NCBI RefSeq assembly: GCF_000420165.1
Contig: NZ_ATUK01000010.1
Coordinates: 124,001 to 188,000 of the forward strand
Reading direction: 5' to 3'
Source of the DNA: Thioalkalivibrio sp. AKL19
GTDB taxonomy: Bacteria; Pseudomonadota; Gammaproteobacteria; Ectothiorhodospirales; Ectothiorhodospiraceae
Length of the DNA stretch: 64,000 nt
In this document: positions 1 to 64,000 of the stretch, in pieces
Layout of the letters: each line of letters starts with the position of its first letter
Position numbering within the stretch: position 1 is the stretch's first letter
Position numbers and translations under genes: made by a program
Notes under the pieces: model-generated
Told to the model about the DNA's origin: nothing
The model's database searches: none
What the model saw: the letters and a program-made list of their open reading frames with translations, nothing else

Positions 1-1
1 G

Positions 2-514
2 CTCACCGGTATCGCCAACCGTCGGCAGTTCGATCTCGTACTCGAACGCGAGTGGGCCCACGCCCGGCGCGACCAGCGCCCGCTCTCCGCCGTCATGCTC
101 GATATCGACCACTTCAAGGAATACAACGACCGCTACGGCCACCCGGCCGGCGACGGCTGTCTGCAGCGGATCGCCACCTGCCTCGCCGGCGTCGTCGGCC
201 GCGAACAGGACCTGCTGGCACGCCTGGGCGGGGAGGAGTTTGTACTGATCCTGCCCGACACCGATATCGACGCGGCCCACGCGCTGGCCGAACGCTGCCT
301 GCAGCGTATCCGCGAGGAGGCGATCCCGCACGCGAGTTCCCGCGTGGCCCCCACACTGACCGCCAGCGCCGGGGTCGGCAGCATCACCCCCGACGAGAAC
401 AGCCACTCCACGCAGGTGGTCGAGGCCGCGGACCGCGCCCTGTACCAGGCCAAGCGCAACGGGCGCGACCGGGTCGCCATCGCCGCGGGCGACACTGCCC
501 CACCGACAACCTGA
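2..514 (+). CDS. GGDEF-domain diguanylate cyclase, C-terminal part (cut by the window edge)
   Basis: The reading frame is open from the first bases, so the N-terminus lies outside the window. The visible 170 residues are a complete GGDEF domain that would make c-di-GMP from two GTP. Metal and substrate residues are present (LDIDHFKEYND, GHPAGD), as is the active-site signature GGEEF near residue 78. The inhibitory I-site RxxD is seen as REQD just upstream, so product inhibition is expected. The C-terminus LYQAKRNGRDRV is typical of the family. The sensor or membrane part that would identify the input is not visible. Confidence 0.93.
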   Translation, partial: LTGIANRRQFDLVLEREWAHARRDQRPLSAVMLDIDHFKEYNDRYGHPAGDGCLQRIATCLAGVVGREQDLLARLGGEEFVLILPDTDIDAAHALAERCLQRIREEAIPHASSRVAPTLTASAGVGSITPDENSHSTQVVEAADRALYQAKRNGRDRVAIAAGDTAPPTT

Positions 515-731
515 ACCATCGCCAACGCCGGTGATCTGAACGGATAGCCACCGGCACACGCCCCACGCCGGGGCCCGGCGGGGACCCGAGCGCGGTCCAT
601 CCGCGGCGTGGCCGGGCGCCAGGGCCGTGATCCACGTCGGATCTCGCGAAGCGTTCGCCGGGCCACATGGAAAACATCCGGGATTCGGACCAGACTCCGG
701 GGAAAGGGGCACCCCGGAGGGAGAGATCGAC

Positions 732-1115
732 ATGACCAGCCTGCATCACCCCGCTCGGGAACCCGCGCTCTACCGATTTCTCGGGATCGTGCTGCCCCCC
801 GTGGGGGCCTACCGCTACGGCGCCGCCGCCCACAGCTGCGCCGCGCCGATCGCCATCGTCTGGGCGGCCGCCCTCGTCTCCATCGCCTATGCCCTGCTGA
901 CCGGCCTGGCGGGCATCTCCGGCTACGGCGGCTTCCCGCTGGCGATCGGTCTGTTCCTGTGGGTGTTCGCCACGGTATGGACCTTCCTGGTCGTGCGGAA
1001 CGTGCAGGCGGACTCCTCCCTCACCGACCCCCGCAAACACGAAGAACGCGTCCGCCAGCGAGAGGACGACCACGACCCGCTGGATCAACTCGATTCCGGC
1101 GAACGCCCGCGCTGA
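732..1115 (+). CDS. Small two-helix membrane protein, unknown function
   Basis: A 127-residue protein. The ATG at 732 is chosen over an upstream GTG because GGAGGGAGAG lies just before it. Two hydrophobic stretches (about residues 38-58 and 62-85) predict two membrane segments, followed by a charged, acidic C-terminal tail rich in Glu, Arg and Asp. I do not recognise a family. It stands alone between a GGDEF gene and a PAS-GGDEF-EAL gene, which may hint at signalling but proves nothing. Confidence 0.65.
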   Translation: MTSLHHPAREPALYRFLGIVLPPVGAYRYGAAAHSCAAPIAIVWAAALVSIAYALLTGLAGISGYGGFPLAIGLFLWVFATVWTFLVVRNVQADSSLTDPRKHEERVRQREDDHDPLDQLDSGERPR

Positions 1116-1288
1116 CGTCTCCGCCCGTACTGCCATCCCACTGAACCGCGCCGCGTTCACCCCGCTTTACCACCCCTGAAATCTGCCTCTCGAATACGGT
1201 TTGCGCCTCCGGACGTCCCCTGCCAGACTCGGACCAACGCGTGCGGGTGGAACGGGCCGCCAGGACGCGTCCGACCGAGGGGACATGC

Positions 1289-3766
1289 ATGAGCGATTCG
1301 TCCGGGGTGGAGGTCCACTACGAGGACCTGGTGGAGAACCACCCCTTCATCATCATCTGCTATCGGCCCGACACCACCATCTTCTATGCCAACCGGGCGG
1401 CCCACGAGTACTTCGCGGCGCCCCCCGGCAGCCTGCTCGGGCACCGCTGGATCCATGACCTGCCCGAAGACCGGCAGTCCGAGAACCGCGCCGACCTGCT
1501 GCGCTATACCCCCGACGCGCCCGTGCGCACCATCGAGAATCCGGTGCGCCGCGGCGACGGAGCCGATCGCTGGATCCGCTGGACCAGCCGCGCCTTCTTC
1601 AACGACGCCGGGGAGGTCACCCACTTCCAGACCCTCGGCATCGACGTCACCGACCGCAAGCAGGGCGAGCTCCTGCGCGAGAACCTGCTGGGGAGCCTGG
1701 CCGAGGGCGTCTTCGGGATCGACGCCGACGGCAACTATACCTTCCTCAACCCCACGGCCTGCGAGTTGCTCGGGTTCGCCAGCGAAGACGAGGCCCTGGG
1801 CCGCAGTTCGCACGAGCTGTCGCACCACACCCGCCCCGATGGCCAGGCCTTCGCGCCCGCCGAGTGCCCCGTCTACCGCGTCCTGCACAGCGGCGAGCCG
1901 CTGCAGGCCTGCGAGGAATACTTCTGGAGCCGCACGGGCCACGGCTTCCCGGTGCTGATCAACGCCGCCCCGCTGTTCGATGCCCGCGGGCGGGTGACCG
2001 GCGCGGTGGTCTCGTTCCAGGACATCACCGAACGCCTGGCCGCGCGGGAGGCGCTGGAACAGCGCGAGTGGGAGCTGAAGGAGGCCCAGGAGATTGCCCA
2101 CCTGGGCAACTGGATATCGGACTTCGATACCGGCGTCATCCGCTGGTCCGACGAGGTTTTCCGGATCTTCGGCCTCGAATACGACCAGTGGGGTGCCACC
2201 CACGAGGCCTTCATGAAGGCAGTACATCCCGATGACCGCGAGCGCGTACAGCGCGCGGTCGAAGCCGCCCTGACGCCGGACGGTCCGGAATACGACCTCG
2301 AACACCGCATCGTCCGCCCGGACGGTAATATCCGCGTCGTCTACCAGCGCGGGACCGTGGACTTCGACCCCCAGGGGCGCCCGCAACGCATGGCCGGCGT
2401 GGTGCACGACATCACCGAACGGCGCGAGGCGGAACGCCGGCTGCACTTCATCACCTACCACGATGCGCTGACCGGCCTGCCCAACCGCACCCGGTTTGGC
2501 GAACGCACCGACCAGGCCGTGGCCGATGCCGAACGCCTGGGTCGGCCGCTGGTGCTGGCCCACATCGGCCTGGATCGCTTCAAGAGCGTCAACGAAGGCA
2601 TGGGCCAGGCCACCGGCGACGAGGTCCTGCAGCACGTGGCGCGGCGCCTGGAGAACCGTCTCCCGGTGGGCGGCGTCCTCGCCCGGCTGGGCGGCGACGA
2701 GTTCGGCGCGCTGCTGCCGGTGGAGACCCCGGGGGCCGTCGCCGGCTCGGTCACCCGCCTGCTGGAATCCCTGCGCCAGGTGATCAAGGCCGGCGAACAC
2801 GAGCTGTACATCCCGGGGTCCATCGGCGTCGCCGTGTATCCCCACGATACCCGGGACACCGCGGACCTGATGCGCCGCGCCGAGTCCGCGATGCACCAGG
2901 CCAAGCGCACCGAAGGCAACGCCATCGAGTTCTCCTCCGGCGACCTCAACAGCGATGTACGCGCCCGCGTCTCGCTGGAAGGCCAGCTGCGGCGCGCGGT
3001 CGACCACCAGGAAGGGTTCTTCCTCCACTACCAGCCGCGGGTCGCTGCGGGGGACGGACGCGTCGTCGGCGTCGAGGCCCTGCTGCGTTGGCAAGACGCC
3101 GCCGGCACGGTGCATTCGCCGGGCGCCTTCATCCCGATCCTCGAGGAGACCGGGCTGATTGTCGAACTGGGTCACTGGATCCTGACCGAGGCCTGCCGCC
3201 AGTGCCACGCATGGCACCGAGCGGGGCTGCCCGCGGTGCGCATGTCCGTCAACCTGGCCGCCCCGCAATTCAGGGATCATCAAATGGCCCACTGCATCGA
3301 CCGGGTCCTGGCGGAGACCGGCCTCGACCCCAATGCCCTGGAACTGGAAGTCACCGAGAGCATGCTGATGGCCGACATCGAGCAGGTCATCCGTACCCTG
3401 GGCCAGTTCCGCGAACGCGGGGTACGGGTCGCCCTCGACGACTTCGGGACCGGCTATTCCTCGCTCGCCTACCTGCGTCGCTTCCCGCTGGACGTCCTGA
3501 AGATCGACCGCTGTTTCATCGCGGACCTGCAACCTGACTCCGGTGACGCCGCCATCGTGCGCACCATCCTCGGCCTCGCCGACAACCTGGGCCTCGAGTC
3601 CGTCGCCGAAGGGGTGGAGACCGCACAACAGCAGGCGTTCCTGCTGAAGGAAGGCTGCCAGACCCTGCAGGGCTTCCTGTTCGCCCGCCCCCAGTCTGCC
3701 GCCGACTGCGAACACTTGCTGGCCCGCCCCGAGTCAGCGGCGGCGCACCCGGGCTTCAGCGCCTGA
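1289..3766 (+). CDS. PAS-PAS-PAS-GGDEF-EAL cyclic-di-GMP protein, probably a phosphodiesterase
   Basis: An 825-residue cytoplasmic protein. The ATG at 1289 follows GAGGGGAC; an in-frame GTG at 1241 is less likely. Three PAS domains (about 9-115, 125-260, 260-385) precede a GGDEF domain (385-555) and an EAL domain (565-820). The EAL domain keeps the expected residues: EALLRW, SVNL, EVTES, DDFGTGYSS, LKIDR, AEGVE and LQG. In the GGDEF domain the GGDEF signature is intact, but the first metal-binding Asp of the usual DxD is Gly (residue 427, HIGLDRF), the usual GH is GQ, and no RxxD I-site is present. Net activity is therefore more likely c-di-GMP hydrolysis, with the GGDEF domain perhaps sensing GTP. 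Confidence 0.93.
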   Translation: MSDSSGVEVHYEDLVENHPFIIICYRPDTTIFYANRAAHEYFAAPPGSLLGHRWIHDLPEDRQSENRADLLRYTPDAPVRTIENPVRRGDGADRWIRWTSRAFFNDAGEVTHFQTLGIDVTDRKQGELLRENLLGSLAEGVFGIDADGNYTFLNPTACELLGFASEDEALGRSSHELSHHTRPDGQAFAPAECPVYRVLHSGEPLQACEEYFWSRTGHGFPVLINAAPLFDARGRVTGAVVSFQDITERLAAREALEQREWELKEAQEIAHLGNWISDFDTGVIRWSDEVFRIFGLEYDQWGATHEAFMKAVHPDDRERVQRAVEAALTPDGPEYDLEHRIVRPDGNIRVVYQRGTVDFDPQGRPQRMAGVVHDITERREAERRLHFITYHDALTGLPNRTRFGERTDQAVADAERLGRPLVLAHIGLDRFKSVNEGMGQATGDEVLQHVARRLENRLPVGGVLARLGGDEFGALLPVETPGAVAGSVTRLLESLRQVIKAGEHELYIPGSIGVAVYPHDTRDTADLMRRAESAMHQAKRTEGNAIEFSSGDLNSDVRARVSLEGQLRRAVDHQEGFFLHYQPRVAAGDGRVVGVEALLRWQDAAGTVHSPGAFIPILEETGLIVELGHWILTEACRQCHAWHRAGLPAVRMSVNLAAPQFRDHQMAHCIDRVLAETGLDPNALELEVTESMLMADIEQVIRTLGQFRERGVRVALDDFGTGYSSLAYLRRFPLDVLKIDRCFIADLQPDSGDAAIVRTILGLADNLGLESVAEGVETAQQQAFLLKEGCQTLQGFLFARPQSAADCEHLLARPESAAAHPGFSA

Positions 3767-3996
3767 GCGGTTCCCCACGCACTTTTTTGTTCGCGCGCCC
3801 AAGCGACGACTGGATTCACAACGAGAATCAGCCAGACACGGAGATCATCCGGGGGCGCAAATGGCCCGTCGCCGGTCGCTTTAAATCCGGGCGCTTTTGG
3901 AATGTCACCATCCCCGGCGGCCTTGCCCATGCCCTGCCATCCCGACCGGAGCGAAGCGCCGGGATCTCCCCCTTCGAGGTAACCCCAGCCACCGAG

Positions 3997-4028
3997 ATCC
4001 CGGATCACCGCTACGCGGTTTCCGGGAT
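3997..4028. repeat. REP-like hairpin in the gap before the lysozyme-inhibitor gene
   Basis: ATCCCGGA and TCCGGGAT form a perfect outer stem, and ACCGC/GCGGT forms an inner stem around TAC. The surrounding 3767-4232 stretch (466 bases) holds no convincing gene. A second diverged GGGATCTC half lies just upstream. This resembles dispersed extragenic palindromes rather than a terminator, since there is no T-run. Confidence 0.5.
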
Positions 4029-4232
4029 GACGAAGCAGGAGGCGCGGGGAGCCCCGGGGCGCGTACCGCTGCGCTCCAGGGCCACGTTCGAGTAGTGTGC
4101 TGTACACACCCAGGTCCGCACGGTCCCTGGACCTGGCTGACCCTCGTGGCTAATCAGGAGCGACACAGCAGCGAGCATGCACATCGATCCGTGTTTCCCT
4201 ACGATGGACCACCACCAACCGGAGGGCACCGC

Positions 4233-4547
4233 GTGCGCGCCACAATCATACTGGCAGGAATCATGCTGATCGGCGGCTGCAGCGCGCTGCCGCGCGGCGA
4301 TGACGCCCCGCGCGAGGTGGCCTACATCTGCGCCTACGGTCCCGAACTCACCGCCAGCTTCGAGGACGGCCAGGCCCTGTTGGCCTTCAACGGCGCGCGG
4401 GCCCGCCTGCAGGCCACCGAGACGGCCTACGGCGGGCGCTACGCCAATCCCACCGACGACATCGTGTTCTGGACGCGCGGCGACGCCGCCATGCTCGACA
4501 TGCTGGGCGTGTTCTGGAGCTGCCGCGCCCTGCCCGACCGCGGATGA
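4233..4547 (+). CDS. mliC: MliC-type C-type lysozyme inhibitor, lipoprotein
   Basis: A 104-residue lipoprotein starting at GTG 4233, seven bases after GGAGG. The signal peptide ends in LIGGC, so Cys about 15 is the lipidation site. The mature part fits the MliC/PliC fold: an early Cys (VAYICAYG), a central variant of the SGARY motif (AYGGRYANP), [10 protein letters not shown], and a final Cys (FWSCR) that would pair with the first. Family members sit in the outer membrane or periplasm and block host or predator C-type lysozyme. The gene overlaps the next gene by four bases (ATGA), so the two are co-translated. Confidence 0.78.
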
Positions 4548-5581
4548 CCGACGCAGCGACCCGTTTTGTCCTGCAGGCCACCGGTGCCCGCACGGCGGTG
4601 CGCGGCCCGGTCATCCAGACCCTGTGGAGTGGCTACGGCGAGATCGTGCGCTACCTTCTTGAGGGTGGCGACTCCTCCACGGTCATCCTCAAGCACATCG
4701 TGTTCCCCGACGAACTGGACCATCCGCGCGGCTGGAGCAATAACCGCTCGCATCAGCGCAAGGTCCGCTCCTATCAGGTGGAGATGGCCTGGTACCGCGA
4801 CTGGGCCAACCCATGCGCCGCCACCAGCCGTGTGCCCCGCTGTCTGGATACCGCGACCATCGGCGACGAGCACCTGATCGTGCTGGAGGACCTCGATGCT
4901 GCCGGCTTCCCGCAGCGCAGGGAGCACCTGACCCGCGCCGAGGCGCGGCTCTGCCTGCACTGGCTCGCCCGTTTCCACGCGCGCTTCATGGGACAGGCGC
5001 CCACGGGACTGTGGCCCGAGGGCAGTTACTGGCACCTGGCCACCCGCCCGGACGAGTGGGCCGCCATCGAGGACCCGGCGATTCGCGACACGGCAGCGGC
5101 CCTCGACAACGCCCTGACCGGCGCCCGCTACCGCACCCTCGTCCACGGCGATGCGAAGGTGGCCAATTTCTGCTTCGCACCGGCGGGTGATGCCGTCGCC
5201 GCCGTGGATTTCCAGTACATCGGCGGTGGCTGCGGGATGCGCGACGTGGCCTATTTCCTCGGGAGCTGCCTGGACGAGCGGGAACAAAAGAACTGGGAGG
5301 CCGACCTGCTGGATACCTATTTCGCGGCATTGCGCGAGGCCCTGCATGACCGGGTAAGGAAAGAGATCGCCACGGATATCGAGCGCGAGTGGCGCGCCCT
5401 GTTCCCCGTCGCGCAGGCGGACTTCTACCGCTTCCTGGTCGGCTGGATGCCGGACCACTGGAAGGTCCACGACTACAGTCGGCGTACGGCCCTCGCGGTC
5501 ATTCGTCGCGTTCAGGAGGACGACTTCGCCGGCGCGGGCTCGGGGTCGATCCCCAACGCTTCGGCAACCTCCAGCCAGTAG
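4544..5581 (+). CDS. Aminoglycoside-phosphotransferase/EcKL-like small-molecule kinase
   Basis: A 345-residue soluble protein with a kinase-like fold. The catalytic loop reads [11 protein letters not shown] (the Brenner motif HxDxxxxN) and the metal-binding segment VDFQYIGGG replaces DFG. These are the signatures of the APH, choline kinase and ecdysteroid-kinase-like group. The Lys in VILKHI near residue 44 is the likely ATP-binding residue. The substrate is unknown; such enzymes phosphorylate hydroxyls of small molecules. The start overlaps the lysozyme-inhibitor stop by four bases. The 3' end overlaps a possible gene on the other strand by 70 bases. Confidence 0.8.
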
Positions 5582-5700
5582 GGCTCCGCCGAGCAGCTGC
5601 CCCAGGCGCCACTCGTGGCGGCCGGGGTCGCGTCGGCCTCTGCGTCCCGGACCGGCGACTTGCTCGCCGGCGGGGAATCGTTACGGTCCATCTCGTTCAT
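5512..5700 (-). CDS. Possible 62-residue acidic protein, unknown
   Basis: An open frame from ATG 5700 whose codons almost all end in G or C, as in neighbouring genes. The product is hydrophilic with Ser, Pro and Glu, and ends in an aromatic patch ([13 protein letters not shown]). No clear ribosome-binding site is visible, and the last 70 bases run against the kinase gene, so it may not be expressed. No family recognised. Confidence 0.4.
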
Positions 5701-5732
5701 GGCGAGGGAAGTATGCCATGCCCCGTCCCCGG

Positions 5733-6626
5733 CTATGGGGCCGGGGCTTCGGCCGCAGCCGGTGCCGCCGCCCCGGAGAATCCGGGGCCGCGTACATCCC
5801 CGGCCTCCCAGCCGCGGCCGCTGTCGCGGCCGGTCACCCACCACTCGTGCACGAACAGGCGCAGCGGGCCGCGCACCCGCTCCTCGAAGCGCGTGGGCAG
5901 GGTAAATCCCTCGATCTCCGCGTACTCGAGGAAGGTCGTGTCCACGTGGGCCCCCTGGGTCGGTCCAAACCCGCTCAGCGTGATGTGCACGCGATACAAC
6001 AGGGCCGTCTCCGGGTGGATCCACATCACCACCTGGTCGGCATCCGCCTCGCCGAAACCGGGCTCGACGGTGGCCAGTACCCGGTAGTAGTCCACCCCGT
6101 CCTCGCGCCGGTCCGGCAGCCGCTCCATCCCCGTGGCGCGGTGCTTCACGAAGCTCGGGCCGTAGTGGAACAGCTCGCCGGCATCGGTGGTCATCGCACT
6201 GGCACGGATACGCTCGGGGTCCGTGCTGCGCTCGCCGTCGTAGTACAGGCGGAATTCTTCGCCCTGGCGGAACACGCTCTTGGTGCCCTCGGGTCCGGTG
6301 TAGTGGACGGCATAGAGGTCGTCGGCGGGTCGGTAGCGCTCCTCCCCGCGGCCGCGGTACTCGCCATCCGCCACCAGCGGCTGGATGCGCTGGATCATGC
6401 GGCCCCACTCGCCATCGGTCGCCTGGTTCAGGTCACCGTCGAACGTGCGCAGATCTCCGCCGTGGGCCGCCAGGCTGCGCTGGAACAGCGCTTTCGCCGT
6501 CAGTCCATCGTCGAACTCCGCCTCCGGGCCGGGCTGTGGAAAGGTTCCGCCGCACCCGACCAGCAGCAACGCAAGACCCAGCCACAGGGCGCCCGAGCAT
6601 GCCCCTGATCGTGTCGGTTTACCCAT
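5733..6626 (-). CDS. Lipoprotein of unknown function
   Basis: 297 residues with a lipoprotein signal ending in LLLVGC. The rest is a beta-rich, Asp/Glu- and aromatic-rich domain (for example GEEFRLYYDGERST, HVDTTFLEYAEIEGFTLPTRFEE) resembling outer-membrane lipoprotein-sorting (LolA/LolB-like or DUF-type) folds that carry lipids. That resemblance is only an impression from strand pattern. The C-terminus is a low-complexity Ala/Pro tail. It is transcribed on its own and convergently with the kinase. Confidence 0.72.
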   Translation of the reverse strand: MGKPTRSGACSGALWLGLALLLVGCGGTFPQPGPEAEFDDGLTAKALFQRSLAAHGGDLRTFDGDLNQATDGEWGRMIQRIQPLVADGEYRGRGEERYRPADDLYAVHYTGPEGTKSVFRQGEEFRLYYDGERSTDPERIRASAMTTDAGELFHYGPSFVKHRATGMERLPDRREDGVDYYRVLATVEPGFGEADADQVVMWIHPETALLYRVHITLSGFGPTQGAHVDTTFLEYAEIEGFTLPTRFEERVRGPLRLFVHEWWVTGRDSGRGWEAGDVRGPGFSGAAAPAAAEAPAP

Positions 6627-6893
6627 CGCCGCATTCCTTGCTGGAAACTTGTGTACTGTTCTTGTACCTGCCCTTTATCGACGATGCAACGGCGATGCCC
6701 ACCCCCCGCTTTGCGCCCCCCTGCTCATCCCGTCGCCGAGAGCCACCGAGATCCGCATCGACGCCAACCTCGTGATCGAATCCGTCCTCTCCATCCCCCG
6801 CGAGGGCCAGTAACCGCCCATCGTGCTCCCGGGGTTCGTGCACTTCTGGCGTCAAGCCGGGTCCAACGTGCCGACGCCGCTTCGTGAACCATC

Positions 6894-7520
6894 ATGTCCC
6901 GTATCCGACCACTCTTGATTGTCGCCCTGCTTCTGATCCCGGTGCCGGCCCTGAGCCAGACGGAGGGGAGTCACCAGGCTGTACTGGCGGGCGGGTGCTT
7001 CTGGTCCATGCAGCCGCCTTTCGACGCGCTGGAAGGCGTGCTCGAAACCGAGCTGGGCTACACCGGCGGCCATACCCGCAACCCCACGTACTGGGAAGTC
7101 ACCACCGGACGGACCGGGCATGTCGAGGCCGTTCGCGTCCACTACGACCCCACACGTGTCGGCTACCGCGAGATCCTGGACGTCTTCTGGCGCAGTATCG
7201 ACCCACTGGATGCCCACGGTCAGTTCTGCGATCGCGGGCCCCACTACCGCACCGCGATCTTTGTGCAGGACGCGCGCCAGAGGGCAATCGCCGAGTCCTC
7301 GCGCGAGGCGCTCGACCGCTCCGGACACTTCGACCGGCCCGTCGTCACCCGAATCCGCGACGCCGCGCCCTTTTACCCCGCGGAGGACGCGCACCAGGAC
7401 TATTACCGGGCAAACCCGGAGCGCTATGCCGACTACGTAGCGAACTGTGGCCGGCAGGAGCGCCTGCAGGCCCTCTGGGGCCGCCCGGCGGGGGACGCGC
7501 CGCCTGTCCTTCGCCACTGA
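6894..7520 (+). CDS. msrA: Peptide methionine sulfoxide reductase A, secreted form
   Basis: 208 residues: an N-terminal signal peptide (LLIVALLLIPVPALSQ) then a complete MsrA domain. The catalytic Cys lies in AGGCFWSMQPPFD, with the QPPF variant of the usual GCFWGxE motif, followed by YTGGHTRNPTYWEV and HVEAVRVHYDP. A second Cys in HGQFCDRGPHYRTAIF and one near the C-terminus (VANCG) could resolve the sulfenic acid. It repairs methionine-S-sulfoxide in exported proteins. Start ATG 6894 has only a weak ribosome-binding site. The 267 bases upstream (6627-6893) hold no visible gene. Confidence 0.92.
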   Translation: MSRIRPLLIVALLLIPVPALSQTEGSHQAVLAGGCFWSMQPPFDALEGVLETELGYTGGHTRNPTYWEVTTGRTGHVEAVRVHYDPTRVGYREILDVFWRSIDPLDAHGQFCDRGPHYRTAIFVQDARQRAIAESSREALDRSGHFDRPVVTRIRDAAPFYPAEDAHQDYYRANPERYADYVANCGRQERLQALWGRPAGDAPPVLRH

Positions 7521-7570
7521 CGCCCCGGGCGCGTATGGCGTTCCCCGTTCCCGGTTGCCAACACCGGCCC

Positions 7571-7597
7571 TAAAGTTCGGTTCAGGACGGCCGTCAA
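7571..7597 (+). promoter_or_regulatory. Sigma-28 (FliA) promoter for flagellin
   Basis: TAAAGTTC, 11 bases, GCCGTCAA. The consensus is TAAAGTTT-N11-GCCGATAA, so 7 of 8 and 6 of 8 positions match at the exact spacing. It lies 93 bases before the flagellin ATG, as expected for a late flagellar gene. Confidence 0.85.
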
Positions 7598-7689
7598 CGG
7601 GCTGTAGCCGGGGGAATCCGGCGACCTGATCCCGGCGGCATGGCACCGGGTACCGACAGGCCCGGTGACGGGCCGTGAGACCCGACAAC

Positions 7690-8811
7690 ATGGCCCAGGT
7701 GATCAACACGAATCTCCTGTCGCTCAACACCCAGCGCAACCTGCGGCTTTCCCAGGGCGCCCTGCAGGTGGCCCTGCAACGCCTCGCCTCCGGGCGCCGC
7801 ATCAACTCGGCCCGCGACGATGCCGCCGGACTGGCCATCAGCCAGCGCTTCACCACCCAGATTCGCGGCCTGAACCAGGCCATGCGCAATGCGCAGGACG
7901 GCATCGCGCTGGCCCGCACCGCCGAGGGTGGGCTGGGCTCCATGAGCGGCAACATCCAGCGCATCCGCGAGTTGGCGCTGCAGGCGGCCAACGGCACCCT
8001 GTCCGCCTCCGATCGCCGGGCCCTGAACCAGGAGGCCCGGCAATTGCTGGCCGAGACCGACCGGGTGGCCAGCCAGACCACCTTCAACGGCCGGGCCCTG
8101 CTCGATGGCAGCGCCCCCACCGCGTTCTTTCAGGTTGGTGCCAACGCCGGGCAGACCCTCGCCGTGGACCTCGGCGACGGCATGGGCACGCGCCAGCTCG
8201 GCGCGGTCGCGACCAGCCGGTCGGGGGATCTGACAGCGCTGTTCGCCAGCGGCCCGTTCACGGTGGCGGCCGACTTCCGCATCCGCATCGGCGAGCGGCC
8301 GGAGATCGACGTCCCGGACGGGGACTATGACTCGGTCGCGGCCCTGGCCACCGCCATCAATCGCGAGCTCGGAGACCCGAACCACGCCTCCGCCACCTTC
8401 GATGGGCGCCTCGAAATCACCGCACGCGAGACCATCACCATCAGCGGCGACGCCGGTCTCAATGCCCTGGACATGCCCGCCACCCGCGCGGTCGAGGGCC
8501 ATCTGGCCGGGATCGACCTGGGCACCGCACAGGGCGCCAGCGATGCACTCGCCCGACTCGACCAGGCCCTGGACCAGATCAGCGCCCGGCGCAGCCGCCT
8601 GGGCGCGGTGCAGAATCGCCTGGAGTCCACCATCGACAACCTGGGCATCGGCAGCGAGAACCTCCAGGCCGCGCGCAGCCGCATCCTGGATGCCGACTAT
8701 GCCGCCGAGGTCGCCGCCCTGATCCGTGCCCAGATCCTCCAGCAAGCCGGGATCGCCATCCTCGCCCAGGCCAACCTGGCACCCCAGCTCGTCCTGCGCC
8801 TGCTCGCCTAG
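7690..8811 (+). CDS. fliC: Flagellin
   Basis: 373 residues. Start ATG 7690 gives the classic MAQVINTNLLSLNTQRNL. The N-terminal D0/D1 helices (1-140) carry LASGRRINSARDDAAGLAI and the conserved RIRELALQAANGT. A variable central domain (about 145-280) is short. The C-terminal helices (about 280-373) carry LGAVQNRLESTIDNL and ILDADYAAEVA. The last residues, LRLLA, differ from the common LSLL(R/G) end. Flagellin polymerises into the filament and is exported by the flagellar type III apparatus. No other flagellar gene lies nearby, so this is an isolated filament gene under its own sigma-28 promoter. Confidence 0.95.
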   Translation: MAQVINTNLLSLNTQRNLRLSQGALQVALQRLASGRRINSARDDAAGLAISQRFTTQIRGLNQAMRNAQDGIALARTAEGGLGSMSGNIQRIRELALQAANGTLSASDRRALNQEARQLLAETDRVASQTTFNGRALLDGSAPTAFFQVGANAGQTLAVDLGDGMGTRQLGAVATSRSGDLTALFASGPFTVAADFRIRIGERPEIDVPDGDYDSVAALATAINRELGDPNHASATFDGRLEITARETITISGDAGLNALDMPATRAVEGHLAGIDLGTAQGASDALARLDQALDQISARRSRLGAVQNRLESTIDNLGIGSENLQAARSRILDADYAAEVAALIRAQILQQAGIAILAQANLAPQLVLRLLA

Positions 8812-8840
8812 GGAGACGCGGATTGAATCGGCCTCTCCCT
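8810..8840 (+). terminator. Weak hairpin after flagellin
   Basis: AGGGAGA at 8810 pairs with TCTCCCT at 8834 around a 17-base loop, starting in the stop codon. There is no T-run, so termination is uncertain. Confidence 0.3.
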
Positions 8841-9022
8841 GGGTATCCCTTCTAAGCCGCGCACAACCCTTGCTTTCCTTCATGTTTTGACATAAATGAA
8901 AGCTGATGGCGAAGCTCAAAAGTGAATGATGGCCCCTGGTTGCCACCTCCCACCCGGTGACGCAGGAAAGCCGCACAACCCGGGAACCGCCGATTTGATC
9001 GCGTCCGGCACGGAGGTCCACC

Positions 9023-9337
9023 ATGCAGATCCTTTTATCGCCCCTCGTACTGATCCTGGTTCTCGCTCTACCTCTAGGCCTGTCCGGCTGCGCTACCACC
9101 CATGCGACCACGCCGGAGGCGCGAGCGTCCGAGAATGCGCTGTCCCACATCCTGTTCGACTACGACGCAGACGCCTTTACGGCCTACAACATGAGCCGCA
9201 GCGGCCGCGTCGACATCACCTTTGCGCGCGATGTCCCGGATGGCCTGTACAGCGAAATGATGGATGAGCTGCGGGCCCACCCGGACATCCGGGGAGTCCG
9301 CGCGGCGCGCACCGGACCCGCTTGCGGCCTGTTCTGA
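9023..9337 (+). CDS. Small lipoprotein, unknown function
   Basis: 104 residues from ATG 9023, preceded by GGAGGTCCACC. The signal peptide ends LGLSGC, a lipobox. The mature part (HILFDYDADAFTAYNMSRSGRVDITFARDVPDGLYSEMMDEL) is a short alpha/beta unit that I do not recognise. It ends in a Cys-containing tail (GPACGLF). Confidence 0.75.
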   Translation: MQILLSPLVLILVLALPLGLSGCATTHATTPEARASENALSHILFDYDADAFTAYNMSRSGRVDITFARDVPDGLYSEMMDELRAHPDIRGVRAARTGPACGLF

Positions 9338-9422
9338 CCCCTGCCGCCAGCGCCTCCGAAAACGCGCTGTCTTTTCCCTGCGCCAGCGGCACTGGCCTGT
9401 CCACAGATCACGAAATCCGGGA

Positions 9423-9461
9423 ATGGGCGTCCCGGGTGGGCCCTGCACCCGGGACGCCCAT
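9423..9461. terminator. Perfect 16-bp inverted repeat downstream of the small lipoprotein
   Basis: ATGGGCGTCCCGGGTG at 9423 and its exact reverse complement at 9446-9461 flank a 7-base loop (GGCCCTG). It lies in the 329-base gap between two + strand genes, 85 bases past a stop codon. There is no T-run. It is probably a transcript-end or mRNA-stability hairpin. Confidence 0.5.
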
Positions 9462-9666
9462 ATGGCGGTGCAGCGCAGAGGGATCCGCGCCCCGGTTGAT
9501 CCCCTACCTCTGGCGCACTGGCCATGCGGCCCCGGAAACCGGCTTTGACCCGGATCACCGCTTCGCCTACTCTCGGAATCAGGTGGTGATCCTCCGGGAT
9601 CGGTGGCAAACACGAAGGAACGGATCCGAATGGGCCGCGACCACCCAACAGGGAGGAACACGCCCC

Positions 9667-10812
9667 ATGCCCCTGCGCATGTCCGGCTCGACCGCCAGGT
9701 TCGGCACCTCGCTTCGCCCTGGTCTACTAGCGCTGGTGGGGATACTGCTCGGCGTATCCGCGGCGGCCGACGTGGGCCCGGACCCCCTGCCCCACAACCG
9801 GGGCGCCTATCTCTCGCCCTATACGGCGCAGGGCGATCTGGCCGGCTGGGTCGACGAGGTGGTGGGCGAGTCCTCGCGCGATATCGCCGGGCTCGCCGGA
9901 CGCCTGCTGCAGACTGCGGCGATGGCCTACGGCGCGCAACAGACCCACCGCATGAGCGGCATGCTCGATCACGCCAGCCGCGCCTCCGGCATCCCCGCCA
10001 TGGATTTTGGCAGCGCCCTGGTCGCCGCCACGGAACCCGGCCACACGCCCGCGGGAGGGCTGGAACAGGTCACCGCCATCCTCGGCGAGTTCGGCCGTCA
10101 CGGGGTGGTGGGCGAACGCGCCGGGCACCAGGTGCGAAAGCTGGCGCGCGTACTGGAGGATCCGGAAGCCGCCGTGCGCGGCGAGCTCGAACGCCTGCAG
10201 ATCGGATCGCGCGATGTCGCCGGCGTATTGCGGGATCTCGAGCGCCTGCCATCCGGACAGCGGCAGGGAGTTCTGCACGCGCTGGGTGACGACACCGCCC
10301 CGGCCCTCGAACTCTTGCTGGCCGCCGGCCACCAGCGCCTGGACCGCCAGATCCACGAACTCTCCCAACCCCGTAACCTCGCGTCCAGTGCCCCCGGCAG
10401 CCTGTTCGGCCTGCTGGCCCGCGATCACAACGCGGGGCTGTTCGGCGCCGGCGAGGCCCTGCAGCGCCAGCTGGGCGACCAGGCCCTGCGCCAGGGGGCC
10501 GAGCTGGGGATGGGCTTCTTCGCCTTGTTCGACGGCTTGTCGCAGACCCACCGTCAGCTCGAACTGACCCCGGAACGCATGGTGCGCTACCGCCAGGCGG
10601 CCGACCGCTCTTTCGACGATCTCGACAGCCTGCTGGTGCACACCATGGTGCACTACCGCACGCGGCGCGACTTCGCCCGTGCCAGCGAGGCCGTAATACT
10701 CCTCTACCCCGAGGCACGCCCGCGCATGGACGCCGCCCATCGCGTGGCCGGCGACATCATCACCGCCGAATGGCACCGCATGCAGCAACGCATGGACTTG
10801 CAATGGCAATAA
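9667..10812 (+). CDS. Exported helical protein of unknown function
   Basis: 381 residues from ATG 9667 (GGGAGGAACACG upstream). The N-terminus has a signal peptide or single anchor (LALVGILLGVSAAADVG). The remainder is almost entirely helical and Ala/Leu/Arg/Gln-rich, with many heptad-like stretches (for example RQLGDQALRQGAELGMGFFALFDGL). No family recognised. The gap to the next gene is 19 bases and both products are exported, so they form a two-gene operon. Confidence 0.75.
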   Translation: MPLRMSGSTARFGTSLRPGLLALVGILLGVSAAADVGPDPLPHNRGAYLSPYTAQGDLAGWVDEVVGESSRDIAGLAGRLLQTAAMAYGAQQTHRMSGMLDHASRASGIPAMDFGSALVAATEPGHTPAGGLEQVTAILGEFGRHGVVGERAGHQVRKLARVLEDPEAAVRGELERLQIGSRDVAGVLRDLERLPSGQRQGVLHALGDDTAPALELLLAAGHQRLDRQIHELSQPRNLASSAPGSLFGLLARDHNAGLFGAGEALQRQLGDQALRQGAELGMGFFALFDGLSQTHRQLELTPERMVRYRQAADRSFDDLDSLLVHTMVHYRTRRDFARASEAVILLYPEARPRMDAAHRVAGDIITAEWHRMQQRMDLQWQ

Positions 10813-10831
10813 CCCAACGGAGAACCGACTG

Positions 10832-11779
10832 ATGCGTACCCACCCGACACCCGCCCGCCTACTCGCCCTGGGTCTGGCCCTGACCCTCGGCATGGCGGCC
10901 TCGGCCGCGCACGCCACCCCGGGCGCCGACCGCCAGTTCGACCGCAACATCCAGGCGGTGGACACAAGCCTGCTGGACGCCGGCACCCGGGCGCTGCTCG
11001 ACCAATACCGCGCCGAGCGTGGCTCGCGCGAGGCGCGCCAGGTCAGCCGCCAGGCCCTGCCCGGACGCGGTGCCACGCAATGCGCATGGGATGATCGTTA
11101 CCGCGCCATGGCCAGCCTCGATACGCCCCCCGAGGTCATCTTTGCCCGCGCCCTGGTCACCAACAAGGGGCGCGGCTCGGTGGATCTGGGCTTTGACCGC
11201 TTCGAGCTCCACGCCGACGGCGCCTGCCCGGATGCGGTCGACAACGGCTCCGTCAGCTTCTGGATGACCTGGTACCAGAACCACCAGGCGATGGAGCCGG
11301 CGGCCGTCTCCAGCATCGAGGAGGCGCGTCGGCTGTACGCCACCTCCGCCGCCGACAGCAGCATGAAGATGGTCATGCGCTTCGATGGCGAGATGCAGGG
11401 CGGCCAGCCCCACGGTCGCTTCCGGCTGATCCAGACCAACCACACCATCGAGATGCGCGGGATGCGCGGCGGCAATGCCAGCAGCCACGCGCTGGGCTAC
11501 GCCGATTTTGAGGCCGGCGAGCTGGTCCGGCGCCTGGTCGTGACCGAGACAACCCACGGGACCACGCTGGTCTACCTGGAACAGCCCCACGGCGAGGAGC
11601 ACACCCTCAACTACTGGGTCATGCACGGGGCCGGCATGCATCTCGGCGATCACTACCCGACCAATGCCACAGGCGAACTCGACGGTCGCTTTGTGCGCCT
11701 GCGCAGCAACGAGAACCCGCCGGAGATCAGCACCTGCGTGCGCGGCAATCTTCCCGCCCCGGCCTCGGCCTGCGACTAA
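10832..11779 (+). CDS. Secreted protein of unknown function
   Basis: 315 residues with a clear signal peptide (LALGLALTLGMAASAAHA). The mature protein starts with a short helical part (to about residue 80) and continues as a beta-rich domain, with Cys residues at CAWDD, GACPD, STCVRG and SACD suggesting two disulfides. Repeated His/Met/Asn-rich strands (MKMVMRFDGEMQGGQPHGRF, NYWVMHGAGMHLGDHY) resemble a beta-barrel lipocalin-like or DUF-type secreted fold, but no function can be named. It follows the helical exported protein by 19 bases. Confidence 0.75.
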   Translation: MRTHPTPARLLALGLALTLGMAASAAHATPGADRQFDRNIQAVDTSLLDAGTRALLDQYRAERGSREARQVSRQALPGRGATQCAWDDRYRAMASLDTPPEVIFARALVTNKGRGSVDLGFDRFELHADGACPDAVDNGSVSFWMTWYQNHQAMEPAAVSSIEEARRLYATSAADSSMKMVMRFDGEMQGGQPHGRFRLIQTNHTIEMRGMRGGNASSHALGYADFEAGELVRRLVVTETTHGTTLVYLEQPHGEEHTLNYWVMHGAGMHLGDHYPTNATGELDGRFVRLRSNENPPEISTCVRGNLPAPASACD

Positions 11780-11790
11780 CCGTGATATCC

Positions 11791-11812
11791 GGTGCGGGGT
11801 GCGCCCCGCACC
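11791..11812 (+). terminator. GC-rich hairpin closing the two-gene operon
   Basis: GGTGCGGGG and CCCCGCACC form a perfect 9-bp stem with loop TGCG, 12 bases after the stop codon. There is no T-run. Confidence 0.45.
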
Positions 11813-12009
11813 GCATCCCGTCCTTTGCCCCGACAACCCTAGCGCCGGCGTGCACAGGCACCGGCATCCTATTGTTTTTGCGCGGGTGTACTACACTCGG
11901 TTGAAGGTACCGTGGTTCCGGACATTCGGAGCCCCGATCGGAGCGTAGACCGCGCGAACGCGTGGCGCGGCTCGGCAGCCGGCCCGGGACTGGCCAAAGG
12001 AAGTGCGTG

Positions 12010-13239
12010 ATGCGCAGGTACCACTCGCCCCTCCCCGCTACCAGCGCCATCCGCTACTCGGACCATTTGGCCCGTACCACCCTGCGCGCGTGGGTGGGCA
12101 TGTCCTTCGTGGGCGCCAGTCTGCTGATCCTCGCCGGGCTCGCCCTGTCCTGGCTGCTTGTCTACACCGCCGGTGGCGCCGACAGTATCGTCCCGCACTT
12201 CTATTACGTGCCCATCCTGTTCGCCGCGGCGCGCTTCGGCGCGGGCGCCGCCCTGGTCGTGGCCCTGGTGGCCGGCGTGCTGGCCGGACCCATGACGCCG
12301 GTGGATGTCACCGCCGGCATCGCACAGGAGACCGAACGCTGGCTCACCCGCACCGGCTTTTTCATTGGCATCGGCCAGCTGATGGCCTGGCTGGTCATCC
12401 CGGCCCTGCACCCTGTGACGGAAGAGCTTCGGCGCATGCGGCAGGAATTCGATATTCGGAGGGGCCTGAAGCACAACGAGTTTTTCCTGCGCTACCAACC
12501 GATTTACTCCCTGGCGCAGGAGCGCCATGTCGGCGTCGAGGCGCTGATCCGCTGGCAACACCCCATCCGCGGAGAACTATCCCCGGCGGAGTTTCTGGAC
12601 GTGGCGGAGGATTCCACGTTAATCCATGACATCTGCGATCTGGCCCTGGACGAAGGCTGCCGCCAGGCGGCCGCGTGGAAGGCCCTGGCCGCCGAACACG
12701 GCCGCCCCGCATGGTACGTGGCAATCAACCTCTCGGCGCACGACATCGTCCGCCCCGAAATGGCGGCCCATGTCGCGGCCGCGCTGGATCGCCATCGGCT
12801 ACCGCCGGAGTTGCTGCACATCGAACTGACCGAAACGGTGCTGGCGATGGACGCGGCCCCCGATGCCCTGAAGCAGCTCAAGTCACTCGGCATCCAGCTC
12901 GCCATCGACGACTTCGGCACGGGTTATTCCTCGCTGGCCTACCTCAACCGCTTCCCCATCGACATCCTCAAGATCGACCGCCAGCTGATCTCCGGACTCG
13001 GGATCGATCCATCCGCCCACGACCTCTCGCGCGGCATGGTCCTGCTGGCCGAGTCACTGGGCCTGCGGACCATTGCCGAGGGCGTGGAGACGAAGGAACA
13101 ACTGGCAATCGGCCGCGAACTGAAATTCGATTGCATCCAGGGCTACTACTTCGCCCGTCCGTTACGGGCCGAAGAGATCCCATCCCTGCTGCTTTCCGAC
13201 ACGCCGCACACCGGCCATCTGCACGCGGTGTGCTACTGA
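12010..13239 (+). CDS. Membrane-anchored EAL c-di-GMP phosphodiesterase
   Basis: 409 residues from ATG 12010 (AAAGGAAG upstream). Three hydrophobic segments between residues 25 and 135, including HFYYVPILFAAARFG, form a membrane sensor unit, followed by a linker helix and an EAL domain from about 155. The catalytic set is complete: EALIRWQ, AINLSA, IELTET, DDFGTGYSS, LKIDR, AEGVE and IQGYYFARP. It has no GGDEF domain, so it should only degrade c-di-GMP to pGpG. The last seven bases overlap the convergent DUF4197-type gene. Confidence 0.93.
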   Translation: MRRYHSPLPATSAIRYSDHLARTTLRAWVGMSFVGASLLILAGLALSWLLVYTAGGADSIVPHFYYVPILFAAARFGAGAALVVALVAGVLAGPMTPVDVTAGIAQETERWLTRTGFFIGIGQLMAWLVIPALHPVTEELRRMRQEFDIRRGLKHNEFFLRYQPIYSLAQERHVGVEALIRWQHPIRGELSPAEFLDVAEDSTLIHDICDLALDEGCRQAAAWKALAAEHGRPAWYVAINLSAHDIVRPEMAAHVAAALDRHRLPPELLHIELTETVLAMDAAPDALKQLKSLGIQLAIDDFGTGYSSLAYLNRFPIDILKIDRQLISGLGIDPSAHDLSRGMVLLAESLGLRTIAEGVETKEQLAIGRELKFDCIQGYYFARPLRAEEIPSLLLSDTPHTGHLHAVCY

Positions 13240-13928
13240 CCGAAATAGTCGCGCAGGAGCTGGGTCGTGCGGGCAGCCGGATCCTCGCGGATGCGCCGCT
13301 CCTCGTCCGCGAGGATGGTAAACAGGCCATCCAGGGCGTGATCGGTCACGTAGCGATCCAGATCGACGTCCAGCCCCGACAGGCCCGGAATGCGGCCCGC
13401 CGCGTCGCGCAGCGGCTGGTACACCCGATAGACGTCGGCCCGCTCCATCTGCTCCTGCACAATCGGCATGTAGCGCTCGCGCAGGGTGGACTCCGACGCA
13501 TCGCGCAGATACTGCGTGGCGGCATCATCGGCCCCGCGCAGCACCCCATACACATCCTCCGGCCGCATCCCGCGGATGGCGCTGACAAACACCGGAACGG
13601 CCTCCTGCGCTGCGGACTCCGCCGCACGATTCATCCGCCGCTCCAGATCGTCCACCTCGCTGGCGAACCCGACGCGCCGCAGCGTATCGCCGGCCTGCTC
13701 CAGCTCCGGCGGAAGACCGATGCGGATCAACGCGTTGCCCCAGTAGCCATCCTCGCGGCCGGTCCGCTCCACCGTGCGCTCGGTGCCCACCCGCAGGGCC
13801 TCGCGGATCGCCTCCTCGGCACGATCACCACCACCCCCGTCGAGGCCGAAGTCGCGGACATCCAGCCCGGCGCACGCGGTCAGCAAGAGGGGGACCAGAA
13901 GCCAGGGGAGCAGGTACGCGCGTCGCAT
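13233..13928 (-). CDS. DUF4197-type lipoprotein
   Basis: 231 residues from ATG 13928 (GGAAG eight bases before). The signal peptide ends LLLTAC. After a Gly-rich spacer the sequence is helical, matching the DUF4197 pattern: AIREALRVGTERTV, GYWGNALIRIGLPPEL, and the C-terminal DGLFTILADEERRIREDPAARTTQLLRDYFG. These lipoproteins are common in Gammaproteobacteria and have no assigned role. Its 3' end overlaps the EAL gene by seven bases. Confidence 0.82.
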   Translation of the reverse strand: MRRAYLLPWLLVPLLLTACAGLDVRDFGLDGGGGDRAEEAIREALRVGTERTVERTGREDGYWGNALIRIGLPPELEQAGDTLRRVGFASEVDDLERRMNRAAESAAQEAVPVFVSAIRGMRPEDVYGVLRGADDAATQYLRDASESTLRERYMPIVQEQMERADVYRVYQPLRDAAGRIPGLSGLDVDLDRYVTDHALDGLFTILADEERRIREDPAARTTQLLRDYFGQ

Positions 13929-14034
13929 GTCGAAACTTCCATGAGGGACTTCCCGCCATGATACACAGGGCATCCAATCGCCCGTGCCGGGCCCTACTTG
14001 CCGTAGCGCTCGGCTTGTCCGATGGTGATCGTCC

Positions 14035-15099
14035 ATGAATGCCAGCCGTCCCGATTCGAACCGGCGCCGCCGGCGCCTCGGCGCCTTCCTGATCCTGGTG
14101 GGCGTGCCGCTGCTCGCCCTGGCCATCTGGGTCGGCTGGGCCGAGCAGAACCCGGAACAGGAGCGCGAGCTGCGCGTCGAAGTCCAGGACCGCCTGCACG
14201 AATGGTTCCCCGAGACCATGGAGCTGCCCGACGATCTGCGAGGCTTCCAGCCGCGTTCGGACCGGTTCGATGACGAGCGCCCGCCCGACGTCCTGCTGCT
14301 GCACGGACTGGACGAGCCCGGCGATATCTGGGACGCCCTTGCGCCCGCGCTGGACGACGCCGGAATCAATGGCTGGGAATTCCGCTATCCCAACGACCAG
14401 GCCATCGACCACAGTGCGGACCTGCTGGCGGAACACTGGGCGCAGCTCGAGGGCGACGACCCGCTGATCCTGATTGGCCACAGCATGGGGGGTCTGGTGA
14501 TCCGCGATTTCGTGACGCGCTACCGGCATCCGGAGGATGCGACTCCGCGTGTCGGGGGGCGACCCGTCGCCGGCGTGATCCTGGTGGCCACCCCCAATCA
14601 TGGCTCCGAGTGGGCCCGGCTGCGGGTCTGGCTGGAGGTACGCGAGTGGCTGGCCGACATCCAGCAGCAGCGCTTCTCGCTGTTTGCCGGCCTGCGCGAC
14701 GGCACCGGCGCGGCCAAGATCGACCTGCGCCCGGGCAGCCACTTCCTGGCCGAACTCAACGCACGCCCCTGGCCGGACGACATACCGGTCCGCATCATCG
14801 GCGGAAAACTGCCCGAACCCACGCCCGCCATGCGCGAGAGTCTCGCCGCGCTGGACGAACAGATCGACCTCGAGGCGGTGGCCGGGCGCATCAGCGAATG
14901 GTGGGAGCAGACCGACGACGAACTGGGCGACGGCGTGGTGCCGGTCGAATCCCTGCACCTGGACGGTCATCCGGACCCGCTGATACTCGAGGCCTCGCAT
15001 CGTGGGCTGCTGGTACCCGGCCCGCTGACGGACGAGCCCCCGGCCATCGACGCGATCCTGGAGATCCTCGACCACTGGCACCACGGCCCCGACACGTGA
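14035..15099 (+). CDS. Membrane-anchored alpha/beta hydrolase (lipase-like)
   Basis: 354 residues. One N-terminal membrane anchor (FLILVGVPLLALAIWVG) and then an alpha/beta-hydrolase domain. The strand-loop DVLLLHGLDEPGDIWDAL gives the oxyanion region. The nucleophile elbow is GHSMGGL (Ser near 149), followed by VILVATPNHGSEWA, as in triacylglycerol lipases and PGAP1-type esterases. The acid is probably the Asp in DGVVPVES and the His the one in EASHRGLL. The substrate is unknown. A weak ribosome-binding site precedes ATG 14035. Confidence 0.82.
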   Translation: MNASRPDSNRRRRRLGAFLILVGVPLLALAIWVGWAEQNPEQERELRVEVQDRLHEWFPETMELPDDLRGFQPRSDRFDDERPPDVLLLHGLDEPGDIWDALAPALDDAGINGWEFRYPNDQAIDHSADLLAEHWAQLEGDDPLILIGHSMGGLVIRDFVTRYRHPEDATPRVGGRPVAGVILVATPNHGSEWARLRVWLEVREWLADIQQQRFSLFAGLRDGTGAAKIDLRPGSHFLAELNARPWPDDIPVRIIGGKLPEPTPAMRESLAALDEQIDLEAVAGRISEWWEQTDDELGDGVVPVESLHLDGHPDPLILEASHRGLLVPGPLTDEPPAIDAILEILDHWHHGPDT

Positions 15100-15202
15100 G
15101 ACCCGCCACCAAGCGACCACGCCGGCCGCACGCCGCGCCACCCTGCGGGCGGTCACCCGGTGTCCGTGCGGAACCTGGGTCCGCATCGCGGTTCTCAAGG
15201 GA

Positions 15203-15346
15203 ATGGACATCCCGCTGCTCGTCATTGGCGCGTTGCTCGTCGCCAGCCTGACCGCGTTCTTCTCCGGCGTACTGCCCTATCCCATTGGCTGGATCATCCT
15301 GGGTATCGCCTTTATCGCCCGCCTGCTGTATCTGCGCGGGCGCTGA
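15203..15346 (+). CDS. 47-residue membrane protein
   Basis: ATG 15203 to TGA 15346. The product is nearly all hydrophobic: a first helix (IPLLVIGALLVASLTAFF), a Pro turn, and a second (IGWIILGIAFIARLLYL) ending in Arg. GC-ending codons dominate. AAGGGA abuts the ATG, closer than ideal, so the start is uncertain. No family recognised. It sits between the hydrolase and the MOSC gene. Confidence 0.5.
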   Translation: MDIPLLVIGALLVASLTAFFSGVLPYPIGWIILGIAFIARLLYLRGR

Positions 15347-15418
15347 GCGAGCCGTCGTCCCCCGGATGCGGACTTGTTGTATCGTCGAGACTCCGCGCCA
15401 GCCCGGGAGTGTCCCTGC

Positions 15419-16114
15419 ATGACCACCACCCGACTCATCGGCATCTACACCGGCCGCGTAACCGCGGACTACGCCAGGGGCCGTGCCAGCGCCATCGACA
15501 AGCAGCCGCTGGAAGGCCCGGTCGGGCTGGGCCCCCTCGGCCTGGCCGGTGACGAACAGGCGGACCCGGAAAACCACGGCGGCGCGGAGCGCGCCCTGCT
15601 CCACTACAGCCTCGATCGGTACGCCGGGTGGCAGGAGCAGTACCCGGACCGCGCCACCCGCTTCGTGCCCCCCGGCTTCGGCGAAAACCTGGCCAGCCAC
15701 GGCATGGACGAACACAGCGTGCACATCGGCGACATCTATCGCATCGGTACCGCCCGGGTGCAGGTCAGCCAGCCCCGCACCCCGTGCTGGAAACTCGACG
15801 CCCGCTTCGACATCACGGGCCTCGCGCGCGAGGTCCAGGAAACCGGGCGTTGCGGCTGGTTCTACCGCGTGCTGGAACCCGGCAACCTCACGGCGGGCGA
15901 CACGATCGAACGGCTCGAACGCCTGCCGGAAAGCCTCAGCATCGCCGCCGCAATGACCGCGGTCTATCGACAGCCGAGCCGCCAGCACCTGCAGCTACTC
16001 GCCGATTGCGAAACCCTGGCCCCCAACTGGCGCGAGAAGGCCCGGAGAAAGCTGCGCCGCGCACCTGATGCCAGCAGCCAGCAGCGCCTCGCCGGTGAGC
16101 CCGCCAAACGCTAA
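15419..16114 (+). CDS. MOSC-domain protein, YiiM-like
   Basis: 231 residues from ATG 15419 (GGGAG upstream). The MOSC domain spans about 20-170: LGLAGDEQADPENHGGAERALLHYS, PPGFGENLA and the conserved Cys in PRTPCWKLDAR, followed by GRCGWFYRVLEPG. The C-terminal three-helix extension is typical of the YiiM group, which reduces N-hydroxylated compounds using the molybdenum cofactor. The last 114 bases have a diverged copy at 20272-20385. The 666 bases after this gene (16115-16780) hold no convincing gene. Confidence 0.88.
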   Translation: MTTTRLIGIYTGRVTADYARGRASAIDKQPLEGPVGLGPLGLAGDEQADPENHGGAERALLHYSLDRYAGWQEQYPDRATRFVPPGFGENLASHGMDEHSVHIGDIYRIGTARVQVSQPRTPCWKLDARFDITGLAREVQETGRCGWFYRVLEPGNLTAGDTIERLERLPESLSIAAAMTAVYRQPSRQHLQLLADCETLAPNWREKARRKLRRAPDASSQQRLAGEPAKR

Positions 16115-16780
16115 TCCGCCCCCTGCCAAACGGGAGAACACGCGTCCCGCCCGCGCACGCCGTTGCGGAAAATCGTGCTTCGGCGGCGACGTAGGTCTCG
16201 TTCCGACCTTTCAAGCACCGCGACCATCCGCTCGAGCGATGTGACGCCTACGGTCGGAAGAAGCCCCAACCGCTTGTAGCGGCAAAACCCTCGGGCGCCT
16301 TGGCCCCGTGCTCCGCCCAGCGCGAATGAAGCCGGGCGCCCGGCACAAGCAATTCGACCCCTCCGTAACAGCTGCAAGCACCCCTTCACCTTCCGCAATC
16401 CCGCGCCTGCGCGCTTGCCGATCATCACCCGCCATTCCATCCGCGCAGAGCACCCGCTCCAGCTTCACGCGGGACTCGGGCCGCTCCGGCACCGAAACCG
16501 CGAAATGACATTCGACACGTGCAAGGCATGCGCCTGCAGGATGCTTGCCGGCAACAGGCCGGCCAACAAGCCCCCCATCGCGGGTCTGAAGAATTCCTTC
16601 AACCCGGGTTGCCGAGGTTGCTGTCTGCCGTTGTGCTGCCCCCGGGACAGCCCCCGCGCCTGAGCTGGCGCCACCGATAGGCTCGGTTTAGAGTACCCAT
16701 GCCCGGAACAGGGGTGTAACGGGCGAACCACTAAAACAAAACCAATAACGAACGTTGAAAACTCATCAAAGGAGACTCAA

Positions 16781-17320
16781 ATGAAACATTCGGAATCCCC
16801 GGCCAGGGACCGCCGGGCTCCCGCCAGGCCGCGACCCCGGCATCTGGCCGCACTTGCCTGTGCCGCGCTTGTCGGACTCGGATGGAGCGTGTCCGCGGGG
16901 GCTTTCGAGCCCGAGGCCAAGGTCGTCTACCACGTGGACTATGGCGATCCCCAGCGGCTTTCCTCGATGCTTACCAGCATCAACAACATGATGACGCACT
17001 ACCAGAACGAGTTCATGGATGTGGACGTGCGGGTCGTGTTCATGTCGGATGGCATCCGCTTTGCCACCGACGACAACCTCGAGGAAACCCCATTCGAGGT
17101 GGATGCCGAATTTCAGGAGGAGCGCGACGAACTGCGCACACGACTATCCGGCCTGCACCAGACGCATGGGGTCAAGTACGAGCTGTGTGACATCACCCGG
17201 ACCCGTGTCCGGCTGGATGCAAGTGACGTCCACGGCAACGTGGATCTCGTGCCATCCGGTGTAGTTCGGCTCGCCGAACTACAAAATGACAAGGGCTTTG
17301 CCTACATCAAGATCGATTGA
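16781..17320 (+). CDS. Exported DsrE/DsrF-fold protein
   Basis: 179 residues from ATG 16781 (AAAGGAGACTC upstream). The Arg-rich N-terminus and hydrophobic stretch (LAALACAALVGLGWSVSAGA) form a signal peptide. The mature part follows the DsrE-like plan: KVVYHVDYGDPQRLSSMLTSINNMMTHY, VDVRVVFMSDGIRFA and a Cys in VKYELCDITRTR at the position where DsrE-like proteins carry their sulfur. Exported DsrE-like proteins are frequent in sulfur oxidisers; a role in sulfur trafficking is inferred. It is a single gene with its own terminator. Confidence 0.8.
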   Translation: MKHSESPARDRRAPARPRPRHLAALACAALVGLGWSVSAGAFEPEAKVVYHVDYGDPQRLSSMLTSINNMMTHYQNEFMDVDVRVVFMSDGIRFATDDNLEETPFEVDAEFQEERDELRTRLSGLHQTHGVKYELCDITRTRVRLDASDVHGNVDLVPSGVVRLAELQNDKGFAYIKID

Positions 17321-17342
17321 CGCAGGGCAACGCCCATCAACT

Positions 17343-17373
17343 CGCCGGGCCTCGGAAGAGACCCGGCGATTTT
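17343..17373 (+). terminator. Rho-independent terminator of the DsrE-like gene
   Basis: CGCCGGG and CCCGGCG pair around a 12-base loop, followed by ATTTT. It lies 22 bases after the stop codon. The remaining bases to 17663 show nothing else. Confidence 0.75.
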
Positions 17374-17663
17374 CCCGGTCACCAGGCTTTCACGTCCCGT
17401 TTTCCGATGGCCCGAGCAGGCGGGACAGGGATTGCCCTCATGTCCGTCCGCACTGGAATTCCATCATCGGCGTCGGACCCCCTCCCGCCTGATCAGCCCG
17501 TTGCCCTCACTCGCATCCACCCTCGCGCGCCTGCGCTCCCTTGCCGGGCGACCACTTTATGCCGGTGGAGAACGACCGAGACCATCGTCGCGAACTCATC
17601 CTTCCCCGGGGCGCGAGGAATCACCGGTAAACCCGGTTGGCCATCCGGGATACACCATCCGCA

Positions 17664-20063
17664 TCAGGGCGTAGCCCATTCGGCCGCCCGATGGGCGCGT
17701 ACCGGCCCGACCAATGATTCCGGACGCGCCAGGCCGTAGCCCTGCCCGTGAGTAACGCCAACCTCCGCGAGGCGCGCCCGGATGGCATCATTTTCCACGT
17801 GTTCCGCGATCGTGGTCAGCCCCAGGATCTGTCCCACTTCGTGAATGGCACGCACCATTGCGAGGTCGACCGGATCGGTGTTGATGTCCCGAACAAAGTC
17901 ACCGTCGATCTTCAGATAATCCACCGGCAGATGCTTGAGGTAGGAAAACGAGGACAGGCCGCTGCCGAAATCGTCCAGCGCGAAGTGGCAACCCGTTCGC
18001 CGCATCTCGGTCATCAGCCGGGCGGTTCGCTGCAGGTGCCGGACCGCAGCGGTCTCGGTGATCTCGAAGCACAAGCGGTCACCGGGGAGGCCGGACTGCG
18101 CCACCGACTCCTGCAGAAACACCAGGAAGGCATCGTTATTCAGTGACGAACCCGAGAGGTTGATCCCCATTACCGGAAGGTCACCACATCCGACAGCCTG
18201 GAGTTGCTGCATGTACGCCAGCGTACGGGACACCACCCAGCGGTCGACCTGCCCCATCAGGTCATAGCGTTCGGCCGCCGGGATGAAGGTATCCGGCCGG
18301 ACCAGCTGGCCATCGCTGTCACGCAGGCGCAGCAGGACTTCGAAATAGGCATCCGTGTCATCCGCCAGCTTGCGAACTGGTTGTGCCCAGAGTTCGAAAC
18401 GATCCTGCTCGATCGCGTCCGGAATGCTGCTGACCCAGTGCAGTTCGCCCACCCGGTCACGCAAGTCCTCGTCCTCCGCCCGGAACACGCGCACCTGGTT
18501 GCGCCCCGTGTCCTTGACCACATAGCAAGCCGCATCCGCCTGCTGCAGGATCAACCGGGTCGACTCGCTCGCCCCGCTGACTTCGACCAGCCCCAGACTG
18601 GCGGACACGGAGAAGGTCGACTCGTCCCAGTAGAAACGGAAGCTGGCCAGTTCGCGGCCGATCTCCTCGGCCAGGGTTCGTCCGTCCTCGATGTCCCGGT
18701 CAACCATCAGGATCCCGAATTCATCCCCTCCGAGGCGCGCGACGATATCGCGTTCGTGCAACAGATGAAGCAAGAGCGCCGAAACCTGACGCAGGAGCTC
18801 GTCGCCTGCGGTGTGCCCACGGGTGTCATTGATAATCTTGAACTGGTCGAGGTCGAGATAGCACAGGGTGTGCCGGGTGTCGTGCGTGCGCGCGGAACGT
18901 AGCTGGTCCTCGAGACACGCCTCGAAGGCCGGCCGGTTCAGCAACCCTGTCAGGGCATCGTGTGTGGCCTGATAGTCGAGTCGGCGCATCACCTCGCGCA
19001 GATCGCTGATGTCACGCATCACGAGAACGCTCGCCTGGCTGTCGGCGGCGCGATTCAGGATCGGGGTAAAGGAAAGCTGCACCGGGCGGGTCTGGTCGTT
19101 CGCGGTGTGCAGGCGCATATGGGCAGGGTGGCCTGCTTCCGCGAGCACCTGACCACTGGATCCGAGCCGCGCGGACATCGAGTCCCCGCCGCTCTCGTCT
19201 TCCAGACATACCACCTCGTCGAGGGGCCGTTTCGCCAGTTGTGCCGCGGGCTCGCCCAGCAACAGGCTGGCCACCGGGTTGGCGTAGTCGATACGCCCAT
19301 GGTCGTCGGTGGTAATCACCGCGTCGCCAATCGACTCCAGCGTGGTCTGGGCCCGCTCCTTCTCGCGCCGGTTCTGTTCCCGTTCAGTGGCGATGATCTC
19401 CCGCTGGTGCATGTGGGTCAGGGTCATGCTCAGCCAGTCGGCACTGAGCTGAAGGAACCGCCGTTCCAGCGCGTCCGGTGGCTTGCGTCTCGCATCGTCG
19501 CGATAGAGCACCAACAAGCCACGCTGGTTGTCGGGAAGCGGAAGTTCGACCGTCTCGAGGCAAGCCGGAAGCGAATCCAGGCCCCTGGAGCGCAGTTCCT
19601 CGCAGGTACCGGACCGGCCTTCCTCAAGGGACAATGCCGCAAGCTCCCGCAGCGCACGTTCGGACAACGGCGAGGCGCGGTGCGGCGGGTAGTGCCGGAG
19701 TCGTCTTGCCTCCATCCCGGCCGGGTCCAGTTCATAGAGGGCCACCCCATCCATCCGCAGCTGCTCGGCAACCACCCGCAGCAAATGCCGAATGGCCTCC
19801 TCGTGGTCACTCCTGGCCTGGGTCGCTTCGACAAAGGTATTCAGGAGATCGGTCTGCGACCGAAGCAGGTGCATGCGCGCCAGCATGAACCCGAAAAGGA
19901 TCCCGACAACGGAAGGGATCGCCAGCAAGCGCGGCTCGAAACGATCGGCCCCATAGACAAACAGGATCTGAACCACCGCCAGCAGAGTGACGATCGCGAC
20001 CGAAATGCCGATGAACCGCGCATAGGCCGGCCAGGTGTTCCGTAACCGGAGTTGTGCCCGCAT
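17664..20063 (-). CDS. GAF-PAS-GGDEF-EAL membrane protein, dual c-di-GMP protein
   Basis: 799 residues from ATG 20063, behind a very purine-rich AGGGGAGGGGGGG. Two N-terminal membrane segments (about 12-60) lead into a GAF-like domain (75-215), a PAS domain (about 235-355), GGDEF (about 365-530) and EAL (about 545-790). The GGDEF domain keeps DLDQFKIIND, GHTAGD and GGDEF; at the I-site the Arg is His (HERD), so product inhibition is doubtful. The EAL motif reads EVL, with GINLSG, FEITET, DDFGSGLSS, LKIDG and GQGYGLARP retained, so hydrolysis is plausible. It is transcribed alone. Confidence 0.92.
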   Translation of the reverse strand: MRAQLRLRNTWPAYARFIGISVAIVTLLAVVQILFVYGADRFEPRLLAIPSVVGILFGFMLARMHLLRSQTDLLNTFVEATQARSDHEEAIRHLLRVVAEQLRMDGVALYELDPAGMEARRLRHYPPHRASPLSERALRELAALSLEEGRSGTCEELRSRGLDSLPACLETVELPLPDNQRGLLVLYRDDARRKPPDALERRFLQLSADWLSMTLTHMHQREIIATEREQNRREKERAQTTLESIGDAVITTDDHGRIDYANPVASLLLGEPAAQLAKRPLDEVVCLEDESGGDSMSARLGSSGQVLAEAGHPAHMRLHTANDQTRPVQLSFTPILNRAADSQASVLVMRDISDLREVMRRLDYQATHDALTGLLNRPAFEACLEDQLRSARTHDTRHTLCYLDLDQFKIINDTRGHTAGDELLRQVSALLLHLLHERDIVARLGGDEFGILMVDRDIEDGRTLAEEIGRELASFRFYWDESTFSVSASLGLVEVSGASESTRLILQQADAACYVVKDTGRNQVRVFRAEDEDLRDRVGELHWVSSIPDAIEQDRFELWAQPVRKLADDTDAYFEVLLRLRDSDGQLVRPDTFIPAAERYDLMGQVDRWVVSRTLAYMQQLQAVGCGDLPVMGINLSGSSLNNDAFLVFLQESVAQSGLPGDRLCFEITETAAVRHLQRTARLMTEMRRTGCHFALDDFGSGLSSFSYLKHLPVDYLKIDGDFVRDINTDPVDLAMVRAIHEVGQILGLTTIAEHVENDAIRARLAEVGVTHGQGYGLARPESLVGPVRAHRAAEWATP

Positions 20064-20271
20064 CCCCCCCTCCCCTTGCGTGTCGATGCGTCGTCTGGCA
20101 TCAACGGGGCCTTCCGCCAATAGCGGTGGAAATGCCCCCCGATCATTGTGACTATAACGGGTGCCTGATCGGGCCGAAAGAATACGACCCGCGGAAAGGC
20201 AACAGCCCTTCGGCTTCGGTACTCCGGAAAAGGCTTTCTGCACGTGGCGGTGCGGCCAAGATCGACCTGCC

Positions 20272-20385
20272 GCCGATTGCTAGATACTGGCCCCCAACTG
20301 GCGGGAGAAGAACCGGAGAACGCTGCGCGGCACCCCCGATGCCAGCAACCAGCAGCGCCTCACCAGTGAACCGCCGTCCGAATAA
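20272..20385 (+). pseudogene. Fragment duplicating the 3' end of the MOSC gene
   Basis: These 114 bases align without gaps to 16001-16114, the last 38 codons of the MOSC gene, including its TAA. Shared blocks include CTGGCCCCCAACTGGCG and CCAGCAGCGCCTC. An in-frame TAG occurs at the fourth codon (TGC TAG), so this is a non-functional remnant. It lies in the 358-base gap between two - strand genes. Confidence 0.85.
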
Positions 20386-20421
20386 CGCGTGCCACGCACT
20401 GGCCCACGATGGCTCCCACCA

Positions 20422-21945
20422 TCAGCCCATGGCGAGGTTCACCAGGGGGAACAGTCCGAACCAGAGCACATAGCCCAGGGATGCCGCCATCAGCCCGTCG
20501 ATCCGGCCCCGGGGACCTTCTCGGTGCAGCGCACGCCACAGAAGCCAGACCAGCCAGGCGGCATACGGGACCACCACATACCCGATCCCGGCATAGGCCC
20601 CCTGCGCCCATCCCAGCGCATCGAACAACGCGCCGCTGATGGCCGCCAGGATGGTGAACGACAACGCCACCCAAAGCGCACCGTCGTTCCCCAGCCGCAC
20701 GGCCAGGGTGCCCTTGCCCACCGCGGCGTCCGCCTCGCGATCGGGAATGCCGGATAGCGTGATCGACGGCACAATCGCCAGGAACAGCGGCAGGCTCAGC
20801 AGCCAGGGCAAGGACGCGGTCCAGTCGCCCGCCAGGAACACATAGCCACACAGCAGCACGCCCAGGCTGTGCGTCAGCGCGACATCGAGCTCGCCCAGCC
20901 CCCGATAGCTAAGCTTCAGCGGCGCCGCCGTGTAGCCGATCGCCAGGATCGCGAGGACGGCCATCACCAGCAGGATCGGCCCCGAATCTCCGGGTGCGAT
21001 CGCCAGCAACGCCACGAACGCGAGGGCGAAGCCCACCAGCGCGACGGCAATCCCCACGCCCAGCTCGCGCGCGGACAACAGCCCCTCCACCAGCACACGC
21101 GACCCACCGGTAAAGGGACCATAGAACCGGTTTTGCCGGTCCGAGCCAAAGTCCACGCGTTCGTTCACCAGCACCGTGGCCACTTCCAGAAGAAACAGGC
21201 ACACGTACCCGAGCCAGAACACCGGATTGCCGAACACCCCACCCGCCGGGGCGGCCACCAGCGCCCCCACCGCGTAGGCCACAAAGGTCATCGGATAGAA
21301 CTGCAAGCGCAACGCCTGGAGCCAGGCACCGGCCTTGTGCGCGAGCCACTCGCCCGCACTTTCGCGCCCCTTGGCCAGACGCAGCCCTTCCTGGCGTGCG
21401 CGCTGCATCCAGGCCTTGCGCTGGGCCTCGTCGCTATGGCGCACCGAGCCGAACATCAACGAGCGCACCGGCCGGACGCCACAAAACCCCAGCGTGGCGC
21501 GCGCCATCGCATTGGCACCTGGCTGGCGATACACCAGCCGGTGGATCAGCGGCGGCGTATCCATGGTCGTGATCAATTGCGCCGAACGGCCCTGCAGCAA
21601 CCCTTCGTACCCGGTACCACCCTCGCAGGAACGAAAGGCGAATTCCGGCGTCATGATTCGGTCCAGAAAGCCCTTGAGCAGCGCCGGCATGGTGCCCCAC
21701 CAGGTGGGATAGACAAACACCAGATGATCGGCCCATTCGACGAGGCCGCGCGCCGCCTCCAGGTCCTTTTCGAGCGGCTGCTGATTGGGCGAAGGGGTGT
21801 GGACGTGCGGATCAAACTCCAGGCTCGCCAGATTCAGGGACATCACCTCGGTCCCGGCCGCGCGCGCCCCTTCGTTGTAGGCTTCGGCCAGCGCCCCGCA
21901 CAGGCTGTCGGTGCGCGGGTGGCCGAGGATGACGAGCACCTTCAA
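20422..21945 (-). CDS. Flavodoxin-fold NAD(P)H:quinone reductase fused to UbiA-family prenyltransferase
   Basis: 507 residues. The start is TTG 21945 (MKVLVILGHPRTDS); GTG 21939 is an alternative and no ATG is in frame. Residues 1-195 are a Flavodoxin_2/KefF/NQO1-like domain: the flavin phosphate loop GHPRTDSLCGAL, then VFVYPTWWGTMPALLKGFLDRI. Residues about 210-507 form a UbiA-type polytopic domain with some eight membrane helices. Its two Asp-rich motifs are NERVDFGSD (first, as NxxxD..D) and GIPDREAD (second). The arrangement suggests prenylation of a quinone ring coupled to its reduction, but the substrates are unknown. The gap 21946-22337 holds nothing recognisable. Confidence 0.8.
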   Translation of the reverse strand: MKVLVILGHPRTDSLCGALAEAYNEGARAAGTEVMSLNLASLEFDPHVHTPSPNQQPLEKDLEAARGLVEWADHLVFVYPTWWGTMPALLKGFLDRIMTPEFAFRSCEGGTGYEGLLQGRSAQLITTMDTPPLIHRLVYRQPGANAMARATLGFCGVRPVRSLMFGSVRHSDEAQRKAWMQRARQEGLRLAKGRESAGEWLAHKAGAWLQALRLQFYPMTFVAYAVGALVAAPAGGVFGNPVFWLGYVCLFLLEVATVLVNERVDFGSDRQNRFYGPFTGGSRVLVEGLLSARELGVGIAVALVGFALAFVALLAIAPGDSGPILLVMAVLAILAIGYTAAPLKLSYRGLGELDVALTHSLGVLLCGYVFLAGDWTASLPWLLSLPLFLAIVPSITLSGIPDREADAAVGKGTLAVRLGNDGALWVALSFTILAAISGALFDALGWAQGAYAGIGYVVVPYAAWLVWLLWRALHREGPRGRIDGLMAASLGYVLWFGLFPLVNLAMG

Positions 21946-22337
21946 GCGGGGTCACCCCATGCGGTCGTCATACCTTCGTCCCCCAGCCAGCCGCGGTGAC
22001 AACCACCGACGTGATGGGTACCGCAAGCCAGGCCCTGCCCGCGAATCGGATTCCACCCTGCCGACGACGCGCCCCTGCATGACGAAACCCTCCGAACCGC
22101 GTGACTCACCCACACCCACGACCCCGCACCAGCCTCCATCCGCACCGACCCCGCGAGTCGCGGAATTGGCCCACCACAGCCACTCCATCCAGACAATAGC
22201 CCGCGCCGGCGAGGCTCGCTACCGACCCGTCATACCCGGAAGCGCCGTTCCGTTAGAAAGCTCGCAAGCTCCAGCCCACCGGAACAGTTCACCTGGCGTG
22301 CAAGAAGCGGTCGCGGCGAACTGCGTCTGCGGGTCGC

Positions 22338-22979
22338 TCAGCGACGCGGGTTACGGATTCCCAGCGCTTCGGTATCCCGTTGCGGCTCGGACCGCCGGCG
22401 CAATTCTGCGACGACCATACGGATCGATACGGCAAACAGAACCGTCCCCAGCACCAGCATGCCGTCGACCAGCCAGCCATTCGCCAGAAACGGAAAGATC
22501 GGACCATCAGTACCCCCGAGCTTTTCGGCCAGTCCCAACCCCAGCAGGAGCGACGCCGGCGTCTGCACCAGCGCCGCACGGCGGAAGGGGTGCATCCGCA
22601 CAGTCGGCCGCTGTGCCGCGGCCACCGTGGACTCCTGGACGGCATCCAGCGCGGCCGACGTGGCCGTCTCCGGCGGCGGCGACCCCGGCGCGATGCCCCT
22701 CTCAGCAGGACCCTCGCGGCCCCCTGCAGGGTGGCGACAGGCAAACACCCACCACATCAACAGCGGGCTCCCAAGGAACGCGAACAGCACCAGCCCGAAA
22801 GCCCCCGCCCCGGATGTCTCGCCACCGTTCAGCGCATGCGCGAGCAATACCGTGGCAAAGGGCAGCACCAAGGTCGCGAAGGCATATAACACCCGCACCC
22901 CAAGCGCGGCGCGCCGTCGCGACAACAGCATCACCAATGCGGCCAGTACCGCGAAACTGTATACAACCAGAAGAATCAT
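22338..22979 (-). CDS. Membrane protein of unknown function
   Basis: 213 residues from ATG 22979, behind GGGAGGCG. Three membrane segments lie in the first 85 residues, then a Pro/Ala-rich soluble loop (about 85-135), then two more (ALVQTPASLLLGLGLAEKL and GMLVLGTVLFAVSIRMVV). No recognised family. Confidence 0.7.
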   Translation of the reverse strand: MILLVVYSFAVLAALVMLLSRRRAALGVRVLYAFATLVLPFATVLLAHALNGGETSGAGAFGLVLFAFLGSPLLMWWVFACRHPAGGREGPAERGIAPGSPPPETATSAALDAVQESTVAAAQRPTVRMHPFRRAALVQTPASLLLGLGLAEKLGGTDGPIFPFLANGWLVDGMLVLGTVLFAVSIRMVVAELRRRSEPQRDTEALGIRNPRR

Positions 22980-23147
22980 GAACGCCTCCCTGCGTCACGT
23001 GATTGGAACGGTCCGTCGCTGCGGGGCCTGGCGACCCCGCCTGCCGATCCTGCCCTCATGGAAAACCCGTTGCTCGTGACCGCCCCCTGCACCTTGCCGG
23101 CCTGACCGCATTCTTCGCTGGCGCACTGTCCTGTCCCACCGGGTCGA

Positions 23148-25613
23148 TCAGCTTGCGCCGTCCTGGCCTGGAAACTCGAGTTCGTAACGCAGCTCCTCCT
23201 CTGGCTGCCGGATGAAGTTCCCCTGCACCAGGTCGACCTGGGCCTGCCACAGCAAGGCGAGACCGTCGGCATCCTCCACATAGCTGGCCATGGTATAGGC
23301 ACCGACCTCCTTGGCCTGCCCCAGGAGGCCGTTGAGTCGTGACGACGGCGCGCCGGAATGATGCAGCCCCACGGTGAGCTCGCGGGCGATCTTGACGTAA
23401 TCGGGCCGCATTTCGGCAAGCATGCGGCGCGTATCGGCATCGGTACTGGTACCAAAGTGCTCCAGGGCAATGCGGATCTCCATATCCCGGAGCGCATCGC
23501 CGAAGGCCGAAAGCTGATCCATGCGGCCCAGCACGTCGCCCTCGCGGAATTCCAGAACCAGGCTGCCCGGCCACACCCGGTGCGCGGCAAGTCGCTTGCC
23601 CAGCCAGGGCAAGAAGCTCGCATCACCGAGCGAACCACGAGACACCTTCACGAACAGCCGCGACTGTGGATGGCTCACGGTTCGGGCATCGAGGATGCCA
23701 AGGGCATTACTGATAACCCAGCGGTCGAGATGCCGGTCGAGCTCGAGCCGTTCCGCCATCTCGACGAACGGTCCCGGCAACAGGATCTTGCCATTCGGTT
23801 CGCGGATTCTCAGCAGCACCTCGTGGCGTTCGATCTGATCGGACCCACTGATATTCGCGATCGGCTGAAACACCGGAAACAGTCGCTTTTCCTTGATGGC
23901 ATGGGCAATGGTGCGCCGCCAGTGACTGCGCTCTTCGACCTCCAGATCCGGTGTCAGCAGCTCCGGATCCAGTTGCACCCGGTTGCCGCCACTATTACGG
24001 GCCTCGGTACACAGCGCGATGGCGCGATCCAGTGCCTTGAGCGGACGGTCCCACATCACCTGGCCGGCCCCGATACTGGCTGCGACGGCGCCCCCCGGCA
24101 GACCGGCCACAGCGGCACCGGCAGTCCGCTCGTGGAGGCCCTGCACGAGCTCGACAACCTCCTTCACGTCCTTGCGCTGGGCAATCGCAATCACGCCCGT
24201 CTCGCCGTGGCTCACCACCAGATCGCCCGGGGCCATGGCCTCGCGAATCCGGCGCACGAACTGGTTCCGGGCCTGCTGGTAGTCGATCGGGCCGAGACGC
24301 TCGAATAATACCCCCGGTTCGTCGAGTGCCCACTGCAGGACCACCGCGGTCCCCTGCGCAGGATCGAGACGGTCGAGATGGCACACTACGAGACGCTCGA
24401 ACTCCAGGGGATGGGCCGGCGTCGGTGCCCGACCCGGTCCGGCCTGACCGCCCGCGCGCGACCGAACCCGACGGTGCCATGCAGCCCCCGCACGGACCTG
24501 GGAGACGATATCCGCATCGGTACTGTCCGGCGGCAGGTAATCGATCATCCCGCAGGCGGGCGCGCCCTCCGGCACCCCCGGGGCATGCTCCATACCCAGT
24601 GCCAGGAGGGGTATGTCCAGGGACATGTCGTGGGGAAACAGCAGGCGACCGATCGCATTCGCGGTAATCCCCGGCAAAGGCCCGGCAATCAGGACCGCCT
24701 CCGGCCGGTTTTCCGTCACTCGATCGACCACCTCCAGGGGCTCCGTACTGATGGCGACCTCCAGGCCGGCCTGGCGCAGCATGGCCGCCGGTCCCTCGGC
24801 AGACCCTGCATCCGCCCCGAGCACGAGCACCCGGTAAGGGGTCAGGAAGTCGTCCTGTACCAACCCGCGAATCGCCCCCACCAGGTCCAGGTCCGTCACG
24901 GGCCAGTTCAGCAAGGCATCCGCCCCGGCGTGGAGCACGTGCCACTCGCCCTGTCCGGGTGCTCCATTCACGGGCGCCAGGATGACCAGCGGAACCCCCG
25001 GCAGCGACCCGTCACGCAGGCCAACCAGACGCGACAGTTCGGCATCGTCCAGCGTCGCCAGTTCGGCGATCATCACGTCGGGTTGGGCCGACTCGCCCCG
25101 TTGCGGCAGGGCGTCCTCATCGGTACACGCAACAACCGAATAACCGTGCATCCCCAACAGCAACGCGGTCCCGCTCTCCGCCGATGCCTCCGCCCCGAAC
25201 AGACATACCAGAGGCCGCCGGGCCACCGGGGCAATCGCGGCCTCCTCGGCACCGTGCGCGGCAAGCGGAAGTTCGCCCCGCACACTTTCGCGCAGCCGCA
25301 GAACCAGAGCTCCGACGGTCTCAAGCTCGGCCGGCTTGGGACGCACCGTGGTGGACGCGTACTGCGCGAGACGCTCGTCAATCCGGCGAGCAGTGGCAAA
25401 GGAGTCGTCCATTTCCGTGCCCGTCAGGCCGTTCACCAAAGCGCGCGTTACACCCCGGACATCCATCACGTCCGGTGGCCGGAACCCGCGCTGGCGCACG
25501 ATGTACCAGCGGTCCCTGAGGTCATCCACCATCTTTGGAAGTTTCCTCAAGAATTCGGTATCAGCGGCGTCTGGCGCGCCCCCGGATGACTGGGTTTCGG
25601 AGTTATGCATCAT
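23148..25613 (-). CDS. FimX-like degenerate Hpt-REC-REC-GGDEF-EAL protein, copy 1
   Basis: 821 residues from ATG 25613 (a second ATG follows directly). Order: an Hpt-like helical domain (about 20-110) without its phospho-His; two receiver-like domains (about 130-250 and 255-385) whose phospho-Asp positions are Glu (VMIAELA) and Gly (VLIAGPLPG); a GGDEF-like domain (about 400-550) reading HGETG; and an EAL-like domain (about 565-810). The EAL domain reads EVL and has lost the Asn (FVKVS), the paired Asp (ALEHFG) and AEG (ASYVED). The end VEDADGLALLWQAQVDLVQGNF matches FimX closely. It is expected to bind c-di-GMP without turning it over and to act in type IV pilus function; that role is inferred. 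Confidence 0.85.
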   Translation of the reverse strand: MMHNSETQSSGGAPDAADTEFLRKLPKMVDDLRDRWYIVRQRGFRPPDVMDVRGVTRALVNGLTGTEMDDSFATARRIDERLAQYASTTVRPKPAELETVGALVLRLRESVRGELPLAAHGAEEAAIAPVARRPLVCLFGAEASAESGTALLLGMHGYSVVACTDEDALPQRGESAQPDVMIAELATLDDAELSRLVGLRDGSLPGVPLVILAPVNGAPGQGEWHVLHAGADALLNWPVTDLDLVGAIRGLVQDDFLTPYRVLVLGADAGSAEGPAAMLRQAGLEVAISTEPLEVVDRVTENRPEAVLIAGPLPGITANAIGRLLFPHDMSLDIPLLALGMEHAPGVPEGAPACGMIDYLPPDSTDADIVSQVRAGAAWHRRVRSRAGGQAGPGRAPTPAHPLEFERLVVCHLDRLDPAQGTAVVLQWALDEPGVLFERLGPIDYQQARNQFVRRIREAMAPGDLVVSHGETGVIAIAQRKDVKEVVELVQGLHERTAGAAVAGLPGGAVAASIGAGQVMWDRPLKALDRAIALCTEARNSGGNRVQLDPELLTPDLEVEERSHWRRTIAHAIKEKRLFPVFQPIANISGSDQIERHEVLLRIREPNGKILLPGPFVEMAERLELDRHLDRWVISNALGILDARTVSHPQSRLFVKVSRGSLGDASFLPWLGKRLAAHRVWPGSLVLEFREGDVLGRMDQLSAFGDALRDMEIRIALEHFGTSTDADTRRMLAEMRPDYVKIARELTVGLHHSGAPSSRLNGLLGQAKEVGAYTMASYVEDADGLALLWQAQVDLVQGNFIRQPEEELRYELEFPGQDGAS

Positions 25614-25741
25614 GCGGACCGCGACGAAGGAATTCCACGTCACTATAGACAAGTATCCGCACCTCTGACCTCCTGGACACGGCTCAACCGAACGGATCTT
25701 CGTGCGGCACACTGCCAAAGCCCGTTGTCGCCGCCCAATTT

Positions 25742-25915
25742 GGTTATTCCCGAACCGAGCCCCGGGTTAGGATGACGACTCGCGCATGACGGGAGAGGGA
25801 CCGTGAACCGCCCCGGTCGGCCGGGCGCGTGCTGCTGGCGTTCGTGCCCTTCGCGGTGATGGCTGTCGCACTGATCGCGTCGAACACCATGATGCCGCTG
25901 CGCGAGGTCCTGCCC
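25742..25915 (+). pseudogene. Remnant of a second lactate permease gene
   Basis: Bases 25742-25804 match the intact lldP upstream region and GTG start (28676-28737), including TTAGGATGACGACTCGCGCA. The sequence then jumps to material matching 29557-29650 inside lldP, including GTGCCCTTCGCGGTGATGGC. About 820 bases are deleted, the frame is shifted and a stop follows, so no permease can be made. Bases 25916-26007 show no match. Confidence 0.85.
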
Positions 25916-26007
25916 TTCCCGGAACAGGGGGCGGACCAAGATAACCCGATGATGGCGCTCCCCTTCCTTCTCGTTCGCATCATTTGACCGAGAGCCCTTC
26001 GCGTCGA

Positions 26008-28479
26008 TCAGTCCACGTCATCGTCACCTGGAAATTCGAGTTCGTAGCGGAGCTCTTCCTCTGGCTGCCAGATAAAATTTCCCTGAACCAGGTCGATCTG
26101 AGCCTGCCACAGCAAGGCGAGACCGTCGGCATCCTCCACATAGCTGGCCATGGTGTAGGCACCGACCTCCTTGGCCTGTCCAAGGAGACTGGTCAGGCGT
26201 GACAGGAGATCGTCGGGAGAGTGATGCAGCCCAACCGTCAGTTCACGGGCAATCTTGACGTAATCGGGCCGAAGTTCGGCGAGCATCCGGCGGGTATCGG
26301 CATCGGTGCTGGCTCCGAAGTGCTCCAGAGCCACCCGGATCTCCATGTCTCGCAGCGCGGCGCCAAAGTCGGAAAGCTGATCCAGACGACGCAGGATATC
26401 GCTCTCGCGGAGTTCCAGAACCAGGCTTCCCGGGCGCACCGGGTGTTCGGCAAGTCTATTGCGCAGCCAGGGCAAAAAGCTCGAGTCGCTCAGCGAGCCG
26501 CGGGACACCTTCACGAATAGACGGGACTGGGGGTGACTGGCGGTGCGGGCATTGAGGATGGCAAAGGTATTACTGATCACCCAGCGATCAAGATGACGGT
26601 CGAGCTCGAGCCGTTCCGCCATCTCCACGAACTGCCCCGGCAACAGGATCCGCCCATTCGGCTCACGGATTCTCAGCAGCACCTCGTGGCGTTCGATCTG
26701 ATCCGATCCACTAATGTTCGCGATCGGCTGAAACACCGGAAACAGTCGCTTCTCCTTGATGGCATGGGCAATAGTGTGCCGCCAGTGACTGCGCTCTTCG
26801 ACGTCCAGGTCCAGCTTCAGCAGCTCCGGATCAAGTTGCACCCGGTTGCCACCACTCTTCTGGGCGTCGTCACAAAGCGCGCTTGCGCGGTCCAGAGCCT
26901 TGAGCGGACGTTCCCATGGCACCTGCGCGACACCCATACTGGCCGCAACGGTTTCGCCCGGAAAATCGGACACGCGGGCACCGATGGTCCGCTTGTGCAA
27001 ACTGCGCGCGAGCTCGACGACCTCCTTGGGATCCTTGCGCTGGGCAACTGCAATCAGGCCCGCCTCGCCATGGCTAACCACCAGATCGCCCGGTCGCATG
27101 GCTTCGCGACTCCAGCGCAGGGACTGATTTCGAGTCTTCTGGTAGTCGATCGGACCGAGGCATTCGAGTAGTGCCCCGGCTTCGTCGAACGCCAACTGCA
27201 GGACCACCGTGGTCCCCTCCGCAGCGTCGAGACGGTCGAGATGGCACGCCACGAGACGCTCGAACTCCAGGGGATGCGCCAGCGTCGACGACCGACCGCT
27301 CGCGGCCTGCCCGTGCGCCCGCGACCGGACTCGGCGATGCCATGCAGCCCGCGCACGAACCCGGCCCACGACGTCCGCGTCGGCAGTGGCTGGCGGCAGG
27401 TGCTCGATCACCCCATTGAAGGATGCGCCCTCCGCCGTCCCCGACGCAGCCTCCGCGTCCAGGACCAACAGGGGGATATCCAAAGACATGTCGTGTGGAA
27501 ACAGCAGGCAGCCGATATCCTCCGCGGTGACCCCCGGCAAAGGGCCGACGACCAGGACGACCTCCGGCTGGATGTCCATCACCTGATCGACGACCTCCAA
27601 AGGGGCCGTGCTGGTGGCCACCTCCAGGCCAGCCTGTCGCAGCATAGCCGCCGGCTCCTCGACGGCCTCGACGTCCGCGCCGAGCAGGAGCACCCGGTAG
27701 GGGGCAAGAAAGTCGTCCTGTACCAGCCCGCGGATGACGCCCGCCAGATCAAGATCCGACACGGGCGGATTGAGCAAGGCATCGGCTCCCGCACGGAAGA
27801 CCTGCAGCCAGGCCTGGCCTGGCGCACCAGTAGTGGGCGCCACGATGACTAGCGGGACCCCGGGCAGCGAACCGTCGCGCAGATGGACCAGACGCGACAG
27901 TTCGGCGTCATCCATCTCCGCCAGTTCAACCACCATCATGTCAGGGGACATCGCCTCGTTCGGGTTCGTTAGCGCCTCTTCATCCGCACACGCGAGAACC
28001 GAAATCCCGTGCATACCCAATAACAAAGCGATCTCGCTCTCGGGCGACACCCCCTCCCCGAATAGACACACCAGGGGACGTTTGGCTGTCAGGGCTGCCG
28101 CTAATGCGTCGCCGGCGATGTCCACGGCCACCGGAAGCTCTGCCAGCACATTTTCCCGCAGCCGCAGGACCAGGGCGCCCATGCTGTCCAGCTCAGCCGG
28201 GTTGGGAGACACCGTGGTGTCCACATACTGCGCCAGACGTTCATCGATCCGGCGAGCAGTGGCCAAGGACGCCTCCATTGCCGAGCCGGTCAGGCCACTC
28301 ACCAGAGCCCTTGTTATACCCCGAACCTCCATTACGTCCGGTGGCTGGCAGCCGCGCTGGCGCACGCTATACCAGCGGTCTTTGAGGTCATTGATTGCCT
28401 TCGGAAGTTTCGTCAGAAACCCCGTATCAAGGGCATCCGAAGCATCCCCGGATGACTGTCTTTCGGAGTTATGCATCAT
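26008..28479 (-). CDS. FimX-like degenerate Hpt-REC-REC-GGDEF-EAL protein, copy 2
   Basis: 823 residues from ATG 28479, a close paralogue of the gene at 23148-25613 along its whole length. The same domains show the same losses: receiver 1 has VMVVELA and receiver 2 VLVVGPLPG at the phospho-Asp positions, the GGDEF signature is HGEAG, and the EAL-like domain has EVL, FVKVS and ALEHFG. The C-terminal half is nearly identical to copy 1 (for example SGSDQIERHEVLLRIREPNG), while the receiver part has diverged more. Both genes share an upstream stretch containing ACTTGTCTATA. It is divergent from lldP. Confidence 0.85.
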   Translation of the reverse strand: MMHNSERQSSGDASDALDTGFLTKLPKAINDLKDRWYSVRQRGCQPPDVMEVRGITRALVSGLTGSAMEASLATARRIDERLAQYVDTTVSPNPAELDSMGALVLRLRENVLAELPVAVDIAGDALAAALTAKRPLVCLFGEGVSPESEIALLLGMHGISVLACADEEALTNPNEAMSPDMMVVELAEMDDAELSRLVHLRDGSLPGVPLVIVAPTTGAPGQAWLQVFRAGADALLNPPVSDLDLAGVIRGLVQDDFLAPYRVLLLGADVEAVEEPAAMLRQAGLEVATSTAPLEVVDQVMDIQPEVVLVVGPLPGVTAEDIGCLLFPHDMSLDIPLLVLDAEAASGTAEGASFNGVIEHLPPATADADVVGRVRARAAWHRRVRSRAHGQAASGRSSTLAHPLEFERLVACHLDRLDAAEGTTVVLQLAFDEAGALLECLGPIDYQKTRNQSLRWSREAMRPGDLVVSHGEAGLIAVAQRKDPKEVVELARSLHKRTIGARVSDFPGETVAASMGVAQVPWERPLKALDRASALCDDAQKSGGNRVQLDPELLKLDLDVEERSHWRHTIAHAIKEKRLFPVFQPIANISGSDQIERHEVLLRIREPNGRILLPGQFVEMAERLELDRHLDRWVISNTFAILNARTASHPQSRLFVKVSRGSLSDSSFLPWLRNRLAEHPVRPGSLVLELRESDILRRLDQLSDFGAALRDMEIRVALEHFGASTDADTRRMLAELRPDYVKIARELTVGLHHSPDDLLSRLTSLLGQAKEVGAYTMASYVEDADGLALLWQAQIDLVQGNFIWQPEEELRYELEFPGDDDVD

Positions 28480-28510
28480 GCGGACCTAAACGTGGGCGGC
28501 TCAGCGTCAA

Positions 28511-28530
28511 TATATAGACAAGTATCCGCA
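28511..28530 (-). promoter_or_regulatory. Sequence conserved upstream of both FimX-like genes
   Basis: On the - strand both copies carry TGCGGATACTTGTCTATA 30-50 bases before the ATG (here and at 25642-25661). TATATT/TATAGT could be a -10 box; no good -35 is seen. Conservation may simply reflect the recent duplication. Confidence 0.4.
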
Positions 28531-28734
28531 GCCCATGGGGCCGCGCAGCCGCCAGGGTAAACATCAGGTTTCGGCGCGGACCACACCCGTTCGACCCGGG
28601 CCCTGAGGAGTCGGCTCGACGAAACGGCGCTTCGCGTGGAATCACGGAACGCCGTGGGGCGTTGTATCGGGCTGATTATTCCGGAGCCGAGCCGCGGGTT
28701 AGGATGACGACTCGCGCATGACGGGAGAGGGATC

Positions 28735-30267
28735 GTGCTGTTCTGGCTCACGCTGGTGCCGTTCGTATTGTTGTTCGTGTGGCTGGTGCCGCTTCGGCGC
28801 CCCGCCTTCGAGGCCGCCCCCATCGCCTATCTCGCCACGCTGGTTCTGGCGGTACTGGTGTGGCAAGTCTCCGGCACGGTGCTGGTGGCGAGCCTCCTGG
28901 ATGCTGCCATCGTCTTCGTGGAGGTCCTGCTGATCATCCTCATGGCACTGCTGGTGCTGAACGTGATGATCGGGACGGGGCACATGAGCGCGATCCAGTC
29001 GGTCATCGCCAGCGTCTCGCGCGATCACCGGGTGCTGGCCATGCTGCTGGGCTGGGGGCTGGTAAGCTTCGTCGAGGGCATCGCCGGCTTCGGCACCCCG
29101 GCGGTGCTGGCGGCGCCGCTGCTCGTCTATTTCGGCATGCGCCCCCTGAAGGCGGTGGCCATCGCCCTGATCGGCAACAGCACCGCCGTCCCGTTCGGCG
29201 CCGCCGGGACCCCCGTGATCATCGGCTTCGCCGGCCTCGGCCTGGATGCGGAGACCACCCGCTCGGCCGTGTTGCAGACGGCCGTCATCCACACCGTCCT
29301 CGCACCGTTCATCACGCTGTTCATGGTCTGGGTGGCCACGCTGGGCGAGGAACGGGGGCGCTTCCGCGAGTTCGTGCCGTTCGCCGCGCTATCGGCGCTG
29401 GCGTTCGGCATCCCCTACCTGCTGGTCGCCTGGCTGGTGGGTCCGGAGCTGCCGTCGATCCTCGGCGGCGTGGTGGCCATGGCCGTGATCGCCCTGGCGG
29501 CGCACCGCGGCTTCCTTCTCCCTGCACACGAGCGCCGGGCCGAGGTCGAGCGCGCCCCGGTCGGGCGCGTGCTACTGGCGTTCGTGCCCTTCGCGGTGAT
29601 GGCTGTCGCACTGATCGCGTCGCGCACCATCATGCCGCTGCGCGAGACCCTGCAGTCGGTGCGCTGGTCACCCGGCGAGTTCCAGGGCATTGAGCTCGGG
29701 CAAGGCCTCGCCCCCCTGTACACGCCGTATTTCTACTTCGGCCTGGCCCTGCTCACCGCGCTGATCCTGTTCCGTGTGAGCCGCACCACCCTCGGGCAGG
29801 CGGTGACCGCCACCTGGGGCAAGCTGCGTGTCGCGGCCATCGTACTGGCCTTCATCATCGCCCTCACACAGCTCCTGCTGACCTCCGGCAATAACGCGGC
29901 CGGCCTGCCATCGATGCCGCAGGTGCTGGGCCATGGCCTGGCGGAAGCACTGGGTGGCACCTTCGTGATGTTCAGCGCATTCATCGGCGCCCTGGGCTCC
30001 TTCATGACCGGGAGCGCGACCGTCTCCAACCTGCTGTTTGCGCAACTCCAGGCAGACACTGCCGATGCCCTGGGCATGGCGCTCCCGACCGTACTCGCCC
30101 TGCAACTGATCGGCGCCGGGGTGGGCAACATGATCTCGCTGCACAACATCGCGATGGCCGCAGCGGCTGCCGGCCTGCAGGCACGCGAGGGTCAGGTAAT
30201 CCGCGAGACCATCATCCCGGTCATCGTCGTCTGTATCGGGGCCGGGTTGCTGGCACTCGCCTGGTAA
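28735..30267 (+). CDS. lldP: L-lactate permease
   Basis: 510 residues from GTG 28735, preceded by GGGAGAGGG. About 12-13 membrane helices fill the protein. Family hallmarks are VEGIAGFGTPAVLAAPLLV, GNSTAVPFGAAGTPVIIGF and the late TSGNNAAGLPSMPQVLG and GSFMTGSATVSNLLFAQLQ. LldP/LctP carriers import lactate (and glycolate) with protons. It is somewhat shorter than the roughly 550-residue enterobacterial protein. It is divergent from the FimX-like copy 2, and a decayed second copy lies at 25742-25915. Confidence 0.93.
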   Translation: MLFWLTLVPFVLLFVWLVPLRRPAFEAAPIAYLATLVLAVLVWQVSGTVLVASLLDAAIVFVEVLLIILMALLVLNVMIGTGHMSAIQSVIASVSRDHRVLAMLLGWGLVSFVEGIAGFGTPAVLAAPLLVYFGMRPLKAVAIALIGNSTAVPFGAAGTPVIIGFAGLGLDAETTRSAVLQTAVIHTVLAPFITLFMVWVATLGEERGRFREFVPFAALSALAFGIPYLLVAWLVGPELPSILGGVVAMAVIALAAHRGFLLPAHERRAEVERAPVGRVLLAFVPFAVMAVALIASRTIMPLRETLQSVRWSPGEFQGIELGQGLAPLYTPYFYFGLALLTALILFRVSRTTLGQAVTATWGKLRVAAIVLAFIIALTQLLLTSGNNAAGLPSMPQVLGHGLAEALGGTFVMFSAFIGALGSFMTGSATVSNLLFAQLQADTADALGMALPTVLALQLIGAGVGNMISLHNIAMAAAAAGLQAREGQVIRETIIPVIVVCIGAGLLALAW

Positions 30268-30272
30268 CCGGA

Positions 30273-30296
30273 CGGGTGGAGCGCCCGCTCGACCCG
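30273..30296 (+). terminator. Hairpin after lldP
   Basis: CGGGTGGAGCG pairs with CGCTCGACCCG (one mismatch) around CC, six bases after the stop. There is no T-run. The rest of the gap to 30573 is AT-richer and presumably holds the promoter of the next gene. Confidence 0.45.
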
Positions 30297-30573
30297 CGAT
30301 CGGCTGTAGAGAACCCGCTATGCTCGGCGCAAGGTTGAGCAGCCAGTCCTCGATTCGCCAATTTTCCGACAGTCATTGACGCCCCCAACCCGACGCGGCC
30401 AGCCTTCCGCCAAATTGTTGACCTATATCAGATTCTCTGGATGTACTTCTTTCTAATATGCGAGTCGCCAGGTTCTGGCGGGCTCATCAATCCCGCCCTC
30501 CAGCAGGCGGGGCCCGAATGCCCCGAGACATTTGGTCTTGTTTAAGTGGTTCTTGATTTCAGGAGGCAATGCC

Positions 30574-30969
30574 ATGAACAAGCTGACCAAAGCACTCTCT
30601 ACCGCCGCGTTGATCGGTGCCTTCGCGACCCCGATGCACGCCTCGGCGCAGTGGTGGGGTCCGGGATATCACGCCCCGAGTTACGGCCCCTACTACGGTC
30701 CCGCGTACGGGTACGGCCCTGGCTGGGGTCGCGGGGTGGGAGACTGGTTCGGCCTCGGCGACATGTTCGGCGACTTCGACTTCAGCATGCGCGGTCGCGG
30801 ACACGGGTACGGCAGCGGGCACGGATACGGCGACTACTACGGCCGCCACTACGGGCACTACTACCCACGTTATGGGTACGCCCGGTACTACTATCCAGCC
30901 CCCTACCACGGTTTACCCTGGGGGCTGCAACAGCAGCAGGCCGAAGATCCGGTCGATCAGGACGACTGA
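30574..30969 (+). CDS. Sulfur-globule-protein-like Gly/Tyr-rich secreted protein
   Basis: 131 residues from ATG 30574, behind AGGAGGCAATG. The signal peptide is MNKLTKALSTAALIGAFATP with cleavage after ASA. The mature part is rich in Gly, Tyr, Pro and Trp, with near-repeats (YGPYYGPAYGYGPGWG, GHGYGSGHGYGDYYGRHYGHYY) around a DMFGDFDFSMRGRG core, as in the sulfur globule envelope proteins of purple sulfur bacteria. Those coat stored elemental sulfur in the periplasm. Low-complexity composition makes the match less certain. Upstream DNA is AT-rich, suggesting a strong promoter. Confidence 0.65.
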   Translation: MNKLTKALSTAALIGAFATPMHASAQWWGPGYHAPSYGPYYGPAYGYGPGWGRGVGDWFGLGDMFGDFDFSMRGRGHGYGSGHGYGDYYGRHYGHYYPRYGYARYYYPAPYHGLPWGLQQQQAEDPVDQDD

Positions 30970-30995
30970 TCGCGCCTTCCGGCCGTGCACCAACC

Positions 30996-31024
30996 GGCCC
31001 GGTCTGCCCAGGGCAGGCCGGGCC
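30996..31024 (+). terminator. Strong hairpin after the sulfur-globule-like gene
   Basis: GGCCCGGTCTGCC and GGCAGGCCGGGCC form a 13-bp stem with one mismatch around CAG, 27 bases after the stop. There is no T-run. Confidence 0.5.
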
Positions 31025-31161
31025 CGAAACGTTGCTGCTTCCCGCCTTTCGCACCTGGACCCGCACCCCTCAAACGCTCGTTGTGTGGCGCAAATCGCAA
31101 CGTGACCGAGCCGAACGGCGCGCGTTCACAACCCACACATCGCCGTCTGGCCGGACCTCGT

Positions 31162-31371
31162 CTAGCCCGGCTTGCAGGCCAGTCCGTACTCGAACGTATG
31201 GATCTTGACCCCCTCGGGAAACGCCGCCTTCAGGCGCCGTTCGAACTCGGCGTAGATCTCGGCCTTGTGCTGTTGCACGTCCCAGTCGCGGCTGTCGCAA
31301 TCAACCCCTTCGACGTCCAGCTCCATGTTGAACTCCACATCCGGGGCCATTTGTACGCGGATTCTCGGCAT
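31162..31371 (-). CDS. Small protein downstream of hppA
   Basis: 69 residues from ATG 31371, behind AAAGGAG. It contains beta-strand-like acidic segments (VEFNMELDVEGVDCD) and a helix (HKAEIYAEFERRLKAAF) and ends with a Cys near the C-terminus. No family recognised. It starts 28 bases after the pyrophosphatase stop and is probably co-transcribed with it. Confidence 0.72.
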   Translation of the reverse strand: MPRIRVQMAPDVEFNMELDVEGVDCDSRDWDVQQHKAEIYAEFERRLKAAFPEGVKIHTFEYGLACKPG

Positions 31372-31399
31372 GTCGATTCTCCTTTCGGTTCGGGGTGCC

Positions 31400-33457
<2,058 letters not shown>

Positions 33458-33990
33458 GGACTCCCCCCTTCGATACGTGGTGACACAAAAGATCCGGCGC
33501 ACCTGGCACCCGTGACGGCCGGCAGACAGGCTGTCGGCACGACACGGCCGCCCGGCGCAATCCCGGGCATCCGGTTTGTGCTGCGAGGTCGCGCCTCCAC
33601 GCGACCTGTCGAGGCGCGCGGCTTCCGCTAGCGCGGGCGTGCAGCCTCGACAAACGTATCGGGGGATGGTGGATCGGGCTGGAAAACTCCGGTGGCCGGA
33701 CCGCAAAAACCCCTTGCAATGCTAGGGAACCTACGTGGTGCCTTACCATGAGTCAAGCGGTGCTTCAACCGTGGCTGGGGTCGCGCACAACCCGTCGGCA
33801 CCCGGAATGCCGTTCCCGGTGACCGGATCGGGGCGATCAGGGGGTGTTCTTCGTTCCGGCGATCAGGGACCAGGACCGCCGCGGCCCGGCACGCCGGATA
33901 CGATGCGGGCACGGGCACGGATACGCCCGCGAGGAAATCGCGTAAAATCCAACGCGTTCAATTCGACGCAAGCCCCACACAGGCCATCCA

Positions 33991-34497
33991 ATGACCAGTG
34001 CCCAACCAGCCCACAACGACTGTTACTTCTGCCGCGTTGCCGCCGGACTGGCTGACCCCATCATTTACGAGAACCGCTCGTTCGTCGCCCTGTTCGATAC
34101 CAATCCGGTCAATCCGGGGCATGCACTCGTCATCCCCAGGCGACATGTCGTCTCCCTGTTCGATCTCGACGAAACCGAGCAGTCGGATTACTTCGATGCC
34201 ATTTACGGCGTCCGTCCGGTCATCGAATCCACCGACCTCACCGCGCTTTATCGCGAGATGCTGACCCGCGACTACCTGCGCGAGCGACCGAAGGACCACA
34301 TCGAAGGCGTCCTGGAACTGCCCTTCCTCGGGAACCGGCCCGACGCCTACACCATTGGCAACAACGACGGCCGGGCAGCGGGGCGGAGCATCGACCACCT
34401 GCATGTCATCCTCCTGCCACGTTACAAGGGCGACGTCGAAGACCCCCGCGGCGGCATCCGCAACGTCATCCCCGATCGGGCGAAATACCACCGGTAA
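33991..34497 (+). CDS. HIT-family nucleotide hydrolase/transferase
   Basis: 168 residues from ATG 33991. The N-terminal CYFCRV is the usual zinc-type CxxC start, then the family segments IIYENRSFVALFDTNPVNPGHALVIPRRHV. The active site reads DHLHVILLPRYKGD: the first two His of HxHxH are present (the second is the nucleophile) but the third is Ile. Unusually, about 40 residues are inserted between the two halves of the domain (IESTDLTALYREMLTRDYLRE and beyond). Substrates of the family are nucleotide phosphoramidates and dinucleoside polyphosphates. Confidence 0.85.
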   Translation: MTSAQPAHNDCYFCRVAAGLADPIIYENRSFVALFDTNPVNPGHALVIPRRHVVSLFDLDETEQSDYFDAIYGVRPVIESTDLTALYREMLTRDYLRERPKDHIEGVLELPFLGNRPDAYTIGNNDGRAAGRSIDHLHVILLPRYKGDVEDPRGGIRNVIPDRAKYHR

Positions 34498-34598
34498 CCG
34501 GACCCACGGGCTCCCCGGGCCCCGGCATGGCCGCAATTGCATGGTCTTCGGTCCCGTCTTAATGTGTCCGGATCATCTCCGATGACCATGGCGGCACG

Positions 34599-35267
34599 AT
34601 GACGCGCACTCAGGCCCTCCACGGAAGCATTCCCCGGCTACTGGCACTATTGGCCGCCCTGTGCCTGCCAATGGCACCCGCCACGGCAGAGGATGACCCG
34701 GGCGCGCGGATTGCAGGCGAAGGCAATGATCGTGGTGCAACCGCGTGTATCCAGTGCCATGGCGCACAGGGTCAGGGCCAGGGACAACCTCCATTCCCGC
34801 GCCTGGCAGGACTGCCCGAGGCCTACCTGGTCGAGCAGATGAAAGCCTACCGGGAAGGCCTGCGCCCGAATGCCACCATGGCGCAGATCGCGCAGCATCT
34901 CGACGATGACGAAATCGGAGCCGTAAGCCGCCACTACGCAGAGATGGAGCCCGCCGGGGGCCCGTACCGGGTGCCCGACGAGCTGGTCGAAAAAGGGCGC
35001 GAGATTGCCCTTGAGGGCATTCCGGATCGCAACGTCCAGTCCTGCGCCTCCTGCCATGGCGAGCACGGGCGCGAACGCAACCCCGGCCTTCCGCCCCTGG
35101 CCGGTCACCCGCCGCGCTACCTGATGGCCCAGCTCCAGGCCTACGCCCATGGCGTGCGCGAGACCTCGCTGGCCGGCCTGATGGAGGGCATCATCCAGGA
35201 GATGGAAGAAGACGAAATGGCCGCGGTCTCGGCCTATTTCGCGTCGCTGTCCGCCCGCGAGGACTAG
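34599..35267 (+). CDS. Diheme cytochrome c (c4 type)
   Basis: 222 residues with a signal peptide (LLALLAALCLPMAPATA). Two c-type heme motifs are present, CIQCH (near 50) and CASCH (near 150), each followed by a domain with PRLAGLPEAYLVEQMKAYREG or PPLAGHPPRYLMAQLQAYAHG, the pattern of cytochrome c4. Later Met residues may serve as axial ligands. It is a periplasmic electron carrier, likely feeding a terminal oxidase. The stop overlaps a convergent gene by four bases. Confidence 0.92.
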   Translation: MTRTQALHGSIPRLLALLAALCLPMAPATAEDDPGARIAGEGNDRGATACIQCHGAQGQGQGQPPFPRLAGLPEAYLVEQMKAYREGLRPNATMAQIAQHLDDDEIGAVSRHYAEMEPAGGPYRVPDELVEKGREIALEGIPDRNVQSCASCHGEHGRERNPGLPPLAGHPPRYLMAQLQAYAHGVRETSLAGLMEGIIQEMEEDEMAAVSAYFASLSARED

Positions 35268-35827
35268 CGAGCCCGACAGCGATTCGGTCGGTTCGGTCGG
35301 TTCGGTCGGTTCGGTCGGGTACAGGGAAACACCGCATGGCGCCCATCGTCACTCCAGGGTTCGATCGTGACGCCCCCCATATTAAAAACAGTCGGGCGTG
35401 CCTGGTCGCTGTCCGCCCTCACCCACCAGCCAGGCAGCGTCCGGGGATGCCTCGACCTCCTGAAGGCGCGCCGCCGCACCAAACGCGAGAGGCGCGCGTC
35501 CACCGGGATATCATCCGTCCAATCCTGGATGCGGAGCACCATGGTGCCATCCGCGTTCCGGATCGAGTTGCCATCGATCTCGAGCGGCTCCAATAGGGCG
35601 GGATCATCTCCCGCTGACGCCTCCTCCGGGGGCTCACCTTCGTCCCGCGGCGTGCAGCCGCGGGCCACGATCCATGCACGAACGGTGACGCAAGCAACCC
35701 GGTGCGCCCACCACGCGCCGGGGCCCGGGCGCAAGTCCGCCGCACTCTCCGCTCTTTTCCACGGCTCGCCCGATCCCGCCTCGGGCCCCCCCTCGACGCG
35801 CACGGCCTGCCAGTCAATCCAAGGCAT
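35264..35827 (-). CDS. Hypothetical protein with an (RPN)4 tail
   Basis: 187 residues from ATG 35827, behind GGGGAGAGGCGGG. A Trp/Gly-rich N-terminus (MPWIDWQAVRVEGG), a Glu/Ala-rich spacer, then LEPLEIDGNSIRNADGTMVLRIQDW. The C-terminus is RPN repeated four times, encoded by a perfect 9-bp tandem repeat. No family recognised. Its stop overlaps the cytochrome stop by four bases. Confidence 0.58.
   Translation of the reverse strand: MPWIDWQAVRVEGGPEAGSGEPWKRAESAADLRPGPGAWWAHRVACVTVRAWIVARGCTPRDEGEPPEEASAGDDPALLEPLEIDGNSIRNADGTMVLRIQDWTDDIPVDARLSRLVRRRAFRRSRHPRTLPGWWVRADSDQARPTVFNMGGVTIEPWSDDGRHAVFPCTRPNRPNRPNRPNRCRAR
35283..35318. repeat. Four perfect copies of a 9-bp repeat
   Basis: TTCGGTCGG is repeated four times without change. 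The unit is a multiple of three, so copy-number changes keep the - strand frame and alter only the number of RPN tripeptides. Confidence 0.95.
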
Positions 35828-36000
35828 TCCCGCCTCTCCCCGGTCCGGGATTTGCGCGACGCCGGCACGTCCCCGGACATGCCCGCCGCCCCGGCAGGTG
35901 CGAAAAGGCCGCACAACCGCTATCGTCTACCCGCGGGACAGGAAATCCCGTGGCCGCACCCAACATCGCGCGGCCCGTATCGCAAGGACAGGAGGACTGC

Positions 36001-37281
36001 ATGCCAGGGAAATGGATCGTGGGCGGGCTTGCCGTGGCCGCCGCCGGGATCGGCTATTACCACTACGAGGTACACCAGGTCGAGCAAAAGCTCGAAGAGA
36101 TGGCCGAGGCGCTGCAGCCCCTCGGTCGGCTGCACTACACGGACGTCCGCATTGGCCTGAAGGGCAACCTGCATGTCGACGGGCTGTTGTTCGAACCCCG
36201 CAACTCGGCCATCGGCCGCATGCGCGCCGACCGCATCACGCTGGAAGCCGGCAACCTGTGGCAGCTCGCCCGACTGCGGCAAACGCTGGACGCTCGCCGT
36301 CTCCCGCGACAGCTCGGCTTTTCCGTACAGGGCCTGACTCCGCCGGCCGGCCTCGCCACTGGCAGACAGGGCGATATGCCGGCCCTGTGGCTCGACACCG
36401 CCGGCTGCGGGCACTACGAGGGCGCCCCGCCGGATCAGCTGATGGCATCACTGGGGTATCGCGACATCCCGCTGGACTTCAGCATGCGCTACCACCTCGA
36501 GGATCGCCACGACCGCCTGACCATCCACAGCACGCTCGGCATGGGCCCCCTGGGTCAGGGCGTCTCCAGCGGTCACTTCGAACTCCAGACGGCCTCGAAC
36601 CGGGCGCGCGATGTCGCCCCGGCACTGATGACCGCCTCGCTGCAGTCCCTGACCGTCGACTACGAAGACCGGGGCTACTACCCGGCCCTGATGGAGCTGT
36701 GCGCCGCCGAAATGGACATGACCCGCGAGGACTACATCGAGCATCATCAGGCCGCCTGGCTCGAATCCTGGCGCGCCTTCGGGCTGCAGCCGGGGCCCGG
36801 CATGGTCGAGGCCTACGAACACTTCATCCAGGAACCCTCGGGCTACTCCCTGCGCATCGGGCCAATCGACAACCCCGCCCTGCTCTGGACCACTCTCGAC
36901 CACCCTGGCCAGTGGCTGCGTCGGGTCGAATCCAGCCTTGCCGTCGGAGGGCGAAATTTCGGCCGCCTCGAACTGCGCGCCGTCGCACCCAGGGCGCCCC
37001 GCTCGCCGTCCACACCCGCCGGTCCCCGGGCCCTGGCACCCGCGCCCGGCACGCCGGCTCCGTCCGCGTCGCCGCCCCCGGCGCCCGCCATTGCCGTCGA
37101 TGCGCTGGACGATCACGTCGGCCGTTCCCTCCGGATCACCCTGGCCGACGGTCGCGCCCGACACGGAGAGTTGCTGACCGTCGAGGACCGTCACATCCGT
37201 GTACGCCGGCGCATCGGCAGCGGCTACATCGACGCACCCATCGCGATCGGCGATATCGCCGACATCCGTGCGATGCGATGA
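36001..37281 (+). CDS. Membrane-anchored protein with a C-terminal Sm-like domain
   Basis: 426 residues from ATG 36001 (AGGAGGACTGC upstream). One N-terminal anchor (IVGGLAVAAAGIGYYHY), then a large AsmA/DUF945-like periplasmic domain of beta strands (HYTDVRIGLKGNLHVDGLLF, LTIHSTLGMGPLGQGV) to about 335. A Pro/Ala/Ser linker (about 340-368) follows, and the last 55 residues (GRSLRITLADGRARHGELL through ADIRAM) show an Sm/LSm-like small barrel pattern. The Sm-like call is from the Gly-L-x-DGR pattern only. No known protein with this combination comes to mind. Confidence 0.72.
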   Translation: MPGKWIVGGLAVAAAGIGYYHYEVHQVEQKLEEMAEALQPLGRLHYTDVRIGLKGNLHVDGLLFEPRNSAIGRMRADRITLEAGNLWQLARLRQTLDARRLPRQLGFSVQGLTPPAGLATGRQGDMPALWLDTAGCGHYEGAPPDQLMASLGYRDIPLDFSMRYHLEDRHDRLTIHSTLGMGPLGQGVSSGHFELQTASNRARDVAPALMTASLQSLTVDYEDRGYYPALMELCAAEMDMTREDYIEHHQAAWLESWRAFGLQPGPGMVEAYEHFIQEPSGYSLRIGPIDNPALLWTTLDHPGQWLRRVESSLAVGGRNFGRLELRAVAPRAPRSPSTPAGPRALAPAPGTPAPSASPPPAPAIAVDALDDHVGRSLRITLADGRARHGELLTVEDRHIRVRRRIGSGYIDAPIAIGDIADIRAMR

Positions 37282-37474
37282 GCCGCACCTCGCGCAGCGG
37301 CAAGCGGGCCGTGCACGAAGGTGCACATGAAGCAGCCTTTCCCTGGGCGCCAACACGGGCGAGGTCTTCGGGCGGCGGCCAGTCCAGTGCGGCGCGCCAG
37401 CACCGCACCCAGGACAGTACGTCAGTCCGGCGCCCCGTCACCCGGCTTTCCGGCCCGCTACCCGGCGGCGCTAT

Positions 37475-38200
37475 TCAACCGCCCGTGCAGTGGTTCGCAA
37501 AGGCAAAGGCATCGTTCATGGTCCACTGGGCCTGCGGCGTGTTCGCCATTCGCTCGCACCAGGCCGGCGTTCCCACGGTCCCCGATGGTTCGGCCTCGAC
37601 GGGTGTGGGATCCGCATCCTGCCCCATCAGGAGATCCAGCGCCGCCACGCGCTCATCGTCCATGAACGCCTCCACGTTGTTCCCCAACGCGAGCATCCCG
37701 TCGAGTACCGCCTGCCCTTGCCCGGGGTCCCGCATCATCAGGCTCTCGAGTTGCTGTGCCACCCGGTCGGTCGCGCGATCGAACCGCATCCCGGCGGCCT
37801 CGAGCCTGTCCGAGTTCACCAGCAGCGCTTCCACCTCCTGATCCAGCACGGCCCGGTCCGCGGGCTCGAGGGGTGCCAAGTGCGCCTCCGCCCATACGAT
37901 CATCGCGTCCATCTGGGCGATCGTCCGGGCCGTATACTCGCCCGCCAGGCGACTTCCCAGTTCATCGGCCGCCGACTGGCTGTCAATGGCCTCAACCCCG
38001 TCGCCGATCTCCTCAAACAACACGGCCTGGTCGTGGAGGTTTTGCACCAGCCGTCCCTCGAGCATCCTGGCATCCAACGCCAAGGGCTCGGAGGCGTCGG
38101 GTACGGCCTCCATTTCGGTGTCTGCCGAGGGTTCTGTGCCGCAGCCCGATGGCACCAACACCATCAGCGCGACGAGCGCTAACCATCTGGAGGTATTCAT
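37475..38200 (-). CDS. Lipoprotein of unknown function
   Basis: 241 residues from ATG 38200 (GGAGGGCTG upstream). The signal peptide ends LVPSGC. The rest is acidic and helical (EAIDSQSAADELGSRLAGEY, DRAVLDQEVEALLVNSDRLEAAG), ending in a small domain with two Cys (PAWCERMANTPQAQW, FANHC) that could form a disulfide. No family recognised. Confidence 0.72.
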   Translation of the reverse strand: MNTSRWLALVALMVLVPSGCGTEPSADTEMEAVPDASEPLALDARMLEGRLVQNLHDQAVLFEEIGDGVEAIDSQSAADELGSRLAGEYTARTIAQMDAMIVWAEAHLAPLEPADRAVLDQEVEALLVNSDRLEAAGMRFDRATDRVAQQLESLMMRDPGQGQAVLDGMLALGNNVEAFMDDERVAALDLLMGQDADPTPVEAEPSGTVGTPAWCERMANTPQAQWTMNDAFAFANHCTGG

Positions 38201-38480
38201 GATTTCAGCCCTCCGCATCAGGGGCTGTCGGACGACGGCTGGGAGCGAAAGGGGCCACCGTCCGGCGGGCAATCCACAGGCAGACAGCCCGTAGATCCGG
38301 GAAACGCGGATCCGGCATGGGCGACCCCAGCGTTCCAGGTCACGCGCGCGATCCGTCCAGAACACTCCGCACAGAATGAGTATAGATCCGCCGTGCCGGT
38401 ATGTAGCCCGGGTCCCGCCACGGGCCGCTGACGGATCGGGCCTGGATGTATCGCGAAAACGTTCGGGCAATGCCGGCCAA

Positions 38481-38511
38481 CGGGGCATCGGAGTCTGACG
38501 CCGATGCCCCG
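38481..38511 (-). terminator. Perfect 11-bp hairpin downstream of the 106-residue gene
   Basis: CGGGGCATCGG and CCGATGCCCCG flank a 9-base loop, 20 bases past the stop of the - strand gene at 38531. There is no T-run. Confidence 0.5.
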
Positions 38512-38530
38512 CGATCTTCTCTCGGGCAGC

Positions 38531-38851
38531 TCAGTCGTGGACGATGATGCGCGCACCGGCAGGGTCGATATCCACACGAGAGCTCGAATATTCGCAGGCG
38601 TCCGCGATCTCGTTCAGCTCAGGCATGTCGTTGAGCTCAGCCAGTTTCCGCAACAGGCCGCCTTCGCAGTCGCATTGCATCCCCTTGTCCGGGTCAGGGG
38701 TGCACTCGAACTCGCTTCCGTTCACCGTCCAATTCATGCCGACTGGCATCTTCAGGATCACCGGCTCTTCGTGCCGCACCTGGAACTTCACCCGATCCGC
38801 GTTCTGTCCGTCCTGCCAGTCCACGGTCGGGAAGTTATCACTGGCCATCAT
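38531..38851 (-). CDS. Small acidic protein, unknown
   Basis: 106 residues from ATG 38851 (AAGGAGCGAG upstream). It is hydrophilic, with paired Cys (FECTPD, QCDCEGG, ACEY) that may bind metal or form disulfides, and no signal peptide. No family recognised. The 365 bases upstream (38852-39216) hold no gene, only a diverged ATCGTGGGTGTC motif near 39084. Confidence 0.68.
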   Translation of the reverse strand: MMASDNFPTVDWQDGQNADRVKFQVRHEEPVILKMPVGMNWTVNGSEFECTPDPDKGMQCDCEGGLLRKLAELNDMPELNEIADACEYSSSRVDIDPAGARIIVHD

Positions 38852-39216
38852 CTCGCTCCTTCCTTTCGACTGTCCCGCTCAGTGTTACGAGCTCGAAACG
38901 CAACGTACGAGGCGCCTTCCGGACCTTGCTTCGATGCCAGGTCGCTTCCGCAAGGTCCTTGCGCCCTGAAGATTCGCCGGCCCGCCTCGGGCAGACCGGC
39001 CAGAAAACCACGGGCGTACCCTTCTACGCCGCAATGATAGGCCGATGCCAGGCGGGCGTCCGTGCGGTGTCCAACACTGGGAGCATCGTGGGTGTCTTCA
39101 TTGGGTCTTTCTCATTGGGTCGTTGGGTCGGGTCTTGCAGCCGCCCCCCCCGAACCCCGAACCCCGATCGCTCAGATCAATCATAATCATCGGTGTCCCC
39201 TGTCCGGGAGAAGCGC

Positions 39217-40335
39217 ATGCTTCGCCTCGCTGCTGTGTTGTTGGGCCTCGTGCTGCTTGCCGGCTACATCGGCGCCCAAAGTTGGGAGGCAACACGCGTG
39301 CTCCAGGACATCGAGGCCGGTGCGGGACCGAGCACGCTGAAGGACCGTACGCCCGAGCCCGCGCGCGAGACGCTGACGCTCGAGACGGACGGGGGCGACA
39401 TCGCGGCGGACCTCTACCACCCCCGACAGGATGTAGGGGCCCGCATCGTCCTCGTGCCGGGCTTCACGCCGCAGGGCAAGGACGACCGCCGGCTGGTGCA
39501 ACTTGCCAATACGCTGGCGCGGGCACGCTTCCTCGTGCTGGTGCCCGACCTGCAGGGCACGAAAGACCTCAGGGTCCGCCACGAGGATGCCTCTGCCATC
39601 CGTGATGCCGCTGCCCTTCTGGCCCGTCTGGAGGTGGAGCGCGCAGCCGATGAACAGGACGTCGGCGTCGCCGCGATCTCGTATGCCGTGGGCCTGGCGG
39701 TCCTGGCGACGCTGACACCGGAGGGGGAGGACGCCATCGACTTCCTGGTCGGGATCGGCGGCTACTACGACACCGAGAACGTGATCACCTTCTCCACCAC
39801 CGGGGCCTACCGGGAGCCCGGATCGGACCGCTGGCAGATGCGGACTCCCGACCCGCTGGCGAAGTGGATCTTCCTGCGCGGTAATCTGCACATGCTCGAT
39901 AACCGCGAGGATCGCGAGATCCTCGACGAGATTGCCCACCGGCGCATGGCCGATCCCAACGCGCCCATCACCGACGTGGCCGACGATCTTGGGGACGCGG
40001 GGCGAAGCCTGTTGGCATTAATCCTGAACGATGACCAGGAGCGCGTGCCGAAACTCCTGGAGGATCTGCCGGCCAGCGCCCGGGAGGCCATCGAGATGCT
40101 GTCCCTGGCCGACCGTGACCTCTCGCACCTTTCCAGGGGTGCCATCCTGATCCACGGGCGCGCCGACGCCATGATCCCCCACACCGAAAGCGAGCGCCTC
40201 GCCCGTGCCATCGGCGAGACCGACCTGCACCTGATCCATGGCTTTTCCCACATCGATCCCCAAGGCGTGGGGTTCATCGGCCAGTGGCAGCTTGTCCGCG
40301 CGGTGATGGACCTGATCGCGCGGCGATCAAATTGA
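39217..40335 (+). CDS. Exported alpha/beta hydrolase
   Basis: 372 residues from ATG 39217 (GGGAGAAG upstream). The N-terminal hydrophobic segment (LAAVLLGLVLLAGYIGA) is an anchor or signal. The hydrolase fold shows RIVLVPGFTPQGKDD, the nucleophile region VAAISYAVGLAVL (Ser in AISYA, a variant of GxSxG), an Asp in ILIHGRADAMIPH and the His in HGFSHID. The variant elbow still supports an esterase-like enzyme. The substrate is unknown. Confidence 0.78.
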   Translation: MLRLAAVLLGLVLLAGYIGAQSWEATRVLQDIEAGAGPSTLKDRTPEPARETLTLETDGGDIAADLYHPRQDVGARIVLVPGFTPQGKDDRRLVQLANTLARARFLVLVPDLQGTKDLRVRHEDASAIRDAAALLARLEVERAADEQDVGVAAISYAVGLAVLATLTPEGEDAIDFLVGIGGYYDTENVITFSTTGAYREPGSDRWQMRTPDPLAKWIFLRGNLHMLDNREDREILDEIAHRRMADPNAPITDVADDLGDAGRSLLALILNDDQERVPKLLEDLPASAREAIEMLSLADRDLSHLSRGAILIHGRADAMIPHTESERLARAIGETDLHLIHGFSHIDPQGVGFIGQWQLVRAVMDLIARRSN

Positions 40336-40395
40336 CTCTGTGGATATTAACCAGGCCCGCCATCGTTATCGTCCTGTCAACTCGAGGGGTCCACG

Positions 40396-40470
40396 CGAAG
40401 TCGGGGTCACACTTTGCCTTTCGCCCGCCAAAATCGGGCCTGCCAAATCCGAAGGTAGACCCCATTTTCG
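40396..40470. mobile_element. RAYT-type mini-element fragment
   Basis: Opens with GTCGGGGTCACACTTTGCC and closes with GGTAGACCCC, an imperfect inverted pair like the GGGGTCRGACC ends seen repeatedly at 42.7-53.3 kb. The inner part forms a small GC hairpin. It lies between the hydrolase and the NERD gene. Confidence 0.55.
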
Positions 40471-40475
40471 TCGCA

Positions 40476-41246
40476 TTACTGGATAGCCTTCGTTCCGCGG
40501 CATTCGGGGTATCGCGTGCATCCCCAGAACTCCCGACCTGCCCGGCTACCGCGGCGGGCTTTGCGCTTCGCCATCGCGCTGCCGCATTGGGGACAAGCAG
40601 GCTCGGCGTGGCGCTCACGAAGCTGCTGCACGTGGTTACGGTGTGTCTGTCGCGACGGGGCTAATCGCTGGCCCTGCAAACGTTCAACCAGGGTCCGCAC
40701 CTCGTCGTCATTCCATGCCGCCGTGCGAAACGACCGAATGTAGCCCAGCAATCCAAGCCCTCGAACCACGTTCTCCGGCATCGGCGTCTTGAAGGTGCTG
40801 CCACCAACGAACACCACGACCGAATGAACGTGCTCCGCCGTCACCTGCAGCGAATCGGCCACCGCCCGTTCATGCCGGTAGTTCTGGCGCAACGGATTCT
40901 GGAAACGAAATGATCGGCGATAGATCCGCTGTGTCCACTGCGGCTCACGCGCACTGCCGGAAATCCAGCCCCGCATGTTCTTCGTCTCGATGACGAATAT
41001 CCCGGACCGCGAAACCAGCACGTGATCGATCTGGGTCGTGCCTTCTCCCGTCTCAAGCGTAACGTCGTGAACCACGCGACCGGACTTACCGTCCAGGCCA
41101 ACCGCCAGGATCAGGCGGATCCAGACCTCACCCAGCCACCCCTTCACCTTCGGCAGTCGGGCGACCGCAACTAGCGCAGCCAGTAACCAGGCCCACCAGA
41201 ACTGCAAAGCGGCGTTCAGGAAGATCTCGCCCGGTTTGATATCCAT
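40476..41246 (-). CDS. NERD-domain protein with C4 zinc finger
   Basis: 256 residues from ATG 41246 (AAAGGAAGG upstream). One N-terminal membrane segment (FWWAWLLAALVAVARL) precedes a NERD nuclease-like domain (about 40-160) with QIDHVLVSRSGIFVIETKN, the family's predicted catalytic Asp and Glu/Lys. The C-terminus is a topoisomerase-type zinc ribbon, CPQCG then FWGCTRYPECRG. NERD proteins are linked to DNA processing, but no activity is proven for most. Confidence 0.87.
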   Translation of the reverse strand: MDIKPGEIFLNAALQFWWAWLLAALVAVARLPKVKGWLGEVWIRLILAVGLDGKSGRVVHDVTLETGEGTTQIDHVLVSRSGIFVIETKNMRGWISGSAREPQWTQRIYRRSFRFQNPLRQNYRHERAVADSLQVTAEHVHSVVVFVGGSTFKTPMPENVVRGLGLLGYIRSFRTAAWNDDEVRTLVERLQGQRLAPSRQTHRNHVQQLRERHAEPACPQCGSAMAKRKARRGSRAGREFWGCTRYPECRGTKAIQ

Positions 41247-41413
41247 CGCGCCTTCCTTTCCGTACCTTCGGTACCTTTTCCCACTTAGACCCCACCGCCG
41301 TTCCGTCCAGGACGACGCCTCGGCTTTCCAGTCATGGTATGAAAACCCATTTCCCTATCAAGGCTATACTTCGCTCAACCGGGCGACGAACGGAAGCAGC
41401 GACGGGGAAAACA

Positions 41414-42691
41414 ATGCGTACAACAAACACCTTCAAAGCGACACGTAACCACGCGAGACACGCCAGAGCCCTAGTGGCCTTGCTGCCTGCGACCATGCTG
41501 ATTGCAGGCTGCATCACCCCTGTCGCGCCCGAATCGGTCTACCGGCTCACATCCGATCCCGAGGGGGCCGAGATCTACGTAGGCACCTCGCCCGATCAGC
41601 TCGGCTACTACGTGACCACCCCGTTTGAGCGCCGCACTTCGCAATCATTGAATTGGTCGCAGCGGTACTTTCAGGCACGCAAGGACGGGTACGAAGATTC
41701 GGAGATCCACCTGCAGCCGACCTTCCTGATGGGGCACCCCATCAACATTCACTTCGACCTCGAACCCACCGTTACCCGTTCGGACTTCGAAACCTACCGG
41801 AAGCGCGATTCGGTCGAAGCGTACTACGAGTTCCTCGAGCGCTACCCCGACCCGCCCTTCGTCGACGAAGTATTCGAACGCCTGGTCGAGCGGATCTCCG
41901 AGCGCCCTGACGCTGCGGCGCAATACCGCGAGCTGCTCGAAACGTACCCCGACGCGGCCCCCCACGTCATGAACCACCAGCTTGCCGAGCTGGAATCGCG
42001 CACCCGCCCCGAATCCGACGCGACTGCCGAATCCGCCGCCCAAGCCCCCGGCACCGGCACCGGCGACGACCCGACCGCCGCCGATACGACCACGGCCGAC
42101 CTGAACGACGCGCCGACTGCCGAGGACGCGCACGCGCACGCGGACCAGGCCCCGGCCAGGACAGAACCTGACCAGCAGAACGAGCAACGCACCGCCACAG
42201 AGGCACCCAGCGCAAGCGAGGCGACAACCGGCGGAAACTTCGAGGCCGACCTTCTGGATGGCTTCTGGATCACCCAGATCCCCATCCATTCCGGCCGCAC
42301 CGGCGAATACGCCGGCTACGACCACATATGGGAAATGCGGTTCTTAAGGGGCCGTCCCAACCACAACGACAACCCGGTATGGCGCACCCAGCCAGGCGCG
42401 GAAGGGAGAGTGTGGTTTACGCGCAAGTACTTCCAGCTGGGGGCCGTGCGTGGAGAACCCGCTACCGGCGTCTACGACTGGTGGTACGACGGCGACCTCG
42501 TCCGCGTAGGCCACGTCTCGACCGGTGCCGCACGCTTCACCATCGACCCAGCCGACATGTCCCAGATTCTGGGCAGCGAAAAATACTATCCGCTGGAACG
42601 CGGCCAACAGGTGGACTGCAACCTCGGTGTTGGCGTCTGGCGAGAGGGTAGCTATAGAGTTGACCGATGCCGGCTAATGAACAGCCTTTAG
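41414..42691 (+). CDS. Lipoprotein of unknown function
   Basis: 425 residues from ATG 41414. The lipobox is LIAGC. The N-terminal part (30-110) resembles a PEGA-like beta unit ([23 protein letters not shown]). It is followed by TPR-like helices ([24 protein letters not shown]), a long Ala/Thr/Glu/Asp-rich spacer (about 205-275), and a C-terminal Trp/Tyr-rich domain ([24 protein letters not shown]-type end). PEGA and TPR calls are pattern-based. Confidence 0.72.
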
Positions 42692-42749
42692 CCAGACCAA
42701 GCGTTGTACGTCGGAGTAAGATCCTGCCTCTTCCCCGGCAACGTTCGCC

Positions 42750-43579
42750 CGGGGCCAAAGGCAAGGTCCGACCCCTTTTTCTCGTGCACTTTCTGTCTTG
42801 ACGCTGGGGTCCACTTCAGTCTGACCTTGTCTCATCCAGGACACTCTGGCGACTCCACAAACATTCGACCCGAAACGCCGATACCTTTGATAAAGCGCCG
42901 GCCGCGATCCATCGCTGCCTTCCGCTCCGTTCGCGTCCGGCACGCTTCCACGTTCCCGGATACGCTGCTGGATGGAGGTGAAATCGGACCCCTCGGGCGT
43001 GTCCGCCACCCCCGCCCGTACCGGGTTCAGATCCACGTAGCTCATGCAGGTCAGCACGGCCGGATCATCCAGTAGCGCCTGGCTCTTGTAGCGGCCCTCT
43101 CAGAAGCGGCCCTTGCACCCATCTTCCGCGTTCGCCCGTCGCGCCAGATGCTCGTTCAGGCTGCGCATGAACCGCGAAAGGTCCTGCAAGCGCTCCCGCC
43201 ACAGGGCGATCTGCGCCTGCTCGCGCTCGGCCACCGTGCCTGTCTGCCCCGCCCTGTACCGCGCCACCAGCAGCGGCAACGCAAACAAGCGCTCCCAGCG
43301 CTGCATCACCTCATCTTCGCTCCAGGACGCCGCCCGGTCCGAGTCGAGCCGCAGAACCAGATGATAGTGGTTCGACATCACCGCATAAGCGCACACATCC
43401 ACCGCGAACACGCCCTGAAGCGCGCGCAGCCGCTCCAGCACCCAGCCGCGCCGGTGCTCGTAGTTCTTGCCCGAATAGAAATTCTCGCCACACAGGAACG
43501 CGCGGCGAACACAACGACAAATGCAGTGGTAGTACGGCGTCGCCTCGATCGAGACGAGCTCCTTCCTGGCTCGCGTCAT
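42750..43579 (-). pseudogene. RAYT (Y1 transposase) gene with an internal stop
   Basis: ATG 43579 opens a Y1/IS200-like transposase: TPYYHCICRCVRRAFLCG, then the metal-binding AVMSNHYHLVLRLD, then CKGRF. A TGA at 43100-43102 replaces the Trp of the expected [15 protein letters not shown]; the frame then continues ([36 protein letters not shown]). The catalytic Tyr region is downstream of the stop, so the gene is dead unless suppressed. The far end carries GGGGTCGGACCTTGCC at 42757-42776, an element end. Confidence 0.85.
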
Positions 43580-43615
43580 CAGGACCCTCCTTGGTCCATG
43601 CAATCATCCCAAAAC

Positions 43616-43861
43616 CTAGCCCGACCGCCCCAGACCGTCAAGAAGATCATGGGTGTCCTCTTCTTCCGGTCTCTCTTCTTCGTCATCGGACGGGCCTTCC
43701 TCTCGCGCATCGCAATCGGAAGCCAGCGTACGGAATCGCTGCGGTATCGACGTGATGTCAGAGCTCTCGGGCGTGTCCGCCACCCGCGTACGCCCGCGGT
43801 TCAGATCCACGTTGCTGCGGACCCATACCTCACGCCTCAGCGGAAACTGAAATTCCAACAA
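43616..43861 (-). pseudogene. C-terminal fragment of another RAYT gene
   Basis: The translated - strand reads VDLNRGRTRVADTPESSDITSIPQR, a diverged copy of the segment [25 protein letters not shown] in the neighbouring pseudogene. It ends in an acidic tail encoded by the recurrent GATCATGGGTGTCCTC motif (43645-43660). The His-x-His part is missing. The 419 bases from 43862 to 44280 hold nothing recognisable. Confidence 0.7.
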
Positions 43862-44280
43862 GAACCGCTCATCTGTGCGCTATCCAACAGATGAATCGTT
43901 TCCACGTGTAGTAAGAAGAGCTTGCGCGCTCGACACGGAGTGGCCGTCTGGTATCGGCAGGGGCGAGTGCCTCCGCATGAAGCTCCATCAAAGCCAGACG
44001 ACGTACGTCGGGATCTCCCATTGATCATTAAAGGACTTACGAGCGGCCGCAATGAACACCCGCTTTCAACCGCTTCACCCGGCTGGCGGCGGCCCACACC
44101 AGATTCCGGATAGGGGACTCATCGCAAGCCAACATTCCGCCGGCGACCGCATCAAGCCACTCGTGATCCAAATTATTAGCCACCACCGGACTCTCGGTGA
44201 GCCTGAAAGCTCGCCCTAATACCACGAACATTCGCCCACCCAACTGCCCGCGAATTCCCCCTCACCCCCCTAATTTACCG

Positions 44281-44877
44281 ATGGATGCCATGGCGCAAGA
44301 ACTGTTCCAACAGGTACTCAGCCTGCTTCAGACCTATCCGTACCTGTTCATTTTCTTCGGCATGCTCGTCGCGGGCGAAATCGTGCTCTTGCCGGCGATA
44401 TACCTGGCTGCGACCGGGCGCCTTGATCTTGCTGCAGTCATCTCGCTGGCAATATTGGCCACCATCTTGTCGGACCTCGTCTGGTACGGGCTCGGAAGAA
44501 AATTCCCCGCTTCGGCACTCGACCGCATCCCTGGAGCCCACAGCAATAGTGCCGTTCGTGGTCTGGAACGCCTGTTCAATCGCAAGGGCGTACAGATCCT
44601 GTTTCTATCCAAGTTTGTATATGGAACACGAACGGCGGCCCAAGTGCTTGCAGGGGTACACGATATGCGTTTTCGCACCTATATAATCGTCAATTTCTTC
44701 GGCGTCCTCACCTTATCCGCCGTCTTCGTGGCTCTCGCCTATTCGGTCATCGGCACGACGCGCCAACTTGGCGATTTGATTGACGATCTGGAGCTCGCCT
44801 TCCTGATATTCATCGTGATGGCGGTGTCCGCCAATTATATCGCGAGCCGGGTGTTGAGGAACCGATGGTCTCGGTAG
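44281..44877 (+). CDS. DedA-family (VTT domain) membrane protein
   Basis: 198 residues. ATG 44281 or 44290; neither has a strong ribosome-binding site. Family features are FFGMLVAGEIVLLPAIYLAATGRLDL, a re-entrant region with SDLVWYGLGRKFP, and FLSKFVYGTRTAAQVLAGVHDM with the conserved Arg. DedA/VTT proteins are lipid scramblases or flippases of the inner membrane. The gene overlaps the following glycosyltransferase by 13 bases. Codon use is AT-richer than in most of the window, suggesting transfer. Confidence 0.82.
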   Translation: MDAMAQELFQQVLSLLQTYPYLFIFFGMLVAGEIVLLPAIYLAATGRLDLAAVISLAILATILSDLVWYGLGRKFPASALDRIPGAHSNSAVRGLERLFNRKGVQILFLSKFVYGTRTAAQVLAGVHDMRFRTYIIVNFFGVLTLSAVFVALAYSVIGTTRQLGDLIDDLELAFLIFIVMAVSANYIASRVLRNRWSR

Positions 44878-45569
44878 TGATACCAGCCTTCAATGAGGTC
44901 GGAACCATCACCGATGTCATTGCGTGTGCACGCCAGCACCCTTGGGTTGGGGAAGTCCTCGTAGTCGATGATGGCTCTACGGATGCGACGGCCCAGGTCG
45001 CAGAGGTCGCGGGTGCCCGCGTCATCCGTCTGGCTCGCAACACGGGCAAGGCGACTGCGATGGATGCAGGCGTGCGTTCGGCGAAATCTAGCGTCCTGTT
45101 ATTTCTCGACGCTGACGTGACTGGCCACACACAGCAGACCCTGTCCCGGATTATGCAGCCCGTCATCGAGGGACGCGTCGAGATGAACGTTGGCTTGCGG
45201 GCTCGATCGACGCTGATGCTCAACCAGGCGCTGCGATTCTTCCCAATTGTCGGCGGCGATCGGGCATTGACCCGCCGGCTCTGGGAGGCCGTCCCGACGA
45301 GTTGCGTACGCGGTTTCCAGATCGAGATCGCCTTGAACTACACGTCCAAGCAATTCGAGAAGGGGATGGCGTTCGAACTCGTGCATGGTACGTTCCATCA
45401 CATTAAAGAAAGGAAATATGGTGTCGTGGCTGGCGCTACCCAACGCGCGATGATGATCCGACAAATCCTGTCGATATCATTCCGGCTCTACATACTTGGC
45501 TGGATCAAGCAGAGGGCTTTGCGCATCAGGAGAGCAACAAGATCGATAGCGGAATTGATTTTTAGCTAA
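44865..45569 (+). CDS. Family 2 glycosyltransferase
   Basis: 234 residues starting ATG 44865 inside the DedA gene. A GT-A fold: VSVVIPAFNEVGTITDVI, VLVVDDGSTDATAQVA, GKATAMDAGVRSA and the metal-binding DAD in LLFLDADVTG. The C-terminal part is basic and amphipathic (LYILGWIKQRALRIRRATRS), suggesting membrane association. It overlaps DedA and abuts the next GGDEF gene (TAATG), so the three may be co-transcribed. It probably acts on a lipid-linked sugar or polyprenol. Confidence 0.87.
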   Translation: MVSVVIPAFNEVGTITDVIACARQHPWVGEVLVVDDGSTDATAQVAEVAGARVIRLARNTGKATAMDAGVRSAKSSVLLFLDADVTGHTQQTLSRIMQPVIEGRVEMNVGLRARSTLMLNQALRFFPIVGGDRALTRRLWEAVPTSCVRGFQIEIALNYTSKQFEKGMAFELVHGTFHHIKERKYGVVAGATQRAMMIRQILSISFRLYILGWIKQRALRIRRATRSIAELIFS

Positions 45570-46534
45570 TGTCTGATTCCCGCCGCCAAGGAGGTTCTAA
45601 TCGTCAAGAAGATCATGGGTGTCCTCTTCTTTCGTCCCTCGTCGACCTCTCCGCACATGACGAACTGCAGCACAAGCTGCGTCAGGAACGTGATTTCAGC
45701 GACGCCGTGATCGACGGCCTGCCCGCGGTGTTCTGTGTGCTGGATGACACCGGTCGTTTCATCCGCTGGAACCACAACTTCAAGCGGGTGACCGGCCTGG
45801 AGGGCAACGAACTGACCCGCATCAATGCCGTGGATCTCTTCGCCGGCGAGGATCAGCCTCGTGTGGCTCAGTCGATCAGTCGCGTCTTCGAAACCGGCTC
45901 GGCCGACGTCGAGGCAGCCATGCGCGGTGCGTCCGGGGCGTACATCCCCTACTACTTCACCGGCCTGCGGGTAGAACTCAACGGACAACCCTGTCTTACC
46001 GGGACCGGATTCGACATCTCTGCCCGCAAACAGATCGAAGCCGAGCTGCATCATCAGGCCCACCATGACAGGCTGACCGGCCTCATGAGCTGGGGGGCAT
46101 TCGATGAATTGCTGCCGCTCGAAGTCCAACGCGCCCGCCGTTACGGGTCGCCGTTGAGCTTGATCATGTGTGATATCGACCGCTTCAAGTCCGTTAACGA
46201 CCGTCATGGTCATGCCACCGGTGACGAAATCCTGTGCCAGGTAGCGGACACGCTGGGAGCCAATCTGCGCGGCAGCGACGTGCTGATACGCTGGGGCGGC
46301 GAAGAGTTTCTTGCACTCCTGCCGGAGACCAAAGCAGAGGACGCCGGGGCCTTGGCCGAGACCCTGCGTGCCCTGTTGGCCCGGACTCGATTCCCGATAC
46401 AGGAGCAGGTCACGGCAAGCCTCGGAGTCACGGAGTACCGTCCCGATGAATCGCCCCACAGTCTGCTCAAGCGCGTCGACGATGCGCTGTACAGCGTCAA
46501 AGAATCCGGCCGCAACCGGGTCGCCTTGCTTTAA
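45569..46534 (+). CDS. PAS-GGDEF diguanylate cyclase
   Basis: 321 residues. ATG 45569 shares an A with the glycosyltransferase stop. A PAS domain (about 40-155: VIDGLPAVFCVLDDTGRFIRWN) is followed by GGDEF (about 165-320): CDIDRFKSVND, GHATGD and GGEEF are intact and RGSD supplies an RxxD I-site, so it should make c-di-GMP with product inhibition. Residues 12-22 are encoded by the repeated GATCATGGGTGTCCTC motif, so the original N-terminus may have been replaced by element DNA. Confidence 0.88.
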   Translation: MSDSRRQGGSNRQEDHGCPLLSSLVDLSAHDELQHKLRQERDFSDAVIDGLPAVFCVLDDTGRFIRWNHNFKRVTGLEGNELTRINAVDLFAGEDQPRVAQSISRVFETGSADVEAAMRGASGAYIPYYFTGLRVELNGQPCLTGTGFDISARKQIEAELHHQAHHDRLTGLMSWGAFDELLPLEVQRARRYGSPLSLIMCDIDRFKSVNDRHGHATGDEILCQVADTLGANLRGSDVLIRWGGEEFLALLPETKAEDAGALAETLRALLARTRFPIQEQVTASLGVTEYRPDESPHSLLKRVDDALYSVKESGRNRVALL

Positions 46535-46775
46535 AGACTGCACTGCGAAAAAGCGAGCGGTTTATTTTCCGGCGACCAAGCTGCGGCGTCGACTCCCGGG
46601 TTTCAGACCTTGCCTCTGGCTGTTGGCCGTACCTGGCAGGCAGGGGCCCAGGTCTGGCCTGCGGCATACGCCGCCCCGCGTGCGCGGATTGTCAAAATGA
46701 ACGGCTTATCCCTCGAAACCGCGTCCCATGTCCGAGACGCCCGCCGATTCCACCTTTCGCGTGCAACTGCGCGCA

Positions 46776-46871
46776 GACGTCGGGGTCAGACCTTGCCTTT
46801 TGCCTTCCGCCGGAAACTTCCAGAGGCAAAAGGAGAGCTCTGAGCCCATAGCTCACCAGGTGGCGTGACCC
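46776..46871. mobile_element. 96-bp RAYT-associated palindromic unit, copy 1
   Basis: Begins GACGTCGGGGTCAGACC and ends GGTGGCGTGACCC. Internally CCTTTTGCCTT pairs with GAGGCAAAAGG. A second 96-bp copy lies at 47038-47133 and a third, lacking seven bases, at 49828-49916. Between 46872 and 47037 are at least four truncated starts (at 46876, 46915, 46941, 46973). The bases 46535-46775 hold nothing else. Confidence 0.85.
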
Positions 46872-47037
46872 ACGCAGACGTCGGGGTCAGACCTTGCCTT
46901 TTGCCATCCACTTAGACGTCGGGGTCAAGACGTCGCGCGCAGACGTCGGGGTCAGACCTTGCCTTTCGGCGAGACGCCGGGGTCAAACCTTGCCTTTTGC
47001 CTTCCGCCGTGCGCGCGCAGACGCCGGGGTCCGCGCA

Positions 47038-47133
47038 GACGCCGGGGTCAAACCTTGCCTTTTGCCTTCCGCCGGAAACTTCCAGAGGCAAAAGGAGAGC
47101 TCTGAGCCCACAGCTCACCAGGTGGCGTGACCC
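47038..47133. mobile_element. 96-bp RAYT-associated palindromic unit, copy 2
   Basis: Same length and order as the unit at 46776, with CGGGGTCAAACC instead of CGGGGTCAGACC at the start. It runs directly into the 185-bp tandem block. Confidence 0.85.
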
Positions 47134-47522
47134 AAACCAACGAGTCTCCGGGAAACCCGGGGCGGTTCACGCCCTTCCCGGCAGATGATGGCGATTCGCC
47201 CGCGGCATGACTTCCCTCCCTGGAATGCCCATTTGATGGCCGAAATCACCGCTTCAAGCCCGACTCGCGCCCTTTATAGACCGGTTTCCTTCGGTTTTTC
47301 AGTACGTTACTGAGGCCCGACCCCGTTATCCCTCCGTAAACCCGGGGCGGTTCACGCGCTTCCCAGCAGATGATGGCGATTCGCCCGCGGCATGACTTCC
47401 CTCCCTGGAATGCCCATTTGATGGCCGAAATCACCGCTTCAAGCCCGACTCGCGCCCTTTATAGACCGGTTTCCTTCGGTTTTTCAGTACGTTACCGAGG
47501 TCCGACCCCGTTATCCCTCCGT
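47134..47522. mobile_element. Tandem 185-bp mini-elements carrying the RAYT gene start
   Basis: 47153-47337 and 47338-47522 are near-identical 185-bp direct repeats. On the - strand each reads from an ATAACGGGGTCGG end, through GGGAGGGAAGTC and ATGCCGCGGGCGAATCG (MPRANRHHLPG), then stops. They are therefore copies of the 5' end of the intact transposase gene at 51308-52045 (matching 52012-52166) that lack the rest. Confidence 0.88.
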
Positions 47523-47584
47523 ATCCCCATCTCTCTTCTCCCCGACTGGCCCCCCGCCTCGCAATCAATGCCTCGCACTGCGGA

Positions 47585-49582
47585 TCACGGTTTATGGCTC
47601 TCAAACCACTCGAGGATGAGTTCCAGGCGTTTGACCAGATTCACCGGAGTGCCGTCCCGGGACAGGTTGTGGCCTTCGCCATCGAATACCGCCAGCTCGC
47701 TCTCTACGTCGTTATTAAGCAGCGCGTAGAACCACTCCTGGCCCTGCCCGATCGGGGTCACCCGGTCATCGGTAGAGTGGATGATCAGCGTCGGCGTACT
47801 CACCTGGTCGGCGTACTTGAGCGGTGAGCGTCCCCAATAATAGTCGTAGTTCGTCCAGATCGTGCCGCCAAACTCGGCATTCATCCTTGTCGGCACGTAG
47901 TCCTGGGTGCCGGCCTCAGAGATCCAGTTGGAGACACTGCGCTGGGTGACCGCCGCGCGGAAGCGATCGGTCTGCGTGGTGATCCAGTTGGTCAGAAAGC
48001 CGCCATGGCTGCCACCGGTCAGAAACTGGCGCTCCTCGTCGATCCAGTCGTAGCGCTCCAACGCCGCGTCCAGGGCCTGCATGTTGTCGCGGTAGTCCAC
48101 CCCACCGTAGTCCTGGTACACCGAGGCCTGGAACTCGTAACCGTAGCCGGTCGAACCCCGATAGTTGGTGAACAGCATCGCGTAGCCCGCGCCCGCGATC
48201 ATCTGAAACTCGTGGAACCAGCGATGGCCCCACATATGCGCCGGACCGCCACGAATGTTCAACACCAGCGGCCAGTCATCGCCGGCGTCGAGCCCTTTGG
48301 GCCGTAGCAGGAACGCATCCACCGTGCGGCCATCCTCGACCTCGTAGCTGAAGCGTTCGAGCTCGGTCCGGTAACGTGATTCCAACAGAGTGTCGTTGAA
48401 GCCCGTCAGGCGTCGCGACTCGAACCCGTCACTGTCGGCGACGTGCACCTCCGGCATCCGGGTTTCGTCTTCGACCAGCAAGGCCAGGGACTCGCCGTCG
48501 GCGGCAAAGTCGATATCGCTGAGAGCGGCTTCATCACCGAGGACCACCTCGCTGTCACCATCGGGATGCAAGCGAATCAGTGGACGGCTGCCGCGGAAGT
48601 CCGCCAATACCAGGGGGCGATCGAACCCCTCGGGCCACCAGGCCTGCGTAACGGAGAAGTCCATGCCATCGTGCAGTACCTTGTGGTCGTCGTTGTCGAT
48701 CCCGATGCGGTGCAGTTCCACGGGACGATAACGGTCGGACTGATAGAGAAAGGCGACCTGGCGCCCGTCGGGCGAGAACAGTGGGTCGGTGACACGCCCA
48801 TCGGGCGCGGACAGCTGGCGTTCCTCACGGCTTTCGAGATCGAGCAGGTAGATGTCCTGATTGAAGCTGCCGTCGTACTCGCGGCCGCTGCGGTCGACAT
48901 TGAACGCCAGGAAGCGGCCATCGGGCGAAACCGTCGGGTTGTTGTGGTTCCACTCGGCGTCCCCTGCCAAACGCTCGAGTTCGCCGCTTGCCGAATCCAG
49001 CAACCACAAGGTGCGGCGGCTCTCATCCAGCCAACCCTGCGACTCACGACGGCTGAGCGGCCGCGAATAGACCTTCACATCCGCCTGCGGTGCGTCATCC
49101 CCCTGCTCCTCCTGCGCGGGATCCTCGACGGCCGGGTCGATGGTCAGGGTAACGATCAGGTGTTGACCATCAGGCAGCCAGGCAAAGTGAGAAAGATTGC
49201 CCTGTTCAATCTCGGTGATGGCGTGGGCTTCACCACCGTCAATGGGTATCAGATGAATCTGGGCGTCCTCGTCAACGGTCCTCAAGAAGGCCACTTGCCG
49301 CCCATCGGGAGAAAAACGGGGATGACGATCGGACTCACCCTGGGTGAACTGGCTTGCCGATTCCGAGCCATCAGCCGGCACCATCCAGATGCTCGATTCC
49401 CGATTGCGGCGTTCATCGTCCACGCGACTGCGCACGAAGACGACATGGCCAGCATCCGGCGAAAGCCTCGGCTCGGTCGCGAACACGAAGTCGTAATAGT
49501 CGGCGGGCACCATCGGCTCCGGCGGCTCCGCCCATACCGACGGCGTGTAGAAGATGACGATCAGCAACAGTGTTCGGGTCAT
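47585..49582 (-). CDS. S9-family prolyl oligopeptidase-type peptidase, exported
   Basis: 665 residues from ATG 49582. The signal peptide is TLLLIVIFYTPSVWA. An N-terminal beta-propeller (about 30-390) has repeated TolB-like blades (RHPRFSPDGRQVAFL, PTVSPDGRFLAFN, PLFSPDGRQVAFLY). The hydrolase domain has LNIRGGPAHMWGHRW, the nucleophile TGGSHGGFLTN, Asp in IIHSTDDRV and His in EGHNLS. It cleaves dipeptides or acyl-amino acids from peptides in the periplasm. RAYT-type repeats flank the gene on both sides. Confidence 0.92.
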   Translation of the reverse strand: MTRTLLLIVIFYTPSVWAEPPEPMVPADYYDFVFATEPRLSPDAGHVVFVRSRVDDERRNRESSIWMVPADGSESASQFTQGESDRHPRFSPDGRQVAFLRTVDEDAQIHLIPIDGGEAHAITEIEQGNLSHFAWLPDGQHLIVTLTIDPAVEDPAQEEQGDDAPQADVKVYSRPLSRRESQGWLDESRRTLWLLDSASGELERLAGDAEWNHNNPTVSPDGRFLAFNVDRSGREYDGSFNQDIYLLDLESREERQLSAPDGRVTDPLFSPDGRQVAFLYQSDRYRPVELHRIGIDNDDHKVLHDGMDFSVTQAWWPEGFDRPLVLADFRGSRPLIRLHPDGDSEVVLGDEAALSDIDFAADGESLALLVEDETRMPEVHVADSDGFESRRLTGFNDTLLESRYRTELERFSYEVEDGRTVDAFLLRPKGLDAGDDWPLVLNIRGGPAHMWGHRWFHEFQMIAGAGYAMLFTNYRGSTGYGYEFQASVYQDYGGVDYRDNMQALDAALERYDWIDEERQFLTGGSHGGFLTNWITTQTDRFRAAVTQRSVSNWISEAGTQDYVPTRMNAEFGGTIWTNYDYYWGRSPLKYADQVSTPTLIIHSTDDRVTPIGQGQEWFYALLNNDVESELAVFDGEGHNLSRDGTPVNLVKRLELILEWFESHKP

Positions 49583-49628
49583 GGAGTCCTCGAGGGAAAG
49601 GAAATGCCCCCGAGTTTGCCGCAACGAG

Positions 49629-49646
49629 CTCATGGGTGTCCTTTTC
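49629..49646. repeat. Copy of the ATGGGTGTCC motif upstream of the S9 peptidase
   Basis: CTCATGGGTGTCCTTTTCTC is one of five occurrences (39084, 43637, 45603, 49629, 53144) of a motif that marks RAYT-related junctions in this window. Confidence 0.7.
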
Positions 49647-49827
49647 TCGCCCGCCTGCGATGGACGTTCCGGGTAGCCGCCACGACGACGAACGCGCACT
49701 CACCGTGCCCCGGCCGCAGGGGTTCGATACCCCCCCCTCCCGGCAAGCGGCCCCGCAAGGGTCTGTACCCAACCATCGATCGAGAAGCCGCCCTGCAGAA
49801 GTAGCTGTTCCACTCCATCCGCGGAAA

Positions 49828-50111
49828 GACGCCGGGGTCAAACCTTGCCTTCCGCCGGAAACTTCCAGAGGCAAAAGGAGAGCTCTGAGCCCATAGCTCA
49901 CAAGGTGGCGTGACCCCAACCAACGAGTCTCCGGGAAACCCGGGGCGGTTCACGCGCTTCCCGGCAGATGATGGCGATTCGCCCGCGGCATGACTTCCCT
50001 CCCTGGAATGCCCATTTGATGGCCGAAATCACCGCTTCAAGCCCGACTCGCGCCCTTTCTAGACCGGTTTCTTTCGGTTTTTCCGTACGTTACCGAGGTC
50101 CGACCCCCTTA
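49828..50111. mobile_element. RAYT mini-element: 89-bp unit plus gene-start block
   Basis: 49828-49916 is the third palindromic unit (seven bases shorter). 49936-50111 matches the 185-bp block, including the transposase start and the GGTCCGACCCC end. Its end supplies the last codons and the stop of the adjacent diguanylate cyclase gene. Confidence 0.85.
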
Positions 50112-50964
50112 CTTCTCCCCTTTTCCGCTTCACCCGGTACATTTCGCCATCCGCACGGCTCAGCAAGGTATCGGCGTCCTCTCCGTCTGCGGGATAGCAG
50201 GCCACGCCAATGCTACAAGACGGTATGATCCCGCCGAACTCGGCGCCCAGGGGCTCGTCCATGGCCGATTGAATGCCCTCGACCTTTCTGGAAACGGCAC
50301 CCTCCACCTGGATATCCGTCAGCAGGACAATAAACTCATCCCCGCCCATCCGCGCCACCGTGTCCGTCTCCCGCACGCAGCCCTCCAGCCGCCGGGCGAT
50401 CGTACAAAGCACACGGTCCCCCACCGCGTGTCCATGGACATCATTGATCACCTTGAAGTCGTTGATATCCAGAAACAGCAAGGCCAGGTGGTTCTGGTAG
50501 CGATGGGCCGAATGTAGCGCCAGATCCAGGCGGTCATAGAACAGCGATCGGTTGGTCAGTCCTGTCAGCGGATCATGATGGGCGAGGAAGCGCAGTTCCT
50601 CCTCGGCCTGCCGCAGGGTCGTCACGTCCCGCGCAACCCCAATCCGCACACCCTCCTCCTCGACCCAGTGTGCCGACCAAAGGATGTACACGACACCGCC
50701 ATCTTTGCGGATATAGCGGTTACGGAAATCGACGTGAGGCTTGCCCTCCATGACCCGAACAATGGAGGCCAGTGAGGCCGCCAGGTCTTCAGGATGCATA
50801 TAGTCGGTGATCGTGGTTCCGATCAGCTCCTCCGCGCGATAACCAAGCAGATCCTCACAGGCATCGCTCACGAAGACGATCTGATTGTCCCGATCGACCA
50901 CAAAGACCGTGTCGAGGATCAGATGGATCAGCCTGGCCGAGAGCGCTTGAAGGTCAACGGGCAT
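50059..50964 (-). CDS. PAS-GGDEF diguanylate cyclase with an element-derived C-terminus
   Basis: 301 residues from ATG 50964; the ribosome-binding site is weak. A PAS domain (about 10-115, VFVVDRDNQIVFVSDACEDLLGY) is followed by GGDEF (about 125-285) with LDINDFKVIND, GHAVGD, GGDEF intact and RETD as I-site. The final 16-17 residues (GSDLGNVRKNRKKPV) and the TAG stop are read from the mini-element at 49828-50111. This tail follows a normal domain end, so enzyme activity is probably kept. Confidence 0.88.
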   Translation of the reverse strand: MPVDLQALSARLIHLILDTVFVVDRDNQIVFVSDACEDLLGYRAEELIGTTITDYMHPEDLAASLASIVRVMEGKPHVDFRNRYIRKDGGVVYILWSAHWVEEEGVRIGVARDVTTLRQAEEELRFLAHHDPLTGLTNRSLFYDRLDLALHSAHRYQNHLALLFLDINDFKVINDVHGHAVGDRVLCTIARRLEGCVRETDTVARMGGDEFIVLLTDIQVEGAVSRKVEGIQSAMDEPLGAEFGGIIPSCSIGVACYPADGEDADTLLSRADGEMYRVKRKRGEVRGSDLGNVRKNRKKPV

Positions 50965-51110
50965 TGGTCAAGGATCTCTGGTCCACGGACTCACACTCTA
51001 GGGAAACACTGATTAATGTACGCACCCGCGCTCGAGTCGCTTTTGCGTGCGAACAAGGCGCGGTGACTGCCGTGCCGTCATTCTGCACAAGAGAGCCGCA
51101 ACCGTTCGGC

Positions 51111-51313
51111 GACGGGGTCGGACCACGACAACCTACTGACTTCATATATTTATATCGCGCAACCCCCCTTTCTAGAGGCTTATCCGCCCCATTTCGCCGT
51201 CAAAATAGCCAGTTGGCGACGGGGTCGGACCAAGACAACCTACTGACTTAATGGATTTATATCGCGCCAAACCGCCTTTCTAGAGGCTTATCCGCCCCAT
51301 TTCGCCGTCAAAA
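51111..51313. repeat. 107-bp tandem repeat of the RAYT 3' flank
   Basis: 51111-51217 and 51218-51313 start GACGGGGTCGGACCA and share CTTTCTAGAGGCTTATCC. The second copy is the element end next to the transposase stop; the first is an extra copy, as left by a one-ended or repeated insertion. Confidence 0.85.
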
Positions 51314-52166
51314 CCGTTGATCAACCCCATAACTCGCCCCATCGTCGCGCACCCATGCGGTATCCCCCGTCTGTTCAACGTGGCGCCCCGGCGACCGCAC
51401 CCCCAGCGCCCGGCGCACTTCGTCCACATACGACCGGTCCCCTACCGCGACGGCCGTCGTCCACCACCCATCCCGACTGGCGCGATCCGAGGCCAGCGCC
51501 TCCTCCACCCACAAACGATGACACTCCCGCAGCTCGGCTCCGGCGCCGATCTCCAGCGCATCCAGCAGGGCCTGCTCATCAATGACTCGGTAACGGTCCG
51601 GTGGTGCCTGGATCTCGCGATATCCGCTGGCTTCCCACTCCGATGGATGCTTCACCACCCCCGCCCGGACCATATTCAGGTCGATGTACACCAGGCAGCG
51701 CGCGAGGTGGGCCCCGGTCTGCACGGCAGTGGCATGGTAGCGGTCTTCCCAGAAAGCGCCCTTGCGCGCCTTGCGCCGGTTGTACGACTGGCCAACCCGG
51801 CCCGCGATCAACTGCATGGAACGCGCAATCTCGCCTCCGCCCCCATCGCGCACCAGCAGGTGTACATGGTTGGAGGTCACTATGTAGTTGAGCACACAGA
51901 GTCCGTAACGCTGGCGCGCCTGGTACAGCCAGTAGCGCCAGAGCCTCCGGTCGCGGGCAAACTTCAGCAGAAACTCCTGCTTATGACACCGGTGGGTGAT
52001 ATGCCAGACATAGCCCGGCAGATGATGGCGATTCGCCCGTGGCATGGCTTCCCTCCCTGGAACGCCCATTTGATGGCCGAAATGTCCGCTTTAAGCTCGA
52101 ATCGCGGCCTTTCTAGACCGGTTTACCGCTGTTTTTCCGTAGGTTACCGAGGTCCGACCCCGTTAT
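51218..52166 (-). mobile_element. Complete RAYT element
   Basis: About 950 bp holding one Y1 transposase gene. The ends carry GGGGTCGGACC (51221-51231) and GGTCCGACCCC (52151-52161) in inverted orientation. Partial copies of its gene-start end occur at 47134-47522, 49936-50111 and 53188-53299. Confidence 0.8.
51308..52045 (-). CDS. REP-associated tyrosine transposase (RAYT, Y1/IS200-like)
   Basis: 245 residues from ATG 52045 (GGGAGGGAAG upstream). RAYT signatures: PRANRHHLPGYVWHITHRCHKQEFLL, the metal-binding NHVHLLV, KGAFWEDRYHATAVQTGAHLARCLVYIDLNMVRAGVV split as usual, and a Tyr-containing YNRRKARKG helix for DNA cleavage. Such single-strand transposases copy or trim REP-like palindromes. 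It is the only intact one here and the likely source of the many mini-elements. Confidence 0.93.
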   Translation of the reverse strand: MPRANRHHLPGYVWHITHRCHKQEFLLKFARDRRLWRYWLYQARQRYGLCVLNYIVTSNHVHLLVRDGGGGEIARSMQLIAGRVGQSYNRRKARKGAFWEDRYHATAVQTGAHLARCLVYIDLNMVRAGVVKHPSEWEASGYREIQAPPDRYRVIDEQALLDALEIGAGAELRECHRLWVEEALASDRASRDGWWTTAVAVGDRSYVDEVRRALGVRSPGRHVEQTGDTAWVRDDGASYGVDQRF

Positions 52167-52233
52167 GCCACGCCGAAATCCATGAGGCGCGCGAGGTACG
52201 AGCGTCGCCTCGATGAAATTGTTGGGGTTTTCT

Positions 52234-52824
52234 CTAGTATGGGGCATGAGCGTGAACCTCCCCGGCCAATGCATTGAGCTCGTCAACAAGCCATTTAAAT
52301 CGACCCTGTTTCTTCAGCCATGCCCCACAAGGCCCCATCCTTTCGTATCCCGTCGCCTTCTTGGCAGCCGATTTCGCTTGGTAACTATCGTGTGCAGCAT
52401 AGTTCCGAAGTGCTGACAGATATTCTATTGGATCCTTGTAGCGTCGCTTCTTGAGTATCGCGACAAGATAATGCGTTGATGGCACATATCTCTTGACGAT
52501 CTTTATCAGGCCGTCACGTCCTTTAAAATCGAAATACCCGTTTGCCACGATCAGGTATTCACAGAGCTCATCCGTGAGGTGAGCTGGGAACTCGATTCCC
52601 GTGGTTTCAGAGATAGTCGACGTGTCGTTGTTGATGGCGCCAGTAAGTGCCTCGAGCATCAGATTCTCGAATTCACGGTAAAGACGGATCACCACGTACT
52701 CATAACACCAGGTAACGTGCGCATCCGACAAATGTTTCTCAGCCTCCGCGACGTAGTCGAGTAGATCGCCCGCATTACTCTGGAACGAGGTTGCGGAATT
52801 CTGGATACTTTTTTTCCGTGGCAT
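52234..52824 (-). CDS. HEPN-like protein, candidate ribonuclease
   Basis: 196 residues from ATG 52824 (GCCGAAGGCC upstream, weak). All-helical, hydrophilic, with AT-richer codons than the host average. LSALRNYAAHDS (R140 to H145) fits the R-x4-H signature of HEPN nucleases, with a polar residue after the Arg. Upstream helices (EYVVIRLYREFENLMLEALTGAIN) would form the rest of the bundle. HEPN proteins are common RNA-cleaving toxins in defence systems. The family call rests on the motif and helical content alone. Confidence 0.6.
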   Translation of the reverse strand: MPRKKSIQNSATSFQSNAGDLLDYVAEAEKHLSDAHVTWCYEYVVIRLYREFENLMLEALTGAINNDTSTISETTGIEFPAHLTDELCEYLIVANGYFDFKGRDGLIKIVKRYVPSTHYLVAILKKRRYKDPIEYLSALRNYAAHDSYQAKSAAKKATGYERMGPCGAWLKKQGRFKWLVDELNALAGEVHAHAPY

Positions 52825-52913
52825 GGCCTTCGGCTCCTACGCCCAACACTTGGCTTTGCGGCGCATCGGAGCGCCAGCGTAGGTGCGTCCGACAACAGCC
52901 ACTTGTTAAATTT

Positions 52914-53138
52914 TCAGTGGCCTTGATTCGACTTCGACAGGAACAGCCCTATTACGATTTCAAACATAAACATACCTACTAGAGTCTGACCAGTTGCGAG
53001 CATTTTCGTCAGGTCTGAAACTGGGAATATATCTCCATACCCAAGGGTTGTCATAGTAACGAAGCTATGGTAAATGCTGTCTATCCGGCATAAGCCCTCT
53101 ACCGAACATATTCCCCATGACCAAGAGATATAAGCCAT
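52914..53138 (-). pseudogene. C-terminal half of a potassium channel, truncated
   Basis: 74 codons. The selectivity filter TMTTLGYGDIFP is followed by the last membrane helix (TGQTLVGMFMFEIVIGLFLSK), the layout of two-helix K+ channels. The first helix is missing: just upstream the sequence becomes repeat DNA (53144-53299), and beyond it lies an unrelated gene. Confidence 0.75.
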
Positions 53139-53143
53139 GGAGA

Positions 53144-53299
53144 GATCGTGGGTGTCCTCCTCTTCTGCTTCTTCCTCTTCTTTTCAACCCTGGTATGCCC
53201 ATTTGATGGCCGAAATGACCGCTTTAAGCTCGAATTCCGCCCTTTCTAGACCGGTTACCCTCGGTTTTTATGTAGGTTACCGAGGCCCGACCCCGTTAT
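53144..53299. mobile_element. RAYT mini-element between the channel fragment and the HEPN gene
   Basis: Starts with GATCGTGGGTGTCCTCC, continues as a CTTC-rich stretch, then matches the transposase 5' region (CCCATTTGATGGCCGAAATG) up to GGCCCGACCCCGTTAT. The terminal TTA forms the stop codon (TAA) of the HEPN gene on the - strand. Confidence 0.82.
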
Positions 53300-53922
53300 T
53301 CTCCATTATGAGGTTCCCAACATTCCGCTTCAATCGCTACAACACAATCTAAGAGAAATCCCGATGCCTCCTCCGCTTCCTCCGCTCCAATCGGCCGAAC
53401 AGACCCCCAAACAGGATCGATATCTGCTTCGTGTACGATCATATTTCTCCTATCCACGATAGCATTTAATCGTTGCCGAAACACCTCTGATGAATACGTC
53501 ATAGAAGCCGCCACACGAGCTAAACGTTTCGGTCGATCGTCGACAAACCTTAGCGCCTTGGCAATATCATCCGCCCGTTGGAATGTGTCCCGAGAAAACT
53601 GTGCACGCACTTCACCCTCAACCCAAGATGTAGACCCACCTGACGCGAGTTGCTCAGCCGAAGAAAGACAGATCCGCGCTTCGCCATAATGTTTATTTTT
53701 TTCTCTCGACCCGAGGAAAGATTTATAAATCGCCTCAACACATAGGTTGTGCACGTAGGAGTCCCATGCTGAAACGGCCAAAACAATCTCTGCCCGAAAT
53801 GCCTCGGACATATCGACAGAACCCAAGGCTTTCCCCTCTAATGCCCTTCCCACATGGGAAAGTCCATGAACACGATCGTACGAAGCTAGAAATCGCTGAT
53901 AAGCTTCAGACCTCATATTCAA
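53296..53922 (-). CDS. HEPN-like protein encoded with a ParA-type ATPase
   Basis: 208 residues from TTG 53922, overlapping the ATPase stop by four bases (TTGA); ATG 53916 is the alternative. Helical throughout. VLAVSAWDSYVHNLCVEAIYKSF resembles the first helix of RiboL-PSP-type HEPN proteins, and IVDRRNMIVHEADID (R159, H164) is a near-ideal RNxxxH nuclease motif. Its stop codon lies in the adjacent mini-element, so a few C-terminal residues may have been lost. Low-GC codons match the ATPase, so the pair moved together. Confidence 0.72.
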   Translation of the reverse strand: MNMRSEAYQRFLASYDRVHGLSHVGRALEGKALGSVDMSEAFRAEIVLAVSAWDSYVHNLCVEAIYKSFLGSREKNKHYGEARICLSSAEQLASGGSTSWVEGEVRAQFSRDTFQRADDIAKALRFVDDRPKRLARVAASMTYSSEVFRQRLNAIVDRRNMIVHEADIDPVWGSVRPIGAEEAEEASGFLLDCVVAIEAECWEPHNGE

Positions 53923-54965
53923 CCCAGAAGCTCCACCACCTGCCTCACAGCTTTCTCATATATATCGTGGAAATCGCCCCTTTTCTCACGATTCTGGGAA
54001 AGAACCGATCCGACGGAACCTATCTGTTCATCAGACAGCGCAAAAACAGGTGTAGACCCGATATGCGATGTGGTCACGAGACTATTAAAATCCGGCACCA
54101 ACCCGAGGCAAAATCCACTAGATCGCTCCCCAAGCACTTCGCTATACCGTTCTAGCGAGAATGCTAACTCGGATTGGGACAAAGCGGGCATCAGAGTTTC
54201 ATCGATAACACGGAACAAGCGGTTAATTTGGTCTTGGAACCCTTTTGTTGGATCACCTCCACGAAGCCGGAAGTTCTGAACAACGGTCCCTAAGAATTTA
54301 GGCTTTCTGGCCGACAAGGTATAACTCGCATCCTGTAAGGCTGGATGACCAACAGCGCGGTCAAGCCATGAGCTCCACATAGGGAGGACCCTAGCGAGGG
54401 AATGAATAGCCATTTGGCTGAAATAGTCTGGCGAGTTCGGAATAATGAAGCCGTCGGAAGAAAGAAATAGGTTTTGATTGATCGAGCTAAGGCTGGGATT
54501 CAAGTCAATAAGAACATAGTCAGCGCCGACGGCATCTGCTGTTATATCTAGCAGGTGAGCGGCTGCGCCTGGGACATTCTTGAGCGCGTGCACAGAACCG
54601 CTTAGCTCATGTGCCAAGGTCAAGGTTATTTCATATTCCGATAGCGCCAGATGGCCTGGCAAAAGATATAGGCCATCACGGCTTTCGATTTCGAGATTTG
54701 GTGCCGCAGTTAAGGGTGAAAGAGCTCCATCAAAAACCGGTGATAACGCAGACTTTAAATTGCAGTCCGGCCGGTCTAGATAGTGCTGCTCAAACCGGTC
54801 GAAGCTCCCCGAGGACAGAATTAACCCCGTAAGATTGCATTGGGGGTCTGCATCCACCAACAGGACCTTATACCCCTGCTCAGCAAGCATCCATCCGAAG
54901 TGGAACACATTGGTAGTCTTGCTTACGCCACCCTTGTGGTTGAAAAAGGCTATTTTCTTCGCCAC
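53919..54965 (-). CDS. ParA-family ATPase
   Basis: 348 residues from GTG 54965 (AGGAG seven bases before). The deviant Walker A KGGVSKTT (11-18), the A' motif LLVDADPQ (D38/D40) and the Walker B-like VLIDLNPSLSSIN identify a ParA/MinD-type ATPase. It has an extended insert between the A' and B motifs (PDCNLKSALSPVFDGALSPLTAAPN) and a C-terminal region (FQDQINRLFRVIDETLMPAL) seen in the stand-alone AAA_31 group rather than in plasmid ParA. No parB follows; the partner is the HEPN-like gene, translationally coupled to it. Confidence 0.85.
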   Translation of the reverse strand: MAKKIAFFNHKGGVSKTTNVFHFGWMLAEQGYKVLLVDADPQCNLTGLILSSGSFDRFEQHYLDRPDCNLKSALSPVFDGALSPLTAAPNLEIESRDGLYLLPGHLALSEYEITLTLAHELSGSVHALKNVPGAAAHLLDITADAVGADYVLIDLNPSLSSINQNLFLSSDGFIIPNSPDYFSQMAIHSLARVLPMWSSWLDRAVGHPALQDASYTLSARKPKFLGTVVQNFRLRGGDPTKGFQDQINRLFRVIDETLMPALSQSELAFSLERYSEVLGERSSGFCLGLVPDFNSLVTTSHIGSTPVFALSDEQIGSVGSVLSQNREKRGDFHDIYEKAVRQVVELLG

Positions 54966-55140
54966 GAACAGCTCCTAATAGGTTGTTTTTAAATCTAAAG
55001 GTCAGAACGGGAACTGATTCTTTCGGATCGCCTACAACAGGCTGGGATAGCTCGGCCTTATTTTTCTAATCGCTTGCAAGATGGGCGTTAGTGAGGTGCC
55101 GTTCTCAATATTCAAGACATGCTTAAATTCAGGCACCATA

Positions 55141-55175
55141 AGAAGAAGGCGCCGTCTTGCGGCGCCCTCTTCTTT
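55141..55175 (-). terminator. Terminator of nrdB
   Basis: GGCGCCG (55148) and CGGCGCC (55160) pair around TCTTG and are flanked by AAGAAG/CTTCTT, giving a T-rich run on either strand. It lies 52 bases past the nrdB stop. Confidence 0.78.
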
Positions 55176-55226
55176 TGCTGCACGGCCATTTCCCTGGCTC
55201 CGTTCGTTCCGGCGGTCGTGGCTCGG

Positions 55227-56465
55227 TCAATCCCAGCTCAACGCCCCACCCGTCTGATACTCCGTAACCCGCGTCTCAAAGAAGTTCTTCTCCTTCTTGA
55301 GATCGAGCACCTCGCTCATCCACGGGAACGGGTTATCCGCACCCGGGTACAGCTCGGCCAGGCCGATCTGGGCGCAGCGGCGGTTGGCGATGAAGTGCAG
55401 GTATTCCTCGAACATCTGCGCGTTCATGCCGAGCACGCCGCGGGGCATGGTGTCGCGGGCGTACTGCGCCTCCAGCTCGACCGCATCATGGATCAGGGTG
55501 CGCATCTCGTTCTTGAAGTCTTCGGTCCACAGGTGCGGGTTTTCGACCTTGATCTGGTTGATCACGTCGATGCCGAAGTTCATGTGCATGGACTCGTCGC
55601 GCAGGATGTACTGGAACTGCTCGGCCACGCCGGTCATCTTGTTGCGCCGGCCCATGGAGAGGATCTGCACGAAGCCGACGTAGAAAAAGATGCCCTCGAA
55701 CACGACGTAGAAGGCGATCAGTTCGCGCAGCAGCTTCTGGTCCGCGTCCGGGGTGCCGGTGCGGAAGTTCGGGTCCGCCAGGTGCTTGGTGAACGGCAGG
55801 GCCCACTCGGCCTTGGTGGCCACGGAGGGCACCTCGCGGTACATGTTGAAGATCTCGCCCTCGTCCAGGCCCAGGGACTCCACGCAGTACTGGTAGGCGT
55901 GGGTGTGCAGCGCCTCCTCGAAGGCCTGGCGCAGCAGGTACTGGCGGCACTCGGGGTTGGTGATGTGGCGGTACACGGCCAGCACCAGGTTGTTCGCCAC
56001 CAGCGAGTCGGCGGTGGAGAAGAAGCCCAGGTTGCGCTTGACGATGGTGCGCTCGTCGTCGGTCAGCCCGTTCGGGTCCTTCCACAGGGCGATGTCCGCG
56101 TTCATGTTGATTTCCTGCGGCATCCAGTGGTTGGCGCAGCCGTCCAGGTACTTCTGCCAGGCCCACTTGTACTTGAAGGGCACGAGCTGGTTGAGGTCCG
56201 CGTGGCAGTTGATGATCTTCTTGTCATCCACGCGGATGCGCTCGGCACCCATCTCGATGTCTTCCAGACCGGTGCCGGTCAGGGCCTCTTCGTTCGGCTC
56301 GGCCAGCGGCTGGCCGGCGTTTTCCGGCTCCGGCGAGACGCTGGGTGCGGCGCCGGCGGTGCTCATCAGGGCTTCGTTCTCCTGAAAGCCCATGCCCGGG
56401 CGTACGGCGGGCTCTTGCTGGCCTTCGCCCTTGATGGCTGCGATCGGATCGTCCCAGGAAAGCAT
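55227..56465 (-). CDS. nrdB: Class I ribonucleotide reductase, beta (radical) subunit
   Basis: 412 residues. An N-terminal extension (1-80, low complexity) precedes the ferritin-like core. Iron ligands are visible in [20 protein letters not shown] and [10 protein letters not shown]. The Tyr in HTHAYQ sits at the radical position (E. coli Y122). The C-terminal [10 protein letters not shown] is the tail that docks on NrdA. It supplies the radical for deoxynucleotide synthesis. It follows nrdA with a 110-base gap, as one operon. Confidence 0.95.
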
Positions 56466-56575
56466 AGTGTCCCCTCTTCTTTCGGTGGCGGCCCGGCGCG
56501 GTGGCCGGGCCTCTTGTTCAATGAGTCGTCGTCAGTGCGTCGTTCGTGTTCGCTGCGTGCCCGCGCGGGCCCGCC

Positions 56576-59470
56576 TTACTGGCAGGCCTCGCAGTCCGGG
56601 TCGAGGATGGAGCACGCCTTCGGCGCTTCCGGCTCGGACGCCTGCTGGCCGCCGGAGACGGCGTTCAGCTTGTTGGCGCGCGAGGAGTCGGCCACGGTGC
56701 TCTTTTCCACGTGGGTCGCGCCCATGGAGCGCAGGTAGTAGGTCGTCTTCAGCCCGCGTACCCAGGCCAGCTTGTACAGGGCGTCCAGCTTGGGTCCGGA
56801 GGGCTCGGCCATGTACAGGTTCAGGCTCTGGGCCTGGTCGATCCACTTCTGCCGGCGCGAGGCGGCCTCGACCAGCCAGCGGGTGTCCAGCTCGAACGCG
56901 GTGGCGTACAGGGCCTTGAGGTCCTCCGGCACGCGGTCCAGCGGCTGCACCGAGCCGTCGTAGTATTTGAGGTCGTTGACCATGACCTCGTCCCACAGGT
57001 CGCGGTCCTTCAGGTCGCGCACCAGGTACGGGTTGATCACGGTGAACTCGCCCGACAGGTTCGATTTGACGAACAGGTTCTGGTAGGTCGGCTCGATCGA
57101 CTGGCTGACCCCGCAGATGTTGGAGATGGTCGCCGTCGGGGCGATCGCCATGGTGTTGGAGTTGCGCATGCCGATCTTCTTCACCCGCTTGCGCAGGGTG
57201 TCCCAGTCCAGGCGCTGGGTGGTGTCCATCTGCAGGTACTCGCCGCGCGAGTCGGCCAGCTTGTTCACCGAATCGATCGGCAGGATGCCCTGGCTCCACA
57301 GGCTGCCGGGGAAGCTCTCGTAGCGCCCGCGCTCCTCGGCCAGATCGGTCGAGGCCTTGATGGCGTAGTAGGACACCGCCTCCATGGAGGTATCGGCGAA
57401 CTCCACCGCGGCCTCGGAGGCATACGGCATGCGCAGCTTGTACAACGCATCCTGGAAACCCATGATCCCCAGCCCCACCGGGCGGTGGCGCAGGTTGGAG
57501 CGCCGCGCCTGCGGCACGGAGTAGTAGTTGTAGTCGATCACGTTGTCGAGCATGCGCATGGCCGTGTTCACGGTCTGCTCGAGCTTGTCCTGATCCAGCT
57601 CGCCGTTGTCGCCTATATGCGCGGCCAGGTTGATGGAGCCCAGGTTGCACACCGCGATCTCGTCATCCGAGGTGTTCAGGGTGATCTCGGTGCACAGGTT
57701 CGAGCTGTGGACCACGCCGGTGTGTTGCTGCGGGCTGCGCAGGTTGCACGGGTCCTTGAAGGTCATCCATGGATGGCCGGTCTCGAACAGCATGCCGAGC
57801 ATCTTCCGCCACAGGTCCACGGCCTTCATGGTCTTGTGCACGCGCAGCTCGCCGCGCGCGGCCTTCTCTTCGTATTCGCAGTAGCGCTTCTCGAAGTCCG
57901 TGCCGACGAGGTCGTGCAGGTCCGGGGTCTCGTTCGGGGAGAACAGGGTCCAGTCACCGTCCTCGGCCACACGCTTCATGAACAGGTCCGGGATCCAGTT
58001 GGCGCTGTTCATGTCGTGGGTGCGGCGGCGGTCGTCGCCGGTGTTCTTGCGCAGCTCGATGAACTCCTCGACATCGATATGCCAGGTCTCGAGGTAGGCG
58101 CACACGGCCCCCTTGCGCTTGCCGCCCTGGTTCACCGCCACGGCGGTGTCGTTGGCGACCTTGAGGAACGGGACCACGCCCTGCGACTTGCCGTTGGTGC
58201 CCTTGATGTGGGCGCCCATGCCGCGCACGCGGGTCCAGTCGTTGCCCAGCCCGCCGGCAAACTTGGACAGCAGCGCGTTGTCGCGGATGGCGCTGTAGAT
58301 GCCGTCGAGGTCATCCGGGACGCTGGTCAGGTAGCAGCTGGACAGCTGCGGGCGCAGGGTGCCGGAGTTGAACAGGGTCGGCGTGGAGCTCATGAAGTCG
58401 AACGAGCTCAGCAGGTTGTAGAACTCAATCGCGCGCGCCTCGCGGTCGATCTCGTTGATCGCCAGGCCCATCGCCACGCGCATGAAGAACGCCTGCGGCA
58501 GCTCGAAGCGGGTGCCGTCCGAATGGATGAAGTAGCGATCAAACAGGGTCTGCAGGCCGAGGTAGGTGAACTGCAGGTCGCGCTCGGGCTTGAGCGCGGC
58601 GCCCAGGCGCTCGAGGTCGTAGCGGGTCAGCTCGCTGTCGACCAGCTCCAGCTCGGCGGCGCGCTTGATGTAGGCGCCGAAGTACTCGCCGTAGCGCTCG
58701 GCCAGCTGGGCCTGGGTGGCCTCTTCCGGACGGTCGTGCACGAAGCTCAGGGCCTCGCGGCGCAGCGCGTCCATCAGCAACCGCGCGGTGACCTCGGAGT
58801 AGTTCGGCTCCTTCTCGATCATCACGCGCGCGGCCATCACCAGTGCGGTGGAGACGTCCTTCTCGGCCACGCCGTCGAACAGGTTGCGGCGGGCCTCGGT
58901 CAGGATCTTCTCGCCGTCCACCTGGTCAATGCCGGCGCAGGCCTCGGCCACCACCGCCTGCAGGCGCTCTTCGTCCAGCGGGGCCTGGGTGCCGTCGGCG
59001 CGGGTCACGTTCAGGGTGGCGGCCGCTTCCTGCTCTTCCGGGGACTGCTCGGCGGCCTCGGCGGCGCGCTTTTGCGCCTGCTGCTCGCGGTAGATCACGT
59101 AGGCCCGCGCGACCTTGTGGTGGCCGCCGCGCATCAGGGCCAGTTCCACCTGGTCCTGGATATCCTCGATGTGGACCGTCATGCCCTGGGTGCCGGCGCG
59201 GCGGAACAGGCTGTCCACCACCTGGCCGGCGACTTCCTTCGACACCTCGTGGATGCGCCGGCTGGCCGCGGCATTGCCGCCCTCCACCGCGAGGAAGGCC
59301 TTGGTCACCGCGACCTCGATCTTGGAGGCGTCAAAGCCGGTCACCTTGCCATTGCGGCGAATCACCTGATGCTGGCCGGGGCTGGTCGCCAGGACCTCGG
59401 CCGACGGTTCGGCCTGCGGCGGGTACTGGGTGCCCTGCTGGGCTTCGGCGGTGTAGGGTTCGCTGTTCAT
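56576..59470 (-). CDS. nrdA: Class I ribonucleotide reductase, alpha (catalytic) subunit, two ATP-cones
   Basis: 964 residues from ATG 59470. Two ATP-cone regulatory domains in tandem (about 35-125 and 150-245; the second is more diverged) precede the catalytic ten-stranded barrel. Active-site Cys lie in QLSSCYLTS and SNLCTEI, the radical-transfer Tyr pair in TTYYLRSMG, and the redox pair in the C-terminal DCEACQ. It is longer than E. coli NrdA (about 760) because of the extra cone and N-terminal tail. It reduces NDPs; the Cys tail is re-reduced by thioredoxin, and trxB is divergent from it. Confidence 0.95.
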   Translation of the reverse strand: MNSEPYTAEAQQGTQYPPQAEPSAEVLATSPGQHQVIRRNGKVTGFDASKIEVAVTKAFLAVEGGNAAASRRIHEVSKEVAGQVVDSLFRRAGTQGMTVHIEDIQDQVELALMRGGHHKVARAYVIYREQQAQKRAAEAAEQSPEEQEAAATLNVTRADGTQAPLDEERLQAVVAEACAGIDQVDGEKILTEARRNLFDGVAEKDVSTALVMAARVMIEKEPNYSEVTARLLMDALRREALSFVHDRPEEATQAQLAERYGEYFGAYIKRAAELELVDSELTRYDLERLGAALKPERDLQFTYLGLQTLFDRYFIHSDGTRFELPQAFFMRVAMGLAINEIDREARAIEFYNLLSSFDFMSSTPTLFNSGTLRPQLSSCYLTSVPDDLDGIYSAIRDNALLSKFAGGLGNDWTRVRGMGAHIKGTNGKSQGVVPFLKVANDTAVAVNQGGKRKGAVCAYLETWHIDVEEFIELRKNTGDDRRRTHDMNSANWIPDLFMKRVAEDGDWTLFSPNETPDLHDLVGTDFEKRYCEYEEKAARGELRVHKTMKAVDLWRKMLGMLFETGHPWMTFKDPCNLRSPQQHTGVVHSSNLCTEITLNTSDDEIAVCNLGSINLAAHIGDNGELDQDKLEQTVNTAMRMLDNVIDYNYYSVPQARRSNLRHRPVGLGIMGFQDALYKLRMPYASEAAVEFADTSMEAVSYYAIKASTDLAEERGRYESFPGSLWSQGILPIDSVNKLADSRGEYLQMDTTQRLDWDTLRKRVKKIGMRNSNTMAIAPTATISNICGVSQSIEPTYQNLFVKSNLSGEFTVINPYLVRDLKDRDLWDEVMVNDLKYYDGSVQPLDRVPEDLKALYATAFELDTRWLVEAASRRQKWIDQAQSLNLYMAEPSGPKLDALYKLAWVRGLKTTYYLRSMGATHVEKSTVADSSRANKLNAVSGGQQASEPEAPKACSILDPDCEACQ

Positions 59471-59504
59471 GACGGCCTCGCGCTGGTGTTGGATCGGACG
59501 TGAA

Positions 59505-59520
59505 GTACTATAGATCGGGG
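59505..59520 (-). promoter_or_regulatory. Partial second NrdR box
   Basis: GTACTATAGATCGGGG keeps about 9 of 16 positions of the NrdR box and lies 32 bases (three helical turns) from the better box, the spacing used by NrdR pairs. Confidence 0.5.
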
Positions 59521-59536
59521 ATCGGAAACTGCATAG

Positions 59537-59552
59537 CCACTAGATATAGTGG
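59537..59552 (-). promoter_or_regulatory. NrdR box upstream of nrdA
   Basis: CCACTAGATATAGTGG is a near-perfect palindrome matching the NrdR consensus ACACWATATATWGNGT at about 13 of 16 positions on the - strand. NrdR represses class I reductase operons when dATP is high. Confidence 0.72.
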
Positions 59553-59591
59553 CTGGCGAAAGAACAAGCCGCGCACAACCCGTGGGCAAGC

Positions 59592-59738
59592 TGTGGATAA
59601 AAACGGCGATCTCCCGTCCTGCCGCCGTTCCCGGCGGGCAGCCCGGGTTATCCACCAAACGCTGATGTAGTGACTGCCCGGCCGGCACATCGGGACGGCG
59701 CGATCATGAAAATGTTTTATCAATCGCCATTACCCACA
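59592..59738. promoter_or_regulatory. Three DnaA-box-like sites between nrdA and trxB
   Basis: TGTGGATAA at 59592-59600 is a perfect reverse TTATCCACA. TTATCCACC (59648) and TTACCCACA (59730) each differ at one base. DnaA-linked control of nrdAB is known in E. coli; an origin is not suggested by gene content. Confidence 0.55.
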
Positions 59739-59942
59739 GCCGATCCGTTGCCACCCGCACGCGCGGTTCCCGCGGTGCCCGTGACCCCGTTGGACAAAGC
59801 CGTCCGGCGTCCCAATAATCCCCGCCATATCGATCCCCGATCCGGGGCAGCCCGCGCGGCACGTACTGCGGATCACGCCACCCGATGCACGGAACCCGGG
59901 CGCCGCCCGATGATCCGGTATCGTGTGCATCACCCGCGGTGA

Positions 59943-61121
<1,179 letters not shown>

Positions 61122-61125
61122 TCGC

Positions 61126-62370
61126 GTGAGCGCCGAGGGCGACACCCAGGCATCGGACCCGCCGGAGGATGACGCGGGCCACACGGCGGAGCGCGTCGAG
61201 CTGCGTGACGGCCTGGCCGAGGTGGACCCGGCCGCCTGGGACGCCCTGACCGGCGGCACCGAGCCGTTCCTGCGCCACGCCTTCCTGGAGGGCCTGGAGC
61301 GCCACGAGTGCCTGGGCCGGCAGTTCGGCTGGTTCCCGCAGCATGTACTGATCTTCCGCGACGAGGCGCTGGTCGCGGCGGCGCCGGCCTACGCCAAGAC
61401 CAACAACTACGGCGAGTTCGTGTTCGACTTCGCCTGGGAAGGGGCGTGGAACCGCCACGGGCTCAACTACTACCCCAAGCTGGTCGTCTCCGTGCCCTAC
61501 ACCCCCGCCACCGGCCCGCGCCTGCTGGTGCACCCGGAGGCGCCGGACTTCGATCATCTGCGCACCCTGCTCGTGCGCGCCCTCGCCACCCACGGGCGCG
61601 AGCTGAACGCCTCCGGCGTGAACATCCTGTTCCCCAACCAGGACGATCTCGACGTGACCCGCGAGCTGGGCCTGCCCGAGCGCATGGGCTGCCAGTACCA
61701 CTGGACCAACGCCCCGGACGGGGGGTACGCGGACTTCGACGCCTTCCTCGGCGCGCTCAGCTCGAAGAAGCGCAAGAACATCAAGCGCGAACGCCGCCGC
61801 GTGCAGGAGGCCGGGATCGTCTTTCGCACCCTGACCGGGGCCACCGGCGAGGCCGCGGACTGGGCGCGCTTCCACCGCTTCTACGTGGACACCTTCGAGA
61901 AGCACATGGGCATCCCGACCCTGTCGGAGGCGTTCTTCGTGGAGACGGCGGCGGAGCTGGGCGACCAGGTGGTGCTGTTCGAGGCGCAGCGCCCGGATGC
62001 GAATGGGGACGGCGAGACCATCGCCGCCGCGCTTTGCTACCGCAGCCACGACACCCTGTACGGGCGCTTCTGGGGCTGCACCGAGGACCTGGCCGACCTG
62101 CACTTCGAGACCTGCTACTACCAGGGCATCGAGTTCTGCATCCGCGAGGCGCTGGCCCGCTTCGAGCCGGGTGCCCAGGGCGAGCACAAGATCCCGCGCG
62201 GCTTCCTGCCCACGCCCACGTACTCCGCCCACCTGATCCTGACCGAGGGCTTCGAGCAGCCGGTGCGCGACTTCTGCGAGCGCGAGGCCCAGATGATGCG
62301 CGCCCAGTGCGAACGCCTGCACGAACACTCGCCCTACCGGCAGGTCCAACCCGACGATGAACGCACCTGA
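61126..62370 (+). CDS. FemAB-like (DUF482) acyltransferase
   Basis: 414 residues from GTG 61126, four bases after trxB. DUF482/FemAB-like features are FLRHAFLEGLERHECLG, YGEFVFDFAWEGAWNRHGLNYYPKLV, the basic LSSKKRKNIKRERRRV, and FWGCTEDLADLHFETCYYQGIEFCI with KIPRGFLPTPTYSAHLI. It has a GNAT fold. Substrates in this group are not firmly known; peptide or amino-acid acylation is suggested by relatedness to FemAB. Confidence 0.87.
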   Translation: MSAEGDTQASDPPEDDAGHTAERVELRDGLAEVDPAAWDALTGGTEPFLRHAFLEGLERHECLGRQFGWFPQHVLIFRDEALVAAAPAYAKTNNYGEFVFDFAWEGAWNRHGLNYYPKLVVSVPYTPATGPRLLVHPEAPDFDHLRTLLVRALATHGRELNASGVNILFPNQDDLDVTRELGLPERMGCQYHWTNAPDGGYADFDAFLGALSSKKRKNIKRERRRVQEAGIVFRTLTGATGEAADWARFHRFYVDTFEKHMGIPTLSEAFFVETAAELGDQVVLFEAQRPDANGDGETIAAALCYRSHDTLYGRFWGCTEDLADLHFETCYYQGIEFCIREALARFEPGAQGEHKIPRGFLPTPTYSAHLILTEGFEQPVRDFCEREAQMMRAQCERLHEHSPYRQVQPDDERT

Positions 62371-62389
62371 ATCACCCGTCGCACGAGGC

Positions 62390-62675
62390 CAGCCCCCTGG
62401 CCGATGGGGGCCATCCTCACGCCCGATCGCGCAGGGGGCTGCGCTCCTACATCACCCCGCACGCCCGGCCCAACCTGTAGAAGGCCAGCCCTCTGGCCGA
62501 TGGGGCGTACCCAATGCCGCAATCGCCGAGAGGGCTCGGCTCCTACAGGGCCTGGCATACCACCGGGGCCCGGGACGCCCCGCAGAGCCGATCTTCGTGG
62601 GAGCGGGCTCGCCCGCGAAGCCCCTGCCCGCGCGGGGCTCCGCCACAGGCCGTTCGCCTGCAAGCAGGCTCCAAC
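62390..62675. repeat. Three REP-type palindromes before aat
   Basis: (a) 62390-62450: CAGCCCCCTG paired with CAGGGGGCTG. (b) 62484-62548: a diverged relative (CAGCCCTCTGGCC and AGAGGGCTCGGCTC). (c) 62597-62675: GTGGGAGCGGGCTCGCC and GCCTGCAAGCAGGCTCC, resembling the REP family common in Pseudomonas. They fill the 348-base gap. Confidence 0.75.
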
Positions 62676-62718
62676 AGAACCCGCGCCTCCAATCTCGGGT
62701 CTTGCACGGAAGCGCCCC

Positions 62719-63474
62719 ATGAACGGCGGCCCGCAGATCACCCTGCCCTGGCTGGACCCGGAGCATCCGGAGGCGCCGTTCCCGGACCCGGCCCATGCCC
62801 TGGTCGAGCCCAACGGCCTGCTGGCCGCCGGGGGCGATCTCTCCGTGCCGCGCCTGCTCAACGCCTACCGCTCCGGGATCTTCCCCTGGTTCGAGGCCGG
62901 GCAGCCGATTCTGTGGTGGAGCCCGGACCCGCGCGCAGTGCTGGAACCGGGGCACTTCCGCCTGCATCGCAGCCTGAAGAAGGCCATCCGCAATCGCGGC
63001 TATACCGTCAGCTTCGATCGCGCCTTCGAGGCCGTCATCGAGGCCTGCGCCGCGCCGCGCGACTACGCCGACGGCACCTGGATCACCACCAGCATGCAGC
63101 GCGCCTACATCGCCCTGCACCGCACGGGCCACGCACACTCCGTGGAAGTCTGGGACGGCCCGCGCCTGATCGGCGGGCTCTACGGGGTGAGCGTCGGGCG
63201 CCTGTTCTGCGGCGAATCGATGTTCTCGCGCGAGCGCGACGCCTCCAAGATCGCCCTGGCCTGGCTCTGCCGCCACCTGGTCGCCTGGGGCTGGCCCCTG
63301 ATCGACGTGCAGATGGAGACCGCGCACCTGCGCAACCTGGGCGCCACCACCCTGCCCCGCCAGACGTTCATCGACCGCACCCGCGACATCGCCCGCGAGC
63401 CGGTCGAGCCAGGCCCGTGGCGGACCGACCCGACCCTGAGCGCCCTCGACCCCGACTGGAACACCGTCCCGTAA
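62719..63474 (+). CDS. aat: Leucyl/phenylalanyl-tRNA-protein transferase
   Basis: 251 residues from ATG 62719 (CGGAAG upstream). The hallmark [25 protein letters not shown], then [39 protein letters not shown] and [21 protein letters not shown] are all intact. It attaches Leu or Phe to proteins starting with Arg or Lys, marking them for ClpAP. The gene ends with the usual short tail and is followed by more REP-type DNA. Confidence 0.96.
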
Positions 63475-63590
63475 GAGCCTGCTCGCAGGTGAAGCCGCCG
63501 CCCGCGTCCGCAATACCGCGAACAAACCCGTCGAACCAGACCCGTGGCATACCGACCCGCCCCTTGCACCCCTCGATTCCTGCGCCCCCC

Positions 63591-63667
63591 GTGGGAGCCT
63601 GCTTGCAGGCGACGCCCCTGCCATAGTCGGACGCGAGCAGGGGCTTCGCCTGCAAGCAGGCTCCCAC
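63591..63667. repeat. 77-bp REP-type inverted repeat after aat
   Basis: GTGGGAGCCTGCTTGCAGGC and, at the other end, GCCTGCAAGCAGGCTCCCAC are exact reverse complements; the inner CCCCTGC/GCAGGGG continues the stem with small bulges. It forms a long cruciform or a pair of facing REPs. Confidence 0.88.
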
Positions 63668-63775
63668 CGGGAGATCCGCCCAGGCGCCTCTCGGGCGGGA
63701 CCACTCCCACAAAGGCGGCCGGATTCGATGAACGCTGACTCGGCGCACGACGGCCGATTCGGGTGTCCCCCGACG

Positions 63776-63880
63776 GAGATCGCCACGGCGCTGTGCGCCT
63801 CGCGATGACAGGATGATGGACGCGCGCGGCCAGTTCATTGCCCGTCACTGCGAGGAGGCGCAGCCGACGTGGCAGTCTGC
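63776..63880. repeat. Inverted pair of GTCACTGCGAGG-type repeats
   Basis: 63776-63809 (GAGATCGCCACG...CGCGATGAC) is an inverted, diverged copy of 63843-63880 (CGTCACTGCGAGG...GACGTGGCAGTCTGC), a widespread proteobacterial intergenic repeat. No gene is visible from 63475 to 64000; the last 60 bases (TTTATACT near 63947) may hold the promoter of a gene beyond the window. Confidence 0.7.
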
Positions 63881-64000
63881 AGGGGGTGCCCCGACCCGGG
63901 GAACGCGTCGGGAGCTCGCTTAACCCCGCTCTCGATGGCGGGTGCTTTATACTCGCGGGCCATTGGGGAACCGGGCGGGAGATTCGGGTGAAGGGGACAG

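Follow-up and report, generated by a model that had tools for sequence, protein, structure and literature searches.

A pairing of a HEPN-domain protein with a ParA/Soj ATPase was described by Anantharaman et al. in 2013 (PMC3710099) as one of the less common arrangements, in which the HEPN protein belongs to the MAE_18760 family, and was predicted to be a toxin–antitoxin system. The ATPase was proposed to act as the antitoxin, either by way of a nucleotide-dependent conformational change or by phosphorylation, whereas HEPN proteins of the RiboL-PSP family are listed in the same work with L-PSP fusions and with a ParB operon, not with this ParA pairing (PMC3710099). The sequence-only reading of the locus discussed here had treated a ParA protein serving as the switch of a HEPN nuclease as an unusual idea; the idea is not a new one, having been put forward for the MAE_18760 HEPN family in 2013. 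A ParA-like gene also occurs in the immunity region of Salmonella Gifsy-1, where it is required, together with two hypothetical genes (STM14_3218-3220), for an RNA-end signal on prophage induction; this signal activates RtcR, and the three genes lower phage titres 2–4 fold (PMC9879122). A search of the open-licence literature found no experimental work on a ParA–HEPN pair.

Organization of the Locus

The pair considered here lies in a stretch of 64,000 nucleotides from Thioalkalivibrio sp. AKL19, which was analyzed as a whole and is referred to below as the window (Table 1). Both reading frames are intact and free of internal stops, and the GTG start codon of the ATPase gene is preceded by an AGGAG ribosome-binding-like site. 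Scans for sigma-70 promoters and for terminators returned no more hits than shuffled sequences did, with nothing convincing upstream of the ParA gene. No ParB-like gene adjoins the pair in the window.

Table 1. Features of the ParA–HEPN locus, in window coordinates
Feature	Position	Strand	Remarks
ParA/Soj-like deviant-Walker ATPase ORF	53919..54965	-	348 aa, GTG start; proposed antitoxin/regulator
Deviant Walker A motif KGGVSKTT (ParA residues 11-18)	54912..54935	-	
HEPN (RiboL-PSP-type) ORF	53296..53922	-	208 aa from TTG; proposed RNase toxin; start more likely the ATG at 53916
R-x4-H motif RNMIVH (R159-H164 of HEPN)	53431..53448	-	
112-nt direct repeat copy	53188..53299	+	has its edge where the HEPN gene ends

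The two genes were originally read as translationally coupled through a four-base overlap. The close coupling stands, but the overlap itself depends on the TTG start and is unlikely: a methionine is found at the position of residue 3 of the window HEPN protein in 61 of 64 aligned nonredundant relatives, and this conservation points to the ATG at 53916, located two bases past the ParA stop codon, as the likely start. Counted from this ATG, the R-x4-H residues become R157 and H162. In the relatives the distance between the two genes lies mostly between −38 and +13 nt, with −17 and −8 being the commonest values.

The pair had also been called AT-richer than the rest of the window and surrounded by mobile-element remnants, and both statements were borne out. 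The GC content across 53–55 kb is 0.487–0.493, as compared with approximately 0.60–0.70 for most of the window. A Y1/IS200-like transposase gene is located at 51308-52069, and a 112-nt element is present between 47 and 53 kb (47218-53299) in five direct copies of one orientation that are 86–88% identical; the genome has no further full copies. Several of these copies, which lie beside the Y1 transposase, are at or near gene 3′ ends, and the last one ends at the 3′ terminus of the HEPN gene, where it likely marks the boundary of a cassette or of an insertion.

Two further reading frames on the same strand are found just downstream. A 196-aa ORF (52234-52824) contains RNYAAH, another R-x4-H pattern, and possibly represents a second HEPN-type gene; it has no meaningful match in Pfam, NCBIfam, or PADLOC, and its relatives (39%) are carried by Streptomyces plasmids, one of them near a phage capsid gene. 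A 74-aa ORF (52914-53138) that lies between the two HEPN-like genes encodes an Ion_trans_2 potassium-channel pore and is possibly a truncated channel gene.

The Two Proteins

The small protein is a HEPN protein, as a profile match, a run of structural matches, and the motif all agree. It matches the Pfam family HEPN_RiboL-PSP (PF18735) with an E-value of 1.1e-7 and 32.4 bits, above the curated gathering cutoff of 28.4, and the same family is matched by all 39 of its aligned relatives. R159 and H164 are present in 64 of 64 nonredundant relatives, as are D54, H58, and D167. The AlphaFold (AF2) model has a pLDDT of 93.1, and the top 13 rows of its VIA-align comparison are all HEPN proteins, mostly the HepT/HEPN toxins of HEPN-MNT systems, with Z of 7.4–8.6 over 119–137 residues and rmsd of 3.6–5.3, the Z values being modest for a helical bundle. 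Lower in the list come AbiV, Csm6, and, at Z 5.5–5.7, HepS, a HEPN protein from a prophage. Foldseek alone gave no match with E below 0.001 for this model, and a search of PDB sequences returned nothing meaningful. With the MAE_18760 model (PF18737) the window protein has no match at E ≤ 1, and 11 of the 39 relatives touch that model weakly (best 6e-4); the PADLOC 2.0 system models likewise gave no match at E ≤ 1. The original description of a helical protein with a HEPN R-x4-H motif is thus upheld, and the profile search that had been suggested as a check places the protein within the HEPN clan. An RNase activity is predicted from fold and motif.

The ATPase had been described as a ParA-family protein with KGGVSKTT and without a parB partner, with which its Pfam match to AAA_31 (6.6e-26) and its gene neighborhood are in agreement. 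Its AF2 model has a pLDDT of 94.4, with 3pg5 and Soj/ParA as the best PDB matches. Among 37 relatives K11, G12, G13, V14, K16, T17, and T18 are invariant and S15 is conserved in at least 90%; invariance of the signature lysine K11, of K16, and of the aspartates D38, D40, and D154 means that the deviant Walker A motif and the Walker A′/B aspartates of ParA/MinD (SIMIBI) ATPases are all in place. The serine that replaces the usual glycine in the P-loop is found in at least 90% of the HEPN-paired ParA family. Other ParA/MinD-type genes of the same genome score far lower in comparison (next best 48 bits versus 471). The sole PADLOC 2.0 match, to the P-loop of the candidate PDC-M28B, does not amount to membership of a PADLOC system.

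Pairing and Co-Inheritance

The ParA–HEPN pair is a real unit with strict pairing and shared evolution. Scanning genomes with the ParA alignment turned up 567 relatives, and the 80 best came from organisms labelled as Bacteroidota, Dehalococcoidia, Cyanobacteria, Streptomyces and other actinobacteria, Paenibacillus, Pirellulaceae, Proteobacteria, Poribacteria, and others. Among these best 80, an intact HEPN gene lies next door in 61 and a broken one in 11, an intact HEPN gene stands beside a ParA gene with a stop in one, and no HEPN gene is found in seven, two of which are at contig ends. Starting from the HEPN protein, ParA is directly upstream in 48 of 64 loci (counting the window itself and a few duplicates) and is always intact, and the 16 loci without ParA contain, bar one, weaker-scoring HEPN proteins. 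In this HEPN-first set, an intact ParA is upstream of every one of the 42 HEPN proteins whose full-length match reaches 125 bits or more. The question of whether the two genes recur side by side in unrelated genomes is therefore answered in the affirmative, across many phyla and phages.

Consistent with that, the ParA and HEPN distance matrices are correlated (Mantel r 0.823, 72 pairs), a value reached by none of 2000 permutations (best 0.25), although such a correlation can partly reflect shared species history. In the ParA tree the HEPN-paired proteins occupy one part, with the lone ParA proteins mostly outside of it. Decay of the pair is asymmetric: the HEPN gene is broken or short beside an intact ParA gene in 8 + 5 loci and the reverse is seen in one (L070), a count partly biased in that the ParA-first list is ranked by ParA match and that some breaks may be sequencing errors. 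Loss of HEPN with retention of ParA would be expected if ParA restrains HEPN.

Carriers and Mobility

The cassette is mobile between very different bacteria and phages. Within the window's own family one genome out of 47 has it. HEPN matches, a few of them weak and unpaired, occur in 6 of 398 genomes of the window's phylum and in 27 of the 292 that represent the phylum of Fortiea (L042). The pair is carried by Burkholderia glumae plasmids, most of them conjugative, by the Pseudomonas filamentous phages Pf1 and WX-TY, and by about twenty viral contigs with differing insertion points, namely beside repressors, after integrases, and between tail genes. In Pf1 (L010, 8717-10268) the HEPN gene is without annotation and appears to be truncated through a frameshift at a run of A residues, and the start of ParA is annotated too far downstream. 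Of the two families, PHROGs labels one “unknown function” (PHROG 13503) and names the other “ParA-like partition protein” (PHROG 164); for both of them a likely role is now offered. The flanks of 10 pair loci were compared with control stretches of the same genomes, and defence-like matches were found near the pairs (DpdF, methylases, and PsyrT) as well as in the controls (PD-T4-6/kinase models).

Each of the two proteins is also found without the other. ParA relatives without HEPN are common in prophages, which suggests that ParA has a role of its own. In a number of these (L118, L125, L132, L140, L142, L151, L156, L162) the lone ParA gene lies directly downstream of a CI-like repressor gene in the same orientation, and it is also found behind the repressor in the P22-like ST160; this rexAB-like placement suggests expression in lysogens. 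HEPN proteins of the same Pfam family, albeit lower-scoring, are encoded without a ParA neighbor next to phage integrases or between hsdM and hsdS, from which it follows that these proteins can exist without a ParA antitoxin. In one viral contig a type I restriction operon has such a gene between its hsdM-like and hsdS-like members (L203, 1773-5934). Two distant ParA relatives (L163, 5001-6760; L165, 496-2300) overlap by 4 nt a different gene of approximately 230 aa, whose product has an N-terminal DILGF motif and no Pfam match; it is a possible alternative partner of the same ParA.

Proposed Mechanism and Alternative Models

In the model considered here to be fairly probable, the pair is a mobile module of toxin–antitoxin type, in which the HEPN protein is the RNase toxin and the ParA-like ATPase its nucleotide-dependent restraint, as would fit the strict pairing, the partner-first order, the tight spacing, and the mobility. 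The HEPN protein, made from one operon right after ParA, would be a metal-independent RNase, probably dimeric, with the R-x4-H residues as its active site, and would be bound by the ATPase and held inactive depending on the ATP/ADP state or on dimerization of the latter. ParA would be disturbed by an infecting phage, by induction of a prophage, or when the carrier element is lost, and the RNase thereby released would cut RNA, such that growth or phage production stops. As a prediction from comparative genomics the toxin-pair reading is well supported; toxicity, direct neutralisation, and the trigger are those parts of it that we infer. The module probably serves its carrier element and, as may be inferred from the carriers being temperate phages and mobile elements, would bring phage defence or control of superinfection as its probable benefit; by analogy with known HEPN defence proteins and in view of the phage cargo sites and the mobility, a defence role is plausible.

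A different division of labor, which we regard as rather unlikely, is that of a sensor–effector defence pair, in which the HEPN protein is inert by itself and is activated by ParA upon sensing of a phage or DNA cue. This would agree with the lone ParA directly after CI-like repressors in many prophages, where it seems to be active by itself, with the existence of HEPN proteins without ParA, and with single-protein HEPN defences such as Tha, which are quiet until triggered (PMC11087260). The requirement for the ParA-like gene in Gifsy-1 (PMC9879122) would, if that ParA is a relative, also favor an activator or sensor over an antitoxin. However, HEPN decay beside an intact ParA is far commoner than the reverse, which fits restraint better than activation, and the ParA-before-toxin order and tight coupling mirror those of toxin–antitoxin operons. 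A still wider proposal, advanced here tentatively and with some doubt, is that the KGGVSKTT ParA subfamily is a general immunity switch of prophages and mobile elements, which acts alone behind CI-like repressors, with a HEPN RNase in many phyla, and occasionally with another effector such as the DILGF protein, and whose ATP state or DNA-bound assembly would be the sensor of infection. If true, such a ParA sensor would constitute a new way of triggering a HEPN RNase.

That the pair works purely as an addiction or stability module for plasmids and phages and lacks an anti-phage role is improbable. Its presence on conjugative Burkholderia plasmids and in phages would be in line with this, as would the flanks of the chromosomal copies, which show no clear enrichment in defence genes over the same-genome controls, but many of the copies are chromosomal, and in temperate phages the pair is placed as cargo in much the way that established prophage defences are, among them the Pf KKP module (PMC11341870). 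A partition (ParABS-like) or cell-positioning module with the small protein in the place of ParB, as the resemblance of the ParA fold to Soj/ParA and the name given to PHROG 164 would have it, is highly improbable, since the partner of ParA is no DNA-binding ParB but a helical HEPN domain whose nuclease motif is invariant, and since the pair is found on chromosomes and in integrated phages.

Comparison with Known Systems

With ParABS the pair shares the ParA/Soj ATPase fold and the deviant Walker A motif, from which it differs in lacking ParB, in the serine for glycine in the P-loop (KGGVSKTT), and in having a HEPN partner, as do 61 of the 80 best relatives. The accessory cargo modules KKP and PfiAT of Pf phages are likewise of toxin–antitoxin type, and Pf1 carries ParA–HEPN, but their proteins are unrelated to this pair. 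Tha of Staphylococcus prophages and HepS of Gifsy-1 are also prophage-borne HEPN proteins; Tha, which has been shown to be a defence protein and has the motif RNSIMH, differs in being a single protein with its own N-terminal region and without a ParA partner. The type VII HEPN-MNT (HepT-MntA) system has the same HEPN toxin fold (the best structural matches), the R-x4-H motif, a two-gene operon, and an NTP-using partner. In that system the partner is an MNT nucleotidyltransferase, whereas the window has an AAA_31/ParA protein with no evidence for AMPylation.

The closest likeness is to the MAE_18760 ParA/Soj–HEPN dyad, in which a ParA/Soj-type SIMIBI ATPase is also encoded beside a HEPN gene and the same division of labor has been proposed, the difference being that the window HEPN belongs by Pfam to the RiboL-PSP family, as do 39 of 39 relatives. 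By this classification the RiboL-PSP-type ParA–HEPN pair is a broad and very widespread new variant of the pair predicted in 2013, with a HEPN protein of a different family. Control of an RNase toxin by a cytoskeletal-type ATPase would be a regulatory principle for which no earlier demonstration was found, and as the pair spans many phyla and phages, including the textbook phage Pf1, the 2013 prediction becomes directly testable in well-studied laboratory strains.
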